Shown: positions 1-64,000 of the stretch, piece by piece | How the letters are laid out: each line of letters begins with the position of its first letter | How positions within the stretch are numbered: position 1 is the stretch's first letter | Assembly: GCA_027449865.1 (NCBI GenBank) | Contig: DAIDKV010000110.1 | Coordinates: forward strand, 1-64,000 | Direction: 5' to 3' | Source: Planctomycetales bacterium | GTDB taxonomy: Bacteria; Planctomycetota; Planctomycetia; Isosphaerales; Isosphaeraceae | Length of the DNA: 64,000 nt | Notes under the pieces: generated by a model | The model's input: the letters and a program-made list of their open reading frames with translations, nothing else | Told to the model about the DNA's origin: nothing | Databases searched by the model: none | Position numbers and translations under genes: made by a program

Positions 1-37
1 CGACGAAATCCGTATCCTTGGCCCACTGGTAAGGCAT
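1..37 (-). CDS. Possible 5' end of a gene leaving the window
   Basis: Reading leftwards from position 37, an ATG opens a frame that begins MPYQWAKDTDF and stays open to the window edge. A GGGAGG Shine-Dalgarno-like sequence (minus strand, 46-51) sits 8 nt upstream, which is the only real support. Twelve codons are too few to identify a family. The call rests on the start signal alone and could be chance. Confidence 0.35.
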   Translation of the reverse strand, partial: MPYQWAKDTDFV

Positions 38-503
38 CGCGCTGCCCTCCCTGCCGGGGTGACATCCGTCAGCCGCAAAGCCAGAGCCAGAAGCTACCCG
101 AGAGAATCACGAATTCCTAGCCTTCAGGCGGGCCGTTGAAAAAAATCGCGGAGAGGCTCCCCAGGCGCGCCAGAATTCCCTGTGCCTGGGTCGAATTCTT
201 TCCCTGACCACGGAATAAGACCCCGTGGGAAGAGGCTTCTCCGCAGAGAAACCCAAAGAATTCATCCGTGATTTCGAGCGATCAGGCGTGCGGCCTGGCG
301 GCTGGCGGCTGGCAATTCCGACCAATCGATGCGACAATTCCCAGCGGTGCGGGGAACGATCTTCTTAGGAGGAGTGGGAACGGTGGCCGTCGTGCCGCCG
401 TCCAATTCCAGAGAAGTCGGGGACCGATTCTCGGGGATCACGTCTCGAGCCCGAGAGGAGGACCGGTCGGCGATCGCCGCGTCTCAACAGAGAGCGACCC
501 ATC
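38..503. other. Intergenic region upstream of the macroglobulin gene
   Basis: No convincing gene is seen here. The region contains a 7-bp inverted repeat CCCAGGC/GCCTGGG (160-166 and 184-190) next to a run of seven A residues (139-145). Read on the minus strand this looks like a weak stem followed by T's. Short open frames here have no start signals or recognisable products. The region probably holds the promoters for the gene at 504 and for the possible leftward gene at 37. Confidence 0.4.
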
Positions 504-3500
504 ATGAACCGAGCGGATGCCAGTCAGGTCGGGGTCTGGGTCTTGGGGTGCCTTTGCGTGTTCGGAACCGCCTCGCGATCCGTCGGCGAGGAAGTTCGGT
601 CGAATCCGGTCCCGGGGTCCTCGGCACTGCCGGCGGCCCGAGAGGCTATCCGCCCGGCGGCTCCCGAAATTCCCCCGGCGATCGTCGGGGCGATGCAGGA
701 GGGGCGGTACGACGAGGCTCGTCAGGCGCTCAACCGACTGGCGGGGCCCACGAAGGACGCCGATGATCGAGCCTACCTGACCTACCTCCGCGCGGTCGTC
801 GAGCGTCTGGCGGGCGACGGTGCCGCCGCCCGCGAGGCCCTGGACGAGGCCCGGAAGGCCAGTCCAGGCGGCCGATGGACGGCAAGGATCGATTACGAGG
901 AGGCAGCCCTCAATCTGGCCGCCGGACGACTCGACGCCGCCGAGGAGCAGGCGCGCAAGGTCGCCGGCCGGCTGCTCGCTTCCGATCGGAAGGACCGGCT
1001 GGCCGAGGTTTACCGGGGTTTCGCCCTCAAGCTCCTGGAACCCGGCGATCCAGTGATCCCCGCCGATCCCGCGGCCGCGCGTGAGTTGCTCGACCAGGCC
1101 CGCGACCTCGCCCGAAGCCCGGACCTCCGCGCCCGGCTCCGCGAGACCATGAGTCGCGCGAGCCTCGCCTCGGGAGCCCCCTTGCAAGCGGTTCAGGATT
1201 GCCGGGCCTACCTGAACGACTTCCCCAACGGCCCCGATCGCTTCGTCGTCGAGGCACGTCTCGGCGAGGCTCTTCGGGCCGCCGGACGGCCGGACGAGGC
1301 GCGTCGGACCTGGACGGATCTCGTTGCCGAAATCCAGAGTCGAAAGCCCGCCGACCAGACCCCTCCCCTCGTCACGATCCGGGCAACGGCCCTCTACGAG
1401 ATCGCGACGACCTTCGGCATCCCGACCCCGAACGACGACGGCAACCTCGCCCTCGGCGTCGCGGCCCTCAAGCGATTCCTCGAAGCAGCGCCGACACACC
1501 CGAAGGCCGTCCGTGCCTGCTATTCCATCGGGGCCGCCTATCTACACCGCGGCAAGGCGACCGAGGCTTACAACGCCTTCGAACGCTTCCTCCGCGAGGA
1601 GGGATTCCGAATCGAGACCGACGAGGCCCGGCGCGACTGGTCGGAGCTCTCGATGGACGCCTCATTCCAGGTCGCCCGCATCCTTCAGGGGCAGCAACGT
1701 TTCGTCGCGGCGATCGCGGCCTGGCGCGGATATCTGACCCGGTTCCCCAACGGTCCCCAGGGCGCCGACGCCCAGCGCGCCATCCTCGATACCGAACTGA
1801 TGATCGCCGCCGACCACCTGACGCGGCATCATTACGTCGAGGCCCGCGCCTCCTGGTCGGAGTTTATCGCCCGCAACCCGCTCGACGACCGCGTTCCCGG
1901 GCTCCTCTTCGAGGTCGGCCGGAGCTACCGGCAGGAAGACCAGTTCGACCGCGCCATCGCCGCCTGGGAGACCCTCGCCGCCAAATTCCCACGTAGCGAG
2001 CCCGCCGCGCACGGACAGTTCGAGGCCGCCTCCATCCTTGAGACCGAGAAGGGCGACCCCACCGAGGCGATCGAACGCTTCCGCAAGATCGAGGTCGAGC
2101 CCTGGCGAACGCAGGCCCGGCAGCACGTCGCCGTGATGGAGTCGAAGCACCTCCTCGTCGTTACACCCCGCGCCTTCCGTTCGGGAGAGCCGGCACACCT
2201 GGCGATCACGACCCGGAACATCGAGACGCTGAAGTTCGACGCCTACCGCCTCGACCCCGAGGCCTACTTCCGCGCCAAGGAGTCACTCTCCCAGGTCGAG
2301 GCGCTCGACATCGGACTGGTGGCGCCCGACGCCTCCTGGACGTCGCCCGTGGCCGACTACGCGAAGTATCGCCCGACCGAGGCGAAGTATGAGCTGAAGC
2401 CGCTCAAGCTGCCGGGTGTCTACGCGGTCAAGGTGACCGACGAGAAGACCCTCCAGGCGACGACCCTCGTCGTCGGTAGCGATGTCGACGCGATCGTCAA
2501 GACGTCGCGCGAGCAGGTTCTCGTCTTCGCTCAGGACATGAAGACCGGCCGGGGCCGCGCGGGGGCCCGTGTCCTGATCGCCGATGGCAGCCAGGTCTTT
2601 CTGGAGGCGAAGACCGGCGACGACGGCGTCTTGCTCCACACCTGGAACCCCACGCGAGCACCCGGACAGGGGCTGAGTTATCTCGTGATCGACGGACCCG
2701 ACGTCGCCGGCTCGGGCCTCGCCGTTCCCGGAATGCTCGCGGAGGGAATCAGCCCGCGTGCCTACATCGAGACCGATCGTCCCGCCTATCGACCCGGCCA
2801 GAAGGTTTCCATTCGCGGCGTCATCCGCGAGGTCGAAAACGGCCATTACGCTGTGATACCAAAGGCCGCGTATCGCCTGGAGGTCCTCGACAGCCGGGGC
2901 CGGGCGTTGGTCGAACGGCCGGTCAAGCTCTCGGAATTTGGGACCTTCCACGATTCACTGCCGCTCGACCCAGGCGCGCCGGTGGGAGACTATCGAATCG
3001 TCGTCTCCGAGCCAGGCAAGAACACCTTCCACGGTAATTTCCAGGTCCAGGCGTACCAGCTTCGACCCATCGGGATGTCGATCGAGCTGGAAAAGGCCGT
3101 CGTCAACCGGGGCGAGGAGGTCCGCGCCGAAATCGTGGCGCGGTATCGATTCGGAGGACCAATCGCCGGGCATCCGATCTCGGTCCGCCTCCCCGACGAC
3201 CGAACTCTGCACGGAACCACCGACGCCGCCGGCAAGTTCCATGTCGCGTTCTCGACAAAGGAGTTCGCCGAGTATCAGGTTCTGCTGATCGAAGCCATCC
3301 TCCCCCAGGACGGCGATCGGGAGGTCGCTTATGTCAAGGTCGCCGCCCGTGGCTTCGAGATCGACGTCCGGACAGGCCGCGACGTCTACCTCGACGGCGA
3401 GTCGTTTGCGGCGGAGATCGAGACCACCGACCCACTCGGCAAACCGGTCGGCGAATCGCTCTCGGCGACGCTGGTGAAGCGGGTGAAGATCGAGGGACGG

Positions 3501-6500
3501 ATCACCGAGCGCGAGGTCGCGCGAAAGTCGGTCAAGACGGACACGAAAACAGGCCGAGGCTCGGTCACCTTCCGCGCCGACGACGCCCAGGGCGGATCGT
3601 ACCTGGTCCGCGTCGCCGGAAAGGACCGATTTGAGACGCCGATCATCGCCGATCGGGCGCTCATGATCTCGGGCCAGCAGGACGAGACGAAGCTCCGCCT
3701 GCTGACCGATCGCGTCCGGTACAAGGTCGGTGAGGAGGCAAGCATCCATCTCCACAGCCGGGGCCGATCCGGACCCGCGCTCCTGGCCTGGGAGGCCGAT
3801 CGCATCCTCGCGTACCGGATTGTCGAGCTGAAGGAGGGAGACAACGCGATCGCCTGGGCCGTCGACAACGGCCAGTTCCCCAACTTCACTCTCACCGCCG
3901 CGCGAATGTGGCGGAGCGATTTCGACCAGGCCCGGCTGGACCTCCAGGTCGAGCGCGACCTCCGCGTCTCGTTGAAGCCGTCGAGGCCCGTCGTCGGACC
4001 CGGCGAGCCGATCGAGCTGGATGTCACCACGGTCGACCAGTTGGGCCGGCCCGTCGCGGCCGAGCTCTCGATCGCGATGATCGACCAGTCGCTCCTGCAC
4101 CTCTTCCAGGACCGACTCCCCGAGATCGGGGCGTTCTTCCATAACCAGTCGCGGACGGGCTCGTTCGCGACTCGATCGACGAACACGTTCCGATATCAGC
4201 CGGGGACGATCCCGGTCCCGCAGGCGATCGTCGAGGACGCCGAGCAATCGGCCGCGATGGACGCGAACGCGGTTGAAAGGAAGACCGCGAACGCGGTTGA
4301 GGAAGAACGCTTGCTCCGTGAAGCCCAGCAGTTGGAAGCCGCGGGGAGGAACGCCCTGGGCGTTCCCATGCCTTCCCAGCAGCCGAACGGGGCCTATGCC
4401 TTTGGCGGCTTCAACGCCAGTCAAGGACAGGGGCGAATGGGCGGCATGATGGCGGGAGTGGCGAACGGCCAGGTCGCCAAAGCCCCCTCGCCCGTGGAGG
4501 CTCAATCCATGCCGAGGATGGCCCGCCCGATGACCGCGAACGAACCTGGATCTGCTGTCAGGGAATGGCGGGACAAGGCCGAACGCAGCGAGCTGGCTCT
4601 CTCGGACAGCAACAGGGCTCCCCTGGCCAAACGACGGGGCAAGGACGCCGACCTCCGTGGTGAGCCAACGCGAGAGCGGTTCGTCGAATCGGCCTACTGG
4701 AATCCCGCGGTCGTCACCGGCCCCGACGGCAAGGCCCGCGTGACGTTCAAGGCACCGTTGGCGCTCTCGGAATACCGGATCACAGCGCGAGGCGTCACGG
4801 GCTCCGAAACACTCGCCGGTCAGACCACTGCCGAACTGGCCGTTCGCAAGGACTTCTTCGTCGACCTGAAGGTTCCGGCCTCGCTCACCCAGGGCGATAA
4901 GCCGCGATTCTCGGCGGAGGTCCATCACCGGGGCGTCCGCGGGACGCTGAACCTGAAGCTCGCGACCTACGCCGGTGGCCGCGACGACGTCTTCCCGAAG
5001 AAGCTTGAGCTTGCCGGCGATGGTGTCGAGGAGGTCGCCTTCGAGCCGTACGAGGTCCCCGAGGGCGATTCGCTCCGCCTGACCCTCACGGCGACCGTGG
5101 GCCAGTCGCGCGACGAGATGGTGGTCGAGGTTCCGATTCGCCCGTGGGGCGTCCCGGCCTTTGCGTCGGCCTCGGGGACGAGCGGCGACAGCACAACCGT
5201 CTTCGTCGGCTTCCCGCCCGGCCGGACCTACGAGAATCCCGAGCTTCGAATCGCGATCGCGCCGACGGTCCGCCGAATGCTCGTCGAGCTGGCCCTCGGC
5301 TCGCCGATCGGCGTCCAGCCGCTGGCGAGCGACCTGGATAGCTTGTCGCGTTGGCTCGCGCCACCCACCAGCACGACGGCCGATCGGGCCTCCGAACTTC
5401 TGGCCGCGGCGTCGGTGCTGAGTTACCTCCGCGACGTCCAGGCCGGCGAGGCGCCCGAGGCCGTCCGGCTGGTCGATCGGATCCGCTCGCTGGTCTCCGA
5501 ACTGTCCGCTTCGCAGACCCCGGACGGAGCCTGGCCCTGGATCTCGGCCGGTCTGATTCCCGAGGCGAACGGAAAGAGGCCGATCCCCGATCACGATTGG
5601 AGGACCTCGGCCGCGGTCGTCTGGGCGATGGCCGAGGCCGAGCGACTCGGACTCCTCAGCGATCCGAAGGTCCTCGACCAGGCGGTCCGCTACCTGAAGC
5701 AACAATTCACCCAGCTTCGCCCCGCGGACCACGAGGCCCGAGCGGCAATCCTGCACGCCCTTTCCGCCCGGCACGCCGCCAGCTTCGAGGCGGCGAACGC
5801 ACTGAACCGAATTCGCAATCAGCTCTCCGACGCCGGACTCGCCTACCTGGCAATGACCTTCGCGAACCTCGACCGCCCCACGCTTGCGGCCGAGATCCTG
5901 GGAATTCTGGGTCCTCGTGCGAAGACCGAATCGGCCAGGCCGGGACGTCCCGATCGGATGTACTGGGACCGAGCAGGGCGGCAGGACTTCGTCCGGTCGG
6001 CGGCCGAGATCACGGCCATGGTCGCGATCGCCTACGCCCGGACCAGTCCCGACGCGCCCGAGCGAAAGAGGGCGGTCGCCTGGATCGAGGCGCACCGGGT
6101 CGGCGATGGCTGGCTCCCCTACAAGGCGACCGGCCCCGCGCTCGCCGCGCTGTCGCTCGACCAGGGCCGCGCCCGGGCCGCTGAGGACCGATACCAGCTC
6201 ACGGTGACGGTCAACGATGCGAAGGTCGCCACGATCGACGTCCAGTGGCCAACCGCTGGCAAGACGTTCGCGGTCCCGAGGGCCGCGGTGAAGGCCGGTG
6301 AACCGAACCGGATCCGGTTCGAGATGGAGGGCCGTGGGACGTTCGGCTACTCGGCGGTTCTCTCGGGCTTCACCCGCGACTTCGCTCCCGATCAGACCCG
6401 AGGCAACCGTGTCGCGCTCGTGGATCGCCGGGTGTATCTGAAGACCGCCCCCGAACTCGACGGCCGAACGCTCGCGACGGGCTTCTCGGTCGCCGTGGAA

Positions 6501-8774
6501 TCGGCCCAATTCGAGAACCGGGCCACGCAGGTCGGACCCGGGGGACGGGTCCGCGTCGAGCTGGATATCGTCCGGGGCGGCAAGAACGGCGAGGCCGACT
6601 GGGACCGCGAGTTCCTCATCGTGCAGGACCAGCTTCCGGCCGGAACCACGATTGTCGAGGGCTCGCTCCGGTCGCGAGCCTCATCGTACGAGATGGTCGA
6701 CGGCGTTCTCACGCTCTACTTCCCGCCCGACTCGGGGCCGTGGGAGACCTCGTACGAGATCCTCGGCTCGATCCCGGGTGAATATCGCGTGCCGCCGGCG
6801 ATGGTCCGGAGCGCCTATGAGCCGGGACGATATCACCTCGGCCGACCCGAGACGTTCCGGGTCCGCCGCCCGAACGAGCCCGACACCGACCCCTACCGCC
6901 CCACGCCCGACGAGCTCTTCGCCCGCGGCAAGGCCCACTTCGAGGCTGGCCGCTTCGAAAAAGCCGGAGAGGCGCTGGAACCGCTCTTTGGCGGCTATAC
7001 CCTCCGCGACGCCATCGCCCGGGAAGCCGCGCGGATGCTCCTGCTCATCAGCATCGGGGAGGGCCGGGCGCGGTCGATCGTCCAGTATTTCGAGGTGGTC
7101 AAGGAGAAGTCGCCCGACCTCTTTCTGAGCTTCGACCAGTTGACGGCAATCGGAGCCGCTTATCGCGACATCAAGGAATATGAGCGCGCCATGATTGTCT
7201 GGCGAGGGCTGGTCGAGGCGAGTTATCTGGAGGATGCCAGGGTGGGCGAGTTGCTCCGCCAGCGTGGGCGGAGGCTCGAGGGGCTCGCCTACCTGATCGA
7301 CCTCTGGCGGTCGTATCCGCAAACTCCGGCGATCGACGCCGACTTCTTCGGCCTTTCGCAACTTTATGTTCAGGAATCCGGCCAGGCGTTCACCGATCCC
7401 GCCCTCCGACGCGAGCTGGCCTCGGCCGGGATCACCCGGTCGCAGATGCTGCTCCAGGCGATCCGGATGATGTGGACGTTCCTCGCCGGATCGCCCCGGA
7501 GCCCGATGGCCGACGAGGCCAGCCTCTCGATTGTCGGCGGCTTCATCGAGCTGGAGGACTTCGAATCGGTGGTCCGCCTCGCCGATCGGTTCGCGCGAAT
7601 CTATCCCCGAAGCCCCTACCTCGACAGCTTCCTCTACAGCGAGGCCCTGGGCGACTTTCACCTTGGCCGGTACGACCGGGCCGTCGAGGTCGCTTCCCAG
7701 ATCGCGAAGGCCGTTTACAAGGACGCCGCCGGAGCCGAACAGCCGAGCCCGAACAAGTGGCAGGCGATCTACATCCTCGGCCAGATTTTCGATGCCCGAC
7801 GCCAGCCCGCTCGTGCGCTGGAGTACTACCGACAGGTCGCCGGACGGTTCACCGATGCCGCCGATGCGGTTCGATCGTACACGCGCAAGGAATTGAAGCT
7901 CGCCGAGATCACGGTGATTCGTCCGCCCCAGCGACCGGCCGTCGCCGCGGGGGCTCCAGGAGGCTTCCGTGCCATCGAGGCCGTCGATCCGGCCGAACCG
8001 CCGGGCGTGACCATCGAGTATCGGAACATCGCGAAGGTCGATGTGAAGGTCTACCCAGTCGACCTGATGCCGCTTTATCTTGCCCGACGCAACCTCAACA
8101 CCATCGCGGGGATCGATCTGGCCGGGATCACGCCGATGGTCGACAGGACGGTCGTCCTCGGCAGTGGAGCCGACTACGACGACCGAAAGAAGCGGATCGA
8201 ACTGCCGTTCGACCGGGACGGAGCCTACCTCGTGATGATCCGGGGCGAGGGACTGCACGCCTCGGGGATCGTTCTGGTCTCGCCGATGGAGATGGAAGCG
8301 ATCGAGGAGGACATGGGTCCGGTCACGATCGGCCCGAATTCGGTCACGGCGATGCTCGGGCGGGTGCGTGTGACGGTCCGCGACGCCCGGACTGGCGACC
8401 TGCTGCCGAAGGTCGAGGTCAAGGTGATCGGTAGCCTGGACCATCGCTTCGTCACTGGCCGGACCGATCTCCGGGGCGTCTTCGTCGCCGAGGGAGTCAA
8501 CGGCGAGATCACCGCCCTGGCGAAGGCCGGCGCGAACCGCTTCGCCTTCTATCGAGGCCGACGTTTTATCCGGGGTAACCTACCGGCGGGCGTCGGTGGA
8601 TCCGGACTTCCTGGCGGGCGGTCGGGGCTCACCAAAACACCCGAGCCCGGCCTCGACGCCCAGCTTCGAATGCAAAACTCGGCGAACGCGCTCAAGCAGG
8701 TGGAGCGATTGCAGCAGCGCTTCGGCCAGCCGAGCGGTAACCGAAAGGGCGCCTCGGCCGGTGACTTCCGTTGA
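504..8774 (+). CDS. Giant alpha-2-macroglobulin-like protein with TPR arrays
   Basis: This 2756-residue exported protein starts with a signal-type hydrophobic stretch (about residues 8-22). TPR-like helical repeats cover about 55-560. An MG2-type domain (ETDRPAYRPGQKVSIRG) lies near 755, the bait-region-type domain near 1055-1130, and a Gly/Gln/Met-rich linker at about 1250-1370. The A2M signature region (AYWNPAVVTGPDGKA) is near 1395. The thioester-type alpha/alpha barrel covers about 1595-1880 and includes DGAWPW. A second TPR block lies at about 2130-2470, followed by a C-terminal beta domain. Bacterial family members act as envelope protease traps or scaffolds. Where a CxEQ thioester would be expected (near 1600) the sequence reads GVQPLASDLDSL, so no covalent thioester is visible. 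The ATG follows the 5' region directly with no competing upstream start in frame. Confidence 0.9.
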   Translation: MNRADASQVGVWVLGCLCVFGTASRSVGEEVRSNPVPGSSALPAAREAIRPAAPEIPPAIVGAMQEGRYDEARQALNRLAGPTKDADDRAYLTYLRAVVERLAGDGAAAREALDEARKASPGGRWTARIDYEEAALNLAAGRLDAAEEQARKVAGRLLASDRKDRLAEVYRGFALKLLEPGDPVIPADPAAARELLDQARDLARSPDLRARLRETMSRASLASGAPLQAVQDCRAYLNDFPNGPDRFVVEARLGEALRAAGRPDEARRTWTDLVAEIQSRKPADQTPPLVTIRATALYEIATTFGIPTPNDDGNLALGVAALKRFLEAAPTHPKAVRACYSIGAAYLHRGKATEAYNAFERFLREEGFRIETDEARRDWSELSMDASFQVARILQGQQRFVAAIAAWRGYLTRFPNGPQGADAQRAILDTELMIAADHLTRHHYVEARASWSEFIARNPLDDRVPGLLFEVGRSYRQEDQFDRAIAAWETLAAKFPRSEPAAHGQFEAASILETEKGDPTEAIERFRKIEVEPWRTQARQHVAVMESKHLLVVTPRAFRSGEPAHLAITTRNIETLKFDAYRLDPEAYFRAKESLSQVEALDIGLVAPDASWTSPVADYAKYRPTEAKYELKPLKLPGVYAVKVTDEKTLQATTLVVGSDVDAIVKTSREQVLVFAQDMKTGRGRAGARVLIADGSQVFLEAKTGDDGVLLHTWNPTRAPGQGLSYLVIDGPDVAGSGLAVPGMLAEGISPRAYIETDRPAYRPGQKVSIRGVIREVENGHYAVIPKAAYRLEVLDSRGRALVERPVKLSEFGTFHDSLPLDPGAPVGDYRIVVSEPGKNTFHGNFQVQAYQLRPIGMSIELEKAVVNRGEEVRAEIVARYRFGGPIAGHPISVRLPDDRTLHGTTDAAGKFHVAFSTKEFAEYQVLLIEAILPQDGDREVAYVKVAARGFEIDVRTGRDVYLDGESFAAEIETTDPLGKPVGESLSATLVKRVKIEGRITEREVARKSVKTDTKTGRGSVTFRADDAQGGSYLVRVAGKDRFETPIIADRALMISGQQDETKLRLLTDRVRYKVGEEASIHLHSRGRSGPALLAWEADRILAYRIVELKEGDNAIAWAVDNGQFPNFTLTAARMWRSDFDQARLDLQVERDLRVSLKPSRPVVGPGEPIELDVTTVDQLGRPVAAELSIAMIDQSLLHLFQDRLPEIGAFFHNQSRTGSFATRSTNTFRYQPGTIPVPQAIVEDAEQSAAMDANAVERKTANAVEEERLLREAQQLEAAGRNALGVPMPSQQPNGAYAFGGFNASQGQGRMGGMMAGVANGQVAKAPSPVEAQSMPRMARPMTANEPGSAVREWRDKAERSELALSDSNRAPLAKRRGKDADLRGEPTRERFVESAYWNPAVVTGPDGKARVTFKAPLALSEYRITARGVTGSETLAGQTTAELAVRKDFFVDLKVPASLTQGDKPRFSAEVHHRGVRGTLNLKLATYAGGRDDVFPKKLELAGDGVEEVAFEPYEVPEGDSLRLTLTATVGQSRDEMVVEVPIRPWGVPAFASASGTSGDSTTVFVGFPPGRTYENPELRIAIAPTVRRMLVELALGSPIGVQPLASDLDSLSRWLAPPTSTTADRASELLAAASVLSYLRDVQAGEAPEAVRLVDRIRSLVSELSASQTPDGAWPWISAGLIPEANGKRPIPDHDWRTSAAVVWAMAEAERLGLLSDPKVLDQAVRYLKQQFTQLRPADHEARAAILHALSARHAASFEAANALNRIRNQLSDAGLAYLAMTFANLDRPTLAAEILGILGPRAKTESARPGRPDRMYWDRAGRQDFVRSAAEITAMVAIAYARTSPDAPERKRAVAWIEAHRVGDGWLPYKATGPALAALSLDQGRARAAEDRYQLTVTVNDAKVATIDVQWPTAGKTFAVPRAAVKAGEPNRIRFEMEGRGTFGYSAVLSGFTRDFAPDQTRGNRVALVDRRVYLKTAPELDGRTLATGFSVAVESAQFENRATQVGPGGRVRVELDIVRGGKNGEADWDREFLIVQDQLPAGTTIVEGSLRSRASSYEMVDGVLTLYFPPDSGPWETSYEILGSIPGEYRVPPAMVRSAYEPGRYHLGRPETFRVRRPNEPDTDPYRPTPDELFARGKAHFEAGRFEKAGEALEPLFGGYTLRDAIAREAARMLLLISIGEGRARSIVQYFEVVKEKSPDLFLSFDQLTAIGAAYRDIKEYERAMIVWRGLVEASYLEDARVGELLRQRGRRLEGLAYLIDLWRSYPQTPAIDADFFGLSQLYVQESGQAFTDPALRRELASAGITRSQMLLQAIRMMWTFLAGSPRSPMADEASLSIVGGFIELEDFESVVRLADRFARIYPRSPYLDSFLYSEALGDFHLGRYDRAVEVASQIAKAVYKDAAGAEQPSPNKWQAIYILGQIFDARRQPARALEYYRQVAGRFTDAADAVRSYTRKELKLAEITVIRPPQRPAVAAGAPGGFRAIEAVDPAEPPGVTIEYRNIAKVDVKVYPVDLMPLYLARRNLNTIAGIDLAGITPMVDRTVVLGSGADYDDRKKRIELPFDRDGAYLVMIRGEGLHASGIVLVSPMEMEAIEEDMGPVTIGPNSVTAMLGRVRVTVRDARTGDLLPKVEVKVIGSLDHRFVTGRTDLRGVFVAEGVNGEITALAKAGANRFAFYRGRRFIRGNLPAGVGGSGLPGGRSGLTKTPEPGLDAQLRMQNSANALKQVERLQQRFGQPSGNRKGASAGDFR

Positions 8775-8787
8775 GGTCTCTCGGTGG

Positions 8788-8816
8788 TTGTGTCATTCGG
8801 TCGGTCGGTATATAAC
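8788..8816 (+). promoter_or_regulatory. Probable promoter of the NIPSNAP gene
   Basis: TTGTGT (8788-8793) and TATAAC (8811-8816) are separated by exactly 17 nt, 74 nt upstream of the ATG at 8890. The -10 is close to consensus and the -35 is weak. The element is interleaved with the 13-bp inverted repeat at 8797-8849. Confidence 0.45.
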
Positions 8817-8849
8817 CGGGACACCTCGCGTCCTCGACCGACCGACCGA
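8797..8849. repeat. 13-bp perfect inverted repeat of tetranucleotide units
   Basis: TCGGTCGGTCGGT (8797-8809) and ACCGACCGACCGA (8837-8849) are perfect complements separated by 27 nt containing TATATAA. It lies between the macroglobulin stop and the NIPSNAP start. It could be an operator, a leader hairpin or a terminator for the upstream gene. There is no T-tract behind it, so a simple intrinsic terminator is less likely. Confidence 0.6.
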
Positions 8850-8889
8850 GCCAACACAAACCCCACGCAACCCCGAGGAGTTCTGATCG

Positions 8890-9312
8890 ATGAAACGGAT
8901 GATCTCCGCCGCCTTGATCCTCGCGATCGCAGGCCTGGCTCTCTCACGGATCACGAAGGCGGGCGACGGCCCGGCTCACCGGGTCTTCGAGTTGCGCACC
9001 TACCACACGAATGAGGGCAAGCTCGACGACCTGAACAAGCGGTTCCGCGAACATACGTGCGACCTGCTCAAGAAGCACGGCGCCGAGCTGGTCGGCTTCT
9101 GGACGCCGACCGATGAGAAGAACGGCAAGGGGAACACCCTGGTCTACATGCTGGCTTTCCCGAGCCGAGAGGCCGCGAAGAAGTGCTGGTCCGAGTTCGG
9201 CGCCGATCCCGAGTGGCGCAAGGTCTACGCGGAGAGCCACAAAAATGGGGTGCTGGTGAAGAAGGTCGAATCGGTCTTCCTTGAACCGACTGATTACAGC
9301 CTGCTCCATTGA
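8890..9312 (+). CDS. Exported NIPSNAP family protein
   Basis: This 140-residue protein has an N-terminal hydrophobic signal (MKRMISAALILAIAGLALS). It is followed by a NIPSNAP dimeric alpha/beta-barrel domain with the usual features: FELRTYHTNEGKLDDL, a central GFWTP segment, and a late AFPSREAAKKCWSEFGADPEWRK region. The biochemical role of bacterial NIPSNAP proteins is not settled, and secreted versions are common in planctomycetes. GAGGAG about 10 nt upstream supports the start. It is downstream of the macroglobulin gene but has its own promoter-like element. Confidence 0.85.
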   Translation: MKRMISAALILAIAGLALSRITKAGDGPAHRVFELRTYHTNEGKLDDLNKRFREHTCDLLKKHGAELVGFWTPTDEKNGKGNTLVYMLAFPSREAAKKCWSEFGADPEWRKVYAESHKNGVLVKKVESVFLEPTDYSLLH

Positions 9313-9339
9313 CAGGTCGGGGAACAACCACGATGTGAC

Positions 9340-9530
9340 TGGTCGGGGAGCAACCACGAAAAACACGAAAACACACGAAATAAAATCCTACTCCGATGAG
9401 ATTCCACTTTGAATCTGGGGATTTTTCGTGTCCTCCGTGATTTTCGTGGTTCCTCCGAGATTTACTCTGGAATCTGGAATTCGGAAGTCTTTTCGTGCCC
9501 TCCGTGATTTTCGGGCTTCCTCCGAATCGA
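9340..9530. repeat. Intergenic palindromic repeat (CGTGT-CCTCCGTG family)
   Basis: Two near-identical direct copies of a TTTTCGTG(T/C)CCTCCGTGATTTTCG-type unit lie at 9422-9460 and 9489-9527. An inverted, degenerate partner (ACCACGAAAAACACGAAAA) lies at about 9351-9372. The word GGAATCTGGAATTC occurs between the copies (9469-9482). Similar units recur in many planctomycete genomes and generate spurious Asn-His-Glu-Gly-His peptides in translation. The 3' end of the HD-GYP gene runs into this element. Confidence 0.75.
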
Positions 9531-10680
9531 GTTCCCGTCCCAGGGCGACATCGACCGCGCCGATGAGGCTCTCCCCGAGTCCTTTCTGCCCGATGGCCTC
9601 TAACTCCGCCCGGCAGGCAAAAAGGGCCTCGATGACTCGCGGGTCCCACTGTTTTCCGCGTCCCTTGTCGAGGATTTCCTGGATCTGCATCAGACCCATC
9701 CGTCGACGGTACGGGCGGCTGCTCGACATGGCGTCGAACGAATCGGCAACGGCCAGAATTCGGGCCTCGATCGGAATGTGATCGCCTGCGAGACGGTCGG
9801 GGTAGCCGGTGCCGTCGTAGCTCTCGTGATGATGGCGAACGCCCGGCAAGATATGGCTGAGCCGCTTAAGGTCCTTGAGGATGTTCACGCCGATCTCGAC
9901 GTGTCCCTGGATCTTCCGGTATTCCTCGTCCGAGAGTGGGCCCGACTTCTTCAGCACTTCATCCTCGATCCCGATCTTGCCGACGTCGTGCAGCAACCCG
10001 GCGAGGTAAAGGTCGCTCCGTCGCTCGGGGGGGATGCGTAGCTCCTCGGCGATTCGGACCGCGATCCTAGCCACGCGTTCGGAGTGTCCTGACGTATAAG
10101 GGTCCTTGGCGTCGATCGCGGCGGTCAGCGAGCGAACGACGCCGAAGAGCAGTCCTTTCACCTCGGCATACGCCCGGGCGTTGGCAAGCTGGGCTTCGAT
10201 CAGTGCGGCGACGTAATGCAGCCGCTCCAGTTCCTGCGCGGAGAACGAGCGTCCGCCGGGGGGATTCAGGGCGATCAGCCAGCCCGACGGCCCCGACGCC
10301 GCCGCGGCCTGGCGATGCACTTCGGGTGGGGCATCTGGCGGCGGTCGATCGACCACGATCGGATCGTCCCGAATGGGGTCCACGCCCACCCGAGGGATTA
10401 GCGCCCGGTATCCGATCGGTTCGAGCCCCGCCACCTGGCCCGCGACAATCGGCGGCAAAACCGGTTCGCGCGGAACCCAGCTGACCGATCCCGCCCCAGT
10501 CGACGAACGAAAAACCGTGACCGCCAGATGCTGGAACCGTTCCGGCGGCTCGGAGACTCGCAGCCGTCGAATCAGCCGGCCGATGACCACGTGCTCATCG
10601 TCCTCGTCCTGGCCCGACATCGACGGCAAGCTCGCTCCCTCGGTCGCAGTCGATGGATTCATCTCGCTCTCGCCGTACAT
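9388..10680 (-). CDS. HD-GYP domain cyclic-di-GMP phosphodiesterase
   Basis: A roughly 430-residue protein. The N-terminal ~180 residues look like a degenerate GAF-type sensory domain and are followed by a short helical linker. A full HD-GYP domain comes next: HSERVARIA, LLHDVGKIGI, a GHVEIG segment, then HHESYDGTGYPDRL. These are the metal- and substrate-binding residues of active c-di-GMP phosphodiesterases. The start at 10680 (MYGESEMN) is chosen because longer versions run under the divergent kinase gene; 10662 is an alternative. The last ~40 residues (from about RKSRRARKDF) are encoded by the intergenic repeat at 9340-9530, so the native C-terminus probably ended earlier. Confidence 0.85.
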   Translation of the reverse strand: MYGESEMNPSTATEGASLPSMSGQDEDDEHVVIGRLIRRLRVSEPPERFQHLAVTVFRSSTGAGSVSWVPREPVLPPIVAGQVAGLEPIGYRALIPRVGVDPIRDDPIVVDRPPPDAPPEVHRQAAAASGPSGWLIALNPPGGRSFSAQELERLHYVAALIEAQLANARAYAEVKGLLFGVVRSLTAAIDAKDPYTSGHSERVARIAVRIAEELRIPPERRSDLYLAGLLHDVGKIGIEDEVLKKSGPLSDEEYRKIQGHVEIGVNILKDLKRLSHILPGVRHHHESYDGTGYPDRLAGDHIPIEARILAVADSFDAMSSSRPYRRRMGLMQIQEILDKGRGKQWDPRVIEALFACRAELEAIGQKGLGESLIGAVDVALGRELDSEEARKSRRARKDFRIPDSRVNLGGTTKITEDTKNPQIQSGISSE

Positions 10681-10867
10681 GAGACAGCCCCTAGATCCGC
10701 ACGCACGAGAGAACCCTAGTTCACGGATCCTCATGACGCCACTGGCCCTCACAAGTTGGACAGCCTCGCGAAACGGGGCTAAAGATTCCTGAAGGCGGGG
10801 TTCGTCGAGAGCCGCGGGCTGGGCTCGTCGTCGGACCGATTCTGAGCCGCCGGACGGGGAGCATCGG

Positions 10868-13800
10868 ATGTCGGAGCAAACGACGAGTGGAGTCTCGGAT
10901 CCTGGTTCGGTCGGGCGAATCCTCGACGGCTGGCGGCCTGCCGACTCGTCGGTCGAGCTCTCAACTCCCGGGCCGATGGGCCTTCCCGAGACGGCCATTC
11001 ACCCAGCGCGAAGGGGAGGGATCGACTCCCTCGGCTTCCTCGACGGTTTCAGTGTCGGCGGGCCGGACACCCGAGAGGGCGGCGCGCCGGCGCTCTCCGA
11101 GGACGCCACCGTGCTCCGCGCGAAACGTCTCGAGGGCACGGCAAGGATTCCGGCCAATGGTCCTGTTCGTCGATCGACCGCGGGACCGCCCAGGTCCAGC
11201 GCGCTGCCGGGGGTGGGCGATGTCCTGGCCGGCTTCCGCATCCTCCGCGAGCTGGGCCGAGGCGCCTTCGCGCGGGTCTTTCTCGCCGAGGAGCTGCACC
11301 TCGGCGGGCGCTCCGTCGCCATCAAGGTCTCGCGGGCCGAGGGAGACGAGCCTCGCATCCTGGCCCGGCTTCAGCACGCGAACATTGTCCCGGTTCATTC
11401 CGTCTGCGACGACCCGGAGACGGGCCTCCGCGTTCTTTGCATGCCCTACTTCGGCGGCGCCAATCTCGCGCAGGTCCTCGACCTCGCTGGCCCGAGGGCC
11501 CCAAGTGCCCGTTCGGGCCGGAGCCTCGTCGACGCGATCGATCGGATCAGCCGAGTTGGTCCGGAAGGTTCCAGTCACCGGGCGCTCGGATTGACAGCTC
11601 CCTCGCCGACCGCGATCGCGCGTCCGCTCGCCCTTCCCTCGGCGACAGACTCGGGGAGCGGTTTCGGGCTTCGTTCGGTTCTGGGCCGAATGCTTGGGAG
11701 TGCCGAGCCGGCTCCTTCGAATCCCGAGGCGGCCCCCGATCTCCACGACGATCCTCACCAGCCGGCTCGACAGTTTCTCCGGGGCGCCTCGGCGATTCAG
11801 GCGGCCGTCTGGATCGTCGCCCGGCTGGCCGAGGGACTCGACCACGCTCACTCCCGGGGCCTGTATCACCGCGACATCAAGCCGGCCAACATCCTGTTGA
11901 CGGCCGACGGCACGCCGATGCTCCTGGATTTCAACCTGGCGGCCGAGGCCGATCCCGACCCGGCCGACGCACGAATCGGCCGGGCGATGCTCGGCGGCAC
12001 ACTTCCTTACATGGCTCCCGAGCACCTCGACGCCTTCAGCCCCCGCGGCCAGACCGCGCCTGAGGAGGTCGCCGAGCGAGCGGACATATACGCGCTCGGG
12101 CTGATCCTCTTCGAGATTCTCGCGGGCGAGCATCCCTTCCCAACCCCCGATTGTCCCCGGGGCACCTCACCGGGCGAGATCATCGGCCCGATGATCGAGG
12201 CCCGTCGAAATCCCCCCTCGATTCGTGCCCGGTGCCCATCCGTCCCGTGGAGTCTCGACGCCCTTGTTCGCAAGTGCCTCGATTTCGATCCCTCGAATCG
12301 CTACGCCCGCGCTCGCGACCTGGCCGAGGACCTTCGCCGATTCCTCGACGATCAGCCGATGCTCCACACTCCCGAGCCCAGCCTGCGCGAGCGGGTCGGC
12401 AAGTTCTCGCGACGCCACCCGGTCCTCTGTAGCTCCACCTCGATCACGACGATCGCCGCGATGCTTATCCTGGCGCTCGGCGTGGGTGTCGCGGCGGTCC
12501 ACTCGGGAATGCGGGGACTCGTCGCCCGGTTCCATCGGCAATCGTTCGAGCGCGAGTTCACCGAGGCCCAGTTCCTGCTCAACACCGCGGCCGGCTCCGA
12601 CCGGCACCTCGACGCCGGACTCGCTCGCGCGGAGACCCTCCTCGACCGCCTCGAACTGGCCGACAACCGCCGCGATCCCAGTGTCGATTGGTTCCAGGGA
12701 CTGACGACGCCCGAGCAGGACCGGCTCCGCGAGCAGATCGCCGACCTCTTGCTCCTCGAAGCCCGGGCTCGCGTCATGAAGGCGAGCCGCCGTGGAACCA
12801 TGGCGAGCCGGAAGACCGCGCTCGAGCGGGCCGTCGCGCGACTCGATCGAGCCGCGAGGCTGGTCGATCCGATCCCGCCGGCGCTCTACGCGGATCGCGC
12901 TCGATACCTCGATGAGCTGGGCGAGAAGGCGCTCGCCCAGCTCGACCGCCGACGTGCCCTGGAGGCTCGTCCGGCTGGCCCTCACGACTGGACGATGCTG
13001 GCGACGAGCCTTCTGGCCGCTGGCGATCCCGCCGCCGCCGAGGATGCCGCCCGCAAGGCTCTCCGGCTCGACCCAACCTCGTTCTGGGCCTGGTTCGTTA
13101 TGGGTCATTGCCACTTCGCCCAGGAGCGGTTCCTGGAAGCGGCCGGCGACTTCTCCGCCTGCACGGCGATCGGTTCACCGTTCGCGTGGGTCCACTTCAA
13201 CCGAGGCCTGGCCCTCGCCCGCGCCGGACGCCTCGACCCAGCACGCGACGCCTACGATCAGGCCCTACGGATCGACCCCGAATTCAGCGAGGCCCGCGTG
13301 AACCGGGCCCTGATCGACCTCGAACAGGACCGAGTCCAGGCAGCGCACGACGATCTCTCGATGGCGATCCGGCTGGGTCGGACCGACGCCGGCGTCCTCG
13401 CAGCTCGTGGTGAGGCCCTGGCGCGGCTCGGCCGATCCGACGAGGCGCGCCGGCAGTTCGACGACCTCCTCACCCGCAAGCCGGATGACGCCGTGGCCCG
13501 CGTCGCGCGCGGCATGACGCTCCTCCGAACGGAGCCGCGCGACGCCCTCAACGACTTCAACCGCGTCCTGGCCCACGATCCCCGCCACGCCGGCGCCCAC
13601 TTCGGCCTGGCGATGCTCGTCCGGGGCCACGACGCCGAGGCGGCGCTGAACCACCTCGACACCGCGATCACGACCGACCCGAACCACCTCGACGCGATCC
13701 AGCTCCGGGCCCTGATCCGCGCCCGACTGGCCGACCCCTCCGCGCTCGACGACGTCGCCCGGCTCCTCCGCGCCCCAACCGCCCGCCGCTATTACAACGC

Positions 13801-13987
13801 CGCCTGCGCCGTCGCGATCTACGCCGAGAAGGCCCACCAGCCAAAGCAGCTCGCCCACGCGATGGAACTTCTCATCCGCGCCGTCGAACTGGGATTCCCC
13901 GCCAGCGAGGCCCAGACCGATCCCGACCTCGCCCCACTCCGCCCCATGCCAAGATTCCAGCGGTTGGTTGTTCCGGGCCGAGGTTGA
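10868..13987 (+). CDS. Membrane Ser/Thr protein kinase with C-terminal TPR domain
   Basis: 1039 residues. After a ~115-residue disordered N-terminus comes a PKN2-type kinase domain: glycine loop LGRGAFARVF (near 127), VAIKV lysine, HRDIKPAN catalytic loop (near 334) and an APE-like MAPEH. The activation-loop motif is DFN instead of DFG. About 90 extra residues separate the two lobes (roughly 205-305). A transmembrane helix follows (about 525-548), then a long TPR array to the end, predicted to be extracytoplasmic. The gene is divergent from the HD-GYP gene with 187 bp between starts. GGGGAG upstream supports the ATG. Substrate and signal are unknown. Confidence 0.88.
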   Translation: MSEQTTSGVSDPGSVGRILDGWRPADSSVELSTPGPMGLPETAIHPARRGGIDSLGFLDGFSVGGPDTREGGAPALSEDATVLRAKRLEGTARIPANGPVRRSTAGPPRSSALPGVGDVLAGFRILRELGRGAFARVFLAEELHLGGRSVAIKVSRAEGDEPRILARLQHANIVPVHSVCDDPETGLRVLCMPYFGGANLAQVLDLAGPRAPSARSGRSLVDAIDRISRVGPEGSSHRALGLTAPSPTAIARPLALPSATDSGSGFGLRSVLGRMLGSAEPAPSNPEAAPDLHDDPHQPARQFLRGASAIQAAVWIVARLAEGLDHAHSRGLYHRDIKPANILLTADGTPMLLDFNLAAEADPDPADARIGRAMLGGTLPYMAPEHLDAFSPRGQTAPEEVAERADIYALGLILFEILAGEHPFPTPDCPRGTSPGEIIGPMIEARRNPPSIRARCPSVPWSLDALVRKCLDFDPSNRYARARDLAEDLRRFLDDQPMLHTPEPSLRERVGKFSRRHPVLCSSTSITTIAAMLILALGVGVAAVHSGMRGLVARFHRQSFEREFTEAQFLLNTAAGSDRHLDAGLARAETLLDRLELADNRRDPSVDWFQGLTTPEQDRLREQIADLLLLEARARVMKASRRGTMASRKTALERAVARLDRAARLVDPIPPALYADRARYLDELGEKALAQLDRRRALEARPAGPHDWTMLATSLLAAGDPAAAEDAARKALRLDPTSFWAWFVMGHCHFAQERFLEAAGDFSACTAIGSPFAWVHFNRGLALARAGRLDPARDAYDQALRIDPEFSEARVNRALIDLEQDRVQAAHDDLSMAIRLGRTDAGVLAARGEALARLGRSDEARRQFDDLLTRKPDDAVARVARGMTLLRTEPRDALNDFNRVLAHDPRHAGAHFGLAMLVRGHDAEAALNHLDTAITTDPNHLDAIQLRALIRARLADPSALDDVARLLRAPTARRYYNAACAVAIYAEKAHQPKQLAHAMELLIRAVELGFPASEAQTDPDLAPLRPMPRFQRLVVPGRG

Positions 13988-14042
13988 TTCCCCTCAGCAA
14001 CTTCCATTACCGCATCCGCAACACGGCCACGAGGATTTTGTT

Positions 14043-14076
14043 CGGTTGCGCGCCATTTTTGCACAGCGCGCAACCG
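14043..14076. terminator. Strong hairpin between convergent genes
   Basis: CGGTTGCGCGC (14043-14053) pairs perfectly with GCGCGCAACCG (14066-14076) around a 12-nt loop. It lies between the kinase stop (13987) and the stop of the convergent oxidoreductase (14088). Position and symmetry suggest a bidirectional terminator, although no T-tract follows. Confidence 0.6.
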
Positions 14077-14087
14077 GAGCCACTCGC

Positions 14088-15539
14088 TTATACCGGGAGC
14101 CGCCACGGGTCACGGCGTGGCCGGGACAGCATCTGGTTGGCCTTCGCGTCATCGAATTGATGCGTCATGGGGTTCCACTTCAGCTTCTTGCCGGTTTGCA
14201 GCGCGATCACTCCGATATGGCAGACGATCACCGAGCCACCGCCGACCGTCGCATTGCAAATCGGTGATTTGCGGCTCTTGACGCAATCGACGAAGTTCTG
14301 CATCTGGTTGGTCGGACGGCCCTCGTAGACCATCGGATCTTCCTTGAGCGGCTCCGCAAGGATTCTGGCGTCGCTGGCAAGGATCGTACCACGGCTGACG
14401 AAGAGGGCGCCGTCCTCGCCCAGGAAGAGAACGCCGTTCGCGTCCGGACCAACTTGCATCGGGCGACCACGGTTCGGTCCGAACCGCTGCTCGGGGACCT
14501 TGCCGTCCTTATCGACAAGCCGAGATTTCATGTCAGTGCCACCGCCGTTCATGGCGATGACCTTTGTGCCGTTGTCGTAGGTGTACTCGACCTGGAAACT
14601 CGGGTGGCAGTTGTAGCCATCGCCGCCCTTGTAGGGTTCGGCCGCCTCGAGCACCTCCACCGCGACGGGGCCACTGCCGTCCTTGTTCAGGGCCCACTGC
14701 GCGATGTCCAGATGATGGGCGCCCCAGTCGGTCATCTTGCCGCCGGAGTATTCATACCACCAGCGAAACTCATAGAAGCCGTTCGTGAGCCGATCCTTCT
14801 TGCGATAAGGCACCTGCGCCGTCGGTCCGAGCCAGAAGTCCCAGTCGAGCCCTTCGGGGACCGGCGCCTCGGGGATCGGGCCGCTCGTCGGATTGCTGCC
14901 GATCCGGCATTCGATGGTCTTGATCTTGCCGAGGCGGCCGGCGCGGACGAGTTCCACCGCGAGGCGAAACATCCCATGGAAATCGGTTCGCTGCTGGCTA
15001 CCGGTTTGCAGGATGCGCCCGGTTTCCTTGACCACCTTCTGGACGGCCAGCGACTCGGCGACCGTCAGCGTCAGCGGCTTCTCGCAGTAGACATCCTTGC
15101 CGGCCCTGAGTGCCTCGATGGTCACCTGAGCATGCCAGTGGTCGGGTGTGGCGATGAGCAGGCAATCGAGCGACTTGTTGTTGATGAGGTCGCGGTAGTC
15201 CTTGGTGTTGGCCTCGAAGTCCTTGAACCCTCTCTCTCGCATCACCTGGGTGGCCCGTTGGCGATGGGCGGCAGCCACGTCGCAGCCGAGCGTGAAGGTC
15301 AACTGTCCAGATTCCACCGGAGGGTGAGACTCACGCACGACCTGCAAACTTCGGCTCTGGGGACTGCCGACGCCAACGATCCCCATGACGAGACGATCGT
15401 TGGCGGAGGTCTTCCTGACCAAGCCTTCCTGCTGAGCGGCGAAGAGCTGCCGGGCATACCAATCCGGCAGTCCCGCCGCCGCCAGAACTCCCAGAGACCG
15501 CTGTAGGAAGCCACGCCGGGATAGATTAGGAATTCTCAC
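14088..15539 (-). CDS. Tat-exported Gfo/Idh/MocA family oxidoreductase
   Basis: 483 residues. A twin-arginine signal ([17 protein letters not shown]) begins near residue 8. A Rossmann NAD(P)-binding domain follows ([12 protein letters not shown]), then the conserved [12 protein letters not shown] segment with the EKP motif, and the C-terminal alpha/beta domain with GAHHLD. Family members oxidise or reduce sugars and related polyols, and the Tat-exported set is greatly expanded in planctomycetes. The start is a GTG at 15539 preceded by GAGGTG about 5 nt upstream. It is a single gene, convergent with the kinase. Its substrate cannot be read from sequence. Confidence 0.9.
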
Positions 15540-15916
15540 GTGTACACCTCAAATCAAGGGCTCGAGGAAAACGCCAGTACGTGAAGAGATCGAGGTTATT
15601 CCGCGGTTTCTCCCGCCTGATCAACAGGCATCTCACTCCGCTTGTCGGTGGCTTCCCTTTCGCACGAGATTTGAAGAGCCACCTCCAACGTGACGGTCGT
15701 CCTCACGGATTCGCTACAGGCGACACGACACGGTAGTCCGTGTCAAGCCCCTTGGCGTTCCTCAACTGGGCCGGAGCCTCGGGGCCAGACCGAGCCGAGC
15801 CTGGACGGACCAGGAAAGGCCCTCGCCTCCATCCATCGCGGATCGCCTTCTGGCAACATTCGCTGGTGAGGAAAATGGCGAGGGAAGCCCCATGGTCGCC
15901 GATTTCGAAGAGCGAC
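15540..15916. other. Intergenic region between nikO and the oxidoreductase
   Basis: No gene is seen. The only structure noted is a small hairpin GACACGG-TAGT-CCGTGTC (15727-15744). It should hold the end of the nickel-transport transcript and the promoter of the oxidoreductase gene, since both genes read leftwards. Confidence 0.4.
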
Positions 15917-16771
15917 CTAACGTGGCTGGGCCAGGCTTAGCGGCTTTTCCAGTCCGTGCCGCTCCAGCAGCTCGACATCGGTGAGGATCTCCCGGGTCGG
16001 TCCATCGGCGACGACCTTCCCGCCGTCGAGCAGAACGACCCGGCCGCAGACGTCCAGCACCATCTCCAGGTCATGGGTCGCGATCAGGAGGGTTGCGTCC
16101 ATGGCCTGCATCAGTCCGATGAATCGGCGACGGCCGCGCGGGTCGAGGTTGGCCGTTGGCTCGTCGAGGACCAGCACGGAGGGCCGACACGCCAGCACCC
16201 CGGCGAGGCAGACCCGCTTCCGCTCGCCGAAGCTCAGGTGATGCGGCGGCCGATCGGCCGCGCCGAGCAGGTCGACACGACGCAGGCACTCCTCGGCCAC
16301 CGCCCGGGCCTCGGCCGCCGACATTCCGAGGTTCCGCGGCCCGAAGGCGACGTCCTCAATCACCGAATTGCAGAAAAGCTGATCGTCGGGATCCTGGAAG
16401 ACCAGCCCGACGCGACGGCGGACCTCTCGGGCGTTCCGATCGTTGACCTCCAGGCCGTCGATCCAGACGCTCGCCTCGCGCCGACGCTCGTTCGCACCGC
16501 CGACCCCGTGCGTATGCCCGACCGTACCGCGTCCCTTGCCAGGCAGCAATCCGTTGAGGTGCAGCAGAAACGTGCTCTTGCCGGCCCCGTTCGGTCCGAC
16601 CAGCGCGACGGACTCACCGGCCGCGATCGAGAGATCGACGCCCCGGAGCGCCTCTCGCCCATCGGGATATCGATACGAGAGCCCGCGCACACGCACCGCC
16701 TCGACCAGCCGATCCGCCGATGGACGCTCGGATCCCTCTCGAACCTCCGCGTCCGTCATCGCCGACCCCAT
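15917..16771 (-). CDS. nikO: Nickel ECF transporter ATPase
   Basis: 284-residue ABC ATPase of the CbiO/NikO type. Walker A is GPNGAGKST (residues 59-67), the Q-loop is FQDPDDQLF, the signature is LSFGERKR in place of LSGGQ, Walker B is VLVLDEPT, and the switch histidine is in ATHDLEM. An insertion after Walker A (about 79-100) contains GHTHG and may touch metal. It is the last gene of a three-gene transport operon, 30 nt after nikQ. The nickel rather than cobalt assignment rests on the upstream NikR-like operator and the fused NikMN component. A start at 16759 (MTDAEV) is also possible. Confidence 0.88.
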   Translation of the reverse strand: MGSAMTDAEVREGSERPSADRLVEAVRVRGLSYRYPDGREALRGVDLSIAAGESVALVGPNGAGKSTFLLHLNGLLPGKGRGTVGHTHGVGGANERRREASVWIDGLEVNDRNAREVRRRVGLVFQDPDDQLFCNSVIEDVAFGPRNLGMSAAEARAVAEECLRRVDLLGAADRPPHHLSFGERKRVCLAGVLACRPSVLVLDEPTANLDPRGRRRFIGLMQAMDATLLIATHDLEMVLDVCGRVVLLDGGKVVADGPTREILTDVELLERHGLEKPLSLAQPR

Positions 16772-16801
16772 CCCGCTGAAGACTGACAGAAGGCCCAGGC
16801 G

Positions 16802-17452
16802 TTAGAAGTCGGACGGGATCGTCCCGTCCCAGCCCCGGGCGATCATCGCGTCGTGGACCCGTTCGGCGCGCTCGAAGGTCCGAAGAAAAAGCTGGCCGAT
16901 CAGGCCGCCGAGGACGGACCACGAGAGCGAGCCCCCGCGCCGGAAGGTTCGAGCCCGACGAGCCGTCGCCATTCGATCGACCTCGTCGACCAGAACGTGC
17001 CGGTAGCGTTCCATGAACTGGAGCGTCGCGACCAGCACCGCCGGCATCCCCAGCTTCCGCATTCCGATCAAAAGCCGGGGAAAAGGCGTGGTCCCGGCCA
17101 GAACGATCATCGTCAGCAGTGCCAGGCCGTTCTTGATCAGGATTCCGGAAGCGACCGCGACGAGCCCGTACCGGGGCCGGTCGGGATGCGCCGGCGCGAT
17201 CATCGCGACCAGGAACGCGACGAGCACGAAGAGCCCCATCCATCGCCGGCCCAGCTCGCGGGGCGGAATCCCCGAGAGTCCGACCAGAAACGCCAGAAAG
17301 AGCCCAACCGCCCCGAACCCGCGCCAGGCGACGACCGGCAAGCCCAGCACGACGACGATCAGGGCGACCGCCCCCAGAAGCTTGACACGGGCGTCGAGCC
17401 GATGGAGCGGGCTCGAGCCATGTCGATGGCGCTCCAGCCCGTCAGGCCGCAT
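16802..17452 (-). CDS. nikQ: Nickel ECF transporter transmembrane T component
   Basis: 216-residue CbiQ/NikQ family permease. It begins with the family's amphipathic N-terminus (SSPLHRLDARVKLL), has four to five membrane helices, and ends with the coupling-helix region containing MATARRARTFRRGG and ERAERVHDAMIARGW. It couples the NikO ATPase to the NikMN substrate component. The ATG at 17452 lies inside the end of nikMN (11-nt overlap), which suggests translational coupling. A longer frame reaching 17515 would overlap nikMN further and lacks the family N-terminus. Confidence 0.87.
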   Translation of the reverse strand: MRPDGLERHRHGSSPLHRLDARVKLLGAVALIVVVLGLPVVAWRGFGAVGLFLAFLVGLSGIPPRELGRRWMGLFVLVAFLVAMIAPAHPDRPRYGLVAVASGILIKNGLALLTMIVLAGTTPFPRLLIGMRKLGMPAVLVATLQFMERYRHVLVDEVDRMATARRARTFRRGGSLSWSVLGGLIGQLFLRTFERAERVHDAMIARGWDGTIPSDF

Positions 17453-18416
17453 CGAGCGTCGTCCTCTCTCGCTTCGCCCTCGGCAGAACCCGGGCCATCC
17501 CGAGAGCAAGCCCAAACACGGCGAGCGTTCCGACGACTCCAGCCATCGCCGTCGCGACTCTCGCCTGCTCGATGCCCGGAAGCTTCAGCTCGTAATCGGC
17601 CATCGGCGAGGGAAGCGCCGGCGCTGCCGATTCGGCGGGCAGGAAGCCCAGCCGCTCGCCGACGAATTCGAGCCCGTCGGGGAACTCGCTCGCAAACGGA
17701 GCCAGGAAGATGGCGACCGCCAGGGCGACCGCCAGCCCGCCGAGCATCGTCCGGCCCCACCGCCCAGCGCCGGTGGACGGGCCCGTCTCGGGATCGAGCA
17801 GGTCAGGCCGTCGAAGCAGGACGTAACGGACCACGATCCCGGTGATGAGGGCCTCGCCGATCCCGATCAACGAATGCACCATCGCCATCCACGAAAGGAT
17901 GCGCGGGAAGTCGCCCCGTCGCCCCGAGGCGGCCAGCTCCATCGCGAACGCCCCCGAGGCCAGCAGCACCGAGAACCAGGCCGCGGCCATCGCTCCGATC
18001 AGCGTCCCCTTCGGTCCCGAGATGGCCCTCCGGATCGGCGCGTAGATCGCATAACCGCCAACCGACCCGATCAGGCCCATGTTGACGAAGTTGGCCCCGA
18101 GCGCCGTCAGGCCGCCGTCGTTGAACAGGAAGCACTGGACAATCAGCACCGCGGCGACGACCACCGCCCCGGCCCAGGGTCCCAGGAGCACGGCCGAGAG
18201 CACCCCGCCAAGCAGGTGCCCCGAGACGCCCGGCCAGACCGGGAAGTTCACCATCTGGGCCGCGAAGACAAACGCCGACATCGTCCCCATCAGAACCGTC
18301 GATCGCTCGCCGTGCTGCCGTTCCAGTTTCCGGACCGCGTGGATCAGTCCGGCCATGCCGATGGCGCCGGTGGTCGCCGCGACGGTCGGATTGAGAACCA
18401 TGTCGGGTATATGCAT
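17442..18416 (-). CDS. nikMN: Nickel ECF transporter substrate-binding component, NikM-NikN fusion
   Basis: 324 residues. The start at 18416 gives MHIPDMVLNP, the family N-terminus in which Met1 and His2 take part in metal binding. The upstream in-frame sequence is non-coding. CbiM/NikM helices follow, including AAQMVNFPV and GVSGHLLGG with a conserved His. A second, NikN-like section has a helix near 235-255 and a final helix before the cytoplasmic end. It is the first gene of the nikMN-nikQ-nikO operon, with a promoter overlapped by a NikR-type palindrome about 90 nt upstream. Cobalt cannot be fully excluded without binding data. Confidence 0.86.
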   Translation of the reverse strand: MHIPDMVLNPTVAATTGAIGMAGLIHAVRKLERQHGERSTVLMGTMSAFVFAAQMVNFPVWPGVSGHLLGGVLSAVLLGPWAGAVVVAAVLIVQCFLFNDGGLTALGANFVNMGLIGSVGGYAIYAPIRRAISGPKGTLIGAMAAAWFSVLLASGAFAMELAASGRRGDFPRILSWMAMVHSLIGIGEALITGIVVRYVLLRRPDLLDPETGPSTGAGRWGRTMLGGLAVALAVAIFLAPFASEFPDGLEFVGERLGFLPAESAAPALPSPMADYELKLPGIEQARVATAMAGVVGTLAVFGLALGMARVLPRAKRERTTLDAA

Positions 18417-18491
18417 CGCCGTGAACCTCGTCCGGCCCGTCGTCGCCAGCACCCTGGAAGAATCGTGACGCAACCCTTCGCTGGATACAAC

Positions 18492-18520
18492 ATGGTAGCC
18501 GCGGTATGTCGTCCCGTCAA
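18492..18520 (-). promoter_or_regulatory. Promoter of the nickel transport operon
   Basis: On the minus strand, TTGACG (18515-18520) and TACCAT (18492-18497) are spaced by exactly 17 nt. The -35 hexamer lies inside the NikR-like operator at 18504-18531, so binding there would exclude RNA polymerase. Confidence 0.6.
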
Positions 18521-18531
18521 AAACTTCATAC
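18504..18531. promoter_or_regulatory. NikR-type operator
   Basis: The plus strand reads GTATGT, 16 nt, TCATAC. The established E. coli NikR site is GTATGA-N16-TCATAC, so 11 of 12 half-site bases match at the exact spacing. It sits 88 nt upstream of nikMN and overlaps the -35 element of that promoter. No nikR gene is in the window. Confidence 0.75.
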
Positions 18532-18640
18532 CGGGGCTCATTCGGTTCCTGGGATCGCCATCCTCGCCGGCGGATTCGGCTACAATGAGGAGGTGGACGA
18601 TCCTCGTTTGCCCGCGTTTGGCCCAACGGAGGACCCTGCC

Positions 18641-19279
18641 GTGAAACTCGAATCGCTGCGGAAAGAGTACGAACGCTTTCAACTCTCCGAGGGAGAGGTC
18701 GAGGCCAACCCCATCCATCAGTTCGGCCTCTGGTTCGAACAGGCGATCCAGAGCGAGCTTCCGGAGCCGCACGCGATGACGCTGGCGACGGCAACGCCCG
18801 ACGGGCGGCCATCGGCCCGGATCGTCCTGCTCCGGGGCTACGACGACCGTGGCTTCGGCTTCTTCACCAACTACGAGAGCCGAAAGGGTGAGGAACTCGC
18901 CGCGAACCCCTGGGGAGCACTGGTGTTCTACTGGCACGATCTGGAGCGTCAGGTCCGGATCGAGGGGCGGGTCGAGAAGGTCGATGTGGAGGAATCCGAG
19001 CAATACTTCCACTCGCGTCCCACGGCGTCGCGGATCGGGGCGTTGGCGTCGCCGCAAAGCCGGGTGATCGCGAGCCGCGACGTGCTGGAGTCGATCTTCG
19101 GCGAGTACGAGCAAAGGCACTCCGACGGCGTGGTCCCGCGTCCGGCTCACTGGGGCGGCTACCGGGTGATCCCCGACGCGATCGAGTTCTGGCAGGGGCG
19201 TCCGAGCCGACTCCACGACCGGCTCCGATACACCCGGCTTCCCGATGGCGGCTGGAAGCTCGAACGTCTCGCCCCGTGA
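18641..19279 (+). CDS. pdxH: Pyridoxamine 5'-phosphate oxidase
   Basis: 212 residues, close to the usual length of about 218. The FMN-binding split-barrel is clear: [40 protein letters not shown], then [22 protein letters not shown]. The C-terminal substrate-binding motif is [24 protein letters not shown]. The enzyme makes pyridoxal 5'-phosphate from the 5'-phosphates of pyridoxine and pyridoxamine. The start is a GTG at 18641 with GGAGG (18628-18632) 8 nt before it. A longer frame to 18506 would run through the NikR-type operator and is rejected. It is divergent from nikMN. Confidence 0.93.
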
Positions 19280-19382
19280 GGACAGGGCGGCTTCCCACTG
19301 AAGAGCAGGGCGGTCGCCGGAACGTCCAGGCCCTGGACAGCGCGGAGCCGGACGATCATCCCTGTACCCCCCAACTACACCC

Positions 19383-19530
19383 CTTGTCGAGTTCCAGATT
19401 CCCAGTTCTTCTTCTCCCCTTGACCGGCCTCGACCGGATCCGGCAGCGGCTGCGCTTGTCGAGTTCCAGATTCCCAGTTCTTCTTCTCCCCCCACGGAGG
19501 GAGAACGGGGAACCTGGAACTTGACCGGAC
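19383..19530. repeat. 37-bp direct repeat with inverted tail
   Basis: A 37-bp sequence beginning CTTGTCGAGTTCCAGATTCC occurs perfectly at 19383-19419 and 19455-19491. A degenerate inverted copy follows (GGGGAACCTGGAACTTG, about 19507-19523), giving a palindromic unit. The GAGTTCCAGATTCC word is the complement of GGAATCTGGAATTC, with one change, in the repeat near 9.47 kb. The rest of the 533-nt gap between pdxH and the sigma factor shows no convincing gene. Confidence 0.75.
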
Positions 19531-19812
19531 TTCCCCGGAGGAGCGATCCACGAGGAACCATCGCCCGGATACGTTCAACGATCATAAGCCGGCTGCCGCT
19601 TCCCTTCACGTCCTCTCTTGCGACTCTTCCCGTCCATTCGTTCGAACCGGCCCCGCCGCCGCGGGAATGCGGCAACAATTGGCTAGATCATGCGTTCGGG
19701 CAAATGGACCGCTTCTCCACGCGGGAAATTCAAATTTCCGCATAACGCGCGGATGCTTCGCGACATCAATAGACTTGGAAGCGCAGGCAAGGCCATTGGG
19801 GAGGCCGTCGGG

Positions 19813-20364
19813 ATGTGGACAACCGACACCGAGAGCTGGTTCCTGGATCAGGTCGAGCGCGAGCACGTCCGCCTTCGTGCCTACATCCGATCGATGGGGG
19901 TACGAGCGGAGGAGGTAGACGACCTGGCGCAGGAGGTCTTCCTGTTGAGCTGGCAGAAGATCGAGGAAATCGGCCGTGACGGCCAGTTCGGAGGCTGGGT
20001 CCGCCAGGTCGCCCGTCGCCTGATCGCCAACGAGCGACGGAAGGACGGGAGACGGAGCCGCCTGCTTTCCCATCGCGTGACCCAGTTGCTCCTCGACCAC
20101 GACGACGGCCGACCATCGGAGGAGTCTGGCATCGATCCAGACCACGATCACCTACTGGAGCTGGACGCCCTTCGGGATTGTCTCTCGCGGATGCCGCAGG
20201 AGCATCGGGAGCTGCTCCGAAAGCGCTACTTCGAGGAACTGAGTCCCGGGACGATCGGCGGCGTGCTGGGGAAGTCATCGAACCAGGTCCGGCAGTCGCT
20301 TTTGCGACTTCGCCGGTCGCTCTTGCTTTGCATCAAGAGCCGGCTGCCGGCCCGAGCCATTTGA
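19813..20364 (+). CDS. ECF-type RNA polymerase sigma factor
   Basis: 183 residues. Region 2 has LRAYIRSMGVRAEEVDDLAQEVFLLSW, where the DLAQEVF core contacts the core enzyme and the -10 element. Region 4 has LDALRDCLSRMPQEHRELLRKRYFEELSPGTIG with a helix-turn-helix (SSNQVRQSLLRLRRSL). The start at 19813 (MWTTDTE) fits the normal family N-terminus; an upstream frame to 19690 runs through AT-rich non-coding sequence. It is followed after 8 nt by a FecR/LamG membrane protein, the usual planctomycete partner. Confidence 0.9.
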   Translation: MWTTDTESWFLDQVEREHVRLRAYIRSMGVRAEEVDDLAQEVFLLSWQKIEEIGRDGQFGGWVRQVARRLIANERRKDGRRSRLLSHRVTQLLLDHDDGRPSEESGIDPDHDHLLELDALRDCLSRMPQEHRELLRKRYFEELSPGTIGGVLGKSSNQVRQSLLRLRRSLLLCIKSRLPARAI

Positions 20365-20372
20365 GGGGGACG

Positions 20373-22058
20373 ATGGACCATTCGGGGCGGAAAGAGATCG
20401 ACGAGGTCTTGGGACGGTTCCTGGACGGCGAGCCCGAGCCGAAAGACGCCGAGATCCTGGCCGGCGCGATCGCCTCCGACCCGGACTTCGCACGCGAGCT
20501 GCGCCGGCTGCTGGAACTCGACGACTTGTTGCGCCAGGATGCCCAGCCGGATGATCGGGCGTTTGTCGAATCCGTCCGGATGCAACTGGTCGCTCGTCCC
20601 GAGAGCGCGGATTTCCTCCAGCGATTCCGTCGCCTGCCGCGCCTGCCCAAGCCTCGCGCTCGGTCGTGGCACCATCGAGCAACCGCGACCGTTGCGATGA
20701 TCGCAGCGTTGCTCGTGATCGCATGGGCGATGAGGGATCGGTGGGTCCTGCGGCCGGCCGAGCCAGCGATCGATCGGGTAGAATCCCTGGCGAGATCGCC
20801 CGAGCCATCGGCGGCCCTGCTGACCCGACTGGTTGATGCCCGCTGGGAGCCGCCCGGGGGAGCGATCGACGAGGGCGCCGCGCTGGCGCCTGGACACCTC
20901 CGACTCCGCTCCGGCCTGGTCCAGCTTGAGTTTCTCAGCGGTGCCGCGGTGATCCTGGAGGGTCCCTGCGACTTCGAACTGATCTCGCCCGTGCGAGCGA
21001 TCTGCCATCGAGGGAAGGTTCGGGCGCACGTCCCGCCGGCAGCCAGTGGGTTCACCATCGCCACGCCGGATGTTGAGGCGATTGACCTCGGAACCGAGTT
21101 CGTCCTCGATGTTGACGAGCGCGGCGAGGGGAAGGTGCAGGTGGTCGAGGGGGCCGTCCGGGTCAACGGCACGCGGCCGGGCTCTCCGCTCCGGGAGGTC
21201 AGGACGCTGGAAGCCGGGCAGGGGATCGCCTACGGTCCCGGTGGCCGGCTCCGCCAGCTCGAGGGCCAGCCGACCGGCTTCGTCGACCGTTCCGGCCTGC
21301 TCCAGCTCGAAGCGGAGCACCGACGGCGACGATACGAGGCGTGGCTCGACCACAGCCGAAGGCTCCGCGACGATCCCTCGCTGGTCCTCTATTTTGCCTT
21401 CGAGGAGCCGCACGCCTGGGAGCGGACCGTCCATAACCTGGCCGGCGGTGGCTCTGGCGCCAACCGCGACGGGGCTGTCGTCGGCTGCCTCTGGTGCCCG
21501 GGGCGATGGTCGGAGAAGTCCGCTCTCGAGTTCAAGCGGACCGAGGACCGCGTTCGGATCAACGTCCCTGGCGAATTCGACCAGCTCTCGCTGGTGGCCT
21601 GGGTCCGCGTCGAGGGACTCAACCGGTGGCTCAGCGGCCTGATGCTCACCGACGGCTGGGAACTCGGCGAGGCCCACTGGCAGATCACCTCGGGAGGTGA
21701 GCTGATCCTCGGCGTCGCTCTTCCCAACTCGCGCGACGGCGACGGCCTGAGGTCGCCACCCATCCTCGGCCCCAAGGACCTCGGCCGGTGGGTTCACCTG
21801 GCCAGCACCTACGACCGCCAGACCAATCGGATCGTTCACTACTGCGACGGCCGACGCGTCGCCGAGGGCCCGCTTCGCATTCCGACGGCGCTCCGAATCG
21901 GCCCCGCCAACCTCGGCAACTGGCAGGCCGCCACCGGCACCCTCAACAAGCCATTTCGCAGCCTCAACGGCCGGATCGACGAGTTCGCCATCCTTCGGCG
22001 CACCCTCACCAACGCCGAGGTCCATCGTATGTACGAGCTGGGCAAGCCCAGCTCCTGA
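20373..22058 (+). CDS. FecR domain and LamG-like domain membrane protein
   Basis: 561 residues. The N-terminal ~75 residues resemble an anti-sigma-type cytoplasmic segment (EIDEVLGRFLDGEPEP). One membrane helix follows near residues 105-125, then a FecR-type beta domain (LEFLSGAAVILEGPCDFEL, AIDLGTEFVLDVD). The C-terminus is a concanavalin A-like LamG fold (GRWVHLASTYD, GRIDEFAILRRTLTNAEV). It probably holds or tunes the adjacent sigma factor in response to an extracytoplasmic signal. The ATG at 20373 follows a GAGGGGG sequence. An upstream extension would overlap the sigma gene heavily and is rejected. Confidence 0.85.
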   Translation: MDHSGRKEIDEVLGRFLDGEPEPKDAEILAGAIASDPDFARELRRLLELDDLLRQDAQPDDRAFVESVRMQLVARPESADFLQRFRRLPRLPKPRARSWHHRATATVAMIAALLVIAWAMRDRWVLRPAEPAIDRVESLARSPEPSAALLTRLVDARWEPPGGAIDEGAALAPGHLRLRSGLVQLEFLSGAAVILEGPCDFELISPVRAICHRGKVRAHVPPAASGFTIATPDVEAIDLGTEFVLDVDERGEGKVQVVEGAVRVNGTRPGSPLREVRTLEAGQGIAYGPGGRLRQLEGQPTGFVDRSGLLQLEAEHRRRRYEAWLDHSRRLRDDPSLVLYFAFEEPHAWERTVHNLAGGGSGANRDGAVVGCLWCPGRWSEKSALEFKRTEDRVRINVPGEFDQLSLVAWVRVEGLNRWLSGLMLTDGWELGEAHWQITSGGELILGVALPNSRDGDGLRSPPILGPKDLGRWVHLASTYDRQTNRIVHYCDGRRVAEGPLRIPTALRIGPANLGNWQAATGTLNKPFRSLNGRIDEFAILRRTLTNAEVHRMYELGKPSS

Positions 22059-22103
22059 ACTGCATCCTTTTCCACCCGCCCCACGTTCGCAAGGAGCCCC
22101 GAG

Positions 22104-23108
22104 ATGAGGTCCCGCCACGCCTTCACCCTGATCGAGCTGCTGGTCGTCATCGCGATCATCGCGGTCCTGATCGCGCTGTTGCTCCCGGCCGTGCAGGCGG
22201 CTCGCGAGGCCGCTCGGCGCGCTCAGTGCGTGAACAACCTCAAGCAGATCGGCCTCGGCATGCACAACTATCAAAGCTCCAACGGCTCGCTCCCGCCGGG
22301 CGAAAAGGGATGCTGCTGGGGCACCTGGTGCGTCTTCATCCTCCCTTACGTCGAGCAAGCTCCCCTGTACAATGCCTGGAATTCCTACGGAAGCAATGTC
22401 CCCAGCGGAGGGCCCGCCGACTTCTACCTCCGCTACAGCGGACCCGCAAACACAAGCGTGACCTTCTCGGCCGTCTCCGTCTACGGCTGCCCGAGCGATC
22501 CGAATGCCAACATCCAGCGCACCGGCGGTGCCCGTTACATCAACTATGTGGTGAATTACGGGAACGTTGACCAGGCCCAGGACGTGAGATATCCTGTGCC
22601 CAGCCCGATGACCCCAACACTCTATTCCACCTTCCGGGGAGCTCCGTTCACCGACATGGGCTCGCCGGCCATCGACGACACCGGCTTCAGCATCGCTTTC
22701 GCCAAACTCCAGGTCACGACGTTCTCGGCCATCACCGATGGCCTGAGTAACACCATGATGACATCGGAACTACGAATCGCCAATCCTCCGAACGACCTGC
22801 GCGGCTACGGGTGGTGGGGCGGCTCGGCCTCGTTCAACGGCCTGCTGACCCCCAACAGTACCTATCCCGACAGCATGGGCTCAGGCGGTTGCAGTGCCGT
22901 CAACCCACCGTGTAACAACGGCATCACCAATCCCAGCGGCGGTTATCTGATGACCTACCTGGCGCCCCGAAGTTTCCACCCGGGCGGCGTCTCCGTGGGA
23001 ATGTGCGACGGTAGCGTTCGATTCATCAAGAACTCCATCAATCCTCTCATGTTTCAGGCACTGAGCACCACCCAGGGCGGGGAGGTCATCAGCGCCGGTT
23101 CCTACTGA
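22104..23108 (+). CDS. DUF1559 pseudopilin-like protein
   Basis: 334 residues. A prepilin-type N-terminus ([20 protein letters not shown]) begins at residue 7, followed by the highly conserved [15 protein letters not shown] segment. A beta-rich domain follows and ends in the H-x9-DG signature ([17 protein letters not shown]). These proteins are massively expanded in planctomycetes and are presumed to be exported through a type II secretion/type IV pilus-like path. Their function is unknown. AGGAG lies 7-8 nt before the ATG. It is the third gene of a sigma-FecR-DUF1559-lipoprotein unit. Confidence 0.92.
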
Positions 23109-23149
23109 TCTCTCAGAAGTACCCTTCCAGCTCAAACGGGAACACGATC

Positions 23150-23590
23150 ATGACCACTTTCCTGACGCCAGGCCGTCGGACTCTGGCGGTACTGATGTGC
23201 GTAGCCATGGCCGGATGCACGGCTCAGGCCGAACTCGATCCTCTCCCTAGAGTCACGGTCTCCGGCAAGGTCACCATCGACGGGCAGCCCATGCCGGCCG
23301 GTACCATCCAGTTCAACCCCACGGCCTCCACCGAGAGCGTCACCGCCGTGGGAGAGATCGTGGACGGCAAGTACACGATCGATCGAACGCAAGGTCCCGT
23401 CCCGGGACACTTTCGCATCCAGATTTCGGGGCAGCCCCATGTCACCATCGGACCGAATGAGGAGCCTGGCGGCACGTCCCGGCGCGTCAAGGAAACCATC
23501 CCCGCCCGCTACAACGTCAAGTCGGAACTGGAACGCGACGTGAAAGCGGAGGGACCCAATGAGTTCGACTTCGATCTAAAATCAAAGTAA
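23150..23590 (+). CDS. Small lipoprotein with carboxypeptidase-regulatory-like fold
   Basis: 146 residues with a lipoprotein signal ending in MAGCTAQA (Cys near 23). A single beta-sandwich follows: VSGKVTIDGQPMPAGTIQF, GKYTIDRTQGPVPGHFRI, and a C-terminal ...DFDLKSK. This is the common planctomycete lipoprotein that follows DUF1559 genes, 41 nt downstream here. Its function is unknown and a surface or periplasmic role is inferred. Confidence 0.85.
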   Translation: MTTFLTPGRRTLAVLMCVAMAGCTAQAELDPLPRVTVSGKVTIDGQPMPAGTIQFNPTASTESVTAVGEIVDGKYTIDRTQGPVPGHFRIQISGQPHVTIGPNEEPGGTSRRVKETIPARYNVKSELERDVKAEGPNEFDFDLKSK

Positions 23591-23591
23591 G

Positions 23592-23642
23592 TCAAGGGCC
23601 GATCGGCTGGCATTCTTCCGAGCCGTTCTCGCGAGCCCTTGA
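23592..23642 (+). terminator. Possible terminator hairpin
   Basis: TCAAGGGC (23592-23599) and GCCCTTGA (23635-23642) are perfect complements directly after the lipoprotein stop. The loop is long (35 nt) and no T-tract follows, so this is only a tentative call. The rest of the gap to thrS has no gene. Confidence 0.35.
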
Positions 23643-23799
23643 TCGGGCTCACGAGGCGGCCTGGACCGGTGACCACAAAATCAAATCTCGCCTCGACTTC
23701 CCTCACCCCGTCTGTCCTTCTCGGTTTGCCTCGTCACCGAGGGCTGGCGACACGACCAATCCGAGCGGCGACCCCGCGAAGAACGGCCGGCGATGTGGC

Positions 23800-23895
23800 C
23801 GGTATCGATCGCTATCGGTATGATGGTCGGGCGCGCATCCAGTTATCGCGAGAGATGATCCGGCGGCATCGATCGGCATGATCGTCCGGACGCGC
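23800..23895. repeat. Imperfect duplicated motif in the thrS leader
   Basis: A CGGTATCGATCG...CGGTATGAT...GCGCGC block (23800-23836) is repeated imperfectly as CGGCATCGATCGGCATGAT...CGCGC (23864-23895), ending 26 nt before the thrS start. Each unit is partly palindromic around ATCGAT. Its role is unknown. Confidence 0.45.
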
Positions 23896-23921
23896 GGAAT
23901 CGGCGTGGGGAGACGTGGGCA

Positions 23922-26123
23922 ATGGTTCGGGTGAAGTTGCCGGATGGGTCGGTCAAGGAGTATCACGACGGGGTCACCCCGCGCGAGGTCGCCGAGGGGA
24001 TCGGCAAGCGGCTGGCCGACGCAGCCGTCGCCGCCGCCGCCGAGGGGCGGGTCGTCGACCTCGACCGCCCCATCGAGGACGGCCACGAATCGCCCGTCGA
24101 GCTCCGGATCCTGACGTCGAAGGATCGAGAGGCGCTCGATGTCCTCCGCCATTCGACCGCCCACATCATGGCCCGCGCCATCATGCGGCTATTTCCAGGC
24201 GTCCGGCTCGCCTTCGGACCAACCACCGCCAATGGCTTCTATTACGACGTGGTCGTCCCCGGCCGGAACCTCTCCGAGGACGACTTCCCCGCAATCGAGG
24301 CCGAGATGGCCCGGATCACGAAGGACGCCGAGCCCTTCGAACGGTTCACCATGCCCGCGCCCGAGGCCCGCAAGTTCGTCGAGGACCTCGGCCAGTCGTT
24401 CAAGGTCGAGCACATCGACGACGAACTGCACAAGTACGGCGTGCTCAGCTTCTACCGCCAGGGTGAGTTCGTCGACCTCTGCCGAGGGCCCCACATCCCG
24501 CATGCGGGGAAGGTCGGCGCGTTCAAGCTGGTCTCGATCGCCGGCTCCTACTGGAAGGGCCGGACCGATCGCGAGGTTCTCCAGCGCGTCTATGGCACCG
24601 CCTTCTTCGACCGGAAAGACCTCGACGCCTACATCGCGCAGGTCGAGGAATCGAAAAAACGCGACCACCGCCGGCTCGGCCGCGAGCTGAATCTCTTCAC
24701 GATCTCGCAAATGGTCGGCCCGGGTCTGATCCTCTGGATGCCAAAGGGCTCGGTCGTCCGCGGGCTCCTGGAATCGTTCATCAAGGATGAGCTGGTCAAG
24801 CGCGGGTATCAGCCGGTCTACACGCCGCACATCGGCAAGATCGAGCTTTACCAGACGAGCGGCCACTATCCCTATTACAAGGATTCGCAGTTCCCGACGC
24901 TCAAGATGCCGGCCGACTCGTCGGCCAAGGAACTGCTCGACGGCCTCATCTCCGGCCAGATCGACGACGACGCCCAGCGCCTGCTTTTGACAAAGGCCGG
25001 CATCCCCGAGCGGCTCCCGCAGAAGGAAGGCGCCCCGGCCCGCTCGTATTTCGAGATGAACAACGCCGAGCGGATCGGATACCTGGAGCAGACCTGCGAC
25101 TTCGAGGAGTACCTCCTCAAGCCGATGAACTGCCCGCACCATATCCAGATCTACGCCGCTCAGCCGAGGAGCTATCGCGAGCTTCCCCTCCGCCTCGCCG
25201 AGTTCGGCACCGTCTACCGATACGAGCAATCGGGCGAACTCTCGGGCCTGACCCGCGTCCGCGGCTTCACCCAGGACGATGCCCACCTGTTCTGCACCCA
25301 CGAACAGGTCCGAGGCGAGTTCCGCTCGACGATGGAGATGACCCAGTTCTTCCTCGATTCCTGCCTCGGGCTCTCGGATTACCGCGTCCGACTCTCGAAG
25401 AGCGATCCGGATGATCCCAAGTACCAGGGCGCCGCAGGCGAGATCTGGAGACGCGCGGAGAACGATATCCGATCGGTTCTCGAAGAGATGGGCCTTCCCT
25501 ACGACGAGGCTCCCGGCGAGGCCGCGTTCTATGGCCCCAAGGCCGACTTCATCGTCCGCGACTGCATCGGACGGCAGTGGCAGCTCGGCACCGTCCAGCT
25601 CGATTATGTCCTCCCCGAGCGATTCGGGATCACCTACACCGGTCCCGACAACCAGCAGCACCGGCCGGTGATGATCCACCGGGCTCCGCTGGGAAGCATG
25701 GAGCGGTTCATGGGAATCCTCATCGAGCACTTCGCCGGAGCGTTCCCGCTCTGGCTGGCGCCCGAGCAGGTTCGCGTCCTGCCGATCTCCGACAAGGCCG
25801 CGGAATACGCGAATCAGGTTCTCGCCCGGCTCCTCGCCGAGAACTTCCGGGCGACCCTCGACACCCGTCCCGAGAAGATCGGAGCCAAGATCCGGGATGC
25901 CCAGCTTGAAAAGATTCCGGTGATGCTGGTGGTCGGCGCGAAGGAGGCCGAAACCCAGTCGGTCTCGTTCCGCGATCGACAGGGCGGCGACCTCGGCGCG
26001 ATGCCGCTTGACCAGGCGATCGCCCGGTTGAAGACCGAGGCCGAGACCCGCCGCGCCCCGCGGTCGACACCGCTCCCCTCCGCCGCGACCACTGAGGAGA
26101 AGGCCCAGGATCACACCTATTGA
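23922..26123 (+). CDS. thrS: Threonyl-tRNA synthetase
   Basis: 733 residues, against about 640 in E. coli. The TGS domain is at 1-65. The editing domain has HSTAHIMAR (near 80) and a later zinc-type HxxxC region. The class II core contains LKPMNCPHH (zinc Cys) and motif 2 (YRYEQSGELSGLTRVRGFTQDDAH). The anticodon-binding domain starts near 610. About 60 additional residues (around 325-385) lie between the conserved SGHYPYYKD and EEYLLKPMNCP elements. The enzyme charges tRNA-Thr in the cytoplasm. A threonine dehydratase-like gene follows after 16 nt. Confidence 0.95.
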   Translation: MVRVKLPDGSVKEYHDGVTPREVAEGIGKRLADAAVAAAAEGRVVDLDRPIEDGHESPVELRILTSKDREALDVLRHSTAHIMARAIMRLFPGVRLAFGPTTANGFYYDVVVPGRNLSEDDFPAIEAEMARITKDAEPFERFTMPAPEARKFVEDLGQSFKVEHIDDELHKYGVLSFYRQGEFVDLCRGPHIPHAGKVGAFKLVSIAGSYWKGRTDREVLQRVYGTAFFDRKDLDAYIAQVEESKKRDHRRLGRELNLFTISQMVGPGLILWMPKGSVVRGLLESFIKDELVKRGYQPVYTPHIGKIELYQTSGHYPYYKDSQFPTLKMPADSSAKELLDGLISGQIDDDAQRLLLTKAGIPERLPQKEGAPARSYFEMNNAERIGYLEQTCDFEEYLLKPMNCPHHIQIYAAQPRSYRELPLRLAEFGTVYRYEQSGELSGLTRVRGFTQDDAHLFCTHEQVRGEFRSTMEMTQFFLDSCLGLSDYRVRLSKSDPDDPKYQGAAGEIWRRAENDIRSVLEEMGLPYDEAPGEAAFYGPKADFIVRDCIGRQWQLGTVQLDYVLPERFGITYTGPDNQQHRPVMIHRAPLGSMERFMGILIEHFAGAFPLWLAPEQVRVLPISDKAAEYANQVLARLLAENFRATLDTRPEKIGAKIRDAQLEKIPVMLVVGAKEAETQSVSFRDRQGGDLGAMPLDQAIARLKTEAETRRAPRSTPLPSAATTEEKAQDHTY

Positions 26124-26139
26124 AAGGCCGATCCCTACC

Positions 26140-27132
26140 ATGAGCCAGGCCACGACCGACCCCGCCACGATCCCGATCGGCTACGACGATATCCTCGCCG
26201 CCGCCGATCGGATCGCTCCCTGGATCCACCGGACGCCCGTCCTGACCTCGCGGACCATCGACGAACGCGCGGGGGGCCGCGTCTTCCTCAAGTGCGAAAA
26301 CTTCCAGCGCGTCGGGGCGTTCAAGTTCCGTGGCGCCGTCAACGCGCTTCTCCAACTGGACGAGGCCGGCCGACGAGCCGGAGTCGTCACCCACTCCTCG
26401 GGCAACCACGCCCAGGCCCTCGCGCTGGCGGGGAAGCTTCTCGGCGTCCCCGTGACAGTCGTCATGCCCCGAACCGCGCCGGCCGTCAAGCGCCAGGCGA
26501 CCGAGGGCTACGGCGCTCGAGTTGTTCCCTGCGAGCCAACCCAGGCCGCGCGCGAGGCTGCCGTCGCCGCCGAGATCGACCGCAACAAATTGACGCTCAT
26601 TCATCCGTTTAACGACTGGAACGTGATCGCCGGCCAGGGCACGGCCGCCCTGGAACTTCTTGAACAGGCCGGTCCGCTCGACCTGATCGTCACACCGGTC
26701 GGCGGCGGCGGGCTCCTCTCCGGAACCGCGATCGCGACCCGCGGGAAGGCGCCAGCGACCCGGGTGGTTGGCGCCGAGCCCGACCGGGCCGACGACGCCC
26801 GACGATCGCTCGAATCGGGCCGGATCGAGCCCTCGAACGATCCCCAGACGATCGCCGACGGCCTGCGGACCTCGCTTGGTCCCCGGCCGTTCTCGGTGAT
26901 CTCGACGCACGTCGATCGGATCGTCACCGCGACCGAGGCCGAGATCCTCGACGCGATGCGGATGATCTGGGAGCGCGTCAAGATCGTGATGGAGCCCTCC
27001 TGTGCCGTGGCTGTCGCCCCGCTCTGGAACGATCAACTCGACGTCAAGGGGTTGCGCGTCGGCGTGATCCTGACGGGAGGGAACGTGGACCTCGACCCGC
27101 TCTTCCGATCGCTGGGTGAGAGGTTCGTCTAG
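26140..27132 (+). CDS. PLP-dependent threonine dehydratase / serine racemase-like enzyme
   Basis: 330 residues, fold-type II PLP enzyme. The lysine is in GAFKFRGA (near 67), the substrate loop is SSGNHAQ, and the phosphate-binding glycines are VGGGGLLSG. A conserved EPSCAV region lies near the C-terminus. There is no ACT domain, so it resembles the short catabolic threonine ammonia-lyase or serine racemase rather than feedback-regulated biosynthetic IlvA. It lies 16 nt after thrS, suggesting co-transcription. The choice between deaminase and racemase cannot be made from sequence alone. Confidence 0.87.
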   Translation: MSQATTDPATIPIGYDDILAAADRIAPWIHRTPVLTSRTIDERAGGRVFLKCENFQRVGAFKFRGAVNALLQLDEAGRRAGVVTHSSGNHAQALALAGKLLGVPVTVVMPRTAPAVKRQATEGYGARVVPCEPTQAAREAAVAAEIDRNKLTLIHPFNDWNVIAGQGTAALELLEQAGPLDLIVTPVGGGGLLSGTAIATRGKAPATRVVGAEPDRADDARRSLESGRIEPSNDPQTIADGLRTSLGPRPFSVISTHVDRIVTATEAEILDAMRMIWERVKIVMEPSCAVAVAPLWNDQLDVKGLRVGVILTGGNVDLDPLFRSLGERFV

Positions 27133-27226
27133 GGCGAGCCTCGCACGCCGAGGAGAAATCCGCCAGGATGCCCTGATCCGAGGGTGAGGCGTTCCTCCAC
27201 TCTCTGAAACCCCGAGGCTGGGCCCC

Positions 27227-28636
27227 ATGAGACTTCTGCTGCCGAAAGCGATCCTCATCGCCGCCGCGATCTGGCTCGGCTTTTCGGGGTATGCCCGCGC
27301 CTCGTCGCCCGAATCTTCGCCGGGCTCCAACCCGATGGCCACGGGACCAGTCGCCATCGCGACGATCGCGCTCCTCGCGGTCACGGTGATGGTCGTCCGG
27401 GGCCACGACGTCCGCCTGGTCCTCCTCATCGGCTCTCTGCCGGTCTTTCTCGCGACGCATGCAATGCCATTGATGATTCAAAAGATGGTCGCCGAGATGG
27501 CGAACCCCGCGACCGTCGTACCGATCGGAGCCGCCGTCGGATTTGCCTTCGTTCTGCGCGCGACCGGTTGTGATCGAGATCTCGTCGAGGTGCTGATGAT
27601 CCCGATCCGGCACGTTCGCCCGCTCCTTGTTCCGGGTGGGATCGCGGCCGGCTACCTGATCAACACGACGATCGTCAGCCAGGCGGGGACGGCCTCCGTC
27701 CTCGGCCCGATTCTGCTTCCGCTCCTCCGCGCCGGCGGGCTGGATTCCGCGCGGGCTGGGGCCGTCCTGCTGCTCGGCTCATCGATGGGCGGCGAACTGT
27801 TCAACCCGGGCGCCGTCGAGATGCGCAAGCTCGCCGATCTCACCGGCTATCAGGGCGCCGAGCTGATCCGACGATCCGCCGGGCTAAACCTCCTGGCCTG
27901 CTCGGTGGCCCTCACCACGTTTTGCATCGTCTCGGCTCTTCGAGCGCGCCAGAAGCATGCGTTGACTCCCGACTCCCCCGAGACCCCATCTCCGCCGTTC
28001 CGCCTGAACCTCCTCAAGGCCGTCGTCCCCATTCTGCCGCTCGCGATCCTGATGGGCGACTCCCTGCTTGGGAGCTTCTCGCCCGTCCATGGGCTAACGG
28101 GGCCGACTCGAATCCTCGCGGCGATCCTGATCGGTGTCGTCGCCGCCGGCGCGGCCGATCCCGGCTCGATCCAGAGGCTCGCCCCAGCATTCTTCGAAGG
28201 GGCGGGATATGCCTATCATCATGTGATCTCACTGATCGTCGCCGCTTCAACCTTCGCCGAGGGAATCCGGATCAGCGGCCTGATCGCCCTGGCGATCCGG
28301 GCCATCTCGGGATGGCCGGGCCTCGCGATGGTCGCCGCGATGGTGGGCCCCTGGTGCCTCGCCGTGATCGCCGGGACTGGAATCGCTCCCGCGGTCGCCG
28401 TGATGGAGTTCTTCGTTCCAGCCGCCGATCGGATGGAGCTCGATCCCGTCCGGCTCGGAACCGTCGCCTCACTCAGCGCCCACTTCGGAAGAACCATGAG
28501 TCCGGCCGCCGCGGTGGTCATGGTGAGCTCCACTCTCGCCGGCGCCCGACCCTCCGAACTGATCCGGCACGTCGCGCCCGCGCTGCTGGCCGGAGGCGTC
28601 GTCATGATCGCGGCCGCCCTCTGTCGTATTCTGTGA
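27227..28636 (+). CDS. DcuC-like C4-dicarboxylate carrier
   Basis: 469-residue inner-membrane protein with about twelve hydrophobic helices. Conserved-looking loops include QAGTASVLGPILLPLL, GSSMGGELFNPGAVEM and, in the second half, AHFGRTMSPAAAVVMV. This layout matches the DcuC branch of the ion transporter superfamily, which exchanges C4-dicarboxylates. A position after a threonine/serine dehydratase would fit amino-acid or organic-acid traffic, but this is inference. A start at 27335 (MATGPVAIA) would remove an N-terminal signal-like stretch and is a real alternative. Confidence 0.7.
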   Translation: MRLLLPKAILIAAAIWLGFSGYARASSPESSPGSNPMATGPVAIATIALLAVTVMVVRGHDVRLVLLIGSLPVFLATHAMPLMIQKMVAEMANPATVVPIGAAVGFAFVLRATGCDRDLVEVLMIPIRHVRPLLVPGGIAAGYLINTTIVSQAGTASVLGPILLPLLRAGGLDSARAGAVLLLGSSMGGELFNPGAVEMRKLADLTGYQGAELIRRSAGLNLLACSVALTTFCIVSALRARQKHALTPDSPETPSPPFRLNLLKAVVPILPLAILMGDSLLGSFSPVHGLTGPTRILAAILIGVVAAGAADPGSIQRLAPAFFEGAGYAYHHVISLIVAASTFAEGIRISGLIALAIRAISGWPGLAMVAAMVGPWCLAVIAGTGIAPAVAVMEFFVPAADRMELDPVRLGTVASLSAHFGRTMSPAAAVVMVSSTLAGARPSELIRHVAPALLAGGVVMIAAALCRIL

Positions 28637-28672
28637 ACACCGATCTACCCGATCGCTGGGAGGACCCCCATC

Positions 28673-29170
28673 GTGGCCGATAATCACGCCTTCGACGTCG
28701 TCAGCGAGATCAACCAGGTCGAGATGCACAACGCCGTCGACCAGGCCCAGCGCGAGCTCGCCGTTCGCTTCGACTTCAAGGGAACGCACGCCTCGATCGA
28801 GTTCAACAAGAAGGAGAACACCATCACCCTTCTCGCCGATCACAAGTCGCAGCTCGACACCGTCCTCCAGATGCTCAAGGAGAAGATGGCCAAACGCGGG
28901 GTCCCGGTGAACGCCCTGATCCGAGGCAAGGTCGAGGACGCCACGCACGACACCGTTCGCGAGGTCGTCAAGCTTCACACCGGGATCGACATGGAAGACG
29001 CCCGAAAGATGATCAAGGAGATCAAGCAACTCAAGATCAAGGTGCAGGCCCAGATCATGGAGAACAAGCTCCGCGTCACCGCCAAGAAGATCGACGACTT
29101 GCAGACCGTGATCGCCCACCTCAAGGCCAATGGGCCCGAATACCCTTTGCAGTTTGTCAACTTCACCTGA
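28673..29170 (+). CDS. yajQ: YajQ family nucleotide-binding protein
   Basis: 165 residues, normal length. It has two ferredoxin-like repeats, with the family N-terminus FDVVSEINQVEMHNAVDQA and RFDFKGT. Later features are ALIRGKVEDATHDTVREVVKLHTGID, KKIKQLKIKVQAQI-type helices and DLQTVIAHLK. Xanthomonas relatives bind cyclic di-GMP and act as transcription co-regulators. The start is a GTG at 28673 behind GGGAGG. It ends at a hairpin (29180-29203). Confidence 0.93.
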   Translation: MADNHAFDVVSEINQVEMHNAVDQAQRELAVRFDFKGTHASIEFNKKENTITLLADHKSQLDTVLQMLKEKMAKRGVPVNALIRGKVEDATHDTVREVVKLHTGIDMEDARKMIKEIKQLKIKVQAQIMENKLRVTAKKIDDLQTVIAHLKANGPEYPLQFVNFT

Positions 29171-29179
29171 TCGTCAGAA

Positions 29180-29203
29180 CGTCGTCATCTCGCCGTGACG
29201 ACG
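29180..29203 (+). terminator. Hairpin downstream of yajQ
   Basis: CGTCGTCA and TGACGACG form an 8-bp perfect stem with an 8-nt loop, 10 nt after the yajQ stop. No T-tract follows, so it may stabilise the 3' end rather than terminate on its own. Confidence 0.45.
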
Positions 29204-29332
29204 GTCGCGATCGGGCGTCCTGGTTGAAGGTCGCAGGCGTTCAGCCCGATCTAATAGGAGCCTGATCCGCGGACCGTGGACGGCCGCCCGGGTGCCATCG
29301 CCCGGGATTCAACCTGGGATGAGGAGGTTCGG

Positions 29333-30508
29333 ATGGGATTCTTGAGCGGACGCGTCACGTTCACGCGATATCGGGTCGGGGGCGAGTCGCCACTACCGTT
29401 CGGCGACGAGATCCTTCAAATCGTGGAGCAGCACCTGATCGGACACCACGCCTCGGCGGAGACCGGCGACGGCGTGACCGTCGGCTGGGCCGGAGGCGAC
29501 CACGTGCTCGACCTCTCCATCGACCTGGGCAAGAATGTCCTCGATGATGCCCTCCATCTCGCCATCCGGATCGACGCCGACAAGATCCCCGGGTCGCTGC
29601 TTCGCGCTTACACCCAGATGGAAATTGCCGCCCGCGCCCAGATGAACCCCAGCGGATTCGCCACCAAGGCCCAGCGCGAGGAGGCCAAGGAGGCCGCCAA
29701 GGCCCGCGCGGATGCCGAGGCCGCCGACGGCCGATTCCGACGCCACAACCACTACCCCATTCTCTGGGACGGCCAGACCCAGACCCTCTACGCCGGAACC
29801 ACCAGCTCGAGCGTGCTGGAACGGTTGCAGATCCTCTTCCGGGAGACCTTCGACCGGACCCTCGAACCGATCACCGCCGGCTCGCTCGCTCGAACCCTCC
29901 CTCTGGCCTCGCCCGACGCCCCGGGCGGCGATTCCTCGATCCTCAGCATGACGCCCATCGCGCTCCGTGCCGCCGAGGAAGCCCCCGGTGTCGCCTGGAC
30001 CGGCGACGACCCGACCAGCCTCGACTACCTCGGCAACGAGTTCCTCGTCTGGATCTGGCACGCCCTTCAGAACGATGGCGAGTCGATCCGGCTTTCCGAC
30101 GGCTCCGACGCCATCGTGATGCTCGCCAAAACGCTCACCCTCGACTGTCCCCGTGGCGAGACCGGCCGCGACCAGCTCACCGACGACGCCCCCACCCGAC
30201 TCCCCGAAGCCTTCCGCGCCCTCCAGGCCGGCAAACTCCCTCGCAAGGCCGGGATGATCCTCGTCCGACACGGGGCCCAGTACGAACTGACCCTCCAGGC
30301 CGAAACCCTCGCCATCACCGGCGCTGCCCTGCCAAAGCCCGACGACGACGGCCTCTCAAAGCAGGATCAGAAGATCGCCCGGATCGAGGCCCTGCGCCAC
30401 CTGAACGAATCGCTCGACCTGCTCTTCCAGGCCTTCCTCCTTCGCCGAACCGGCCAGGGCTGGAACGACGAACTGGGCCGAATCCGACGGTGGCTCCAGG
30501 CCGCCTGA
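29333..30508 (+). CDS. RdgC-related protein
   Basis: 391 residues, cytoplasmic and soluble in appearance. The layout resembles recombination-associated RdgC, a ring-shaped DNA-binding inhibitor of RecA. An N-terminal beta-rich segment comes first (MGFLSGRVTFTRYRV, GDGVTVGWAGGDHVLD). A basic, Ala-rich helical hairpin follows (KAQREEAKEAAKARADAE, near 108-125). The domain then resumes (HYPILWDGQTQTLYAGTTSSSVLERLQILFRETF) and an acidic C-terminus ends it. It is about 90 residues longer than proteobacterial RdgC and lacks the N-terminal MWFKN start. The ATG at 29333 follows GAGGAGG. The family match is from memory of layout, not a search. Confidence 0.55.
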   Translation: MGFLSGRVTFTRYRVGGESPLPFGDEILQIVEQHLIGHHASAETGDGVTVGWAGGDHVLDLSIDLGKNVLDDALHLAIRIDADKIPGSLLRAYTQMEIAARAQMNPSGFATKAQREEAKEAAKARADAEAADGRFRRHNHYPILWDGQTQTLYAGTTSSSVLERLQILFRETFDRTLEPITAGSLARTLPLASPDAPGGDSSILSMTPIALRAAEEAPGVAWTGDDPTSLDYLGNEFLVWIWHALQNDGESIRLSDGSDAIVMLAKTLTLDCPRGETGRDQLTDDAPTRLPEAFRALQAGKLPRKAGMILVRHGAQYELTLQAETLAITGAALPKPDDDGLSKQDQKIARIEALRHLNESLDLLFQAFLLRRTGQGWNDELGRIRRWLQAA

Positions 30509-30623
30509 TCCCGACGACTCCGGCCAACTCGCGCGGCGGCGATTCGGCGGATTCCCTATAATCGGCAACGTGGATGATCCAATCGCAGACCCGGAATCCA
30601 TCGATCGAGCGGGAGAGTCTTTG

Positions 30624-31715
30624 ATGTTCAGGATGATTGCAACGGGCCTCGTGGGACTGGCCATCGTGGCGGCCTCAGCAACCGCGATGGCCCAGGCCCC
30701 GGCCCCGGCCACCAAGGGGGCGCCCGACGCCGCCGCCGCCCCGATCCAGGGCTTCGCCGCGATGCCCGGCGCCAAGGACGTCCTCGGCACCGTCACCAGT
30801 CGCGGCCAGACCAACAACATCACCAAGGCCGATCTCGTCAGCTTCCTCAGCCGATATCCCGCTCCTCCCGCCGACGAGCGCGAACTGGCCTACAACCAGG
30901 CGATGGAGGTGATCGCCGGAGCCCATCTCTTCCAGCATTACCTGATGTCGCAGCGAATCCAGGTCCCTGAGTCCAAGGTCGAGGTCGAGGTCGAGAACGC
31001 CCGCGCCCAGCTCAAGAAGCAGGGCCAGGACCTCGAAACCATCCTCCAGCAAAACGGCTCGACCATCCAGGAAATGCGCAAGGAAATTACCGACCGGCTA
31101 CGCATGGACGAGTTCATGCAGGCCAAATCCACCGACGCCGCTCTCCGCCGCTTCCTCAATGAGAACCGAGACAAGTTCAGCGGGACCCAGGTCCGCGCCA
31201 GCCATATCCTGCTCAAGCTCGAGCCGAATGCCACCAGCGAGCAGAAAGAAAAGGTCAAGAAGAAGCTCGAGGAGCTCCGCAAGGAGATCATCGACGGCAA
31301 GATCACCTTCGCCGCGGCAGCCAACAAGTATTCCGAGGATCCCGCCAACGCCTCGGGCTCGGGCGGCGACCTCGACTACTTCCGGAACGATGGAACCTTC
31401 GTCGAGGAGTTTGCCGACGCCGCCTTCAAGCTGAAGAAGGGCGAGGTTTCCGGGCCCGTCGAGACCCTCCTGGGATATCACCTGATCTTCGTGACCGACC
31501 GGATCGAGGGGAAGTTCCCCGACTTCGAGGCGAACAAACCCTACCTGACGCAGGCCTTCCGCGCGGAACTTCAGAAGGAGATCGTCAACGAGGAGCGGAA
31601 ATCGGCGAAGGTTGAGATCAAGCCGATGCCCAGGGATCTGTATCCGGCCAACGAACAGCCAGCGGCCGGCGCCGCCGCTCCCGCGGCCTCGGCGACGACC
31701 CCGGCCAAGCCGTGA
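30624..31715 (+). CDS. Exported PpiC-type peptidyl-prolyl isomerase (SurA/PrsA-like)
   Basis: 363 residues with a Sec signal (LVGLAIVAASATAMAQA). An N-terminal chaperone-like helical region precedes a parvulin domain at about 185-290: RASHILLKLEPNATSEQ, FAAAANKYSEDPANASGSGGDLDYF, FAFKLKKGEVSGPVETLLGYHLI-type elements. A charged helix and a Pro/Ala-rich tail end the protein. Family members fold exported proteins by catalysing X-Pro isomerisation. The start at 30624 (MFRMIATG) places the signal peptide at the N-terminus; an upstream in-frame start adds 18 polar residues. Confidence 0.9.
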   Translation: MFRMIATGLVGLAIVAASATAMAQAPAPATKGAPDAAAAPIQGFAAMPGAKDVLGTVTSRGQTNNITKADLVSFLSRYPAPPADERELAYNQAMEVIAGAHLFQHYLMSQRIQVPESKVEVEVENARAQLKKQGQDLETILQQNGSTIQEMRKEITDRLRMDEFMQAKSTDAALRRFLNENRDKFSGTQVRASHILLKLEPNATSEQKEKVKKKLEELRKEIIDGKITFAAAANKYSEDPANASGSGGDLDYFRNDGTFVEEFADAAFKLKKGEVSGPVETLLGYHLIFVTDRIEGKFPDFEANKPYLTQAFRAELQKEIVNEERKSAKVEIKPMPRDLYPANEQPAAGAAAPAASATTPAKP

Positions 31716-31741
31716 CCGAGGTCCGTCTCCATCCCCCGCGA

Positions 31742-32716
31742 TCAGAGGTCCGAGAGATCGAGCCGCCCCTGATCGCGGAGGGCGCGAAACCGCCGAAACG
31801 TCTCAGCGATCCCCTCGTGGAGTGAGGTCGCTGGAATCGGCCCGAGCGCGGCCCTCAACCGACTGTCGTCCAGATCCGGCGCGATCGGGAGCTGTCGATC
31901 CCCATGAGTGATGAGCTCTCTCGCCTCGGGTACGACATCCACGAGGGTCGAAACGAACGACTCAATCGTTTCGACGGCGCCTCGGATGTTGAAGGCGTCG
32001 GCCCCGTGGAACGGCCGCTCCAGTGCCAGGACAAAGGTGTCCGCCACATCGACCACATATTGCAGGTCCTGCCGCCCGCCGTAGCTGATCCGATACGGAC
32101 GCCCCGCGCAGACCGACTTGATCGCCTTCGTCGGCTCGCTGGTCATCCCGAAGTCTCGGCCAACTCCGTAGACCGTCCAGGGACGGAGGCCAATACTGTG
32201 GATCCCCTGATCCTGCCAGTAAACCCGGGCGTTCAGCTCATTGCAGACCTTGAAGGCTCCATAGTGAGTCAGCGGAGCGAGCCGAACTTCGTCACCGACC
32301 GGCCCTGCCAACGGGTCGGCCGGCCCGTGGACCGCCGCCGAACTCGCGTAGACCACTCGACGCACATGATCCTTCCGGGCGGCCGCCGCCTCGAAAACCG
32401 CGAGCGTCCCGATCACGTTGACCCGGGCCCCACGGATCGGGTCTGCCCGGCAGATCGGCGCCTGGAGCCCGGCCAGATGGAGAATCTCCGTCGCGCCGAC
32501 CCGATCCACGGCCGCTCGCACCGCCTCTGGGTCGGAAACGTCTCCAGCGAGGAAGTGAACCCGATGCATCTCCTCGCGATCGAGGAGGAGTTCCAGACGG
32601 TGAGTGTCCTCGCGAAGGTCGAGAACCCAGACCTCTTGACCCGCATCGAGGAGTCGACGAGCAACCCAGGCCCCAATGCAGCCATAACCACCTGTCAAAA
32701 GCACGCGCTTTTCCAC
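31742..32716 (-). CDS. NAD-dependent sugar-nucleotide epimerase/dehydratase
   Basis: About 324 residues, extended SDR family. The NAD-binding motif is LLTGGYGCIGAWVARRLL, the adenine-binding Asp is in VLDLRED, and HLAGLQAP and YASSAAVHG follow. The catalytic pair is Y-x3-K (YGAFK). C-terminal substrate-domain features include RPWTVYGVGRD and GRQDLQYVVDVADTF. It is probably a nucleoside-diphosphate-sugar epimerase for envelope polysaccharides, though the substrate is not evident. The start is uncertain. A GTG at 32716 (VEKRVLLTGG) fits the Rossmann N-terminus best, and the longer open frame runs into the infC promoter region. Confidence 0.85.
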   Translation of the reverse strand: MEKRVLLTGGYGCIGAWVARRLLDAGQEVWVLDLREDTHRLELLLDREEMHRVHFLAGDVSDPEAVRAAVDRVGATEILHLAGLQAPICRADPIRGARVNVIGTLAVFEAAAARKDHVRRVVYASSAAVHGPADPLAGPVGDEVRLAPLTHYGAFKVCNELNARVYWQDQGIHSIGLRPWTVYGVGRDFGMTSEPTKAIKSVCAGRPYRISYGGRQDLQYVVDVADTFVLALERPFHGADAFNIRGAVETIESFVSTLVDVVPEARELITHGDRQLPIAPDLDDSRLRAALGPIPATSLHEGIAETFRRFRALRDQGRLDLSDL

Positions 32717-32846
32717 CGGCCTTGCTCCACGATCGCCGAAAATTCGCCCGTTTCCAACTCGTCGCGTTACTATGTCGACGGGGCGAGACCGACGCAAGCT
32801 TTGTGGTCTATCCCCAGGTTCGATGTTCGATCCATGAAGGGTGAGC

Positions 32847-32875
32847 TTGACAAGTTCATCGGTCGATCGTAAATC
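32847..32875 (+). promoter_or_regulatory. Probable infC operon promoter
   Basis: A consensus TTGACA (32847-32852) is followed after exactly 17 nt by TAAATC (32870-32875). It would start a leader of about 140 nt ahead of infC. The -10 is weak but the -35 is perfect. Confidence 0.5.
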
Positions 32876-32898
32876 ATAAGTTTGACCCACGACGATCG

Positions 32899-32931
32899 GG
32901 GCCTGCCGCGGGGGTAGGCCCTTCGGCTTTT
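32899..32931 (+). terminator. Possible attenuator hairpin in the infC leader
   Basis: GGGCCTGCC (32899-32907) pairs with GGTAGGCCC (32913-32921) over a 5-nt loop, with one G-U pair, and is followed by TTCGGCTTTT. It lies inside the predicted leader between the promoter and the infC start. It could attenuate the operon or stabilise the leader. Confidence 0.45.
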
Positions 32932-33021
32932 CGTCCGGGAGTCGTTCCTTCGAGGACCCCGCGTCCTCACGGGCCGCTCCCCGCGGGTCCCGTCCCATAA
33001 TCTCGTCCCCGGGAGGACGCT

Positions 33022-33534
33022 ATCGGACCGATCGAGAGGGGTTTGAGGGTCAACGAGCAGATCCGCATCTCCCCCGTGCGGGTCATCAATGCCGAGGGCG
33101 TGATGCTCGGCGTCATGCCGACGAGCAAGGCCCTGGAGGCGGCTCGGGAGACTGGGCTGGATTTGGTCGAGGTCGCCCCCAACGAGCGACCTCCGGTCTG
33201 CAAGATCATCGACTATGGTAAGTTCAAGTACACCCAGAAGAAGAAGCAGACCAAGCAAAAGCAGCACCAAGTCCATATCAAGGAGATCCGGGTCCGTCCC
33301 AAGACCGGCGACCATGACATCGAGGTGAAGGTCAAACGGGCCAAGGAATTCCTGGAACACAAGGACAAGGTTCTGGTGAACGTCCTGTTCCGTGGTCGCG
33401 AACTGGCCCACATCGATGAAGGCCGGAGGGTCATGGAAGAAGTTCTTCAAGCACTCGACGAGGTGGGGAAGGTCGAGAAGACCCCGTCGATGGAAGGAAA
33501 ACGCATGACCGCGATCGTCGCACCACGTGCCTGA
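33022..33534 (+). CDS. infC: Translation initiation factor IF-3 with a rare start codon
   Basis: About 163-170 residues. The N-terminal domain begins [18 protein letters not shown]. The lysine-rich linker contains [11 protein letters not shown], and the C-terminal domain has [27 protein letters not shown]-3 checks start codon-initiator tRNA pairing on the 30S subunit. The open frame from 33001 contains no ATG or GTG before RVNEQ. The best start is an ATC at 33022, 5 nt after GGGAGG (33011-33016); a TTG at 33043 is the alternative, with poor spacing. infC genes are known to use AUU or AUC starts, which IF-3 itself discriminates against, giving autoregulation. It heads infC-rpmI-rplT-pheS. Confidence 0.93.
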
Positions 33535-33669
33535 GCCATCCGCCCGATACCGCTCCGTCCCACCGTTGTGCCGCAACGCCCGCGGCGACCCCGGTGGGAT
33601 CGAGCCCGAGTCGTACGGAATCCACCCAGCAATGGGAGCCCGGCCCATGGTTCGTCGCCGGGCTACCGC

Positions 33670-33699
33670 TGGACGTCCCTGCCGATCCCCTGCTATACT
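33670..33699 (+). promoter_or_regulatory. Possible internal promoter before rpmI
   Basis: TGGACG (33670-33675) and TATACT (33694-33699) are 18 nt apart in the 282-nt gap between infC and rpmI. The -10 is one base from consensus. The following GC-rich stretch (33710-33790) is rich in short inverted repeats and could be a ribosomal-protein (L20-type) binding leader, but no defined structure was confirmed by eye. Confidence 0.4.
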
Positions 33700-33816
33700 T
33701 TGTGGCTCGCCCCGCCCTCGGGCCCTCACGCCGGATTGTTGCGGGCCACCAGCCATTTTTGGAAACGCCCCGACCGGGCCTTTGCCGCCGGAATCTCGTC
33801 GAGGAAGAGTCGAACA

Positions 33817-34116
33817 ATGCCCAAGTTGAAAACCCACAAGGGGATGAAGAAGCGCTTCAAGGTCTCGGCCAACGGCAAGGTCTCGCACAAGCGCTGCGGT
33901 TCGTCCCACCTGATGAGCCACAAGAGCGGCAAGCAAGTCCGCCGATTGCGGAAGAAGTCGACCCTGAAGGTCACGGCCGAGGCCAAGCGAATCCGATTCG
34001 CCGTGCGCCAGCGGGAAAACACCAACCCCCAGAACGTCGAGGCCCACCAGCTCGCCGCGCTCGCCGTGAAGGACCAGGCCCCGGCCGATCCGGTCGGCGA
34101 GCCCGCAACTTCCTGA
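33817..34116 (+). CDS. rpmI: Ribosomal protein bL35
   Basis: 99 residues, of which the first ~65 match bL35: MPKLKTHKGMKKRFKVSANG, a basic core with SHLMSHKSGKQVRRLRKK. The family is normally about 65 residues, so roughly 30 residues of Ala/Pro-rich C-terminal tail (VEAHQLAALAVKDQAPADP) are extra. It is part of the large ribosomal subunit. The start at 33817 is the canonical MPKLKTHKG. It lies in the conserved infC-rpmI-rplT order. Confidence 0.95.
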   Translation: MPKLKTHKGMKKRFKVSANGKVSHKRCGSSHLMSHKSGKQVRRLRKKSTLKVTAEAKRIRFAVRQRENTNPQNVEAHQLAALAVKDQAPADPVGEPATS

Positions 34117-34282
34117 GCGGCTCGACCCGTTCCGGGATCGCGATCCCGTGGATTGGATGCAGATACCCCCGGCGCCGGGATCGATCTCGGCGCGGCTGTG
34201 GGCGGGGGCCGGCGGTTGTGTCGGTCCGAGTTTTTTCTGAAGACGATCCGGTGCCGATCGAGCACCCCAGAGAGATTTCACG

Positions 34283-34681
34283 ATGCGTTCCAAGAGCGGT
34301 GCGGCCCGCAATCAGCGTAAGAAGCGGATCTTCAAGCGATCGAAGGGCTTCGTGGGCGGCCGTCGTCGCCTCCTGAAGTCGGCCAAGGAGACCTTGCTCC
34401 GGGCCGGTATGTTCGCCTTCCGCGATCGTCGGGCCAAGAAGCGGGAATTCCGCAAGTTGTTCATCATCCGGGTCTCGGCCGCCGCCGAGATGCGGGGGCT
34501 GAAATACAGCCGGCTGATCCACGGCCTGAAGCTCGCTCAGATCGGGCTCGATCGCAAGAGCCTCTCCGAGCTGGCGATTCACGATTCCGAGGCGTTCGAC
34601 GCGATCATCACCCGAGTGCGCGAGCACCTCGACCGGCACGACGCCGACGTCCGCGCCCGGCAATCGGCTCGGACCGCATGA
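34283..34681 (+). CDS. rplT: Ribosomal protein bL20
   Basis: 132 residues, slightly longer than the usual ~118. Typical features are a basic N-terminus with RKKRIFKRSKGFVGGRRRLLKSAKE, FRDRRAKKREFRKLFIIR and GLKYSRLIHGLKLAQIGLDRKSLSELA. It is needed for early 50S assembly and in other bacteria represses its own operon by binding the mRNA leader. The stop overlaps the pheS start by ATGA. Confidence 0.96.
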   Translation: MRSKSGAARNQRKKRIFKRSKGFVGGRRRLLKSAKETLLRAGMFAFRDRRAKKREFRKLFIIRVSAAAEMRGLKYSRLIHGLKLAQIGLDRKSLSELAIHDSEAFDAIITRVREHLDRHDADVRARQSARTA

Positions 34682-35724
34682 CCACCGACGACCCCCTCTC
34701 GACGGCCCTCGCCGAGCTGGATGCCCTGCGCTCCGAGGGACTCTCGGCGTTCGAGACGGCGGCCACGCCGGAAGGTGTCGAGGCGGCTCGTGTCGAGTTC
34801 CTCGGCCAGAAGAACGGCCGGGTCAAGTCGGCCCAGGAACGGATCAAGACGCTCGACCCCTCCGCCCGGAAGGCCTACGGTCAGCGCTTCAACGCCGTCA
34901 AGGGCGACCTGGAATCGGCGTTCGAGGCCGCGCGCGTCCGGGTCGAGCGGAAGTCGGACGCGCGTGCTCGGGTCGACGTCACTCTTCCCGGTGTTCGTCC
35001 CAGGCTCGGCCATCGACATCCCTTGACCCAGACCGCCGAGGAACTCATTGACCTCTTCGGCCGGATCGGTTTCGAGGTGGCCCGCGGTCCCGAGGTTGAG
35101 GATGTCCACCACAACTTCGACGCACTGAACATCCCGCCGAGCCACCCGGCTCGCGACCCGCTCGACAACTTCTACCTGGCGGTCGGCGAGCGAACCTCGG
35201 GCGTGGGGCCGATCGGCGGCGACGTCCCGATGCTGCGGAGCCAGACCAGCACGGTCCAGATCCGGGTGATGGAGGCGCGGAAGCCGCCGGTCCGGGTGAT
35301 CGCGATCGGAAGGGTCTACCGGCCAGACACGGTCGACGCGACGCACTCGTTCATGTTCCACCAGGTCGAGGGGCTGATGGTCGACCGGGGCGTGACGATG
35401 GCCGATTTGAAATCGGTCCTCCGCCTCTTCGCTCGGGCCTATCTCGGGCGGGACGTGACCATCCGGTTTCGTCCCTCGTTTTTCCCCTTCACCGAGCCGA
35501 GCGTGGAGGTCGATATGCTCTGGCACGGCGGCAACCGATGGGTTGAAATGGGTGGGGCGGGGATGGTCGATCCCAACGTCCTTCGGGCGGTTGGGTACGA
35601 CCCCGAGGAAGTCACGGGATTCGCGTTCGGTCTCGGCATCGAGCGACTTTGCATGAGGCGGCACGCGATCGACGATATCCGCCTGCTCTATCAGAATGAT
35701 GTCCGGTTTCTCCGTCAGTTCTGA
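34678..35724 (+). CDS. pheS: Phenylalanyl-tRNA synthetase alpha subunit
   Basis: 348 residues, normal length. An N-terminal coiled-coil is followed by the class II catalytic core: RPRLGHRHPLTQTAEELIDLF (motif 1), then HNFDALNIPPSHPARD and the motif 2 region QTSTVQIRVMEARKPPVRVIAIGRVYR. Motif 3 is GFAFGLGIERLCMRRH. It forms the alpha2-beta2 enzyme with PheT. The ATG overlaps the rplT stop by 4 nt. Unusually, pheT does not follow directly: a small gene and an amino acid permease intervene. Confidence 0.96.
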   Translation: MTTDDPLSTALAELDALRSEGLSAFETAATPEGVEAARVEFLGQKNGRVKSAQERIKTLDPSARKAYGQRFNAVKGDLESAFEAARVRVERKSDARARVDVTLPGVRPRLGHRHPLTQTAEELIDLFGRIGFEVARGPEVEDVHHNFDALNIPPSHPARDPLDNFYLAVGERTSGVGPIGGDVPMLRSQTSTVQIRVMEARKPPVRVIAIGRVYRPDTVDATHSFMFHQVEGLMVDRGVTMADLKSVLRLFARAYLGRDVTIRFRPSFFPFTEPSVEVDMLWHGGNRWVEMGGAGMVDPNVLRAVGYDPEEVTGFAFGLGIERLCMRRHAIDDIRLLYQNDVRFLRQF

Positions 35725-35855
35725 GTCCTCCGGCGCGGGCCGGATGGACCTCGGGATGTCTCGATGGTCCGGTCTCCGGGGTGATCCGGTCCTCCGACTC
35801 GCCCGCCGTTGGCACCTGACCACGCTCTTTTCTTCTCACGCCGAGGTCCCCACGC

Positions 35856-36092
35856 ATGGACACCGATCCGGGCAAAGTGATCGTGACGATCGGCGAGGGC
35901 TCATCGATGGCGCGGGTGCATCATCGCGAGTTCCCGGAGATTCGGGCCGAGGGCCCCTCGCCGAAGCAGGCGGCCTCGCTGCTGGTCCACCAGCTCAGCA
36001 GGGCCCTCGACTCGGCCCTGATCGACTGGCGACGCGATCGAGTGAACCTCGCCATCGCCGACGTTCAGGCGTTCGTCGACCAGGAGAAGTGA
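35856..36092 (+). CDS. Small conserved-looking protein of unknown function
   Basis: 78 residues, acidic and basic mixed, no signal or membrane segment. It contains a beta segment (KVIVTIGEGSSMARVHHREFPEIRAEG) and a helix (PKQAASLLVHQLSRALDSALIDWRR). The shape resembles small beta-beta-alpha proteins related to antitoxin-like or HicB-type folds, but no partner toxin is visible next to it. The in-frame start has GAGG about 10 nt upstream. It sits between pheS and the APC permease, on the same strand. Confidence 0.6.
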   Translation: MDTDPGKVIVTIGEGSSMARVHHREFPEIRAEGPSPKQAASLLVHQLSRALDSALIDWRRDRVNLAIADVQAFVDQEK

Positions 36093-36125
36093 TCTGTCCG
36101 TCCGTCCTGGGAGCCCGCCCGCTCG

Positions 36126-37652
36126 ATGTCGACGACGACCACCCCTGAGACTGGCGACCCGACACCCACGGCGTCGGGCCTCTTGCGCGACCTCGGTCCG
36201 CTCGACGCCACCATGATCGTCATGGGAGCGATGATCGGCTCAGGCATCTTCATCACCTCGGCGGAGTCGGCCCGGCTGGTCGGCTCGCCGGGGTGGTTGC
36301 TCGTCGCCTGGGGACTGGCCGGGCTCATGACCATCGCGGGCGCGGTCTCAGCCGCCGAGATCGCCGCCATGATGCCCCGAGCCGGCGGGCAATACGTCTT
36401 CCTTCGCGAGGCGTACAGCCCCATGTTCGGATTCCTCTTTGGCTGGGCGATGTTCTTGGTCGTCCAGACCGGAACCATCGCCGCGGTCGCCGTCGCCTTC
36501 GCCAAGTTTCTCGGCGTCTTCTGGCCGGCCATCTCGGCAACCTCCTACCTCATCGAACCGATCCAGCTTCGGGGCTTCGGCGCCAGCCTTTCCACGCAAC
36601 AGTTCGTCGCGCTCATCCTGATCGCCGGACTGACCGCCGTGAACATGCTCGGGCTCCGGCTCGGTAAGTGGATCCAAAACGCGTTCACATTCACGAAGAC
36701 GGCCGCGTTGCTTGGCCTGATCGTGCTCGGACTGGCGATCGGCTGGAACACCGAGGCGGCAGCCTGGACCTCGTCGTGGTGGGATTCCTCGGCCAACGGC
36801 TGGGATCCCTCGACGGCCCTCCACGATCAACCGCTCTCGGGCCCGCTCGCCATGCCGATGCTTCTGGGCCTGGCGCTGATCGGACCGCTCTTTTCGCAGT
36901 CGGCCTGGAACAACGTCACCTTCACCGGCGCTGAGACCCGCGACCCGGGCCGATCGCTTCCGATCGCCCTGATCGTCGGCTGCTCGGTGGTGGTCGGGCT
37001 CTACCTGCTTGCGAACGTCGCCTACATCGTGACGCTCCCGTTCACGACGATCCAGCACGCGCCCGAGGAGCGGGTCGGCACCGCGGCGCTCGAGGCGATT
37101 CTCGGCCCGGCGGGCGAGCGGGTGATGGCCGGCGCGATTCTGATCTCGACGTTCGGCTGCGTCAACGGTCTGATCCTCGCCGGGGCCCGGATCTACTACG
37201 CGATGGCTCGCGACGGCCTGTTCTTCCGGGCGGTTGCCAGCACGAACCGGTTCCGCGTCCCGGCCGTCGCGCTCGTGGCCCAGGGGCTCTGGGCCTCGCT
37301 GCTGGTCCTTCCGGTCACATTCTCCGACGACGGCCAGGGCGGAATGAAGCCGGGCAACCTCTATGGCGAGCTGCTCGAATATGTGATCCCCGTCGATGTG
37401 ACGTTCTACGCCCTGATGGTCGGCGGAGTGGTCGCGATGCGAAGGAAGGCGCCCTTGATGGAACGCCCCTACCGAACGATTGCGTATCCGCTGCCGATCC
37501 TCGTCTACATCGGCATCGCGGTCCTGCTCGTCGTGGATTTCGTTTATCTGAAAACCGGAACGTCCGGAAAGGGTTTCCTGATCGTTCTGGCTGGGATTCC
37601 CGTGTATCTGGCCTGGTCGCGCACCGCCCGGGCGCGGTCCTCGGCCTTGTGA
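36126..37652 (+). CDS. APC superfamily amino acid permease
   Basis: 508 residues with twelve predicted helices. Helix 1 has the APC signature MIVMGAMIGSGIFITSAESARLVGSPG. The family EIAAMMPRAGGQYVFLREAYSP follows in helix 3, then AWNNVTFTGAETRDPGRSLP, and FGCVNGLILAGARIYYAMARDG in the later half. It resembles the LAT/Mug-type amino acid exchangers. A position between pheS and pheT suggests, but does not show, aromatic or branched-chain amino acid uptake linked to tRNA charging. Confidence 0.88.
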   Translation: MSTTTTPETGDPTPTASGLLRDLGPLDATMIVMGAMIGSGIFITSAESARLVGSPGWLLVAWGLAGLMTIAGAVSAAEIAAMMPRAGGQYVFLREAYSPMFGFLFGWAMFLVVQTGTIAAVAVAFAKFLGVFWPAISATSYLIEPIQLRGFGASLSTQQFVALILIAGLTAVNMLGLRLGKWIQNAFTFTKTAALLGLIVLGLAIGWNTEAAAWTSSWWDSSANGWDPSTALHDQPLSGPLAMPMLLGLALIGPLFSQSAWNNVTFTGAETRDPGRSLPIALIVGCSVVVGLYLLANVAYIVTLPFTTIQHAPEERVGTAALEAILGPAGERVMAGAILISTFGCVNGLILAGARIYYAMARDGLFFRAVASTNRFRVPAVALVAQGLWASLLVLPVTFSDDGQGGMKPGNLYGELLEYVIPVDVTFYALMVGGVVAMRRKAPLMERPYRTIAYPLPILVYIGIAVLLVVDFVYLKTGTSGKGFLIVLAGIPVYLAWSRTARARSSAL

Positions 37653-37682
37653 TCCCGCCCCCATCGCCCCGAGCATTCCCCG

Positions 37683-39698
37683 ATGATCGTAAGCTGGAAC
37701 TGGCTGACCGATTACCTCCGCCTCGACATCTCGGTTGAGGTTCTCACCGAGCGCCTGACGCTCTCCGGGCTGAACCTGGAGGACTTCAGCGATGTGGGCG
37801 GCGACATCGCCATCGACCTTGAGGTGACGAGCAACCGTGCCGACTGCCTCGGGCATATCGGCCTGGCGCGTGAGGTCTCCGTCCTGTTCGAGAAGAAGAT
37901 TTGCGTTCCGAATCCGGAGCCGCCCACCTCGGGGCCGCCGGTCGGGTCGATAACCGGCGTGGCGGTCGAGGAACCGACTCTGTGTCCGCGGTTCACCGCG
38001 AGAGTGGTCAGCGGGGTGATGGTCGGCCCGAGCCCCTGGTGGATGCGAAAGCGGCTGGAGACGATCGGCGTCCGACCGATCTCCAACATCGTCGACGTGA
38101 CGAACTACGTGATGTTCGAGTGCGGCCAGCCGCTGCATGCCTACGATCTCGACCGCCTCAATGGCCGCCGGCTGGTCGTCCGGCGGGCTCGTCCTGGCGA
38201 GAAGCTCACGGCGATCAACAACAAGGTTTACGACCTGACCCCGGATATGCTCGCGATCGCCGACGCCGATCGTCCGGTCGGCCTCGCCGGCGTGATGGGC
38301 GGCCTCGACACCGAGATTGGTCCCGGAACGTCGAACGTCCTGATCGAGTCAGCGCGGTTCGATCCGATCTCCGTCCGCCGGACGTCTCGGGCGCTGGCGC
38401 TTTTCAGCCCGTCGAGCTTCCGCTTCGAGCGACCCATCGACCCCGAGGCGACCGAGTGGGCGAACCGTCGATGTGCCGAGCTGATCCTTCAGGTCGCCGG
38501 AGGGACCCTTCATCCGGGCCGGATCGACGTCGGCGCCCACCGGCCGGATCGACCGGCGATCACGCTCCGGCTTGGCCAGCTCGCCCGGATTCTCGGAATC
38601 GAGATCGACCGCGCGACGGTCGCCCGCATCCTCACCGCGCTCGGGTTGGAGCCGGCCGGGTCCGACGCCACCTCGCTCACGTTCCGCCCGCCGAGCTGGC
38701 GGAGCGACCTGGAGCGCGAGATTGACCTCATCGAGGAGGTCGCCCGAATCCACGGCTACGATCACATCCCCGAGGACCGCGCCGTTCCGCTATCCAGTAC
38801 CTCAAGGGGGCATCGCGAGCGGGTGGAGGGCGTGATCCGCGAGACCATGATCGGCGCCGGTCTCGACGAGGCCGCGACCTTCAGCCTGGTCGAGGAGCGG
38901 CTGGCCGCGCCGATGGCTCCGGGGCCGTCCAGGCCTTCGCTCCGCGTCGAGCATTCGAGCCGGCGTCGCGAGAGCGCTCTCCGACAGAGCCTCGTCCCGA
39001 GTCTGCTGACCGCCCGCCAGCACAACGAGGCCCACGGGCAGTTCGACGCCGATCTCTTCGAGATCGCCAACACCTACGCTCCGAGGTCTGAAGGCGTCCT
39101 TCCCGACGAGCGAACGCGCCTCGCGTTCGTCGCCGGCCGTGATTTCCGGGGACTCAAGGGGATCGTCGAGACGCTCCTGGAGCGGCTCCATATCGCGAAG
39201 CCGCTCTCGGCCCTCCCCGTCGAGGTTCCGATGCTCGCGACCGGCAGGGCCGCCGAGCTTCGGCTGGGCGACGCGATTCTCGGCTACATGGGTGAGATCG
39301 ACCCAGCCCAGCTCGAATCCCTGGAACTTCGCGAGGCGTGCGCGGCGACCGAACTGGAACTGGATGTCCTGTTGAGAGAGGCGGTACTCGTCGCTCAGAA
39401 TCGGCCAATGCCGCCGTTCCCCGGCGTGGTTCGCGACCTTTCGCTGGTCGTGGCGCGCGATTTGCCCTGGGGTGAGCTGGAAGCCGTGGTCCGGGCCGCC
39501 GCCGGCCCGAGACTGGAAGCGGTGGACTACCTCGACACGTTCGAGGGCGGGAACCTGCCGGAAGGAACACAGAGCCTCCACTTCGGAATGACGTTCCGCC
39601 ACCCGGAGCGAACGCTCACCGGCGAGGAGGTCGAGGCGGCGGTGAAGGCCGTCGTCGCGGCCTCCGAGGAGCGTTTCGGAGCCAGGCTGCGGGGCTAG
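37683..39698 (+). CDS. pheT: Phenylalanyl-tRNA synthetase beta subunit, short form
   Basis: 671 residues, against ~795 in E. coli. The B1 start (MIVSWNWLTDYLRLD) runs straight into DIAIDLEVTSNRADCLGHIGLAREV, so the ~110-residue tRNA-binding OB-fold (B2) normally found between them is absent. The B3/B4 editing region (RFTARVV, RPISNIVDVTNYVM, GLAGVMGG), B5, the catalytic-like core and the C-terminal FDX-ACB domain (PFPGVVRDLSLVV) are all present. It works with PheS in the cytoplasm. It lies 30 nt after the permease and 28 nt before the next gene. Confidence 0.94.
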   Translation: MIVSWNWLTDYLRLDISVEVLTERLTLSGLNLEDFSDVGGDIAIDLEVTSNRADCLGHIGLAREVSVLFEKKICVPNPEPPTSGPPVGSITGVAVEEPTLCPRFTARVVSGVMVGPSPWWMRKRLETIGVRPISNIVDVTNYVMFECGQPLHAYDLDRLNGRRLVVRRARPGEKLTAINNKVYDLTPDMLAIADADRPVGLAGVMGGLDTEIGPGTSNVLIESARFDPISVRRTSRALALFSPSSFRFERPIDPEATEWANRRCAELILQVAGGTLHPGRIDVGAHRPDRPAITLRLGQLARILGIEIDRATVARILTALGLEPAGSDATSLTFRPPSWRSDLEREIDLIEEVARIHGYDHIPEDRAVPLSSTSRGHRERVEGVIRETMIGAGLDEAATFSLVEERLAAPMAPGPSRPSLRVEHSSRRRESALRQSLVPSLLTARQHNEAHGQFDADLFEIANTYAPRSEGVLPDERTRLAFVAGRDFRGLKGIVETLLERLHIAKPLSALPVEVPMLATGRAAELRLGDAILGYMGEIDPAQLESLELREACAATELELDVLLREAVLVAQNRPMPPFPGVVRDLSLVVARDLPWGELEAVVRAAAGPRLEAVDYLDTFEGGNLPEGTQSLHFGMTFRHPERTLTGEEVEAAVKAVVAASEERFGARLRG

Positions 39699-39726
39699 AC
39701 CAGTCGGGGCGCGAGGAAGGCCGTTC

Positions 39727-41304
39727 GTGAACCCGCTGAAGCAATGGCGATACTGGCTGCTGGTCGTGCTTTTGCTCGGCCCGATCCTCGCCTACATGGG
39801 GCTGGGAATGCTCTGGCTCTGGGAGCGGGGCTGGATCATTCTCGGCATCGCCACCACAATCTGGGTGGTCGCGGGCATCCTGTTCTCCCTCCTCGCCGCC
39901 CGATGGACCAAACGTGGGCATCCCGTTCTGCCCCCGCTCGACTGGGAATCGCCCCAGACCTTCGGACCGCTCGACCGCGACGCCTGGAAGATCGTCCAGG
40001 ACTTCGCCGACGAGGGCGAGCGACTCCCCTTCGAATCGCTGCTCGAGGTCGACACCTACCTGAACTCGGGGAAGGATCTGCTCCGTCGGCTCGCCGTTCA
40101 CTACCATCCGATGGCGAGCAACCCGATCGACGATGTCCCACTCCTTGAATTGCTGACAGCCCTCGACCTGGCGACCGAGGATCTCTCGCGACTCTGCCGG
40201 CAGGTTCCCGGCGGCGACCTGGTTACGCTCTCGCACTGGCGCACCGCCGTGCAGGTCGCCGGCTACATCTCGCGGGCCAATGACCTCTACTCGTATGTCC
40301 TGCCGTTCCTCAGCCCGGTCGGCGGCCTGGCGCGGTGGGGGAGTCGCGAGTGGATCGTCAAGCCGGCCTGGAAGAACATGCAGCAAAACATGCTTCGATG
40401 GTTCTACCAGGCGTATGTCAATCGGCTTGGGACGCACCTGGTTGAGTTGCTGAGTGGCCGGCTCGCGATCGGTGCCGACAATTACCGGCGACTCACCCGC
40501 CGCCCACACTCCGGGGCGGTCCCGATGGTCGAGGACGTCCCGCCGTTACGGATCGCCGTGGCCGGAACCAGCGGTTCGGGCAAGGGTCGGTTGATCCAGG
40601 CCCTTCGCGAAGCGAGCCGGGGCGACCTGACTCTACTGAAGGCGAGGCTTTCCACGCTCGCGGTTGATCCGACGATGATCGACCGGCTCCGCGAGGCGAC
40701 CTGGCTGGAGATCCCCGACTATCCCGACTGGGAAGGCGAGCCGCATCGTCGCCACAGGTCACGGGTACAGTCGGCGGTCGAGGCGGCGGTTGGGGCCGAC
40801 CTGCAAATCCTCGCGGTCGACGCGAGACGCCAGGACAATCGGGCCGACGTCGCATTTGCGCAGGGGTGGGACCGATGGTTCGTCGAACATCCTCGAAACG
40901 AGGTTCCGCCGGCCCTTGTGGTGCTGACAAACGTTGAGGGGCCTGAATTCGGGATCGACTGGAACCCGCCCTATGACTGGACGGCCGGTCAGGGCGCGCG
41001 TGAGGTCTCAGTTCGTGCGCGGATCGAGGCCTTTCGGCCGGGTCTGCCGCCCTCGTTTGGCGACGTGCTGGCCGTTGGCCTGACCTCCGACCATCCTTTC
41101 GGCGTTGCCGAGCAGCTTCTCCCCGCGATCGCGACCCGGCTGCAAAAAGCGGAGCGCACGGCCCTGATCCGTCGGCTTCACGAGATCGGCGGGCGTTCGA
41201 AGGTGGGCCGGCTGGTCGCGCAGCTTGGATCTCAGGGGAAGTCGATCTGGGGAAACCTCCGGTCGCGAGGAAAGGAACGGGAGTCCAAATCGCCGAGGTC
41301 CTGA
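39727..41304 (+). CDS. Membrane-anchored P-loop (GTPase-like) protein
   Basis: 525 residues with a GTG start. Two N-terminal membrane helices (about 10-30 and 37-57) precede a ~200-residue helical domain. The P-loop domain follows: AGTSGSGKGRLIQ near 279-291, a putative switch region (LEIPDYPDWEG) where a DxxG motif would be, and VVLTNVEGPE in place of [NT]KxD. This layout recalls dynamin-like or YcjX-type membrane GTPases, but nucleotide-specificity motifs are degenerate, so ATP or GTP use is open. It ends with a basic tail. It probably belongs to the pheT transcript. Confidence 0.55.
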   Translation: MNPLKQWRYWLLVVLLLGPILAYMGLGMLWLWERGWIILGIATTIWVVAGILFSLLAARWTKRGHPVLPPLDWESPQTFGPLDRDAWKIVQDFADEGERLPFESLLEVDTYLNSGKDLLRRLAVHYHPMASNPIDDVPLLELLTALDLATEDLSRLCRQVPGGDLVTLSHWRTAVQVAGYISRANDLYSYVLPFLSPVGGLARWGSREWIVKPAWKNMQQNMLRWFYQAYVNRLGTHLVELLSGRLAIGADNYRRLTRRPHSGAVPMVEDVPPLRIAVAGTSGSGKGRLIQALREASRGDLTLLKARLSTLAVDPTMIDRLREATWLEIPDYPDWEGEPHRRHRSRVQSAVEAAVGADLQILAVDARRQDNRADVAFAQGWDRWFVEHPRNEVPPALVVLTNVEGPEFGIDWNPPYDWTAGQGAREVSVRARIEAFRPGLPPSFGDVLAVGLTSDHPFGVAEQLLPAIATRLQKAERTALIRRLHEIGGRSKVGRLVAQLGSQGKSIWGNLRSRGKERESKSPRS

Positions 41305-41305
41305 G

Positions 41306-44299
41306 TCACCGAGAAGCCCACGGAACTTCGGGCAACTGCAAATCCAGGACGATCGTTCGGATCGTGGGATCAACTCTTAGCCGCATGATGGCCGCCTCCT
41401 GGAGGGGTTGACCCCGCGCGTCCCGGAGCCTGGTGATCCGATCGACCAGCCATCCCGGGTTTTTCGATTCCTCGGGTTCCCGGTCGATCCCGGCCGGTCT
41501 CCTGGACTGGTAAAACCGAAGCAGATGAGGGCTGGCCGCGTCCTTCTGCTCCTGGGCCAAAAGGCAGACGCCAAGCCGCAACTCGCTCAGCCAGCGCTCC
41601 GCCCCCTCGGAATCGACTCGAAGACGATAGGCAAGGGCCTCTCGGAGGTACGGCTCCGCCGTCGCGTACTTCCCGATAACCATCAGGAGCATGCCGACGT
41701 ACTGGTCGGCCTGGTAAGTGAGCGGATGATCCGGGCCGTTGCGGCTCCGAGTGATCTCCCTGGACTCAATCAGATATTTCACGGCTTCATCCAGTTGACC
41801 TCTACGTATCGATACATCCGCCAACATGGTAACCGTGGTATCCGTGGCGATGTGATTGCGATCGAAGGTCCGGCGGCAGCCTTTCAGGGACTCCAGGAGA
41901 ACCCTTCTCGCCTCGTCGATCTGGTTCTGAGAGAGCAGGAACTGCCCGAAAAGGATCATGGTGCATAGCGTCCGCGAATCGAGGTCGCCGAGGGCCTCCC
42001 TTTCTCTCCGGATCGTCTCTCGCCACTGGCGTTCCGACTTCGCGAAATCACCGCTTTCGCCCTGGATGATCGCCAGGTTTGTCGACGCGGCGAGGAAGGC
42101 CGGGTGACTGTCGCCAAGATCCCTGCGCAACTCCTGCATCGTCGCTTCGAGGAGACGTTCCGCCCGAGCGGTCTCCTTCCGGGAAAGATAAAATGTCGCC
42201 AGGGTGTCCGTCGCCATGACGGTGTATTCATCCTGGATGCCTCGGGTTCGTCGGAATCCTTCCAGGGCCTTGACGAGCAATGACTCGGCTTCCACCCGGC
42301 CCATCTGGCCATCGAGCTCGCCGAGGTCGTGCAATGCCTGGAGAGTCTGGAGGTCTTCCGGACCGCGGAACCGCCGAAGTCCTTCCATCGCCCGGGTCAG
42401 GAGGTTGAAGGCCTCGGTCGATCGCCCTCCGTCGGCGAGGAGCTGGCCCAGGTCGAGCATCGAGCGGAACGTCTCGGGATCGTCCGGGCCGAGGTTTGTC
42501 CGACGCAGTTCGAGCGCGCGTTCCAGGAGGGGCTCGGCCTGGGAGAACAGCCCGATGGCTCGATAGGTTTTTCCGATCATCTGGCACATCGAGGCTTCGG
42601 CCAGCGGCTGGCCCGGAATTCCTCGGGCCACCTTCTCCTTGCCGCGATCGAGGACCGAACGAACCGTGAGTTCGGCGTCGGGTTTCTCGCCCAGCAGAAC
42701 CTGTGCGGCAGTGCTGGCCTGGGTGAAAAGATTCTCATGGAAGTCCAGGACAGCCCGGTTCTGGCTCGCTTCCGCCGCGGCCCGATCGCGCTGCCGAAGG
42801 CTCTCGGTCTCGGCCCGGATGGCCCGCCTCGCCTCCAGCCGGCTCGCGATGATTCCCAGAAGCAGGCTGAGAACGACCGCCACCGAGAGCCCGGCTATCC
42901 CCGGATTCCGGCGCGCCCACCGCTGGAGCCGTTCGCCTGGCCCCACCGGACGCGCCTGGATCGGCCGGCCCTCCAGGAAAAGGCGAAGGTCCCTGGCCAG
43001 TCCATCGGCGTCGGCATACCTTCGCGCGGGCTCCTTCTCCAGGCACTTCAGGCAGATGGTGTCCAGGTCTCGCGGAACCTCGATCCGAAGCCACCGAGGA
43101 GGAACTGGCTCGGAATGCAACACGAGGGCGAGCGTCTCGCTGGCGGACTGCCCGAGAAACGGAGGGCGGCCGGTCAGTGCCTGGTAGAGAATCGCCCCGA
43201 GAGCATGGAGATCCGAGGCGGGCCCCGCGCGGTTGGCGTGGCCGGCGGCCTGCTCGGGAGACATGTAAGTGGATGTCCCCACTTGCTGGCCGGTACGGGT
43301 GAGACCGGAATCGCCGTCAAGGAAACGGGCCAGCCCGAAGTCGCTCACCTTCGGAACGCCGTCGGAGGTCAGAAGGATGTTCCCCGGCTTGAGATCGCGG
43401 TGGACGATCCCGGCTCGATGCGCGGCGCCGACCGCGAGGGCCAGCGTCAACAGCAGCGAGGCCGCCTCGCGAGGGGCCATCGGCCCGTTGGCCAGCTTTG
43501 TCGCGAGGGTGCCACCCTCGGCGTATTCCAGTTCCAGATAAGGACGCCCTTCATGCTCGCCGATCGAGTGGATGACGACGATATTGGGGTGCCGCAGACG
43601 CGCCACGGCCTGGGCCTCGGCGCGGAACCGCGCGACCTGCTCGACCGTCGCCAGCGCGGGATCGATCATCTTCTTGATGGCGACGATCCGGCCGAGCTTC
43701 CGGTCACATGCCTTGTACACAACCCCCATTCCGCCGCGGCCGATCTCGCCGAGAATCTCGATCTGGTCGCTGAGCGAATCATCAAGGGACGACGGCGCGG
43801 TCGACGCCGGCGCGTACGTCAGCGAGGTCGAGTCGCCGGAGGGCGCGGCGGGCGACTCGCGCGCGATCTCGGCGTCGACCTGGGCCAGTTCCTGTGTCAG
43901 CGCATCGCCGAGTCTGGGGAACCGGCCCAGGAATTCGGACGCGATGGGCCGGTCGCCCCACAGATGCCGGATGCGATACTCGGCGGCGAGCAGCGAGAGG
44001 ATCGTTCCGCCGGCGTTCTCCAGCTCGGGATACCGCGCCAGGTAATGTTCCAGCCTGGGCCGCGGCGGCATCGGACCGACCGTCCCCGGGCAGGGTCCGC
44101 GCCATCGGTATTCCAGGTCGAGCGGGACCAGGCCGAGCAGGAGCGACCGGCGATCGGCCGGAGAACCCTCCCCGCCAGTAGCGGTCGTGTCATTGACGTA
44201 CTTGTCGAGGTCTGGGTTCGCCCCGATCCGCCAGGCTTGCTCGAAGCCATCAAGGAGGGCCTCGCAACGGCTGCCCGACCACTCCGGAATCGGGATCAT
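41306..44299 (-). CDS. Membrane Ser/Thr protein kinase with C-terminal TPR array
   Basis: 997 residues. About 180 N-terminal residues precede a complete PKN-type kinase domain: IGRGGMGVVYK near 187, VAIKK, HRDLKPGNI near 299, DFGLA, and TSTYMSPEQAAGH. One membrane helix lies near 465-485, followed by a coiled linker and about ten TPR or Kelch-like-length repeats (LGDSHPAFLAASTNLA, LGDLDSRTLCTMILFG). The start overlaps the stop of an ECF sigma gene by ATGA, so the pair should be co-translated. This sigma-kinase pairing is a recognised planctomycete signalling arrangement. The signal is unknown. Confidence 0.92.
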   Translation of the reverse strand: MIPIPEWSGSRCEALLDGFEQAWRIGANPDLDKYVNDTTATGGEGSPADRRSLLLGLVPLDLEYRWRGPCPGTVGPMPPRPRLEHYLARYPELENAGGTILSLLAAEYRIRHLWGDRPIASEFLGRFPRLGDALTQELAQVDAEIARESPAAPSGDSTSLTYAPASTAPSSLDDSLSDQIEILGEIGRGGMGVVYKACDRKLGRIVAIKKMIDPALATVEQVARFRAEAQAVARLRHPNIVVIHSIGEHEGRPYLELEYAEGGTLATKLANGPMAPREAASLLLTLALAVGAAHRAGIVHRDLKPGNILLTSDGVPKVSDFGLARFLDGDSGLTRTGQQVGTSTYMSPEQAAGHANRAGPASDLHALGAILYQALTGRPPFLGQSASETLALVLHSEPVPPRWLRIEVPRDLDTICLKCLEKEPARRYADADGLARDLRLFLEGRPIQARPVGPGERLQRWARRNPGIAGLSVAVVLSLLLGIIASRLEARRAIRAETESLRQRDRAAAEASQNRAVLDFHENLFTQASTAAQVLLGEKPDAELTVRSVLDRGKEKVARGIPGQPLAEASMCQMIGKTYRAIGLFSQAEPLLERALELRRTNLGPDDPETFRSMLDLGQLLADGGRSTEAFNLLTRAMEGLRRFRGPEDLQTLQALHDLGELDGQMGRVEAESLLVKALEGFRRTRGIQDEYTVMATDTLATFYLSRKETARAERLLEATMQELRRDLGDSHPAFLAASTNLAIIQGESGDFAKSERQWRETIRREREALGDLDSRTLCTMILFGQFLLSQNQIDEARRVLLESLKGCRRTFDRNHIATDTTVTMLADVSIRRGQLDEAVKYLIESREITRSRNGPDHPLTYQADQYVGMLLMVIGKYATAEPYLREALAYRLRVDSEGAERWLSELRLGVCLLAQEQKDAASPHLLRFYQSRRPAGIDREPEESKNPGWLVDRITRLRDARGQPLQEAAIMRLRVDPTIRTIVLDLQLPEVPWASR

Positions 44300-44943
44300 G
44301 TCGACTCCTCGGTAGGGTCACACGGCCCGGGGATCTCGCGGAGCCGGGCGGCGAGCACGGCCCGGATCTTCTTGAGTCGGCGGAGCACCGTCGTATGGCT
44401 GACCCCGAGCCTTGCGCCCATCTCGTGGAGTGTCTGTCCCTGGAGCCGCAGGTCGACCACCACCCGCATCGGCGACCCTGGTGGACCGAACAGGTAGTCG
44501 AGCTCGTCGGCGATCGCGACCACATCCTCGGCCAACGGACCGTGCGTCCACGACCGAACCGCCGCATCCTCAATGCCCCCGAACTCACCCGCAACCGCTT
44601 CCTCGCGCGCGATGGACCGCATTGCGGCCCGGTGGTACTCAGCCTGACTGGCGAGTTTGTTGATCGCGATCCGAAAGAGCCAGGCCCAGAGCTCTCCCGA
44701 TCGCTCGAACTTCCGAGGGTCCTCGTCGATGGACCGGAACAGGCTCCGGAAGGCCGACTGGAGGATGTCCTCGGGCCCGAACCGGCGGAGCAGATCCGGA
44801 TGGATCCGCGTCCGGATCACGTCGTCGAGCTGCCGGACATATCGGTCGAACAGTTCGCTCGCCGCCTTTGAATCGCCATCGCGGTAGCGAGCGATCAACG
44901 CGAGCGTCGAAGAGGAATCGGGCGCGATCTCCTCGGCATTCAT
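44296..44943 (-). CDS. ECF-type RNA polymerase sigma factor coupled to a kinase
   Basis: 215 residues. Region 2 has LDDVIRTRIHPDLLRRFGPEDILQSAF, with the family DILQSAF core. Region 4 has SPMRVVVDLRLQGQTLHEMGARLGVSHTTVLRRLKKIRAVLAARL with a clear helix-turn-helix. The start at 44943 (MNAEEIAPD) is preferred; an upstream extension to 44985 adds Arg-rich residues. It overlaps the kinase gene by 4 nt, and the kinase probably controls it. Confidence 0.9.
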   Translation of the reverse strand: MNAEEIAPDSSSTLALIARYRDGDSKAASELFDRYVRQLDDVIRTRIHPDLLRRFGPEDILQSAFRSLFRSIDEDPRKFERSGELWAWLFRIAINKLASQAEYHRAAMRSIAREEAVAGEFGGIEDAAVRSWTHGPLAEDVVAIADELDYLFGPPGSPMRVVVDLRLQGQTLHEMGARLGVSHTTVLRRLKKIRAVLAARLREIPGPCDPTEEST

Positions 44944-45104
44944 CACTCGACTCCCATCGTCGCGGGGACTCCGTCGCCTGCGCAAGACCTCCGACCGAAC
45001 CTGGATTTTTTTTGATCATATTCCAGACGAGCGTTCAGAATCCACCACGAAACCGGATTTCTCTTTTGAGGATTATGTCGATCCGGAAGCTCCGAGCCGA
45101 TGGA

Positions 45105-45126
45105 GCGCGATCCGAAGGGATCGCGC
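45105..45126 (+). promoter_or_regulatory. Leader hairpin upstream of the PEP-CTERM gene
   Basis: GCGCGATCC-GAAG-GGATCGCGC is a perfect 9-bp stem with a four-base loop, 68 nt before the start at 45194. It is in the divergent region between the sigma-kinase operon and the PEP-CTERM gene. It could be a leader stabiliser or protein target. No other gene is seen in the 250-nt gap, which contains an eight-T run near 45007. Confidence 0.5.
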
Positions 45127-45193
45127 CTCGCCTCGTGTGAAAAACGAGCCCCGCTCGCGACGAAGTCACGTCCGCAACCCGGAGATCACAACG

Positions 45194-46645
45194 ATGAGGA
45201 ACTGGTGGATACGACTCGCTGGAACCTGCCTGATCGCGACGACGTGCGGGACGTCGTCGGGCTGGGCTCAGGATGTGGGCGCCAGTCAGAGCGGCAACTG
45301 GAACGTCGGCACGACCTGGACTTCGGGCACGGTCCCAGGCTCGTCGGCGACGGTGTGGATCGGAAGCACGTACCCTGGCGGGTCAGCGCTCTCGGCGACA
45401 GTGACGCTCACCCAGGCCGAATCGATCGGCAATGTCTATCTGGGAAATGGCTCGGGAACGAGCGGCACCCTGGACCTTGGAGGGAATAAACTGACGATCT
45501 CCGGCAGCCTGAACATCGGCCAGGGCGGAGGCGTCGGGCACTTGACGGAAGGCACCGGCGGATCGTTCACGGCTCAGACGGCCAACGTCTCCGGGAGCGG
45601 AAACGCCCTGAACTTCGGCGCGAGCGACGCCGTGGCCAGCCTGCAACTCTTCAGCGGAGCGAGCGCCACGACGGCGGGGGCTAGAAATGTGACCGGCGGC
45701 GGTAACATCTACTCGGGCAGCACCCTCAACCTCGGCGCCAACTTGAGCCTCTCCAGTAACCTGAACGTCCAGGACAGCGGCTCCACACTCAACCTCGACG
45801 GACACTCACTCTCCGCCAACATTCTCTACCTCGGCTCGGGCGGCGCCTCCACCGTCAACTTCGACCGCGGCGGCAGTGGCGGAACCCTGGCTCTCGGCGG
45901 CCTCTTCCTCGCCAACGGCCAGAATCTGTCCCTCGTTGCTGGTGACACCATCGGCGGCTTCAACCTGAGCGGAAACGGCACGACCCTGACCACCGCCACC
46001 ACCGCAAACATCACCAGCAGCGGTAATATTGAGGCGGGCAGCACCCTCAACCTCGGCGCCAACTTGAGCCTCTCCAGTAACCTGAACGTCCAGGACAGCG
46101 GCTCCACGCTCAACCTCGACGGACACTCACTCTCCGCCAACATTCTCTACCTCGGATGGAACGGAACGGCGGCTGTCTCGGTTGGCTCACCCGGCATGAT
46201 CAATCTTCAGAATCTGTACATGGGCAACGGCTCCTCGGCCACGTTGCTCGGCGGCGTTGTCCAGGGTCTGATCGATCTCCAGGGTAACTCGGTCCTCACG
46301 GTCCAGCAGACAAATGGGACGGGTCTGACTCTCAATGGCAGCCTGACGATCGATCCCAGCTCCATCGACCTGGTGTTCGGCACGAACACCGCGCCGAACT
46401 GGGACTTCCGCTGGAAAGATCCCTCCAACGGAGGCAACTGGATCAGCACGATCGATGCGATGATCGCCGATCATCAGATCGTGATCACGGCCCCGCAGGG
46501 ATATCAGGTCGTCGATCAGGGGGGCTACACTTACATCAACGGATTCTACTCAACCTCGGTGCCGGAACCATCGACCCTGGTCCTCGGCGGGCTCTCACTC
46601 GTCGGGATGCTGATGGCCTCGACGTGGAAACGGCTTCGAAGGTGA
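45194..46645 (+). CDS. PEP-CTERM sorted exported repeat protein
   Basis: 483 residues with a signal peptide (LAGTCLIATTCGTSSGWAQ). A Gly/Ser/Asn/Thr-rich beta-helix-type body resembles the repeats of autotransporter-like surface proteins. The end is a PEP-CTERM tail: VPEPSTLVLGG, a hydrophobic helix and a basic KRLRR finish. PEP-CTERM proteins are processed by exosortase (EpsH) and usually exported to the surface or matrix. No exosortase gene is in the window. Two internal units of 121 bp (45714-45834 and 46035-46155) are 120/121 identical. The start at 45194 follows the upstream hairpin. Confidence 0.85.
   Translation: MRNWWIRLAGTCLIATTCGTSSGWAQDVGASQSGNWNVGTTWTSGTVPGSSATVWIGSTYPGGSALSATVTLTQAESIGNVYLGNGSGTSGTLDLGGNKLTISGSLNIGQGGGVGHLTEGTGGSFTAQTANVSGSGNALNFGASDAVASLQLFSGASATTAGARNVTGGGNIYSGSTLNLGANLSLSSNLNVQDSGSTLNLDGHSLSANILYLGSGGASTVNFDRGGSGGTLALGGLFLANGQNLSLVAGDTIGGFNLSGNGTTLTTATTANITSSGNIEAGSTLNLGANLSLSSNLNVQDSGSTLNLDGHSLSANILYLGWNGTAAVSVGSPGMINLQNLYMGNGSSATLLGGVVQGLIDLQGNSVLTVQQTNGTGLTLNGSLTIDPSSIDLVFGTNTAPNWDFRWKDPSNGGNWISTIDAMIADHQIVITAPQGYQVVDQGGYTYINGFYSTSVPEPSTLVLGGLSLVGMLMASTWKRLRR
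45714..45834 (+). repeat. 121-bp direct repeat, copy 1
   Basis: First copy of an internal coding repeat in the PEP-CTERM gene. It matches the copy at 46035-46155 at 120 of 121 bases, the single difference being A/G in CCAC(A/G)CTC. The 321-bp offset keeps the reading frame. Confidence 0.95.
46035..46155 (+). repeat. 121-bp direct repeat, copy 2
   Basis: Second copy of the internal coding repeat, 321 bp downstream of the first, with one mismatch. The 107-residue period corresponds to a whole number of beta-helix turns or repeat units. Confidence 0.95.
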
Positions 46646-46746
46646 AGCTCCCTGGCCGCTCATCGGCCGGATAAGCGGAGAGCCGGCTGGCCGCTGGCAT
46701 CCCGTTCGTCCTCGTGAGATACTCGCTATCCTCGAGGGACAAACCG

Positions 46747-47508
46747 ATGAGCGAGCCATCACCAATGACCGATACCGTCGAAGAGCGACCCGCGCGGCCT
46801 GGGTCGCTTTTCTGTATCCTCTTGGCCGCACTTCTGGCCGGCCTGATCGCCTGGCTGGGCGGCGAGGCGTGCCGTGACCTGTTCCAGCCGCGCAAGCGCC
46901 CCGTCAACGCCAAGGGGATCATCCTTCTGGTCGCCTCGCCCCGGCAACAGGAAGTGGCCGAACAGCGCAACGCCGGGCTTGCGTTCGTCTGGCTCGGGGC
47001 GGCTCTCGGCGGGTCCCTCGGCCTGGCGGGCGGGTTGGTGCGTCACGATCGGCGATCGGCGCTCCGGGCGTCGGGGTTCGGCCTGGTGGCGGGGGCCATC
47101 GGCTGCGCGGCGGTCTCGCTGGCCCTCCTGCCGCTTTACTCAGCCTATCGCCGGGGCCACCCCGATGAGGCCGCGCGCGACCTGATGTATCCCCTCCTGG
47201 TGCATGCCGGAATCTGGTCGGTCGCCGGTGCCGCTGGCGGTGCCGCCTTCTCGCTCGGCCTCGGACGCCGAAAGGGCATCGCCCAGACCGCGGTCGGAGG
47301 ACTCGTCGGCGCGATCGCGGGTACGATCGCTTATGAACTGATCGGCGTCGTCGCCTTTCCGAACGCGGGCACCACGGAATTCGTCTCCTCCACCTGGCCA
47401 ACCCGGCTCTTGGCCCGGGTCGCGGTCTCTCTTCTGGCCGCACTCGGAATCGCGGAGGCCATCAAGCCCCCCTCGGCACGAACTCAACGCGGCTCGATGA
47501 CCTCGTAG
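46747..47508 (+). CDS. Polytopic membrane protein of unknown function
   Basis: 253 residues with about six hydrophobic helices rich in Gly and Ala (ILLAALLAGLIAWLGG, FVWLGAALGGSLGLAGGLV, AGAIGCAAVSLALL, IWSVAGAAGGAAFSLGLG, GGLVGAIAGTIAYELIGVV, VSLLAALGIAEAI). No family was recognised. The second ATG in frame (46765, MTDTVEE) could also start the protein. It is convergent with the CRTAC1 lipoprotein gene and overlaps it by 25 bp at the 3' end, so both stops are real only if both genes are expressed. Confidence 0.6.
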   Translation: MSEPSPMTDTVEERPARPGSLFCILLAALLAGLIAWLGGEACRDLFQPRKRPVNAKGIILLVASPRQQEVAEQRNAGLAFVWLGAALGGSLGLAGGLVRHDRRSALRASGFGLVAGAIGCAAVSLALLPLYSAYRRGHPDEAARDLMYPLLVHAGIWSVAGAAGGAAFSLGLGRRKGIAQTAVGGLVGAIAGTIAYELIGVVAFPNAGTTEFVSSTWPTRLLARVAVSLLAALGIAEAIKPPSARTQRGSMTS

Positions 47509-49349
47509 GTTCGATCCGTCGCCAGGTGCTCGCGACTCGTGATCGTGCCCGAGGGCCAGCGCACCTCCAGCCGATCGACCTCGTCCGCCTCGCCCAGACC
47601 GACGAGCAGCCTCGGGTCGTTCGTCGACTGCATGCTGCTTCCGCCCTTCCGATGACGGACAATCGTCCGGCCACCCGCCGTAACCCGAACCACGGCGCCG
47701 ATCGCGTCTCGATTGCTCCGGGTCCCAACCAGTTTCAGGCGAATCCAGCGCCCGGCGCGAGGGGTCTCATTCCGAAGGATCGCGGGCGGACGATCCATGT
47801 GGCTGACGACGATATCGATGTCGCCGTCGTCGTCGATGTCGCCGAACGCAGCGCCCCGGGCGACGTGCCGTTCGACAAAATAGGGGCCGACGTCCCGGGT
47901 CGACAGCTCGAACCGACGGCTCGATCCGGCCGGGACATTCCGATAGAGCAGGGGGGGCTCGTCGTAGGTGAGTGTCGGTGCAAGATCCTTACGGTTGTCG
48001 TCGATGTGCCCGTTGGCGATGAAGGCATCCGGCCAGCCGTCGGAGTCGAGGTCAACGAGCCCACACCCCCAGCCGACCCACGGCTTGCTATCCACAACAA
48101 GCCCCGCGCCGGCCGACGACTCGACGAAAAGGGCGGAGAGAACGCCAGCCGACGCTCCAGGCGTCTCGGTCGAAAGATTTCGGTAGTAGGCGATGTGCTC
48201 GTTCTGAAAGTTGGTGACCAGGAGCTCGGGGCGGCCGTCGCCATCGCAATCCTCGGCGTCCACGCCCATGCTCGACTGCGAGATTCCGCGTTCGTCGAAG
48301 GCGGCGCCCGATTCCTCGGTGACGTCCTCAAAGGTTCCGTCACCCCGGTTGAGGAAGAGGAAATTGGGGTCCATGTCGTTGGCGACGTAGAGGTCCACGC
48401 GTCCGTCGCCGTTGAGATCGGCCGCGACCACGCCGAAGCCGTGACCATCGCTCCGACCGACGCCGGCCGCCTCGGTGACGTCGGTGAAGGTCCCGTCGCC
48501 GTTGTTCCGGTAGAGGAAATGTCGGGTCGTCTTCACCTCGAACGGCGAGCAGAACAGCGGGATCGCCTCAGTCCCGCATCGGTGGGCATCGCGAGGATAC
48601 CGCCAGTCGCCGTAGTTCGTTACGTAAAGGTCCAGGTCACCGTCGTTATCGAAGTCGAGCATCGCCCCGCTCGACGACCAGTTGGGCCGGTCAATCCCGG
48701 CGGCATGGCTGATGTCGTGAAAAGTGCCGTCGCCGTTGTTCCGGTAAAGGACATTCGGGCCGAAGTTGCAGAGAAAGACGTCGACATCACCGTCGTTGTC
48801 GATGTCCCCGGCGATGATCCCGTGGCAAAAACCGGCGAAGCCCAGCCCTGACCTCGCGGTGGCGTCCTCAAATCGGCCACCGCCCAGGTTGCGGTACAGG
48901 CGGTTCTTCGGGGCGCTGGTCGAGGGAGTGAGCGGCAGGGTGGCGCAGGTCGCGAAATAAAGGTCGAGCCGGCCGTCGTTGTCGTAGTCGAGGATCGCGA
49001 CGCCCGAGCCGAATCCGGTCGGATAGAGCTTCCGACGGTCCAGGCCCGAGACGTGGACGAAATCGACCCCGCTCTCCTTTCGGATGTCGACGAGCCGGAA
49101 CGGGCTCGGGGCCTTCGAAAGGCTGGAGGCCGTGTCGGCGTAGGCGAGGAAGGCCGCGCGAGCGGAAAGACCGGATCGCTCCCGGTTCGCCAGGACCCCG
49201 GCGCGGGGATCGCTGGGTCGAACCGCCGGCACGGAGGCCGGCATGGGATCCTCGGCCGGGTCCGGATCGCAGCCGATCAGGACCAGGCCGAGCCAGGCAA
49301 GCCCGATCGGGCGGGGCCAGAGCCTCTCCGTCGGGCGAGGGAAAATCAT
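47484..49349 (-). CDS. CRTAC1-type lipoprotein (FG-GAP propeller plus ASPIC/UnbV)
   Basis: 621 residues. The lipoprotein signal ends in LVLIGCDPDP (lipobox Cys with Asp at +2). Exactly seven Ca-binding DxDxDG-type motifs follow, at DYDNDGRLD, DIDNDGDVD, DFDNDGDLD, DLNGDGRVD, DCDGDGRPE, DLDSDGWPD and DIDDDGDID, matching a seven-bladed FG-GAP propeller. The C-terminus is an ASPIC/UnbV domain (AIGAVVRVTAGGRTIV, LEVRWPSGTITS). Such proteins bind calcium and are secreted or surface-attached, with unknown ligand. The ATG overlaps the stop of the small lipoprotein gene by ATGA, so it is the last gene of an operon. Confidence 0.9.
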   Translation of the reverse strand: MIFPRPTERLWPRPIGLAWLGLVLIGCDPDPAEDPMPASVPAVRPSDPRAGVLANRERSGLSARAAFLAYADTASSLSKAPSPFRLVDIRKESGVDFVHVSGLDRRKLYPTGFGSGVAILDYDNDGRLDLYFATCATLPLTPSTSAPKNRLYRNLGGGRFEDATARSGLGFAGFCHGIIAGDIDNDGDVDVFLCNFGPNVLYRNNGDGTFHDISHAAGIDRPNWSSSGAMLDFDNDGDLDLYVTNYGDWRYPRDAHRCGTEAIPLFCSPFEVKTTRHFLYRNNGDGTFTDVTEAAGVGRSDGHGFGVVAADLNGDGRVDLYVANDMDPNFLFLNRGDGTFEDVTEESGAAFDERGISQSSMGVDAEDCDGDGRPELLVTNFQNEHIAYYRNLSTETPGASAGVLSALFVESSAGAGLVVDSKPWVGWGCGLVDLDSDGWPDAFIANGHIDDNRKDLAPTLTYDEPPLLYRNVPAGSSRRFELSTRDVGPYFVERHVARGAAFGDIDDDGDIDIVVSHMDRPPAILRNETPRAGRWIRLKLVGTRSNRDAIGAVVRVTAGGRTIVRHRKGGSSMQSTNDPRLLVGLGEADEVDRLEVRWPSGTITSREHLATDRTYEVIEPR

Positions 49350-49579
49350 CGAACGCGACCGCCGGGTCCCTGCCCGGGCGCCTTCTGGCCAGGCTTCCAG
49401 AGCGGCCGGCCGTTCTTGTCGATCATGTTCTTGTACTTTTCGTCGACCTTCAATCGCTTGTTCGGGCCAGCTTCGGCCGCATTGCTCGGATTCGCCGGTG
49501 GTGGTTTCTCCGGGTCGCAGCCAGGCAAAACAAGGGTGGAGGCGGCGATCGCAATCGCCGCGCGAGAAATCCAGCTCAA
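49346..49579 (-). CDS. Small lipoprotein of unknown function
   Basis: 77 residues with a clear lipoprotein signal (AIAIAASTLVLPGC, Cys near 21, then Asp at +2). A Pro-rich linker (EKPPPANPSNAAEAGPN) and a short basic tail with WKPGQKAPGQGPGG follow. There is no fold to recognise. The stop overlaps the CRTAC1 lipoprotein start (ATGA). It lies 55 nt after the DUF1559 gene, so the three genes appear co-transcribed. Confidence 0.75.
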   Translation of the reverse strand: MSWISRAAIAIAASTLVLPGCDPEKPPPANPSNAAEAGPNKRLKVDEKYKNMIDKNGRPLWKPGQKAPGQGPGGRVR

Positions 49580-49634
49580 GGAATCCTCCGGATCTTCTGG
49601 AATCCGCCATCGGTTACAGGCCAGCGCCGGTGGC

Positions 49635-50777
49635 TTAATACTGGTCGGAACTCACCACCTCGCCGCCGTTACGTGTGCCAAGTGCCCACCACGTCTGATA
49701 GCTGACTGTGTCCTTGAGAAACTTGACCGAGCCGTCGCCAAACGCGACGTTCACTCCGCCGGGGTGGTTGCTGCACGCCGTGCTCGCGCCCACCCAGCCG
49801 CCGCCCGAGCCATCCGAGGTGAAGTTCCCCTGCGCTCCGAAGAATCCACTCTCGGCCCCCGTGCAGGTCAGGGTGTTCGGCGTCATGAAGTGGCTATACG
49901 AGACGTCGACCGTGTCGAATCCCTGCGTGAAAAGCCAGTTGGCGCCGGCGCTGGCGTCGGCGGAAGGCTCGGTCCCGTTCGGCAGGCTCTTGCAGCCCGA
50001 GATCAGGCTCATCGCCACCGCGATCCCCGCGGCGCCAAGGTCGGGCTTGGGAGCCACGGAATTGACCTGATAAATGGCCCGCTTCGCGAAGGGCGAGCCG
50101 ATCGTCGCCGGGCTCGTCGCCGCGTTATCCACCAGGGCTCCGGCGTAGCCGAGCAGGTGCTCGCTGAACATCGCCGTGTTACTCGTCCCGTCCGTCACCG
50201 ACGCAATCGAAACCGGACCCAGGTTCGGACTGCTGACGAAAAGATCCCCACGCGGCGGGACGATGATCCCCGTGCACGACCGGATCGATCCCGGTCCGCC
50301 GTAGTTCCCGGCGTAGTTCGTCGTCCCCCACGAGCCGCCGAAAGAGGGCGTGTGCGTTAAACTCTCCGACGGGCACGCCAGGCTGTTGATGTTGATCAGA
50401 CCGGCCGTCGAGTTCGCCGCTCCGCCCGGAGACGTCGAACTGATGAATCCCAGCTCGAGCATCGGCAGATTGAAGTTGATCGCGTTGTAGACCTGCGTCT
50501 GCTCAAACTGAGGCAGGATCGCCGCGACCCACGACGGCTCCCACGACCACTGATTGGTGTTCTGAACCGACTGGCACGGATAGACATTGTTGACCGAAAT
50601 GTAATTGTGGGCCGCCAGGCCAAGCTGCTTCAGATTGTTCACGCACTGGGCCCGACGGGCCGCCTCACGCGCCGCCTGCACCGCCGGGAGCAGAAGCGCG
50701 ATCAGGACCGCGATGATCGCGATGACGACCAGAAGCTCGATCAGAGTAAATCCACGGCTTTCTCTCGATACGTTCAT
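49635..50777 (-). CDS. DUF1559 pseudopilin-like protein
   Basis: 380 residues. Prepilin-like N-terminus [21 protein letters not shown], then [21 protein letters not shown]. The beta-rich body ends in the H-x9-DG signature ([20 protein letters not shown]). Its first ~50 residues match the DUF1559 protein at 22104 almost exactly. It is probably exported by a pilin-like route. The start at 50777 ([14 protein letters not shown]) has GAGGTG 5 nt upstream and is preceded by a structured leader (50821-50890). A longer in-frame extension is non-pilin sequence and is rejected. Confidence 0.92.
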
Positions 50778-50820
50778 CACGCACCTCGACATTGAGGCAG
50801 GCCGGGCCCACCGGAACCCT

Positions 50821-50890
50821 CGCACAGATCCTTCCCGCGAAGCCCAGAGGGCCAGGCTGAGACATCTGTGCGTCCACACAAGGCGTGTGG
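50821..50890 (-). promoter_or_regulatory. Structured leader region of the DUF1559 operon
   Basis: Two nested or adjacent stems lie here. CGCACAGAT (50821-50829) pairs with ATCTGTGCG (50864-50872) across 34 nt. CCACAC (50874-50879) pairs with GTGTGG (50885-50890) over a 5-nt loop. The start codon is 44 nt downstream of the first stem. The rest of the 260-nt gap to the next gene (51037) shows no open frame worth calling. Confidence 0.45.
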
Positions 50891-51037
50891 TTCGATCACG
50901 ACCACGTACGAATGAAGGGCGCGCGGCCTCGGGTCGTTGACCAACCCGGCCACGCTATCACTATTGTAGAAGTTATTTTCCGGATGCGAAGGGATGTTTC
51001 ACGAGATTCTTCGGACTTGCGTGACCCCACGCATTCC

Positions 51038-53401
51038 TCAATGAGGGATCTTTTGACGGATCGGCGGGGCCTCACGCACGCGGATCTCGTCGCGATCCTC
51101 GGTGATCTCGATGGATGTGTTCGCCGCGATATCGCGGAAGACCTGCCGCGATCGGGTGGTCGGCCACTGGATTTCCAGCGTCCGGACTCTCTTCGCGGAC
51201 CCGAGGCCGATGGTGCAGGCGAGCGGGTTACCACCGAAGCTGGACGTGGTGCCGATGGTCCGGTATCGGGAGACGACCGTGGCGTCGGGGCCCGGGAGAT
51301 CCACCCGGATGCGGGCGCCGATGGCCGAACGATTGGTCCGGGTCCCCACGAGCCGGACCGTCAGCCAGTGGTTCTCGTTGCCAGGGTTCTCGAAAAGGAC
51401 GTTGTGGGCCCGGTCGCCGGGCACGGCGCCACCGGCCTCGACAATGATGTCCTGATCGCCATCGCGGTCCCAATCGGCGATCGCGACGCCGTGTCCCTTC
51501 TGGAGGTGGCCGGTCCCGGTCGCCGCGGTGATGTCGTCGAACCGCCGGCCCTCGACATTCCGGAAGAGGCGATTGGGCATCAGGTACGCAAAAGAGGGCC
51601 GGCCGGTCGCGAGGTAAATATCGAGGAAGCCATCATTGTCGATGTCCCCGAAGTTGGAGCCCATCGGCAGAACGACGCGATCCAGGCCGACCTCGGCCGT
51701 GACATCTCGAAACGGGTCCATCCCGCCGGTGTTCCGATAAAGCCGGGGTCGATCGCCGGTCGTCGGCTGGCCAAGCTGGTCGCGGATCGCCTCGGAGAGT
51801 GTCGCCCGATTGGGGTTGATCCAGAGGTCGAGTCGGCCGTCGTTGTCGAAGTCCCAGAACCAGCAGGCGAACGCAAAACTCGGCTCGGTCACCCGAAGAA
51901 TCGGTGCCAGGTCCTCGAAGGTGCCGTCGCCCCGGTTGTGGTAGAGTCGACCGGGCTGGCCGAGATTGGCGACGTAGAGGTCAGGGAGTCCGTCGTCGTC
52001 GTAGTCGCCCCAGGCGACGCCCTTGCCGTAACGGTCGTTGGCGACGCCCGCCCGGGTCGCCACTTCCTCAAAGGTGCCGTTGCCTCGGTTGTGATACAGA
52101 CGACCCCGGTTGCGAAGGTCGGGACGATTGGCCTCAAATTCGCCCGCGACGTAGAGATCGAGCCAGCCGTCGTTGTCGTAGTCGGCCCAGGCCGCGGCCT
52201 GCGAGGCGATCGGCTCGCCAAGTCCGGCGGCGGTCGTCACGTCCTCGAACCGTCCGCCCACATTGCGCAGGAGCGACATCCGCCTCGGGAATTCCCAGGC
52301 GCCTCGGAGCAGGAGAACGTCGATCCGTCCATCGTTGTCGTAGTCGGCCTGGCATCCGTTGAGTGAGACGACCTGATCGGCGAGGCCGGCTTCCCGGGAG
52401 TTTTCCTCGAAGGTGCCGTCGCCCCGGTTATGGAACAGGAGCGCGCCGCGGTCGAAGTCGGTGGTCGGCATCAGGACATCGAGCCGCCCGTCGTTGTCGT
52501 AATCCTCGACGAGGCAGCCGCCGGCCATGGCTTCGCCGGGTGCATTGAGACCCACTCGGCTGGCGATGTTCCGCATCCGGCGCGGGTCGTTGCCCGGCGA
52601 TTCCATCCGGCCGAGTGGAAGCAGGAAACCGTGCGGAACGCCGTCGGGGTACTCGCCGAGGGTCATGCAGGCCACGTTCAGCAGCCATCGGACGCCCAGG
52701 TCGTCGGGCCGGTCGTGCAGGTAGCGAACCAGGTGGTCGATCGCTCCCCGCGAACCGGCCGTTTGGCGATGAATCGCGGCGGGGGAGAGTGGGAAGATAC
52801 AGCTCGCCTCGTTACAGCAGGCCACGCAGTTCTCGATCTCGCCCCGGCGGAGCGAGGCCATGCCACGGAGGGCCTCGGCGTTGGCCCGGAATTCCACCGA
52901 TCGCGCGGGGTCCGCGGTCTGAGCGGCGGCGAAATGCTCGTCAGCGCGGGCCCAATGGCCCTCGCTCATCTCCAGCGATCCGATCAGCAGATGAATCTCG
53001 GCGATCCTCGAGGGGGTCATGGGATCGCCTGGTGAAAGCGCTGCCCTTTTCTCCTCGAGATAGGCAACCCCACGGCTGGCCCGTCCGCGGACCGAGGCCG
53101 CCACCTCCGCGAGCGAGGCCGGATTGAAAATCGGCCGCGAGAAGCGGATCGCTGTTGCGTAGCCGCTGTCGTCAAACGCGATGTCCGAGAAGAGCGGGAC
53201 CGACTCGAGAACAGGCGCCGACGGCGGGCCCGGACGCAAGGCCGGAGCCCGGCTCGCCCGATCCGCGAGCCAGCGACGAAGGCGAATCGGGAGGGTCGAG
53301 GGATTTGAATCCGTCAGCGCGACCGCGGCGGCCACCGCGAGCCCCAGAATCCCCGCAACAATCAGGACCGCCTTCCCTACCCGGCGAACGAGCGATTTCA
53401 T
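51038..53401 (-). CDS. CRTAC1-type protein with N-terminal anchor and TPR-like region
   Basis: 787 residues. A hydrophobic N-terminal anchor (AVLIVAGILGLAVAAAVAL) is followed by a TPR-like helical region (about 80-260). Seven DxDxDG blade motifs come next: DYDNDGRLD, DYDNDGRID, DYDNDGWLD, DYDDDGLPD, DFDNDGRLD, DIDNDGFLD and DWDRDGDQD. A C-terminal ASPIC/UnbV domain ends the protein (SAIGARIRVDLPGPDATVV, LEIQWPTTRSRQVF). It is an extracytoplasmic calcium-binding propeller with unknown ligand. The start at 53401 (MKSLVRRVG) is favoured; 53422 (MTLGVAP) is also possible. It lies 52 nt after a TPR membrane protein gene on the same strand. Confidence 0.88.
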   Translation of the reverse strand: MKSLVRRVGKAVLIVAGILGLAVAAAVALTDSNPSTLPIRLRRWLADRASRAPALRPGPPSAPVLESVPLFSDIAFDDSGYATAIRFSRPIFNPASLAEVAASVRGRASRGVAYLEEKRAALSPGDPMTPSRIAEIHLLIGSLEMSEGHWARADEHFAAAQTADPARSVEFRANAEALRGMASLRRGEIENCVACCNEASCIFPLSPAAIHRQTAGSRGAIDHLVRYLHDRPDDLGVRWLLNVACMTLGEYPDGVPHGFLLPLGRMESPGNDPRRMRNIASRVGLNAPGEAMAGGCLVEDYDNDGRLDVLMPTTDFDRGALLFHNRGDGTFEENSREAGLADQVVSLNGCQADYDNDGRIDVLLLRGAWEFPRRMSLLRNVGGRFEDVTTAAGLGEPIASQAAAWADYDNDGWLDLYVAGEFEANRPDLRNRGRLYHNRGNGTFEEVATRAGVANDRYGKGVAWGDYDDDGLPDLYVANLGQPGRLYHNRGDGTFEDLAPILRVTEPSFAFACWFWDFDNDGRLDLWINPNRATLSEAIRDQLGQPTTGDRPRLYRNTGGMDPFRDVTAEVGLDRVVLPMGSNFGDIDNDGFLDIYLATGRPSFAYLMPNRLFRNVEGRRFDDITAATGTGHLQKGHGVAIADWDRDGDQDIIVEAGGAVPGDRAHNVLFENPGNENHWLTVRLVGTRTNRSAIGARIRVDLPGPDATVVSRYRTIGTTSSFGGNPLACTIGLGSAKRVRTLEIQWPTTRSRQVFRDIAANTSIEITEDRDEIRVREAPPIRQKIPH

Positions 53402-53453
53402 CGGCGCGACCCCCAGGGTCATTCTCCGCGGTTGGAATGCCGAAACCCGGCCC

Positions 53454-54764
53454 TCAATTTTGAGCCGGCTGAGCCCCCGATCCTTGGTCCTCACGCGAAT
53501 GGGAGCGGGTCTGGCCGGCGTGCAGGCGGTAACGATTCGCCAGGCCCGCCTCGCCCCGGCGGTCGTGGTAGTCCGCCAGCAGGCGGCTCGCGTCGGGATC
53601 GGTTGGACGCTCGGCGAGGATGCGCTCGGCCCATCGGGCGCCCTCGTCGTCGTGCCCGTGCGCGAACATCCACCGGGAGATCCCCATCTGGCTCTCTCGG
53701 TCGTGCGGCGAGGCAACCAGCCGCTTCCGAAACTCGGCGAGCTGCCGATGCTCGTCACGCAGGCGGTTCACGACAAGCTGCTCGGCGCGGGCCTCCTCGG
53801 GACGGCCCAGCCGGGCGAGCGCCAGTCCGCGCTGATGGCGGATTCCCACCTCGAACGGATCGAGGGCGATCGCGCGGTCGAGCTGCTGGAGCGCGACCGG
53901 CCAGTCGCCCCGACGACCCAGGAGACCCGCCAGCTCGGCGCGGGCTCCGGCGTCCCGGCCGTTGAGCTCAACGGCGCGGAGAAGGTGACGCTCGGCCGCC
54001 GCATCGTCGCCGCGTTCGGCGAGGTTCCGGCCTGCCCCGAGGTGCGCCTGAAAGTCGTCGGGATGCATGCGGAGATAGGTATCATAGGCCGAGGCCGCCT
54101 CGGCATTCCGGTGCGCGGCGCGGAGCGATTCGGCAAGACCGAGCCGGGCGCGCCCCAGGTTCGGATCGCGACGCAGCGCCTCCCGGTAATCGTCGAGCAC
54201 GAGGCTGGCCCCGTCGGCCTCTCGGGCGTGGATCTCCGCGAGCCAGAGGTGAGGCGTCGGGTCGCTGGGAAAGTCGGCCGACCATCGATCCAGGACAACC
54301 GCCGCCCGCTTCAGGTCGTAGGTCTCCAGAGAGGCCCGCGCGAGGGCCTCGTCGAGCTGACGGTCGGGCCGGGTCGCCTCGGCGAAGGCCCGGGTCAGAT
54401 CCGAGAGGGCCTCGGCGGGGCGCCCCATCTTCGCGGCGATCAGAGCCCGGAGGAACTTCAGGTCGTCCATCCCCGCCCCAAGTCCCTGCGCCTGCTTTAG
54501 TTCATCCGCAGCCAGAGCCAGCCGGCCCTTCGCCGCGGCGAGCCGGCCGTTCAGCAGGTGGGCCGGAACCGATCGGGGCGCGGCCGTCAACCAGGCCGAG
54601 AGGATCCCATCCGCCTCATCTAGCCGACCCTCCTGGATCGCCCGAAGCGCCGACCGCTCCTCGGAGCCCCCGACCGGTCGGATCAGCCAGACCACGCCGA
54701 GAACGATCACCCCGAGCGCCGCTCCCATCGCGAGCCCTCGAAATCGCGGACGGAACCGTCCCAT
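53454..54764 (-). CDS. Membrane-anchored TPR protein
   Basis: 436 residues. One N-terminal membrane helix (AMGAALGVIVLGVVWLI, about residues 12-28) is followed by about ten TPR units with typical positions (EEARAEQLVVNRL, AEAASAYDTYLRMHPDDFQAHLGAGRNLAERGD). The array is predicted to face the periplasm. It is the first gene of the CRTAC1/pseudopilin cassette, so a scaffold role is likely. The start at 54764 (MGRFRPRFRG) puts the basic residues just before the helix. Confidence 0.85.
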   Translation of the reverse strand: MGRFRPRFRGLAMGAALGVIVLGVVWLIRPVGGSEERSALRAIQEGRLDEADGILSAWLTAAPRSVPAHLLNGRLAAAKGRLALAADELKQAQGLGAGMDDLKFLRALIAAKMGRPAEALSDLTRAFAEATRPDRQLDEALARASLETYDLKRAAVVLDRWSADFPSDPTPHLWLAEIHAREADGASLVLDDYREALRRDPNLGRARLGLAESLRAAHRNAEAASAYDTYLRMHPDDFQAHLGAGRNLAERGDDAAAERHLLRAVELNGRDAGARAELAGLLGRRGDWPVALQQLDRAIALDPFEVGIRHQRGLALARLGRPEEARAEQLVVNRLRDEHRQLAEFRKRLVASPHDRESQMGISRWMFAHGHDDEGARWAERILAERPTDPDASRLLADYHDRRGEAGLANRYRLHAGQTRSHSREDQGSGAQPAQN

Positions 54765-55032
54765 CCCAGACCTCCGAATCCCGCGACGACCCTGAAAACC
54801 TGGACCAAAGCAGGACGGCCAATCGCCTCGTCAACCTCATCATCCCCGCCAGGTGCGGGTCTCGTCAAGCAAGGGAGAAAGCTCCATCAACCCACGAGCC
54901 AATCTCGCAATCTCCCTTGCCGCACGATACGGATGCGACTATCCTCTCATTCGATCTAACGAGTTCTTTCCGTCCACGTACGAACCAGGCGGAAACGATC
55001 ACCCGAATGGACTGCGTAACGGAGTTCGACGA

Positions 55033-56322
55033 ATGATGCATGCGGCGACACCGATTCCCTTTCTTAAGGATCGAAATCGACAATCAAGCGATCCTGGATG
55101 GAAAGCGATTCTGGTGACGACCATCCTGTCGATTCTATTTATTTGTATAACTCGATGGAAAATCGCCCGAAAAAGTGCCGTGGAGTCTGACGAGGTGCAA
55201 TATCTTCGGGAGATCTCGACGCAGTGGTTTCCGATGCACCACACCCTGTTCAAGACGGCCGGGAGAGGGATTGGAATGCTCGTCGGTGATCCGTATCGTG
55301 GCTTTCTGGTGCTGGACATGTTCACCAGCGCCCTGGCGTTGGTTGGGGTCTGGTGGTTGTTGCGGGCGATTGTCCCGCCAAGGATCGCCGCCGCTGGTGC
55401 GTTCGTGCTGGGCGTCGGACCAAATTTCTGGGGCTATGGCGCGATCGCGGGGAATTACACGGCGATCGTCCTGGTTGGATCCCTCCTGATGGGGATCGCG
55501 ATCCGCGGATATCGAAGTCCCGCCGCCTGGCATCCAGACACCGCCGCGTTGGTGCTGGCCATCGGGGCCGGCTACCGATCGGATATCGGCCTCTTCTGGT
55601 TCCCCACGTTCGCCGTGATTCTCTGGCAGCATCGGTGGAAGCGGTCGATCGTGGCCGCGGCCCTTTTCGTCGCGATCAACCTCGTCTGGTTCGTCCTCAT
55701 GCTCGACGAGGCCGGCGGATGGCTTCGATACCGTGAGGCGACCTCCGAGTTCGGTCGAAGCGCGGGGGCCTTGAATTCGTACTGGAACCTTGGATTCGTG
55801 GACGGTCCCGTCCGATACGCCGTCAAGCTGGGGCTGGCCCTCGCCGGCACGCTCGGCCCGGCCTTGATCTTCGTTCCAAGGGGACTGGCGAGGCTACGTT
55901 CTCACCCGGAAGGCCGCTTCCTCGTGGGGCTCCTGGCCATGGGAATCCTCCCCGCCCTGGCGACTCACCTTCTGATCCACTTCGGCGTTCCTGGCTACTG
56001 TTTTCACTATCTCCCGGCCCTGATGATACTCATCGTCCTCGGGATCGGCCGTGACCCGATGTTCGCAAGCCTCCCCAGGAACGCCGATCATCCGTCGACC
56101 TTCGATCGCGCCGAGGTGCGATTGCTGGGGATGGCCACCGTGCTCGCGATGTTCTTCTGGTTCTACCCCGCGACGCTCTCGGCCCCCGGATGGCGTGGTG
56201 AACTGGACCTCGCCCTCGGCCGGCTTACCCGGGCGGGGATCGCTCAGGCCCCCCCGGAACGGAAAGGGAAAGTCTGGCCGACCGCCAATTCCCAACGACC
56301 CGGCGGCCTGGTTAGCCATTAG
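55033..56322 (+). CDS. Polytopic membrane protein resembling a GT39/GT83-type glycosyltransferase
   Basis: 429 residues with about ten membrane helices. After the first helix (ILVTTILSILFICITRW) there is a periplasmic loop with DEVQYLREISTQWFPMHHTL. An acidic residue pair and such a loop are typical of PMT/ArnT-like glycosyltransferases. Helices then alternate with short loops to the end. The usual catalytic DE motif is only loosely present, so a lipid-linked sugar transfer role is inferred, not shown. The start at 55033 (ATGATG) has GGAG 8 nt upstream; the frame extends further upstream into lower-GC sequence. The 5' part has visibly lower GC than its neighbours. Confidence 0.5.
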   Translation: MMHAATPIPFLKDRNRQSSDPGWKAILVTTILSILFICITRWKIARKSAVESDEVQYLREISTQWFPMHHTLFKTAGRGIGMLVGDPYRGFLVLDMFTSALALVGVWWLLRAIVPPRIAAAGAFVLGVGPNFWGYGAIAGNYTAIVLVGSLLMGIAIRGYRSPAAWHPDTAALVLAIGAGYRSDIGLFWFPTFAVILWQHRWKRSIVAAALFVAINLVWFVLMLDEAGGWLRYREATSEFGRSAGALNSYWNLGFVDGPVRYAVKLGLALAGTLGPALIFVPRGLARLRSHPEGRFLVGLLAMGILPALATHLLIHFGVPGYCFHYLPALMILIVLGIGRDPMFASLPRNADHPSTFDRAEVRLLGMATVLAMFFWFYPATLSAPGWRGELDLALGRLTRAGIAQAPPERKGKVWPTANSQRPGGLVSH

Positions 56323-56377
56323 GCTCGCGCCAGGCGATCGGGTCCCCGGGTCGAAACGCCTCGGGAATCGTCGCGCG

Positions 56378-56407
56378 CTTGACGCTCGTTCTCCAGCGCT
56401 CCTACAT
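56378..56407 (+). promoter_or_regulatory. Promoter of the TPR gene pair
   Basis: TTGACG (56378-56383) and TACATT (56402-56407) are separated by 18 nt, about 40 nt upstream of the ATG at 56446. AGGAG lies 7 nt before that ATG. Confidence 0.5.
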
Positions 56408-56445
56408 TAATAGATGGACCACTCGTCCTACCTCAGGAGCGTTCC

Positions 56446-59208
56446 ATGTTGCGTCGAGTCGCGGGCTGGCGGTGCCTGATCCTCGTGGCCATCGGTGGTG
56501 CGACGATCGGGACGGGTGTTCCGGCCGACGCGGGTGAGGATACCCGGACGATCAACCGGTTCCTCGATGAATTAAAAGCCCACGGCCTCTACGAGCAGGC
56601 GTCCTACTACATCGGCCAACTCCGACAGGATGCCACGCTGCCGGCCGACCAAAAGGCCGGCCTCGATTACGAGGAAGGGCGCATCCTGATCGACGAGGCC
56701 AGTCGAGCCGACCTGGTCCGCCGGGATGAGTTGCTCCGCGAGGCCAAGGAGAAGCTCGATGGGTTTGTGAAGTCCCATCCGCAGGCTCCCGAGGCACGCG
56801 AGGCCCTCGTGCAGATTGGCAAGCTCCTCTTCGAACGGGGATACATGGCCGTCCTGCTCGGCGAGGAAGCCCAGGACAAGGCCAAGAAGGAATCCCGGCT
56901 CGCCGAGGCCCGATCCGCCTACAGCGAAGCCAGGGACGTCTACGGCAAGGCTGTTCAGTCGCTGGCCCCGGTGCTGGCGAAGTTCCCGGTCTCGATGCCC
57001 GAGAACGACCCGAGGCGTCCGCAGCGTGACATGGTCGAAGCCTCGTACCTCAACGCGATGCTCCAGCAGGGCGTCTGCGATCACGAACTGGCGCAGACCT
57101 TCCCCGAGGGATCAGCCGAGCGCATCCGCCTGCTCGACGGGGCTCTCAAGCAGTTCGACACGATGAACAAGGAGCATCGGACCCAGTGGGCCGGGCTCGC
57201 CGCCCGGATGTGGCAGGCGAAATGTTATGAGGAGAAGGGCGAGCTGGGTCCCGCCATCGGCCTTTACAAGGAACTCCTGGAACACAGCGATCCCCATCTT
57301 CGAGACCTCCAGCGTTTCGTCGGCTACTTCTATGTCGTCGCGCGCTACAAGCGCAAGGAATACCCACTCGCCGCCGACCAGGCCGTCGGCTGGCTCAATA
57401 CCTTCAATCGGAAAAGCGAGCGGCTCACCCGCGAGGGTCTCGGCATTCAGTTCGAACTGGCCCGGGCCATCGATGCCCAGATGCCCAACATCTCGCAGAA
57501 CGATCGGCCGGCCGCCGTTCGCAAGATCGTCGAGGCACTCGGTCAGGTTGTCCGCTATCCCTCGCCTTTCAAGAAGGAGGCCCTGACGCTCCTGCGAAAG
57601 TACAAGCCGAGCGCCGCGATCAAGGCCGAGGAAATCGCCAGGCTCAACTATCAGGACGCCATGGAGCACGCGGATGAAGCCATGGGCGAGCACGACTGGC
57701 CCCGTGCCATCGCCATGCTGAAGCACGCCGTGCTCAAGATGAATGGTGGCCACGAGCCCGACAAGATGAACGCGGCTCGATATAACCTGGCCTTCTGTTA
57801 CTACATGGATAAGCGGTTCTACGAAGCCTATGTGATCGCCGACCACCTCGCTCACCGCTATCCGCAAGGAGGGCTGGCGCCCAAGGCCACGCTGATCGGG
57901 ATGCAGGCCCTGGTCGATGCCTACAACACCTACACTGAGGTCGACCGGCTCAGCGACATCGATCGTGTGATCGAAATGGCGAAATACACGGCAGAGACCT
58001 GGCCCGATCGCGAGGAGGGAGACGACGCCCGACTTAACCTCGGCCAGATCTACCTCGGCCGGGGACAGTACGATCAATCCATCGCCGCCCTGGCAGCGAT
58101 TCCGCGGAAGTCGACGCGATGGCTGGAAGGACAGACTCGTCTCGGTGGCGCCCACTGGGCCAAGAGCCGAGTCCTCGAGCGAAAAGGCGACACGAAAAAC
58201 GCCGCGGTCGAGACGCAGAAAGCTCGCCAGGTCCTCGAATCGGCCCTCAAGGCCCGGCGCGAGGCCAACACCGCTCCCACCGATCCCGGACTGGTCGGAA
58301 ACGTCGGCGACCTTGCGATTGTGTTGACCGAGTCCGGGAACTCGGCCGACGCGCTGAAGCTCGTCGACCCGGTTATCAAGGCCCAGACCACTCGATCGGG
58401 ACCAGGCTACTCGCGGCTGATGGAAGCCCAGCTCATGGCCTTCATCGGCACGAATCAGGTGAACCAGGCCATCGCCACGATGAAGGCGCTGGAGCAAGCC
58501 GGCGGCGGCGCCGGGCTCACCCAACTCTATTTGAAGCTCGGACGACTCCTCCGCCACGAGCTTGACTCGCTTGAGCAGAAGGGGAACACAGCCGCCTTCA
58601 CCCAGATGCACCAGTCGTATCGAACCTTCCTGACAACCCTCGCCGGCGCGAAGAGCGGACAGACCTACGAGTCGCTCCAGTGGGCCGGCGAGAGCCTGCT
58701 CGACCTGGGCGCATCTGCCGACGCCGAGAAAGTCCTCTCCCGCGTTCTCAAGGACTTCGCTCAGAACCCCGAGTTCCTCCAGCAGCCAGGCGGGCCGATG
58801 AACTTGCTCCGTACCCGCCTCAAGCTCGCCGCTGCTTATCGTGGGCTGGCGGAGTTCGACGCGGCGAATTCGCTGGTCGAGGAAGTCCTCTCGCAATACC
58901 CCAAGTACCTCGAGCCCCAGCTCGAAAAGGGGAAGCTGCTGGAGGCCGAGGCCGAGGCGAGCCGCGGCGAGTGGTCGGCCTCGCTCGCCTACTGGAAGCA
59001 ACTGGCCCGAAAGCTCCAGGGCGCCCGCCCGACCCGGCTCGAATACTACGACGCCTGGTATCACATTTCCTACGCTTACATGCAGATGAAGCAGCCGCTC
59101 AACGCCAAGCGAGCACTCCAGGGAATCATGCGGCTCTCGCCGAGTGTCGGCAGCCCCGAGATGAAGGCAAAGTACCAGGCCCTGCTGAACCGACTCTCCA
59201 AATCGTGA
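56446..59208 (+). CDS. Exported TPR protein
   Basis: 920 residues with a signal peptide (CLILVAIGGATIGTGVPADA). Helical TPR-like repeats fill almost the whole chain (LYEQASYYIGQLRQ, EAREALVQIGKLLFERGYM, YDQSIAALAAIPRKSTRWLEGQTRLGGAHWAKSRVLERKG and others). There is no catalytic motif. The protein is presumably periplasmic and acts in protein-protein contacts. It has its own promoter and is followed after 12 nt by a second TPR gene, suggesting the two act together. Confidence 0.85.
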   Translation: MLRRVAGWRCLILVAIGGATIGTGVPADAGEDTRTINRFLDELKAHGLYEQASYYIGQLRQDATLPADQKAGLDYEEGRILIDEASRADLVRRDELLREAKEKLDGFVKSHPQAPEAREALVQIGKLLFERGYMAVLLGEEAQDKAKKESRLAEARSAYSEARDVYGKAVQSLAPVLAKFPVSMPENDPRRPQRDMVEASYLNAMLQQGVCDHELAQTFPEGSAERIRLLDGALKQFDTMNKEHRTQWAGLAARMWQAKCYEEKGELGPAIGLYKELLEHSDPHLRDLQRFVGYFYVVARYKRKEYPLAADQAVGWLNTFNRKSERLTREGLGIQFELARAIDAQMPNISQNDRPAAVRKIVEALGQVVRYPSPFKKEALTLLRKYKPSAAIKAEEIARLNYQDAMEHADEAMGEHDWPRAIAMLKHAVLKMNGGHEPDKMNAARYNLAFCYYMDKRFYEAYVIADHLAHRYPQGGLAPKATLIGMQALVDAYNTYTEVDRLSDIDRVIEMAKYTAETWPDREEGDDARLNLGQIYLGRGQYDQSIAALAAIPRKSTRWLEGQTRLGGAHWAKSRVLERKGDTKNAAVETQKARQVLESALKARREANTAPTDPGLVGNVGDLAIVLTESGNSADALKLVDPVIKAQTTRSGPGYSRLMEAQLMAFIGTNQVNQAIATMKALEQAGGGAGLTQLYLKLGRLLRHELDSLEQKGNTAAFTQMHQSYRTFLTTLAGAKSGQTYESLQWAGESLLDLGASADAEKVLSRVLKDFAQNPEFLQQPGGPMNLLRTRLKLAAAYRGLAEFDAANSLVEEVLSQYPKYLEPQLEKGKLLEAEAEASRGEWSASLAYWKQLARKLQGARPTRLEYYDAWYHISYAYMQMKQPLNAKRALQGIMRLSPSVGSPEMKAKYQALLNRLSKS

Positions 59209-59220
59209 GGAACTCCTCGG

Positions 59221-60303
59221 ATGTCGAAGACCAGCGCGCGACGCGGAATGTGCCGTCTCTTCCTCGCCGCGATCGTTGCCGTGGCGGTTATCTCGCCTTC
59301 GTCGGGGCTCCGTGCCGACGACATCGCCCTCGTCCCAGGCGCGAAGATCAAGCAGGCGATTGGTGGTCGGGTCCGGGGCACAATCAAGTCTGAGACGCCG
59401 ACCGAGGTTGTCGTCACTCTCGGCGCCAATACCGTGACGGTCCCCACGGACCAGATCACTTCGATCCGTTACGACTTGCAGTCGGCCAGTTACCAGCTCG
59501 GCGAGAGTCGGGAGTCAGCCGGCCAACTTGCCGAGGCGGCCGACCTTTACAAAAAGGCCGCCGCGGATACCTCCGGCCGCCCGTTCCCGCACCAGGCGGC
59601 GCTCTTCCGCGAGGCGAAGGTTCTCGCGGAACTGGCGATGCTTGATCCCGGACAGGCCAACGCGGCGAATGACAAACTGAACCAGTTCATCCGGACCTAT
59701 CCCGGGGGCCGTCATATCGCCGCGGCTCGCGAGGCGCTGGCCCGGCTCCAGATCCAGTCCAACGACTTTACAGGCGCCGAGGCGACCATAGCCACGCTCG
59801 CGCGGATGCCGAAGGGGGGCGAGCGCTCGGCCGTCATCCGCGGTCGCCTCCTCGAAAAGCAGGGGAAACACGACGAGGCGATCGCCGAGATGGACCGGAT
59901 CATCGCCGCCTCGCCGAAGGGCTCCGATCGCCAGCGCGCCGCACGCCTCGCCAAGGCCGAGAGCCTTGCCGCGGTGAAGCGATTTTCGGAGGCCGAGACG
60001 CTGCTCCGCGAGGTCATCCGCGAGAACCCAGCCGAGGACGCCGAGTCGCAGGCCCCGGCCTATAACACGCTCGGCGACTGCCTCCGCGCCGCCAACCGGC
60101 CCAAGGATGCCCTGATCGCCTACCTGCACACCGACCTTCTCTACAGCAAGGACCGCGAGGAACATCCCCGCGCCCTGGCCGCCATCTCGACGATCTTCCG
60201 ACAACTCAAGCAGGACGGCCGGGCCGACGAGTTCGCCCAGCGGCTCAAGCAGGAGTATCCTAACAGCGCCTGGACCAGTCAGCGAACAGCCGAATCTCGT
60301 TGA
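59221..60303 (+). CDS. Exported TPR protein with an N-terminal SHD1-like beta domain
   Basis: 360 residues. Signal peptide (LFLAAIVAVAVISPSSGLRA), then a small beta domain (GGRVRGTIKSETPTEVVVTLG, TVTVPTDQITSIRYD) seen at the start of many planctomycete TPR proteins. About seven TPR units follow (FSEAETLLREVIRENP, LRAANRPKDALIAYLHTDLLYSKDREEHPRALAAI). It lies 12 nt after the larger TPR gene and ends before a strong bidirectional terminator. Confidence 0.85.
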   Translation: MSKTSARRGMCRLFLAAIVAVAVISPSSGLRADDIALVPGAKIKQAIGGRVRGTIKSETPTEVVVTLGANTVTVPTDQITSIRYDLQSASYQLGESRESAGQLAEAADLYKKAAADTSGRPFPHQAALFREAKVLAELAMLDPGQANAANDKLNQFIRTYPGGRHIAAAREALARLQIQSNDFTGAEATIATLARMPKGGERSAVIRGRLLEKQGKHDEAIAEMDRIIAASPKGSDRQRAARLAKAESLAAVKRFSEAETLLREVIRENPAEDAESQAPAYNTLGDCLRAANRPKDALIAYLHTDLLYSKDREEHPRALAAISTIFRQLKQDGRADEFAQRLKQEYPNSAWTSQRTAESR

Positions 60304-60320
60304 TCAGATGGAATCTCAAA

Positions 60321-60373
60321 GAGAAACCGCCGAGGAATCAGAGCCTTCAAGGCTCGTTCCTCGGCGGTTTCTC
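60321..60373. terminator. Bidirectional terminator with a 17-bp perfect stem
   Basis: GAGAAACCGCCGAGGAA (60321-60337) and TTCCTCGGCGGTTTCTC (60357-60373) are perfect complements. The loop contains a second palindrome, GAGCCTTCAAGGCTC. It lies between the convergent TPR and cytochrome c peroxidase genes and should stop transcription from both sides. Confidence 0.85.
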
Positions 60374-60402
60374 CTTTCAACAATCACGCTTTTAGTCGGC
60401 GA

Positions 60403-61887
60403 TTAGCGAAGACCCATCGGGTGAAATACCGAGGCGACCTTCTTGCTGGGCGGGGTCAGCGCCGCCTTCGGATCGACCGTCTTGCCGTCCGGTCCGGGCG
60501 GGAGGGTCGGGAGCAGCTCGTCGAGCTTCTTCGTCTGGCCGGTGAGGGCCTTCATGAAGGCGACGACGTCGGCCTTCTCCTGCTTGGTCAGGTTGAGCTT
60601 CTTCATGTCCACGTCGAGATAGGGGTTGGGCGTGCCCCCCTTGTCGTAGTGCTCGACGACCTCTTCGAGTGTGGCGAGGCTGCCGTCGTGCATGTATGGG
60701 CCGGTGTTCTCGATGTCGCGGACCGTCGGAGTCTTGAAGGCTCCGATGCTGCCGTCGTACCGGGCGCCGTAGGGCTCCACGGCCCACCGGCCGAGATCCT
60801 TGAAATGCCCCGCCTCGCCTTCCTTCTTCCCCGGCTCCCAGCCGATGCCAAGGTTGTGGAATTGCTCGTCGGTGAAATTGAAGCCAGTGTGGCAAAGAGT
60901 GCACTTCGCCTTCTGGCGAGCAACTCCGGGACGGAACTCGTCGTCGAGAGTCAGTGAGAGGCCGAAAAGGACCATGCCCCGCTTCTCGCTCTCGTTCAGG
61001 GCGTTCAGGTCGCCGCCGTTATATTTGTCATACTTCGAGTCGCCCGAGATCGCCGCGACCCGCTCGAAGGTAGCAATGGCCTTCGCCATCGCGTCGAGGG
61101 TCACGTCGGTGCCGAAAACCTTGCGGAACTGGTCGCGATAGCCGGGGATCTTTCTCAGCCGCTCGATGATCTGCTTGTACGACTGCTTGCCCATCTCGAT
61201 CGGGTTCTGAACCGGCCCCTGCGCCTGGCCTTCCAGCGAAGGCGCTCGACCGTCCCAGAACATGCTCTTGCCGTAGACGGTGTTTATAACCGTCGGGGCG
61301 CTCCGGCTCCCGGTCTGGCCATCGATCCCGATTGACGACGGCATCTGGTCGGTCCAGCCGTGCGCCGGGTTATGGCAGGTGGCGCAGCTCACGGTTCCGT
61401 CGAGCGAGACCCGCGGGTCGAAGTAGAGCTGACGCCCCAACTCGTACTTCCCTTTCGTGATCGGGTTCGCGACCGGCACATTGACCTTCGTCGCGATCGG
61501 CTGGAAGCCGGCCGGGACGGTCACGCTCATCGGCTCGTCGTGGATCAGTTCAGACCTGGTGGGCATCCAGAGGTAATCAAACGGGGTCGGGCCCTCCTGG
61601 GCCTCGCCGCCCTTGATCTCTTCCTTTACCACATCGGTAAGATTCTTCGTATTGATCCGCTGGCTCGGGGTGGTAATCTCGCCCTGCGACTTCTGCGTCT
61701 CGGCCTTCTGGGCCGGTCCTGAAGGCTGCGTTTGAGGCTTTGCCTGCGCAACCAGGCCGGCTCCCGCCTGCGGGCTGTGCTCGGGGCCGACGCTGGCGGA
61801 CATTTCCGCCGAATCGCATCCTAACGATCCGATCATCGTCGCGGTGCCAAGGGCGAGGGCCGCGGCTGATCGCAAACCACGCATCAT
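60403..61887 (-). CDS. Di-heme cytochrome c peroxidase lipoprotein (MauG/CCP family)
   Basis: 494 residues. Lipoprotein signal ending in MIGSLGCDSAE (Cys then Asp). Two c-type heme motifs are present: CATCHNPAH near residue 165 and CTLCHTGF near 328. Between and around them are the family features SAPTVINTVYGKSMFWDGRAPSLEGQ and KTPTVRDIENTGPYMHDGSL. The C-terminal helix pair and Pro-rich tail follow. Members reduce hydrogen peroxide with electrons from small cytochromes, or oxidise other substrates. The start at 61887 (MMRGLRS) has AGGAG 5 nt upstream. A promoter overlapped by a Fur-like palindrome lies about 95 nt upstream. Confidence 0.9.
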   Translation of the reverse strand: MMRGLRSAAALALGTATMIGSLGCDSAEMSASVGPEHSPQAGAGLVAQAKPQTQPSGPAQKAETQKSQGEITTPSQRINTKNLTDVVKEEIKGGEAQEGPTPFDYLWMPTRSELIHDEPMSVTVPAGFQPIATKVNVPVANPITKGKYELGRQLYFDPRVSLDGTVSCATCHNPAHGWTDQMPSSIGIDGQTGSRSAPTVINTVYGKSMFWDGRAPSLEGQAQGPVQNPIEMGKQSYKQIIERLRKIPGYRDQFRKVFGTDVTLDAMAKAIATFERVAAISGDSKYDKYNGGDLNALNESEKRGMVLFGLSLTLDDEFRPGVARQKAKCTLCHTGFNFTDEQFHNLGIGWEPGKKEGEAGHFKDLGRWAVEPYGARYDGSIGAFKTPTVRDIENTGPYMHDGSLATLEEVVEHYDKGGTPNPYLDVDMKKLNLTKQEKADVVAFMKALTGQTKKLDELLPTLPPGPDGKTVDPKAALTPPSKKVASVFHPMGLR

Positions 61888-61979
61888 TCGTCTCCTCTCA
61901 GCGGCCCGGAGGTTCCTCCCGGCCGGCCTCGTCGATACACTCAATGCGGTCGGCACACCGGCCGCGTCTCGGGGCCCGA

Positions 61980-61998
61980 ATCGATAATCATTATCGAT
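61980..61998. promoter_or_regulatory. Fur-like operator palindrome
   Basis: ATCGATAATCATTATCGAT is a perfect 19-bp palindrome around a central C. The inner 15 bases match the Fur 7-1-7 site TGATAATCATTATCA at 13 of 15 positions. It overlaps the -10 element of the peroxidase promoter. A Fur-family regulator is the likely binder; the Fur, PerR or other subtype cannot be told from sequence. Confidence 0.75.
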
Positions 61999-62018
61999 AG
62001 GCGGTCTGGTAGGGTCAA
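61990..62018 (-). promoter_or_regulatory. Promoter of the cytochrome c peroxidase gene
   Basis: On the minus strand, TTGACC (62013-62018) and GATAAT (61990-61995) are spaced by exactly 17 nt. Each hexamer is one base off consensus. The -10 is one half-site of the Fur-like palindrome. Confidence 0.65.
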
Positions 62019-62080
62019 GGACAGGCGCGTTGAGGCCGCGATGGGGGTTATCGTCGATGAAGTCGAGGCCGAGGATCGGG

Positions 62081-62458
62081 ATGTCGGGCGAGCAGACGAT
62101 CGAGGTCGGGCCGTCGAATCGGATCAGCTTCGCCGACGCGCGGATGCCCGCGATCCTGGCGACTCCCTGGCTGATCGCCTACCTGGAATATACCGCCCGC
62201 GATACGATTGCTGAGTGTCTGGACGACCATGAACGAAGCGTCGGAACATCGGTCGATGTCGAGCATCTCGCTCCCGCGCCCGAGGGCTCCAAGGTCACGT
62301 GTCGCGCCCGGGTGATCCATGTGGACGGCGCGGTTGTGACCTTCGCCGTCGAGGCTCACGACGACATCGAGCCGGTCGCGCGGGGAATTCATCGCCGTCG
62401 GGTGATCGACGTCGACCGCTTCGCCCGACGCGTGGCCCGGAAGCGGGCCGGTTCGTGA
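62081..62458 (+). CDS. FlK-like hot-dog fold thioesterase
   Basis: 125 residues, single hot-dog domain: MPAILATPWLIAYLEYTARDTIAECLD, then VGTSVDVEHLAPAPEGSKVTCRARVIHVDGAVVTFAVEAHDD. The TxxxxE and ...H residues fit the Thr/Glu/His triad of fluoroacetyl-CoA thioesterase-type enzymes. The substrate is not known. The start at 62081 has GAGG just upstream; 62057 (MKSRPRIG) is possible. It is divergent from the peroxidase gene, and the Fur-like site lies between them. Confidence 0.82.
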   Translation: MSGEQTIEVGPSNRISFADARMPAILATPWLIAYLEYTARDTIAECLDDHERSVGTSVDVEHLAPAPEGSKVTCRARVIHVDGAVVTFAVEAHDDIEPVARGIHRRRVIDVDRFARRVARKRAGS

Positions 62459-62521
62459 TCCCTGCTGTTGAGCGTCGCAAAAGCCCAGTTCAACGATCCC
62501 ACTCCACGGATTCTATTTGCC

Positions 62522-64000
62522 ATGTCGAGGAAAGTAGCGATCTTCTGGCCCGGGGACTACCGGACCCGGCCGAATGAATGGGCCCGCGAACAGTCGCGCG
62601 AAACCACCGATCAGCTCATCGGAGCGCTGAAGAAGCTGGGACGTACACCCTACGTGGTCGAGGGCTATCTGACGCGCCCGGACGAGTCGATCGCGAAGCT
62701 TGGCCCGATCGACGACCCCATGATCGGTGTCTTTGTCCACTGGACCTACGCCCCTCACACCGTCGATGGTGTTGTCGGCAAGGATAACCCTCTCCTGCTC
62801 GCCTCGAATTTTTCAGGGACCTGGCCGGGACTGGTCGCTCTGCTCAACACGGGGGCCTCGCTGGAGAGCGTCGGCCGGGAGGCCTCGCGTGTCTGGACCG
62901 ACGCCCAGAACTGGACGGCCGATGCCTCGTTCATGGAACGACTCGACGAATGGTGCTCCACCGGCCGCATCCATTATGAGGATTCCGCGATCCGGGGCAC
63001 GGGGGTCGTCAGCCAGGAGGCGGCCCACCTGGCCTCGAACGTTTTCGAGGATATCCGCCGCCGCCGCATCCTCGCGCTGATGCTCGGGGATACGTCGATG
63101 GGCATGATCAACGGCTACTTCGGCCCGAGGCTGCTCTACCCGATCGGATTCGCCGAGCACAAGGTCGATCAGGCCTGGCTGATCGATCGGATGCGGTCAG
63201 TCTCCGAGGCCCGCGTCGACGATGCCTTCCGCTTTGTCCAGGATCGCGGCGTTTCCTTCCACTGGCGCGAGGCCGATGCCGAGGACTTTACCTCGGACTC
63301 CTCACGCGAGCAGGTGCGTGAATACCTGGCTGTTCTCGATCTCATGGCCGAGTTCCGGGCCGACTGCCTCGGTTGGCAGTACCAGCTCGGGCTGCTGAAC
63401 CTGCTTCCGCCCAGCGACTTCGCCGAGGGCCTCCTGAATTCGCATGCCCGGCCCGAAGGGAACGGCGAGGTTGTCATCACCAGCACCGAGGCTGACCAGG
63501 GGAACCTGATCCCGATGGAGCTGATGAAGCGGGTGCTGCAAGCCAGGGGCCTGCCCGCCGCGGTGATGTTCCACGACGTTCGATGGGGTGCCCGCCACAA
63601 CGGACGCTTCCTCTGGGTCCTGCTCAACTCGGGAAGCTGCGGCGCGTACGCTTTCAATCACGACGTGGCCTCGCTGGCCGGCGTCCACAGCTACCGCCAG
63701 CCCGCCGGCTACTTCCCAGTGCCAGGCGGGACCTTCGCCGGCGAGAGCCTTCCAGGTGCCATCACCTGGGCCCGGTCGTGGCTGGATCGCTCCGGCCGGC
63801 TCGTGATGGATCTCGGACGCGGCGAGTCGGTTACCCTGCCAGAGGACGTCCGCGAGTCCTGGTGGCGCGGGACGACCCGACAATGGCCCTTCATGGCCGC
63901 CGACCTCGGTTGCCCCATGGAGACCATCATGGCCCATTACATGAGTAACCATGTTGCCGTCGCCTATGGCGACATTCTCGGAGAGATGACGGCACTCTCT
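62522..64000 (+). CDS. L-fucose/L-arabinose isomerase-family protein, cut by the window end
   Basis: At least 493 residues, open to the last base. N-terminal domain: KVAIFWPGDYRTRPNEWAREQ, then GPIDDPMIGVFVHWTYAPHTVDG. The middle domain carries the family LMLGDTSMGMINGYFGP stretch. The metal/substrate domain includes VVITSTEADQGNLIPMELMKRVL and MFHDVRWGARHNG. Related FucI-type enzymes interconvert aldose and ketose sugars with a divalent metal. Family assignment is by visible layout, and the exact sugar is unknown. The ATG at 62522 is the first in frame after the upstream gene. The C-terminus lies outside the window. Confidence 0.72.
   Translation, partial: MSRKVAIFWPGDYRTRPNEWAREQSRETTDQLIGALKKLGRTPYVVEGYLTRPDESIAKLGPIDDPMIGVFVHWTYAPHTVDGVVGKDNPLLLASNFSGTWPGLVALLNTGASLESVGREASRVWTDAQNWTADASFMERLDEWCSTGRIHYEDSAIRGTGVVSQEAAHLASNVFEDIRRRRILALMLGDTSMGMINGYFGPRLLYPIGFAEHKVDQAWLIDRMRSVSEARVDDAFRFVQDRGVSFHWREADAEDFTSDSSREQVREYLAVLDLMAEFRADCLGWQYQLGLLNLLPPSDFAEGLLNSHARPEGNGEVVITSTEADQGNLIPMELMKRVLQARGLPAAVMFHDVRWGARHNGRFLWVLLNSGSCGAYAFNHDVASLAGVHSYRQPAGYFPVPGGTFAGESLPGAITWARSWLDRSGRLVMDLGRGESVTLPEDVRESWWRGTTRQWPFMAADLGCPMETIMAHYMSNHVAVAYGDILGEMTALS

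Follow-up and report, generated by a model that had tools for sequence, protein, structure and literature searches.

The window analysed here, 64,000 nucleotides of DNA from a Planctomycetales bacterium, opens with a gene for a giant protein in which the initial annotation saw a macroglobulin without a thioester and with a TPR block on either side of its core. The question raised by this locus is what such a molecule might do without the means of covalent capture, and how so extended an architecture came about.

The gene and its product

The gene occupies positions 504–8774 of the forward strand. Its open reading frame (2756 aa, ATG start) was confirmed, as were the macroglobulin core and TPR blocks of the product, the earlier description of which proved right but incomplete. 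An antisense frame of 1184 aa (2955–6509, reverse strand) overlaps the gene and in all likelihood merely reflects the high GC content of the coding strand. Within the host genome (8.48 Mb, 99.4 % complete, 278 contigs) the gene gives the sole match to the A2M model PF00207, and the protein as a query finds itself alone at E ≤ 1e-3. The nearest named records, labelled Planctomycetales bacterium, are approximately 90 % identical. At the same threshold, 53 of the 59 genomes searched (the bacterium's own and 58 relatives) contain a match, including 34/36 of those from the same genus or family; the two lacking one are G014 (81 % complete) and G023 (99 % complete), and G010 is matched by short fragments only. 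As G023 is 99 % complete and belongs to the same family, the giant macroglobulin is not indispensable. Values of dN/dS well below 1 in close pairs mark it as a conserved coding gene, which is under purifying selection. Complete frames of the family span 2383–3039 aa; towards the lower end lie four shorter giants (L125, L126, L130 and L131; 2383–2586 aa) in which Pfam sees the macroglobulin domains weakly, with its A2M, bait-region and bMG10 models all missing L130.

Hydropathy reveals a hydrophobic segment at the N-terminus (residues 1–28; 504–587, forward strand), a probable export signal peaking at around residues 10–23, and signal-like N-termini are present, as judged by eye, in many orthologues. 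Beyond residue 40 no 19-mer exceeds 1.26; with one N-terminal hydrophobic segment and no other that is membrane-like, the sequence suggests an exported protein, soluble or loosely anchored. From hydropathy and likeness, we infer a periplasmic location.

Domain architecture

All features described below lie on the forward strand. TPR array 1, identified by Pfam and by similarity as BamD/YbgF/CpoB-like, covers residues 55–540 (666–2123), with TPR-type Pfam matches between about residues 314 and 529. It is followed by a pair of macroglobulin (MG) domains ahead of MG2 (545–748; 2136–2747), recognised by profiles and by a Pfam bMG3 match (660–718) that, at 30.9 bits, falls below its cut-off of 34.9. 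The core then begins with a series of beta sandwiches running from MG2 to the bait-region domain (749–1230; 2748–4193), as defined by the Pfam models MG2 (752–848, 5.4e-21), MG3 and A2M_BRD (1064–1200, 2e-10). A linker at the bait position (1245–1388; 4236–4667) leads into the A2M signature domain and the residues following it (1395–1545; 4686–5138; Pfam A2M at 1397–1474, 1.5e-11). Thereafter come a predicted thioester-domain (TED) fold (1588–1892; 5265–6179) and the second half of the core with bMG10 (1906–2115; 6219–6848; Pfam match at 2010–2107, 9.7e-8). TPR array 2 (2130–2475; 6891–7928) is supported by profile comparison, a structural model and a TPR_18 match (2317–2388, 1.8e-5), and precedes a second, C-terminal MG pair (2478–2690; 7935–8573) and a predicted helix (2717–2740; 8652–8723) drawn from alignment and a low-confidence model (its residues 596–619). 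The TPR-core-TPR layout initially described thus holds in so far as a TPR array stands on either side of the core, but each array is joined to an MG pair, such that the actual arrangement is [TPR + MG pair]-core-[TPR + MG pair].

The two ends of the molecule resemble each other. When the C-terminal pair (2478–2740) was compared by hhalign with the N-terminal pair (545–748), a probability of 97.7 % was obtained (E 1.4e-12), with 17 other segments of the same protein reaching at most 9.1 %. The two TPR arrays likewise align, at 96.6 % probability; since TPRs generally align with each other, this is weak evidence for duplication, and it is the MG pair that carries the claim. A profile of the C-terminal pair (33 members) has as its best PDB match the NIE-MG1 fragment of E. 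coli A2M (E 1.9e-5), then a second E. coli A2M fragment (6.4e-5), and in third place a collagen adhesion protein (6.7e-5), whose rank indicates that the C-terminal half of the pair is also like generic Ig-type domains. In searches with a structural model of the whole C-terminal block (three sequences used; low mean confidence, pLDDT 53.4), the same A2M fragments appear at ranks 7 and 9 amongst TPR structures; the VIA rows are TPRs with Z of 13–16, within the helical-repeat range where such scores warrant caution. In L126, L132 and L042 the C-terminal copy is partly matched by Pfam bMG3, each time below the cut-off of that model.

The block is also widely distributed. Its profile matches 124/294 planctomycete genomes at E ≤ 1e-3 and 87/294 at E ≤ 1e-20, the set comprising genomes at least 80 % complete, the bacterium's own included. 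Amongst the stronger matches, 40 stretches were chosen by hand as distant members of the family; all 40 encode both end blocks as judged by family models, and in all 40 the N- and C-terminal MG-pair models cross-recognise both ends (11–62 bits). No C-terminal TPR-MG block was detected in 14 ordinary planctomycete macroglobulins, nor in E. coli YfhM. On these profile comparisons, the C-terminal MG pair is a duplicate of the N-terminal pair. Several of the weaker block matches (G080:C2, G122:C72, G160:C169, G211:C320 and others) are interrupted by a single TAG or TGA in frame, perhaps where the alignment runs past the end of the gene. A tblastn search with the block against 72,556 plasmid records, made with plasmid spread in mind, returned no match.

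The thioester domain

The CxEQ motif is present in 0/39 rows of the giant family alignment, the window protein included. The initial annotation had named a cysteine elsewhere in the barrel as the finding that would overturn its claim; cysteines occur in this protein only at residues 16, 18, 233 and 339, and none lies within the TED. A thioester concealed elsewhere in the molecule was considered and is ruled out by these two observations, which also bear out the suggestion that covalent capture by the thioester mechanism does not apply. The proposal that GVQPLASD stands where CxEQ would be fared less well: CxEQ is indeed absent, but GVQPLASD (1603–1610) sits in a variable, gappy loop and is no conserved replacement motif, and profile alignment places the CxEQ position slightly downstream, near PTSTTADRAS, where the loop is again variable. 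This remodelled former thioester loop, delimited by family and profile alignment, covers residues 1599–1626 (5298–5381). By chance, CxEQ occurs outside the TED in L103, L108, L142 and L066.

The Pfam TED model finds no match in the giant protein. A profile of the TED from the clade of the window protein nonetheless aligns with that of 18 thioester-bearing TEDs over 317 columns (E 6.9e-38). A structural model of the domain (four sequences used; low mean confidence, pLDDT 50.2, with a better predicted helical centre) retrieves many near-tied macroglobulin and complement structures, of which the complement C5 TED is the best single-domain row (269 residues, 3.5 Å, Z 21.2); E. coli ECAM aligns over 236 residues (4.0 Å, Z 19.0). 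Model and profile comparison together indicate that the predicted TED fold is kept in the absence of the thioester. With MG domains, an A2M signature and this fold, the protein belongs to the alpha-macroglobulin superfamily. Complement C5 itself lacks a thioester; it shares the TED fold with the giant, has no TPRs, and operates in a different setting, and the two losses are presumably independent. A late-TED motif, sought as a loose pattern in whole proteins, is found in 7/15 ordinary macroglobulins including YfhM, in 6/9 thioester-bearing giants and in 1/62 others, a count that is only suggestive.

A hypervariable linker at the bait position

Within the interior of the protein, conservation is lowest at residues 1251–1400. 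Between conserved flanks, the bait slot varies from 113 to 315 aa among rows that no contig end truncates, and its dN/dS (0.41–0.79) is the highest of the measured segments in 6/6 close pairs, with the others ranging from 0.04 to 0.35 (one of the six gave no value for the C-terminal pair). In the window protein the linker is rich in Ala, Met and Gln, with Gly raised only slightly; Met/Gly runs occur in the slot of several orthologues. Rapid evolution of this kind is the pattern of a bait, but an unconstrained loop may look alike. In L042 and L044 the linker harbours an insertion some 90 residues long, which we take to resemble the short N-terminal domain of secretin and TonB proteins (STN-like); no Pfam match is found there in L042.

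Distribution and loss of the thioester

Whilst the giants close to the window protein uniformly lack CxEQ, the wider family does not. Nine of the 40 distant members (L132–L140) carry YGCxEQ at the TED position, a further two (L141 and L142) have GGGLET where sister proteins have YGCLEQ-type motifs, and in the remaining 29 no CxEQ is seen there. Its retention in nine giants implies that the giant layout is apparently older than the loss. Amongst the ordinary planctomycete macroglobulins fetched, CxEQ is found in the TED of 13/14, as it is in E. coli YfhM.

Trees were inferred quickly under LG+G4 with SH-aLRT support only, and no step explicitly excluded the columns of the thioester loop. The larger tree comprises 85 rows, namely 31 of the 39 near rows, the 40 distant members and 14 of 15 ordinary proteins (L069, without a core match, was left out). 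The smaller, of 73 rows, was obtained by dropping 12 (six long-branch or flagged, six near-copies). In the 73-row tree a branch with support of 100 separates 63 giants from 10 ordinary rows, and another, also at 100, has on one side the 52 thioester-less giants other than L141 and L142. The thioester label changes three times on this tree, one change being L060, an ordinary protein with a 2062-aa frame, which is the one of the 14 without CxEQ and nests among thioester-bearing rows. In the 85-row tree, the ordinary proteins L071, L064 and L067 fall beside thioester-less giants, so that there the giants do not form one clade. With rooting on the ordinary proteins, the simplest reading would be that the first proteins of giant layout had a thioester and that it disappeared twice, in the large clade of the window protein and in L141/L142.

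Relationship to known macroglobulins and gene neighbourhood

Of the solved structures, YfhM (ECAM) is amongst the best sequence relatives of the giant (E 2.5e-59), and with it and Salmonella A2M, both Type I, the giant shares MG domains, the TED fold and bMG10. It differs from YfhM in lacking CxEQ, in being approximately 1100 residues longer, in its TPR arrays and second MG pair, and in having no pbpC neighbour. Accordingly, two features of Type I, CxEQ in the TED and (in a number of bacteria) a linked PBP1C gene, are absent. Ordinary planctomycete macroglobulins (frames of 1640–2257 aa) share the core from MG2 to A2M and mostly bMG10, yet are the reverse of the giant in their thioester and C-terminal block, with CxEQ in the TED of nearly all and the TPR-MG block in none. 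Type II proteins (MagD/YfaS) are described as having a TED without CxEQ, a bait region and a six-gene mag operon (PMC5764988). The giant resembles them in a TED devoid of CxEQ and has, at the bait position, a linker that may correspond to theirs, but adds TPR arms and a C-terminal MG pair, and no mag-type operon was found. Furthermore, its loss of the thioester is placed by the giants' own tree, which contains no MagD/YfaS rows, among thioester-bearing giants.

At 19 loci (the window and 18 others), no cluster of neighbouring genes recurs in more than seven, as counted from crude open reading frame calls that include spurious antisense frames in GC-rich DNA. The commonest, at 7/19 loci, is a kinase-TPR family that flanks the gene upstream and downstream alike in L047, L048, L049 and L055 and is therefore probably a large paralogous family. 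Of 18 neighbours scanned with Pfam, five have no match and the rest are of mixed function. In the window little of the upstream region is present, the gene beginning 503 bases from the contig end; downstream (8890–13987) lie genes for a NIPSNAP protein, a protein with an HD domain and a TPR-bearing protein kinase, none of them unusual. In E. coli, yfhM adjoins pbpC, and DUF2138 is YfaA, encoded beside yfaS, and is equated with one of the mag genes. Neither the yfhM-pbpC pair nor a yfaS-yfaT-yfaA or mag-type cluster is seen, and in the host genome a single model each for PBP_1c and DUF2138 gave no match. As these searches revealed neither a conserved neighbour nor a gene for PBP1C or DUF2138, the proposal that the protein is tied to a partner gains no support from genetic linkage. 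The TPR arrays may bind unlinked partners or mediate self-assembly.

A possible link to CAGE

In macroglobulins, MG6 is split by the bait region and CUB by the TED. The CAGE complex is a megadalton, hollow, homotetrameric cage of ciliates and slime moulds (Tetrahymena CAGE1, Dictyostelium AbpF) with bacterial homologues, and its role is left open in the preprint that describes it (PMC12485934). As printed there, CAGE1 (2216 aa; Tetrahymena paralogues 1890–2418 aa) consists of helical domains 1–2 (1–443), beta sandwiches 3–8 (444–1195) with domain 8 split (963–1021 and 1151–1195), beta domain 10 interrupted by helical domain 11, then beta domain 12, helical domains 13–14 (1751–2011) and beta domain 15 (2014–2215). 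Domains 4 and 6 match alpha-2-macroglobulin by Foldseek, and domains 1 and 13 are alike, with no PDB match for either (PMC12485934). This order of blocks, alpha, six beta sandwiches, split beta around alpha, beta, alpha, beta, appears to fit that of the giant. From the printed boundaries, it could be read as TPR1, the MG chain with its MG6 interrupted by the bait, CUB interrupted by the TED, then MG10, TPR2 and the C-terminal MG pair, and the likeness of domains 1 and 13 as the repeat at the two ends of the giant.

There are differences. Domain 11, at about 210 residues (PMC12485934), is smaller than a TED, and the giant has Pfam domains where the same text reports none for CAGE1. Some distant giants, such as L130, have nevertheless degenerated enough to escape the A2M, bait-region and bMG10 models of Pfam, which makes drift of this kind possible. 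No CAGE chain is present among the best 60 of 312 PDB matches or 10 of 10, which is uninformative if its structure is unreleased. That the giants are the bacterial CAGE family, and CAGE a macroglobulin that has lost its thioester and bears its TPR-MG front end twice, with the nine YGCxEQ members as intermediates, is a reading to which we would give slightly less than an even chance.

Proposed mechanism and alternatives

A protease trap is plausible in view of the MG domains, the TED fold and the hypervariability of the bait-position linker. In this proposal the protein would sit in the periplasm, a protease would cut the linker, the macroglobulin ring would rearrange, and the two TPR-MG arms would either enclose the protease or link several subunits into a cage. 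Capture would be physical rather than covalent, as reported for thioester-less MagD of Pseudomonas, which traps a protease (PMC5764988). Against this, a giant without a thioester may no longer change conformation. Taken as a whole, the account of a probably exported, thioester-less macroglobulin from a widespread planctomycete family, its front end repeated at the C-terminus, acting as a non-covalent protease trap or cage, appears to us evenly balanced between right and wrong.

An alternative is a constitutive cage, container or chaperone, a CAGE-like homo-oligomer in which cleavage triggers nothing and the linker is merely a disordered loop. The loss of the thioester loop favours it, as do the hollow homotetramer of CAGE with its fitting alpha/beta order and the report that CAGE homologues are most prevalent in Pseudomonadati, above all Planctomycetota and Verrucomicrobiota, and that most of the bacterial ones have a predicted signal peptide (PMC12485934). 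The conserved flanks of a linker that evolves faster, in a bait-like manner, than other measured segments, and the survival of CxEQ in some relatives, argue the other way, and we regard this alternative as unlikely, if deserving of attention. More doubtful still is an envelope scaffold, with two TPR arms docking envelope proteins and the macroglobulin core a mere spacer: the TPRs do resemble those of YbgF, BamD and CpoB, and TPR2 is among the better-conserved parts, but conservation of the core roughly equals that of the TPR-MG arms, the core keeps its macroglobulin order, and there is no conserved neighbour gene. A standard Type II macroglobulin, its operon partners either dispersed in the genome or superseded by the extra arms, would agree with the published description (no thioester, a bait-position linker), and is highly improbable given neighbourhoods free of mag-type genes and a genome without a DUF2138 match.

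A search of open-access literature (titles and abstract openings) found no TPR-macroglobulin-TPR architecture in planctomycetes, bar the possible CAGE link. The giant represents a macroglobulin architecture that is widespread in planctomycetes and repeats its front end, and surviving thioester-bearing giants indicate that the thioester was lost after this architecture arose. The possible link to CAGE is an attractive one. If it is true, an origin and a function, that of a protease trap, would be offered for the CAGE complex; the nine planctomycete proteins with YGCxEQ would be living intermediates, and the cage would have begun as a covalent protease trap.

Follow-up and report, generated by a model that had tools for sequence, protein, structure and literature searches.

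The 28-bp inverted repeat at positions 18504-18531 of the window, the whole 64,000-nt stretch of planctomycete DNA analyzed here, is very likely a NikR operator that controls the nickel importer operon nikMN-nikQ-nikO and would repress it when nickel is sufficient. This reading brings together the repeat itself, a nikR gene in the same genome, the overlap of the site with the promoter of an importer whose metal we infer to be nickel, and the conservation of the site along with its co-occurrence with NikR. Read on the minus strand towards nikM (18531-18504), the operator is GTATGAAGTTTTTGACGGGACGACATAC, which corresponds to GTATGTCGTCCCGTCAAAAACTTCATAC on the plus strand (18504-18531); its form, GTATGA-N16-ACATAC, differs at one position in 12 from the E. 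coli consensus GTATGA-N16-TCATAC. The first-pass annotation had given GTATGT-N16-TCATAC for this interval, which is exact in coordinates and letters, with GTATGT being the weaker half in plus-strand view. The consensus on which it relied also matches the published E. coli operator, bound by NikR in the nikABCDE promoter under nickel excess (PMC7055735).

The promoter that had been proposed along with this operator, TTGACG/TACCAT at 17-nt spacing with the -35 inside the repeat, was confirmed from the sequence of the minus strand. The -35 element TTGACG (18515-18520) lies between both half-sites, the -10 element TACCAT (18492-18497) follows at 17 nt, and the right half-site CATAC (18508-18504, minus strand) falls within the spacer between the two. 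Orthologous promoters support both elements, with TTGAC-N17/18-TANNAT kept in most of those that carry this operator type. From the end of the operator to the nikM ATG (18416) there are 87 nt.

The genes downstream, all on the minus strand, begin with nikMN (17445-18416), encoding an ECF metal-binding S component of the CbiM/NikM fold (PF01891, E 2.3e-58) fused to a NikN-like PDGLE domain (PF13190, E 2.8e-13), and continue with nikQ/cbiQ, the ECF transmembrane (T) component (16802-17515; TIGR02454 at 116 bits, over the cut-off; PF02361), and nikO/cbiO, the ECF ATPase (15917-16771; PF00005; TIGR04521, E 2.3e-64). This single operon thus unites the MHIP N-terminus of NikM, a NikN-like domain and the Q and O subunits of a NikMNQO transporter, and the MHIP N-terminus, common to relatives and to the solved 4m5b, supports the nikM start codon. 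A search of the window against Rfam returned no cobalamin or NiCo riboswitch at threshold, only a meaningless mir-598 match far below the cut-off, and riboswitch control of the operon was set aside on that ground.

The first-pass annotation had tied its proposal to the presence of a nikR gene in the genome, and one such gene is present (C204:56185-56415; PF08753 at 107.8 bits, E 2.3e-30), on a contig unlinked to nikM. Its product combines a ribbon-helix-helix N-terminus with a NikR_C domain bearing three His and one Cys, and can be aligned with 1q5v, 2bj1 and 2ca9 along almost its entire length. The HVH, QHHH and Cys columns (His/His/His/Cys), which hold nickel in NikR structures, align with those of the solved proteins. 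The ribbon-helix-helix domain starts with VRFSVAIGG, labeled here type I; a type II NikR, VRFSVSLEADLL-like, occurs in two genera of Isosphaeraceae (g2 and g21) and in several other families of the class. The DNA-contact strand, RFS, is like that of H. pylori NikR and unlike the RVT of E. coli NikR, so the operator specificity is not readable from the protein. In the nikR loci of two genomes with type II NikR we observed 27-bp NikR-like palindromes (L045:1238-1264, GTGTGACGAATACCCGATTCGTAATAC; L056:2093-2119, GTATTACAATTTTCAGGTTTTTCACAC), and the position of the first of these, shortly before nikR, suggests autoregulation in that genome.

By chance, patterns like the nikM operator are expected about one to two times per genome, and a single site proves little. 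In pattern searches, each with a reversed-pattern control, GTATG-N18-CATAC occurred once in the 8.48-Mb genome, at the nikM operator, against two copies of the control, and GTATGA-N16-TCATAC at up to two mismatches gave 38 matches against 29; within the window, every other match to this consensus has three mismatches. Counts so near the control would suit a chance palindrome, in which only the promoter is conserved, as an AT-rich stretch before TTGAC-N17-TANNAT, the half-sites are flanking sequence and no regulator is involved. The interior TTTTTGAC, conserved as strongly as the half-sites, would suit it as well. Since genome-wide enrichment of the motif is unclear, the argument for an operator must rest on position and conservation. 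Two further sites were considered and set aside: the only other one-mismatch site (C11:7538), which overlaps an oxidoreductase gene start beside an HlyD-type gene, appears to be a chance match, and the two-mismatch site that precedes a LarA-family gene (C269:45212) falls within a different open frame. The surroundings of nikR and the urease locus of the same genome contained no site at up to two mismatches.

Conservation was assessed in 45 Isosphaeraceae genomes including the source genome, with nikM in 43 and NikR in 42, by searching 45 nikM upstream regions of 200 nt each for GTATGA-N15/16-TCATAC, using dinucleotide shuffles as the control. The site was found in 21 of the 45 regions at up to one mismatch and in 27 at up to two, compared with shuffle means of 0.015 and 0.225 (maximum 2), respectively. 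It starts 54 to 130 nt before the nikM start codon and mostly spans TTGAC-N17/18-TANNAT in the same register; Aquisphaera insulae (G041) carries the perfect consensus with no mismatch. The operators of genus g15 are 27 bp long (N15), and the 27-bp spacing of G018, G048 and G050 retains the half-sites, within the 27-28 bp published for NikR operators (PMC545781). Part of this conservation, that of the interior, is promoter conservation, and the left half-site is more constant than the right. However, a chance palindrome beside a conserved promoter is highly improbable in view of these counts, and also because GTATG and CATAC persist at the shortened spacing and in promoters with an altered -35 or rearrangement (G049, GTATGATGATTTCACCAAACGCCATAC; G051, GTATGATGTTTTTCGACGAACGCCATAC), which makes the constraint on the operator separable from that on the promoter. 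The right half-site, moreover, falls in the spacer, a part of the promoter where the sequence is under little constraint. Second nikM copies in two genomes (L097 in G048 and L098 in G049) have no operator and apparently stand right behind another coding region; the first copies have one.

The site also followed the type of NikR. A recognizable type-A-like or type-B palindrome occurs in each of the 16 genera that combine a type I NikR with a readable nikM promoter: the site is present at up to two mismatches in eleven (g1, g4, g5, g6, g7, g8, g14, g15, g16, g17 and g19), a degenerate site with 3-4 mismatches stands at the aligned place in g10, and a type-B palindrome, KTATGCGC-N13-GCGCATAC, is found in four (g3, g9, g12 and g13), the degenerate and type-B sites being assigned by eye as a matter of judgement. 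Neither palindrome was found in any of the four genera lacking a detected type I NikR, namely g2 and g21 (type II), g20 (none) and g18 (none; 77% complete genome). Were the genera independent, the odds of such a split would be 1 in 4845 (1/C(20,4)); being related, they are not fully so. The degenerate sites in g4, g6, g10 and part of g8 escape a generic TATG-N17-19-CATA test, and these genera therefore rest on aligned position and mismatch scores.

We scanned 84,980 species genomes (257 Gb, with the source record possibly left out) for a composite of the exact operator and the -35 element, GTATGANSTTTTTGAC-N7-CAYAC, and obtained 17 matches: 14 before nikM, one at a contig end (L142) and two before nikA. 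In 13 planctomycete loci nikM begins 59-102 nt downstream, and in L148 (= G042) it lies at the locus edge. The two matches in Rhizobiales, from Kaistia terrae (L154:3646-3673) and a Hyphomicrobiales MAG (L144:2836-2863), stand just before nikA genes that pass the equivalog model TIGR02294 with 698 and 676 bits. NikA genes are a classical NikR target. Every readable match of the composite precedes a predicted nickel importer gene, across two kinds of transporter and two phyla, and its recurrence before nikA argues further against chance.

The profile libraries name the transporter proteins cobalt-type (CbiM, CbiQ), with the CbiM models scoring below their cut-off, and CbiM and NikM are close relatives; the site might accordingly be a real operator bound by a different metal regulator in front of a cobalt importer. 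We consider this very unlikely. The nearest solved S component is 4m5b/4m58, which we take to be the nickel protein NikM2, at 90 bits against 35 for the CbiM 5x3x, and the B12-synthesis markers CobN and CbiC were searched for in the source genome and neither was found, whereas urease alpha was. The motif fits published NikR sites, a NikR is present, and both the tracking of NikR type across genera and the same site before nikA in Rhizobiales speak for NikR as the regulator. Urease, five LarA-family (Lar_N) genes (contigs C23, C77, C190, C269 and C208; L084-L088), the lack of CobN, CbiC and riboswitch matches, and the presence of NikR and its predicted site together favor nickel over cobalt as the metal of the importer. 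The claim that the operator identifies the metal more firmly than the proteins do is therefore fair with respect to the profile names, although the nearest structure also points to nickel and an operator does not in itself measure which metal is carried. The site would indicate what is taken up by an importer to which the profiles give a cobalt-transporter name. The five LarA-family genes possibly encode further nickel-pincer enzymes.

From the NikR family we infer nickel dependence, tetramer binding, repression and a steric block of the polymerase. By this analogy, a nickel-loaded NikR tetramer would grip both GTATG half-sites when nickel is sufficient, covering the nikM -35 element and most of the spacer; because the operator extends over the -35 and the beginning of the spacer, bound NikR should exclude the housekeeping RNA polymerase, and uptake would stop. 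When nickel is scarce, NikR would be off the DNA and the importer would be made, feeding urease and other nickel enzymes. Alternatively, NikR might bind and activate, or act mainly on the divergent neighbor pdxH, which starts on the plus strand near 18641, about 109 nt from the operator; H. pylori NikR can activate as well as repress (PMC9860126). This is extremely unlikely, as coverage of the nikM -35 and spacer is a repressing position, and of the 25 loci examined only 7 have pdxH next to nikM, while the operator is retained in genera without pdxH there, which assigns the site to nikM. Repression of nikM by nickel-loaded NikR is thus the reading we prefer.

The less ordinary part of these results, and a prediction, is the type-B palindrome together with the drift of half-sites inside one family. 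The type-B palindrome is 29 bp long and keeps a constant distance of 11-12 nt behind TTGACN (L017, L106, L107, L108, L019, L094, L020 and L021), a position that apparently places it over the -10 region, and the genera that carry it have a NikR of the same type as the source genome. We tentatively propose, with slightly less than even confidence, that NikR control of this one operon was remodeled within a single family: most genera would use a 27-28-bp GTATGA-type operator over the -35, g3, g9, g12 and g13 a 29-bp palindrome over the -10 with the same NikR orthologue, and g6 mixed half-sites. If true, the repressor and its operator would have co-evolved while the operator was relocated within the promoter. 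The family also supplies naturally occurring variants of the operator of a single regulator, through which the drift of repressor specificity could be studied.

Two observations concern individual genera. The operators of g6 (L102-L104 and L022) are hybrids, for example GTGTTAC...TTCATAC, which joins a delta-proteobacterial left half to an enterobacterial right half. In g18 (L012, from G021), TTGAC and a type-B left half, ATATGCGC, are kept and the right half is absent; nikR was not found in this 77% complete genome, a possible natural loss pair of half-site and regulator.

The NikR-operator reading of the first-pass annotation is supported by the nikR gene in the genome, by the family-wide conservation of the operator with its overlapping promoter and its target, and by the composite before nikA in two Rhizobiales. 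On these comparative grounds, the nikM-promoter site is very probably a well-supported example of a familiar type of switch, here newly recorded for Isosphaeraceae, and it lends comparative support to the existence of a NikR regulon in planctomycetes. Our literature search found no paper on NikR sites in planctomycetes, and a 2009 survey listed no Ni/Co transporter for its three planctomycetes (PMC2667541).

The operator of E. coli nikABCDE is alike in its half-sites, its 28-bp length, its overlap with a nickel-importer promoter and the presence of NikR in the genome. The planctomycete system differs in its host, in targeting the ECF importer nikMN-nikQ-nikO, in its unlinked nikR and in one half-site base (ACATAC). 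In delta-proteobacteria, NikR sites of the form GTGTTAC-N13/14-GTAACAC have been predicted before nikMNQO (PMC545781); these share the type of target operon and the 27-28-bp inverted repeat, both lengths of which occur in Isosphaeraceae, whereas the half-site described here is of the enterobacterial GTATGA type, and only g6 has GTRTTAC-like left halves, paired with TCATAC/TCACAC. The predicted nikA sites of Kaistia terrae and the Hyphomicrobiales MAG carry this operator 53-54 nt before the importer gene, and TTTTTGAC occupies the internal position that it has in planctomycetes, but the importers that they precede are of the NikA-dependent ABC kind, with a binding protein unrelated to ECF transporters.
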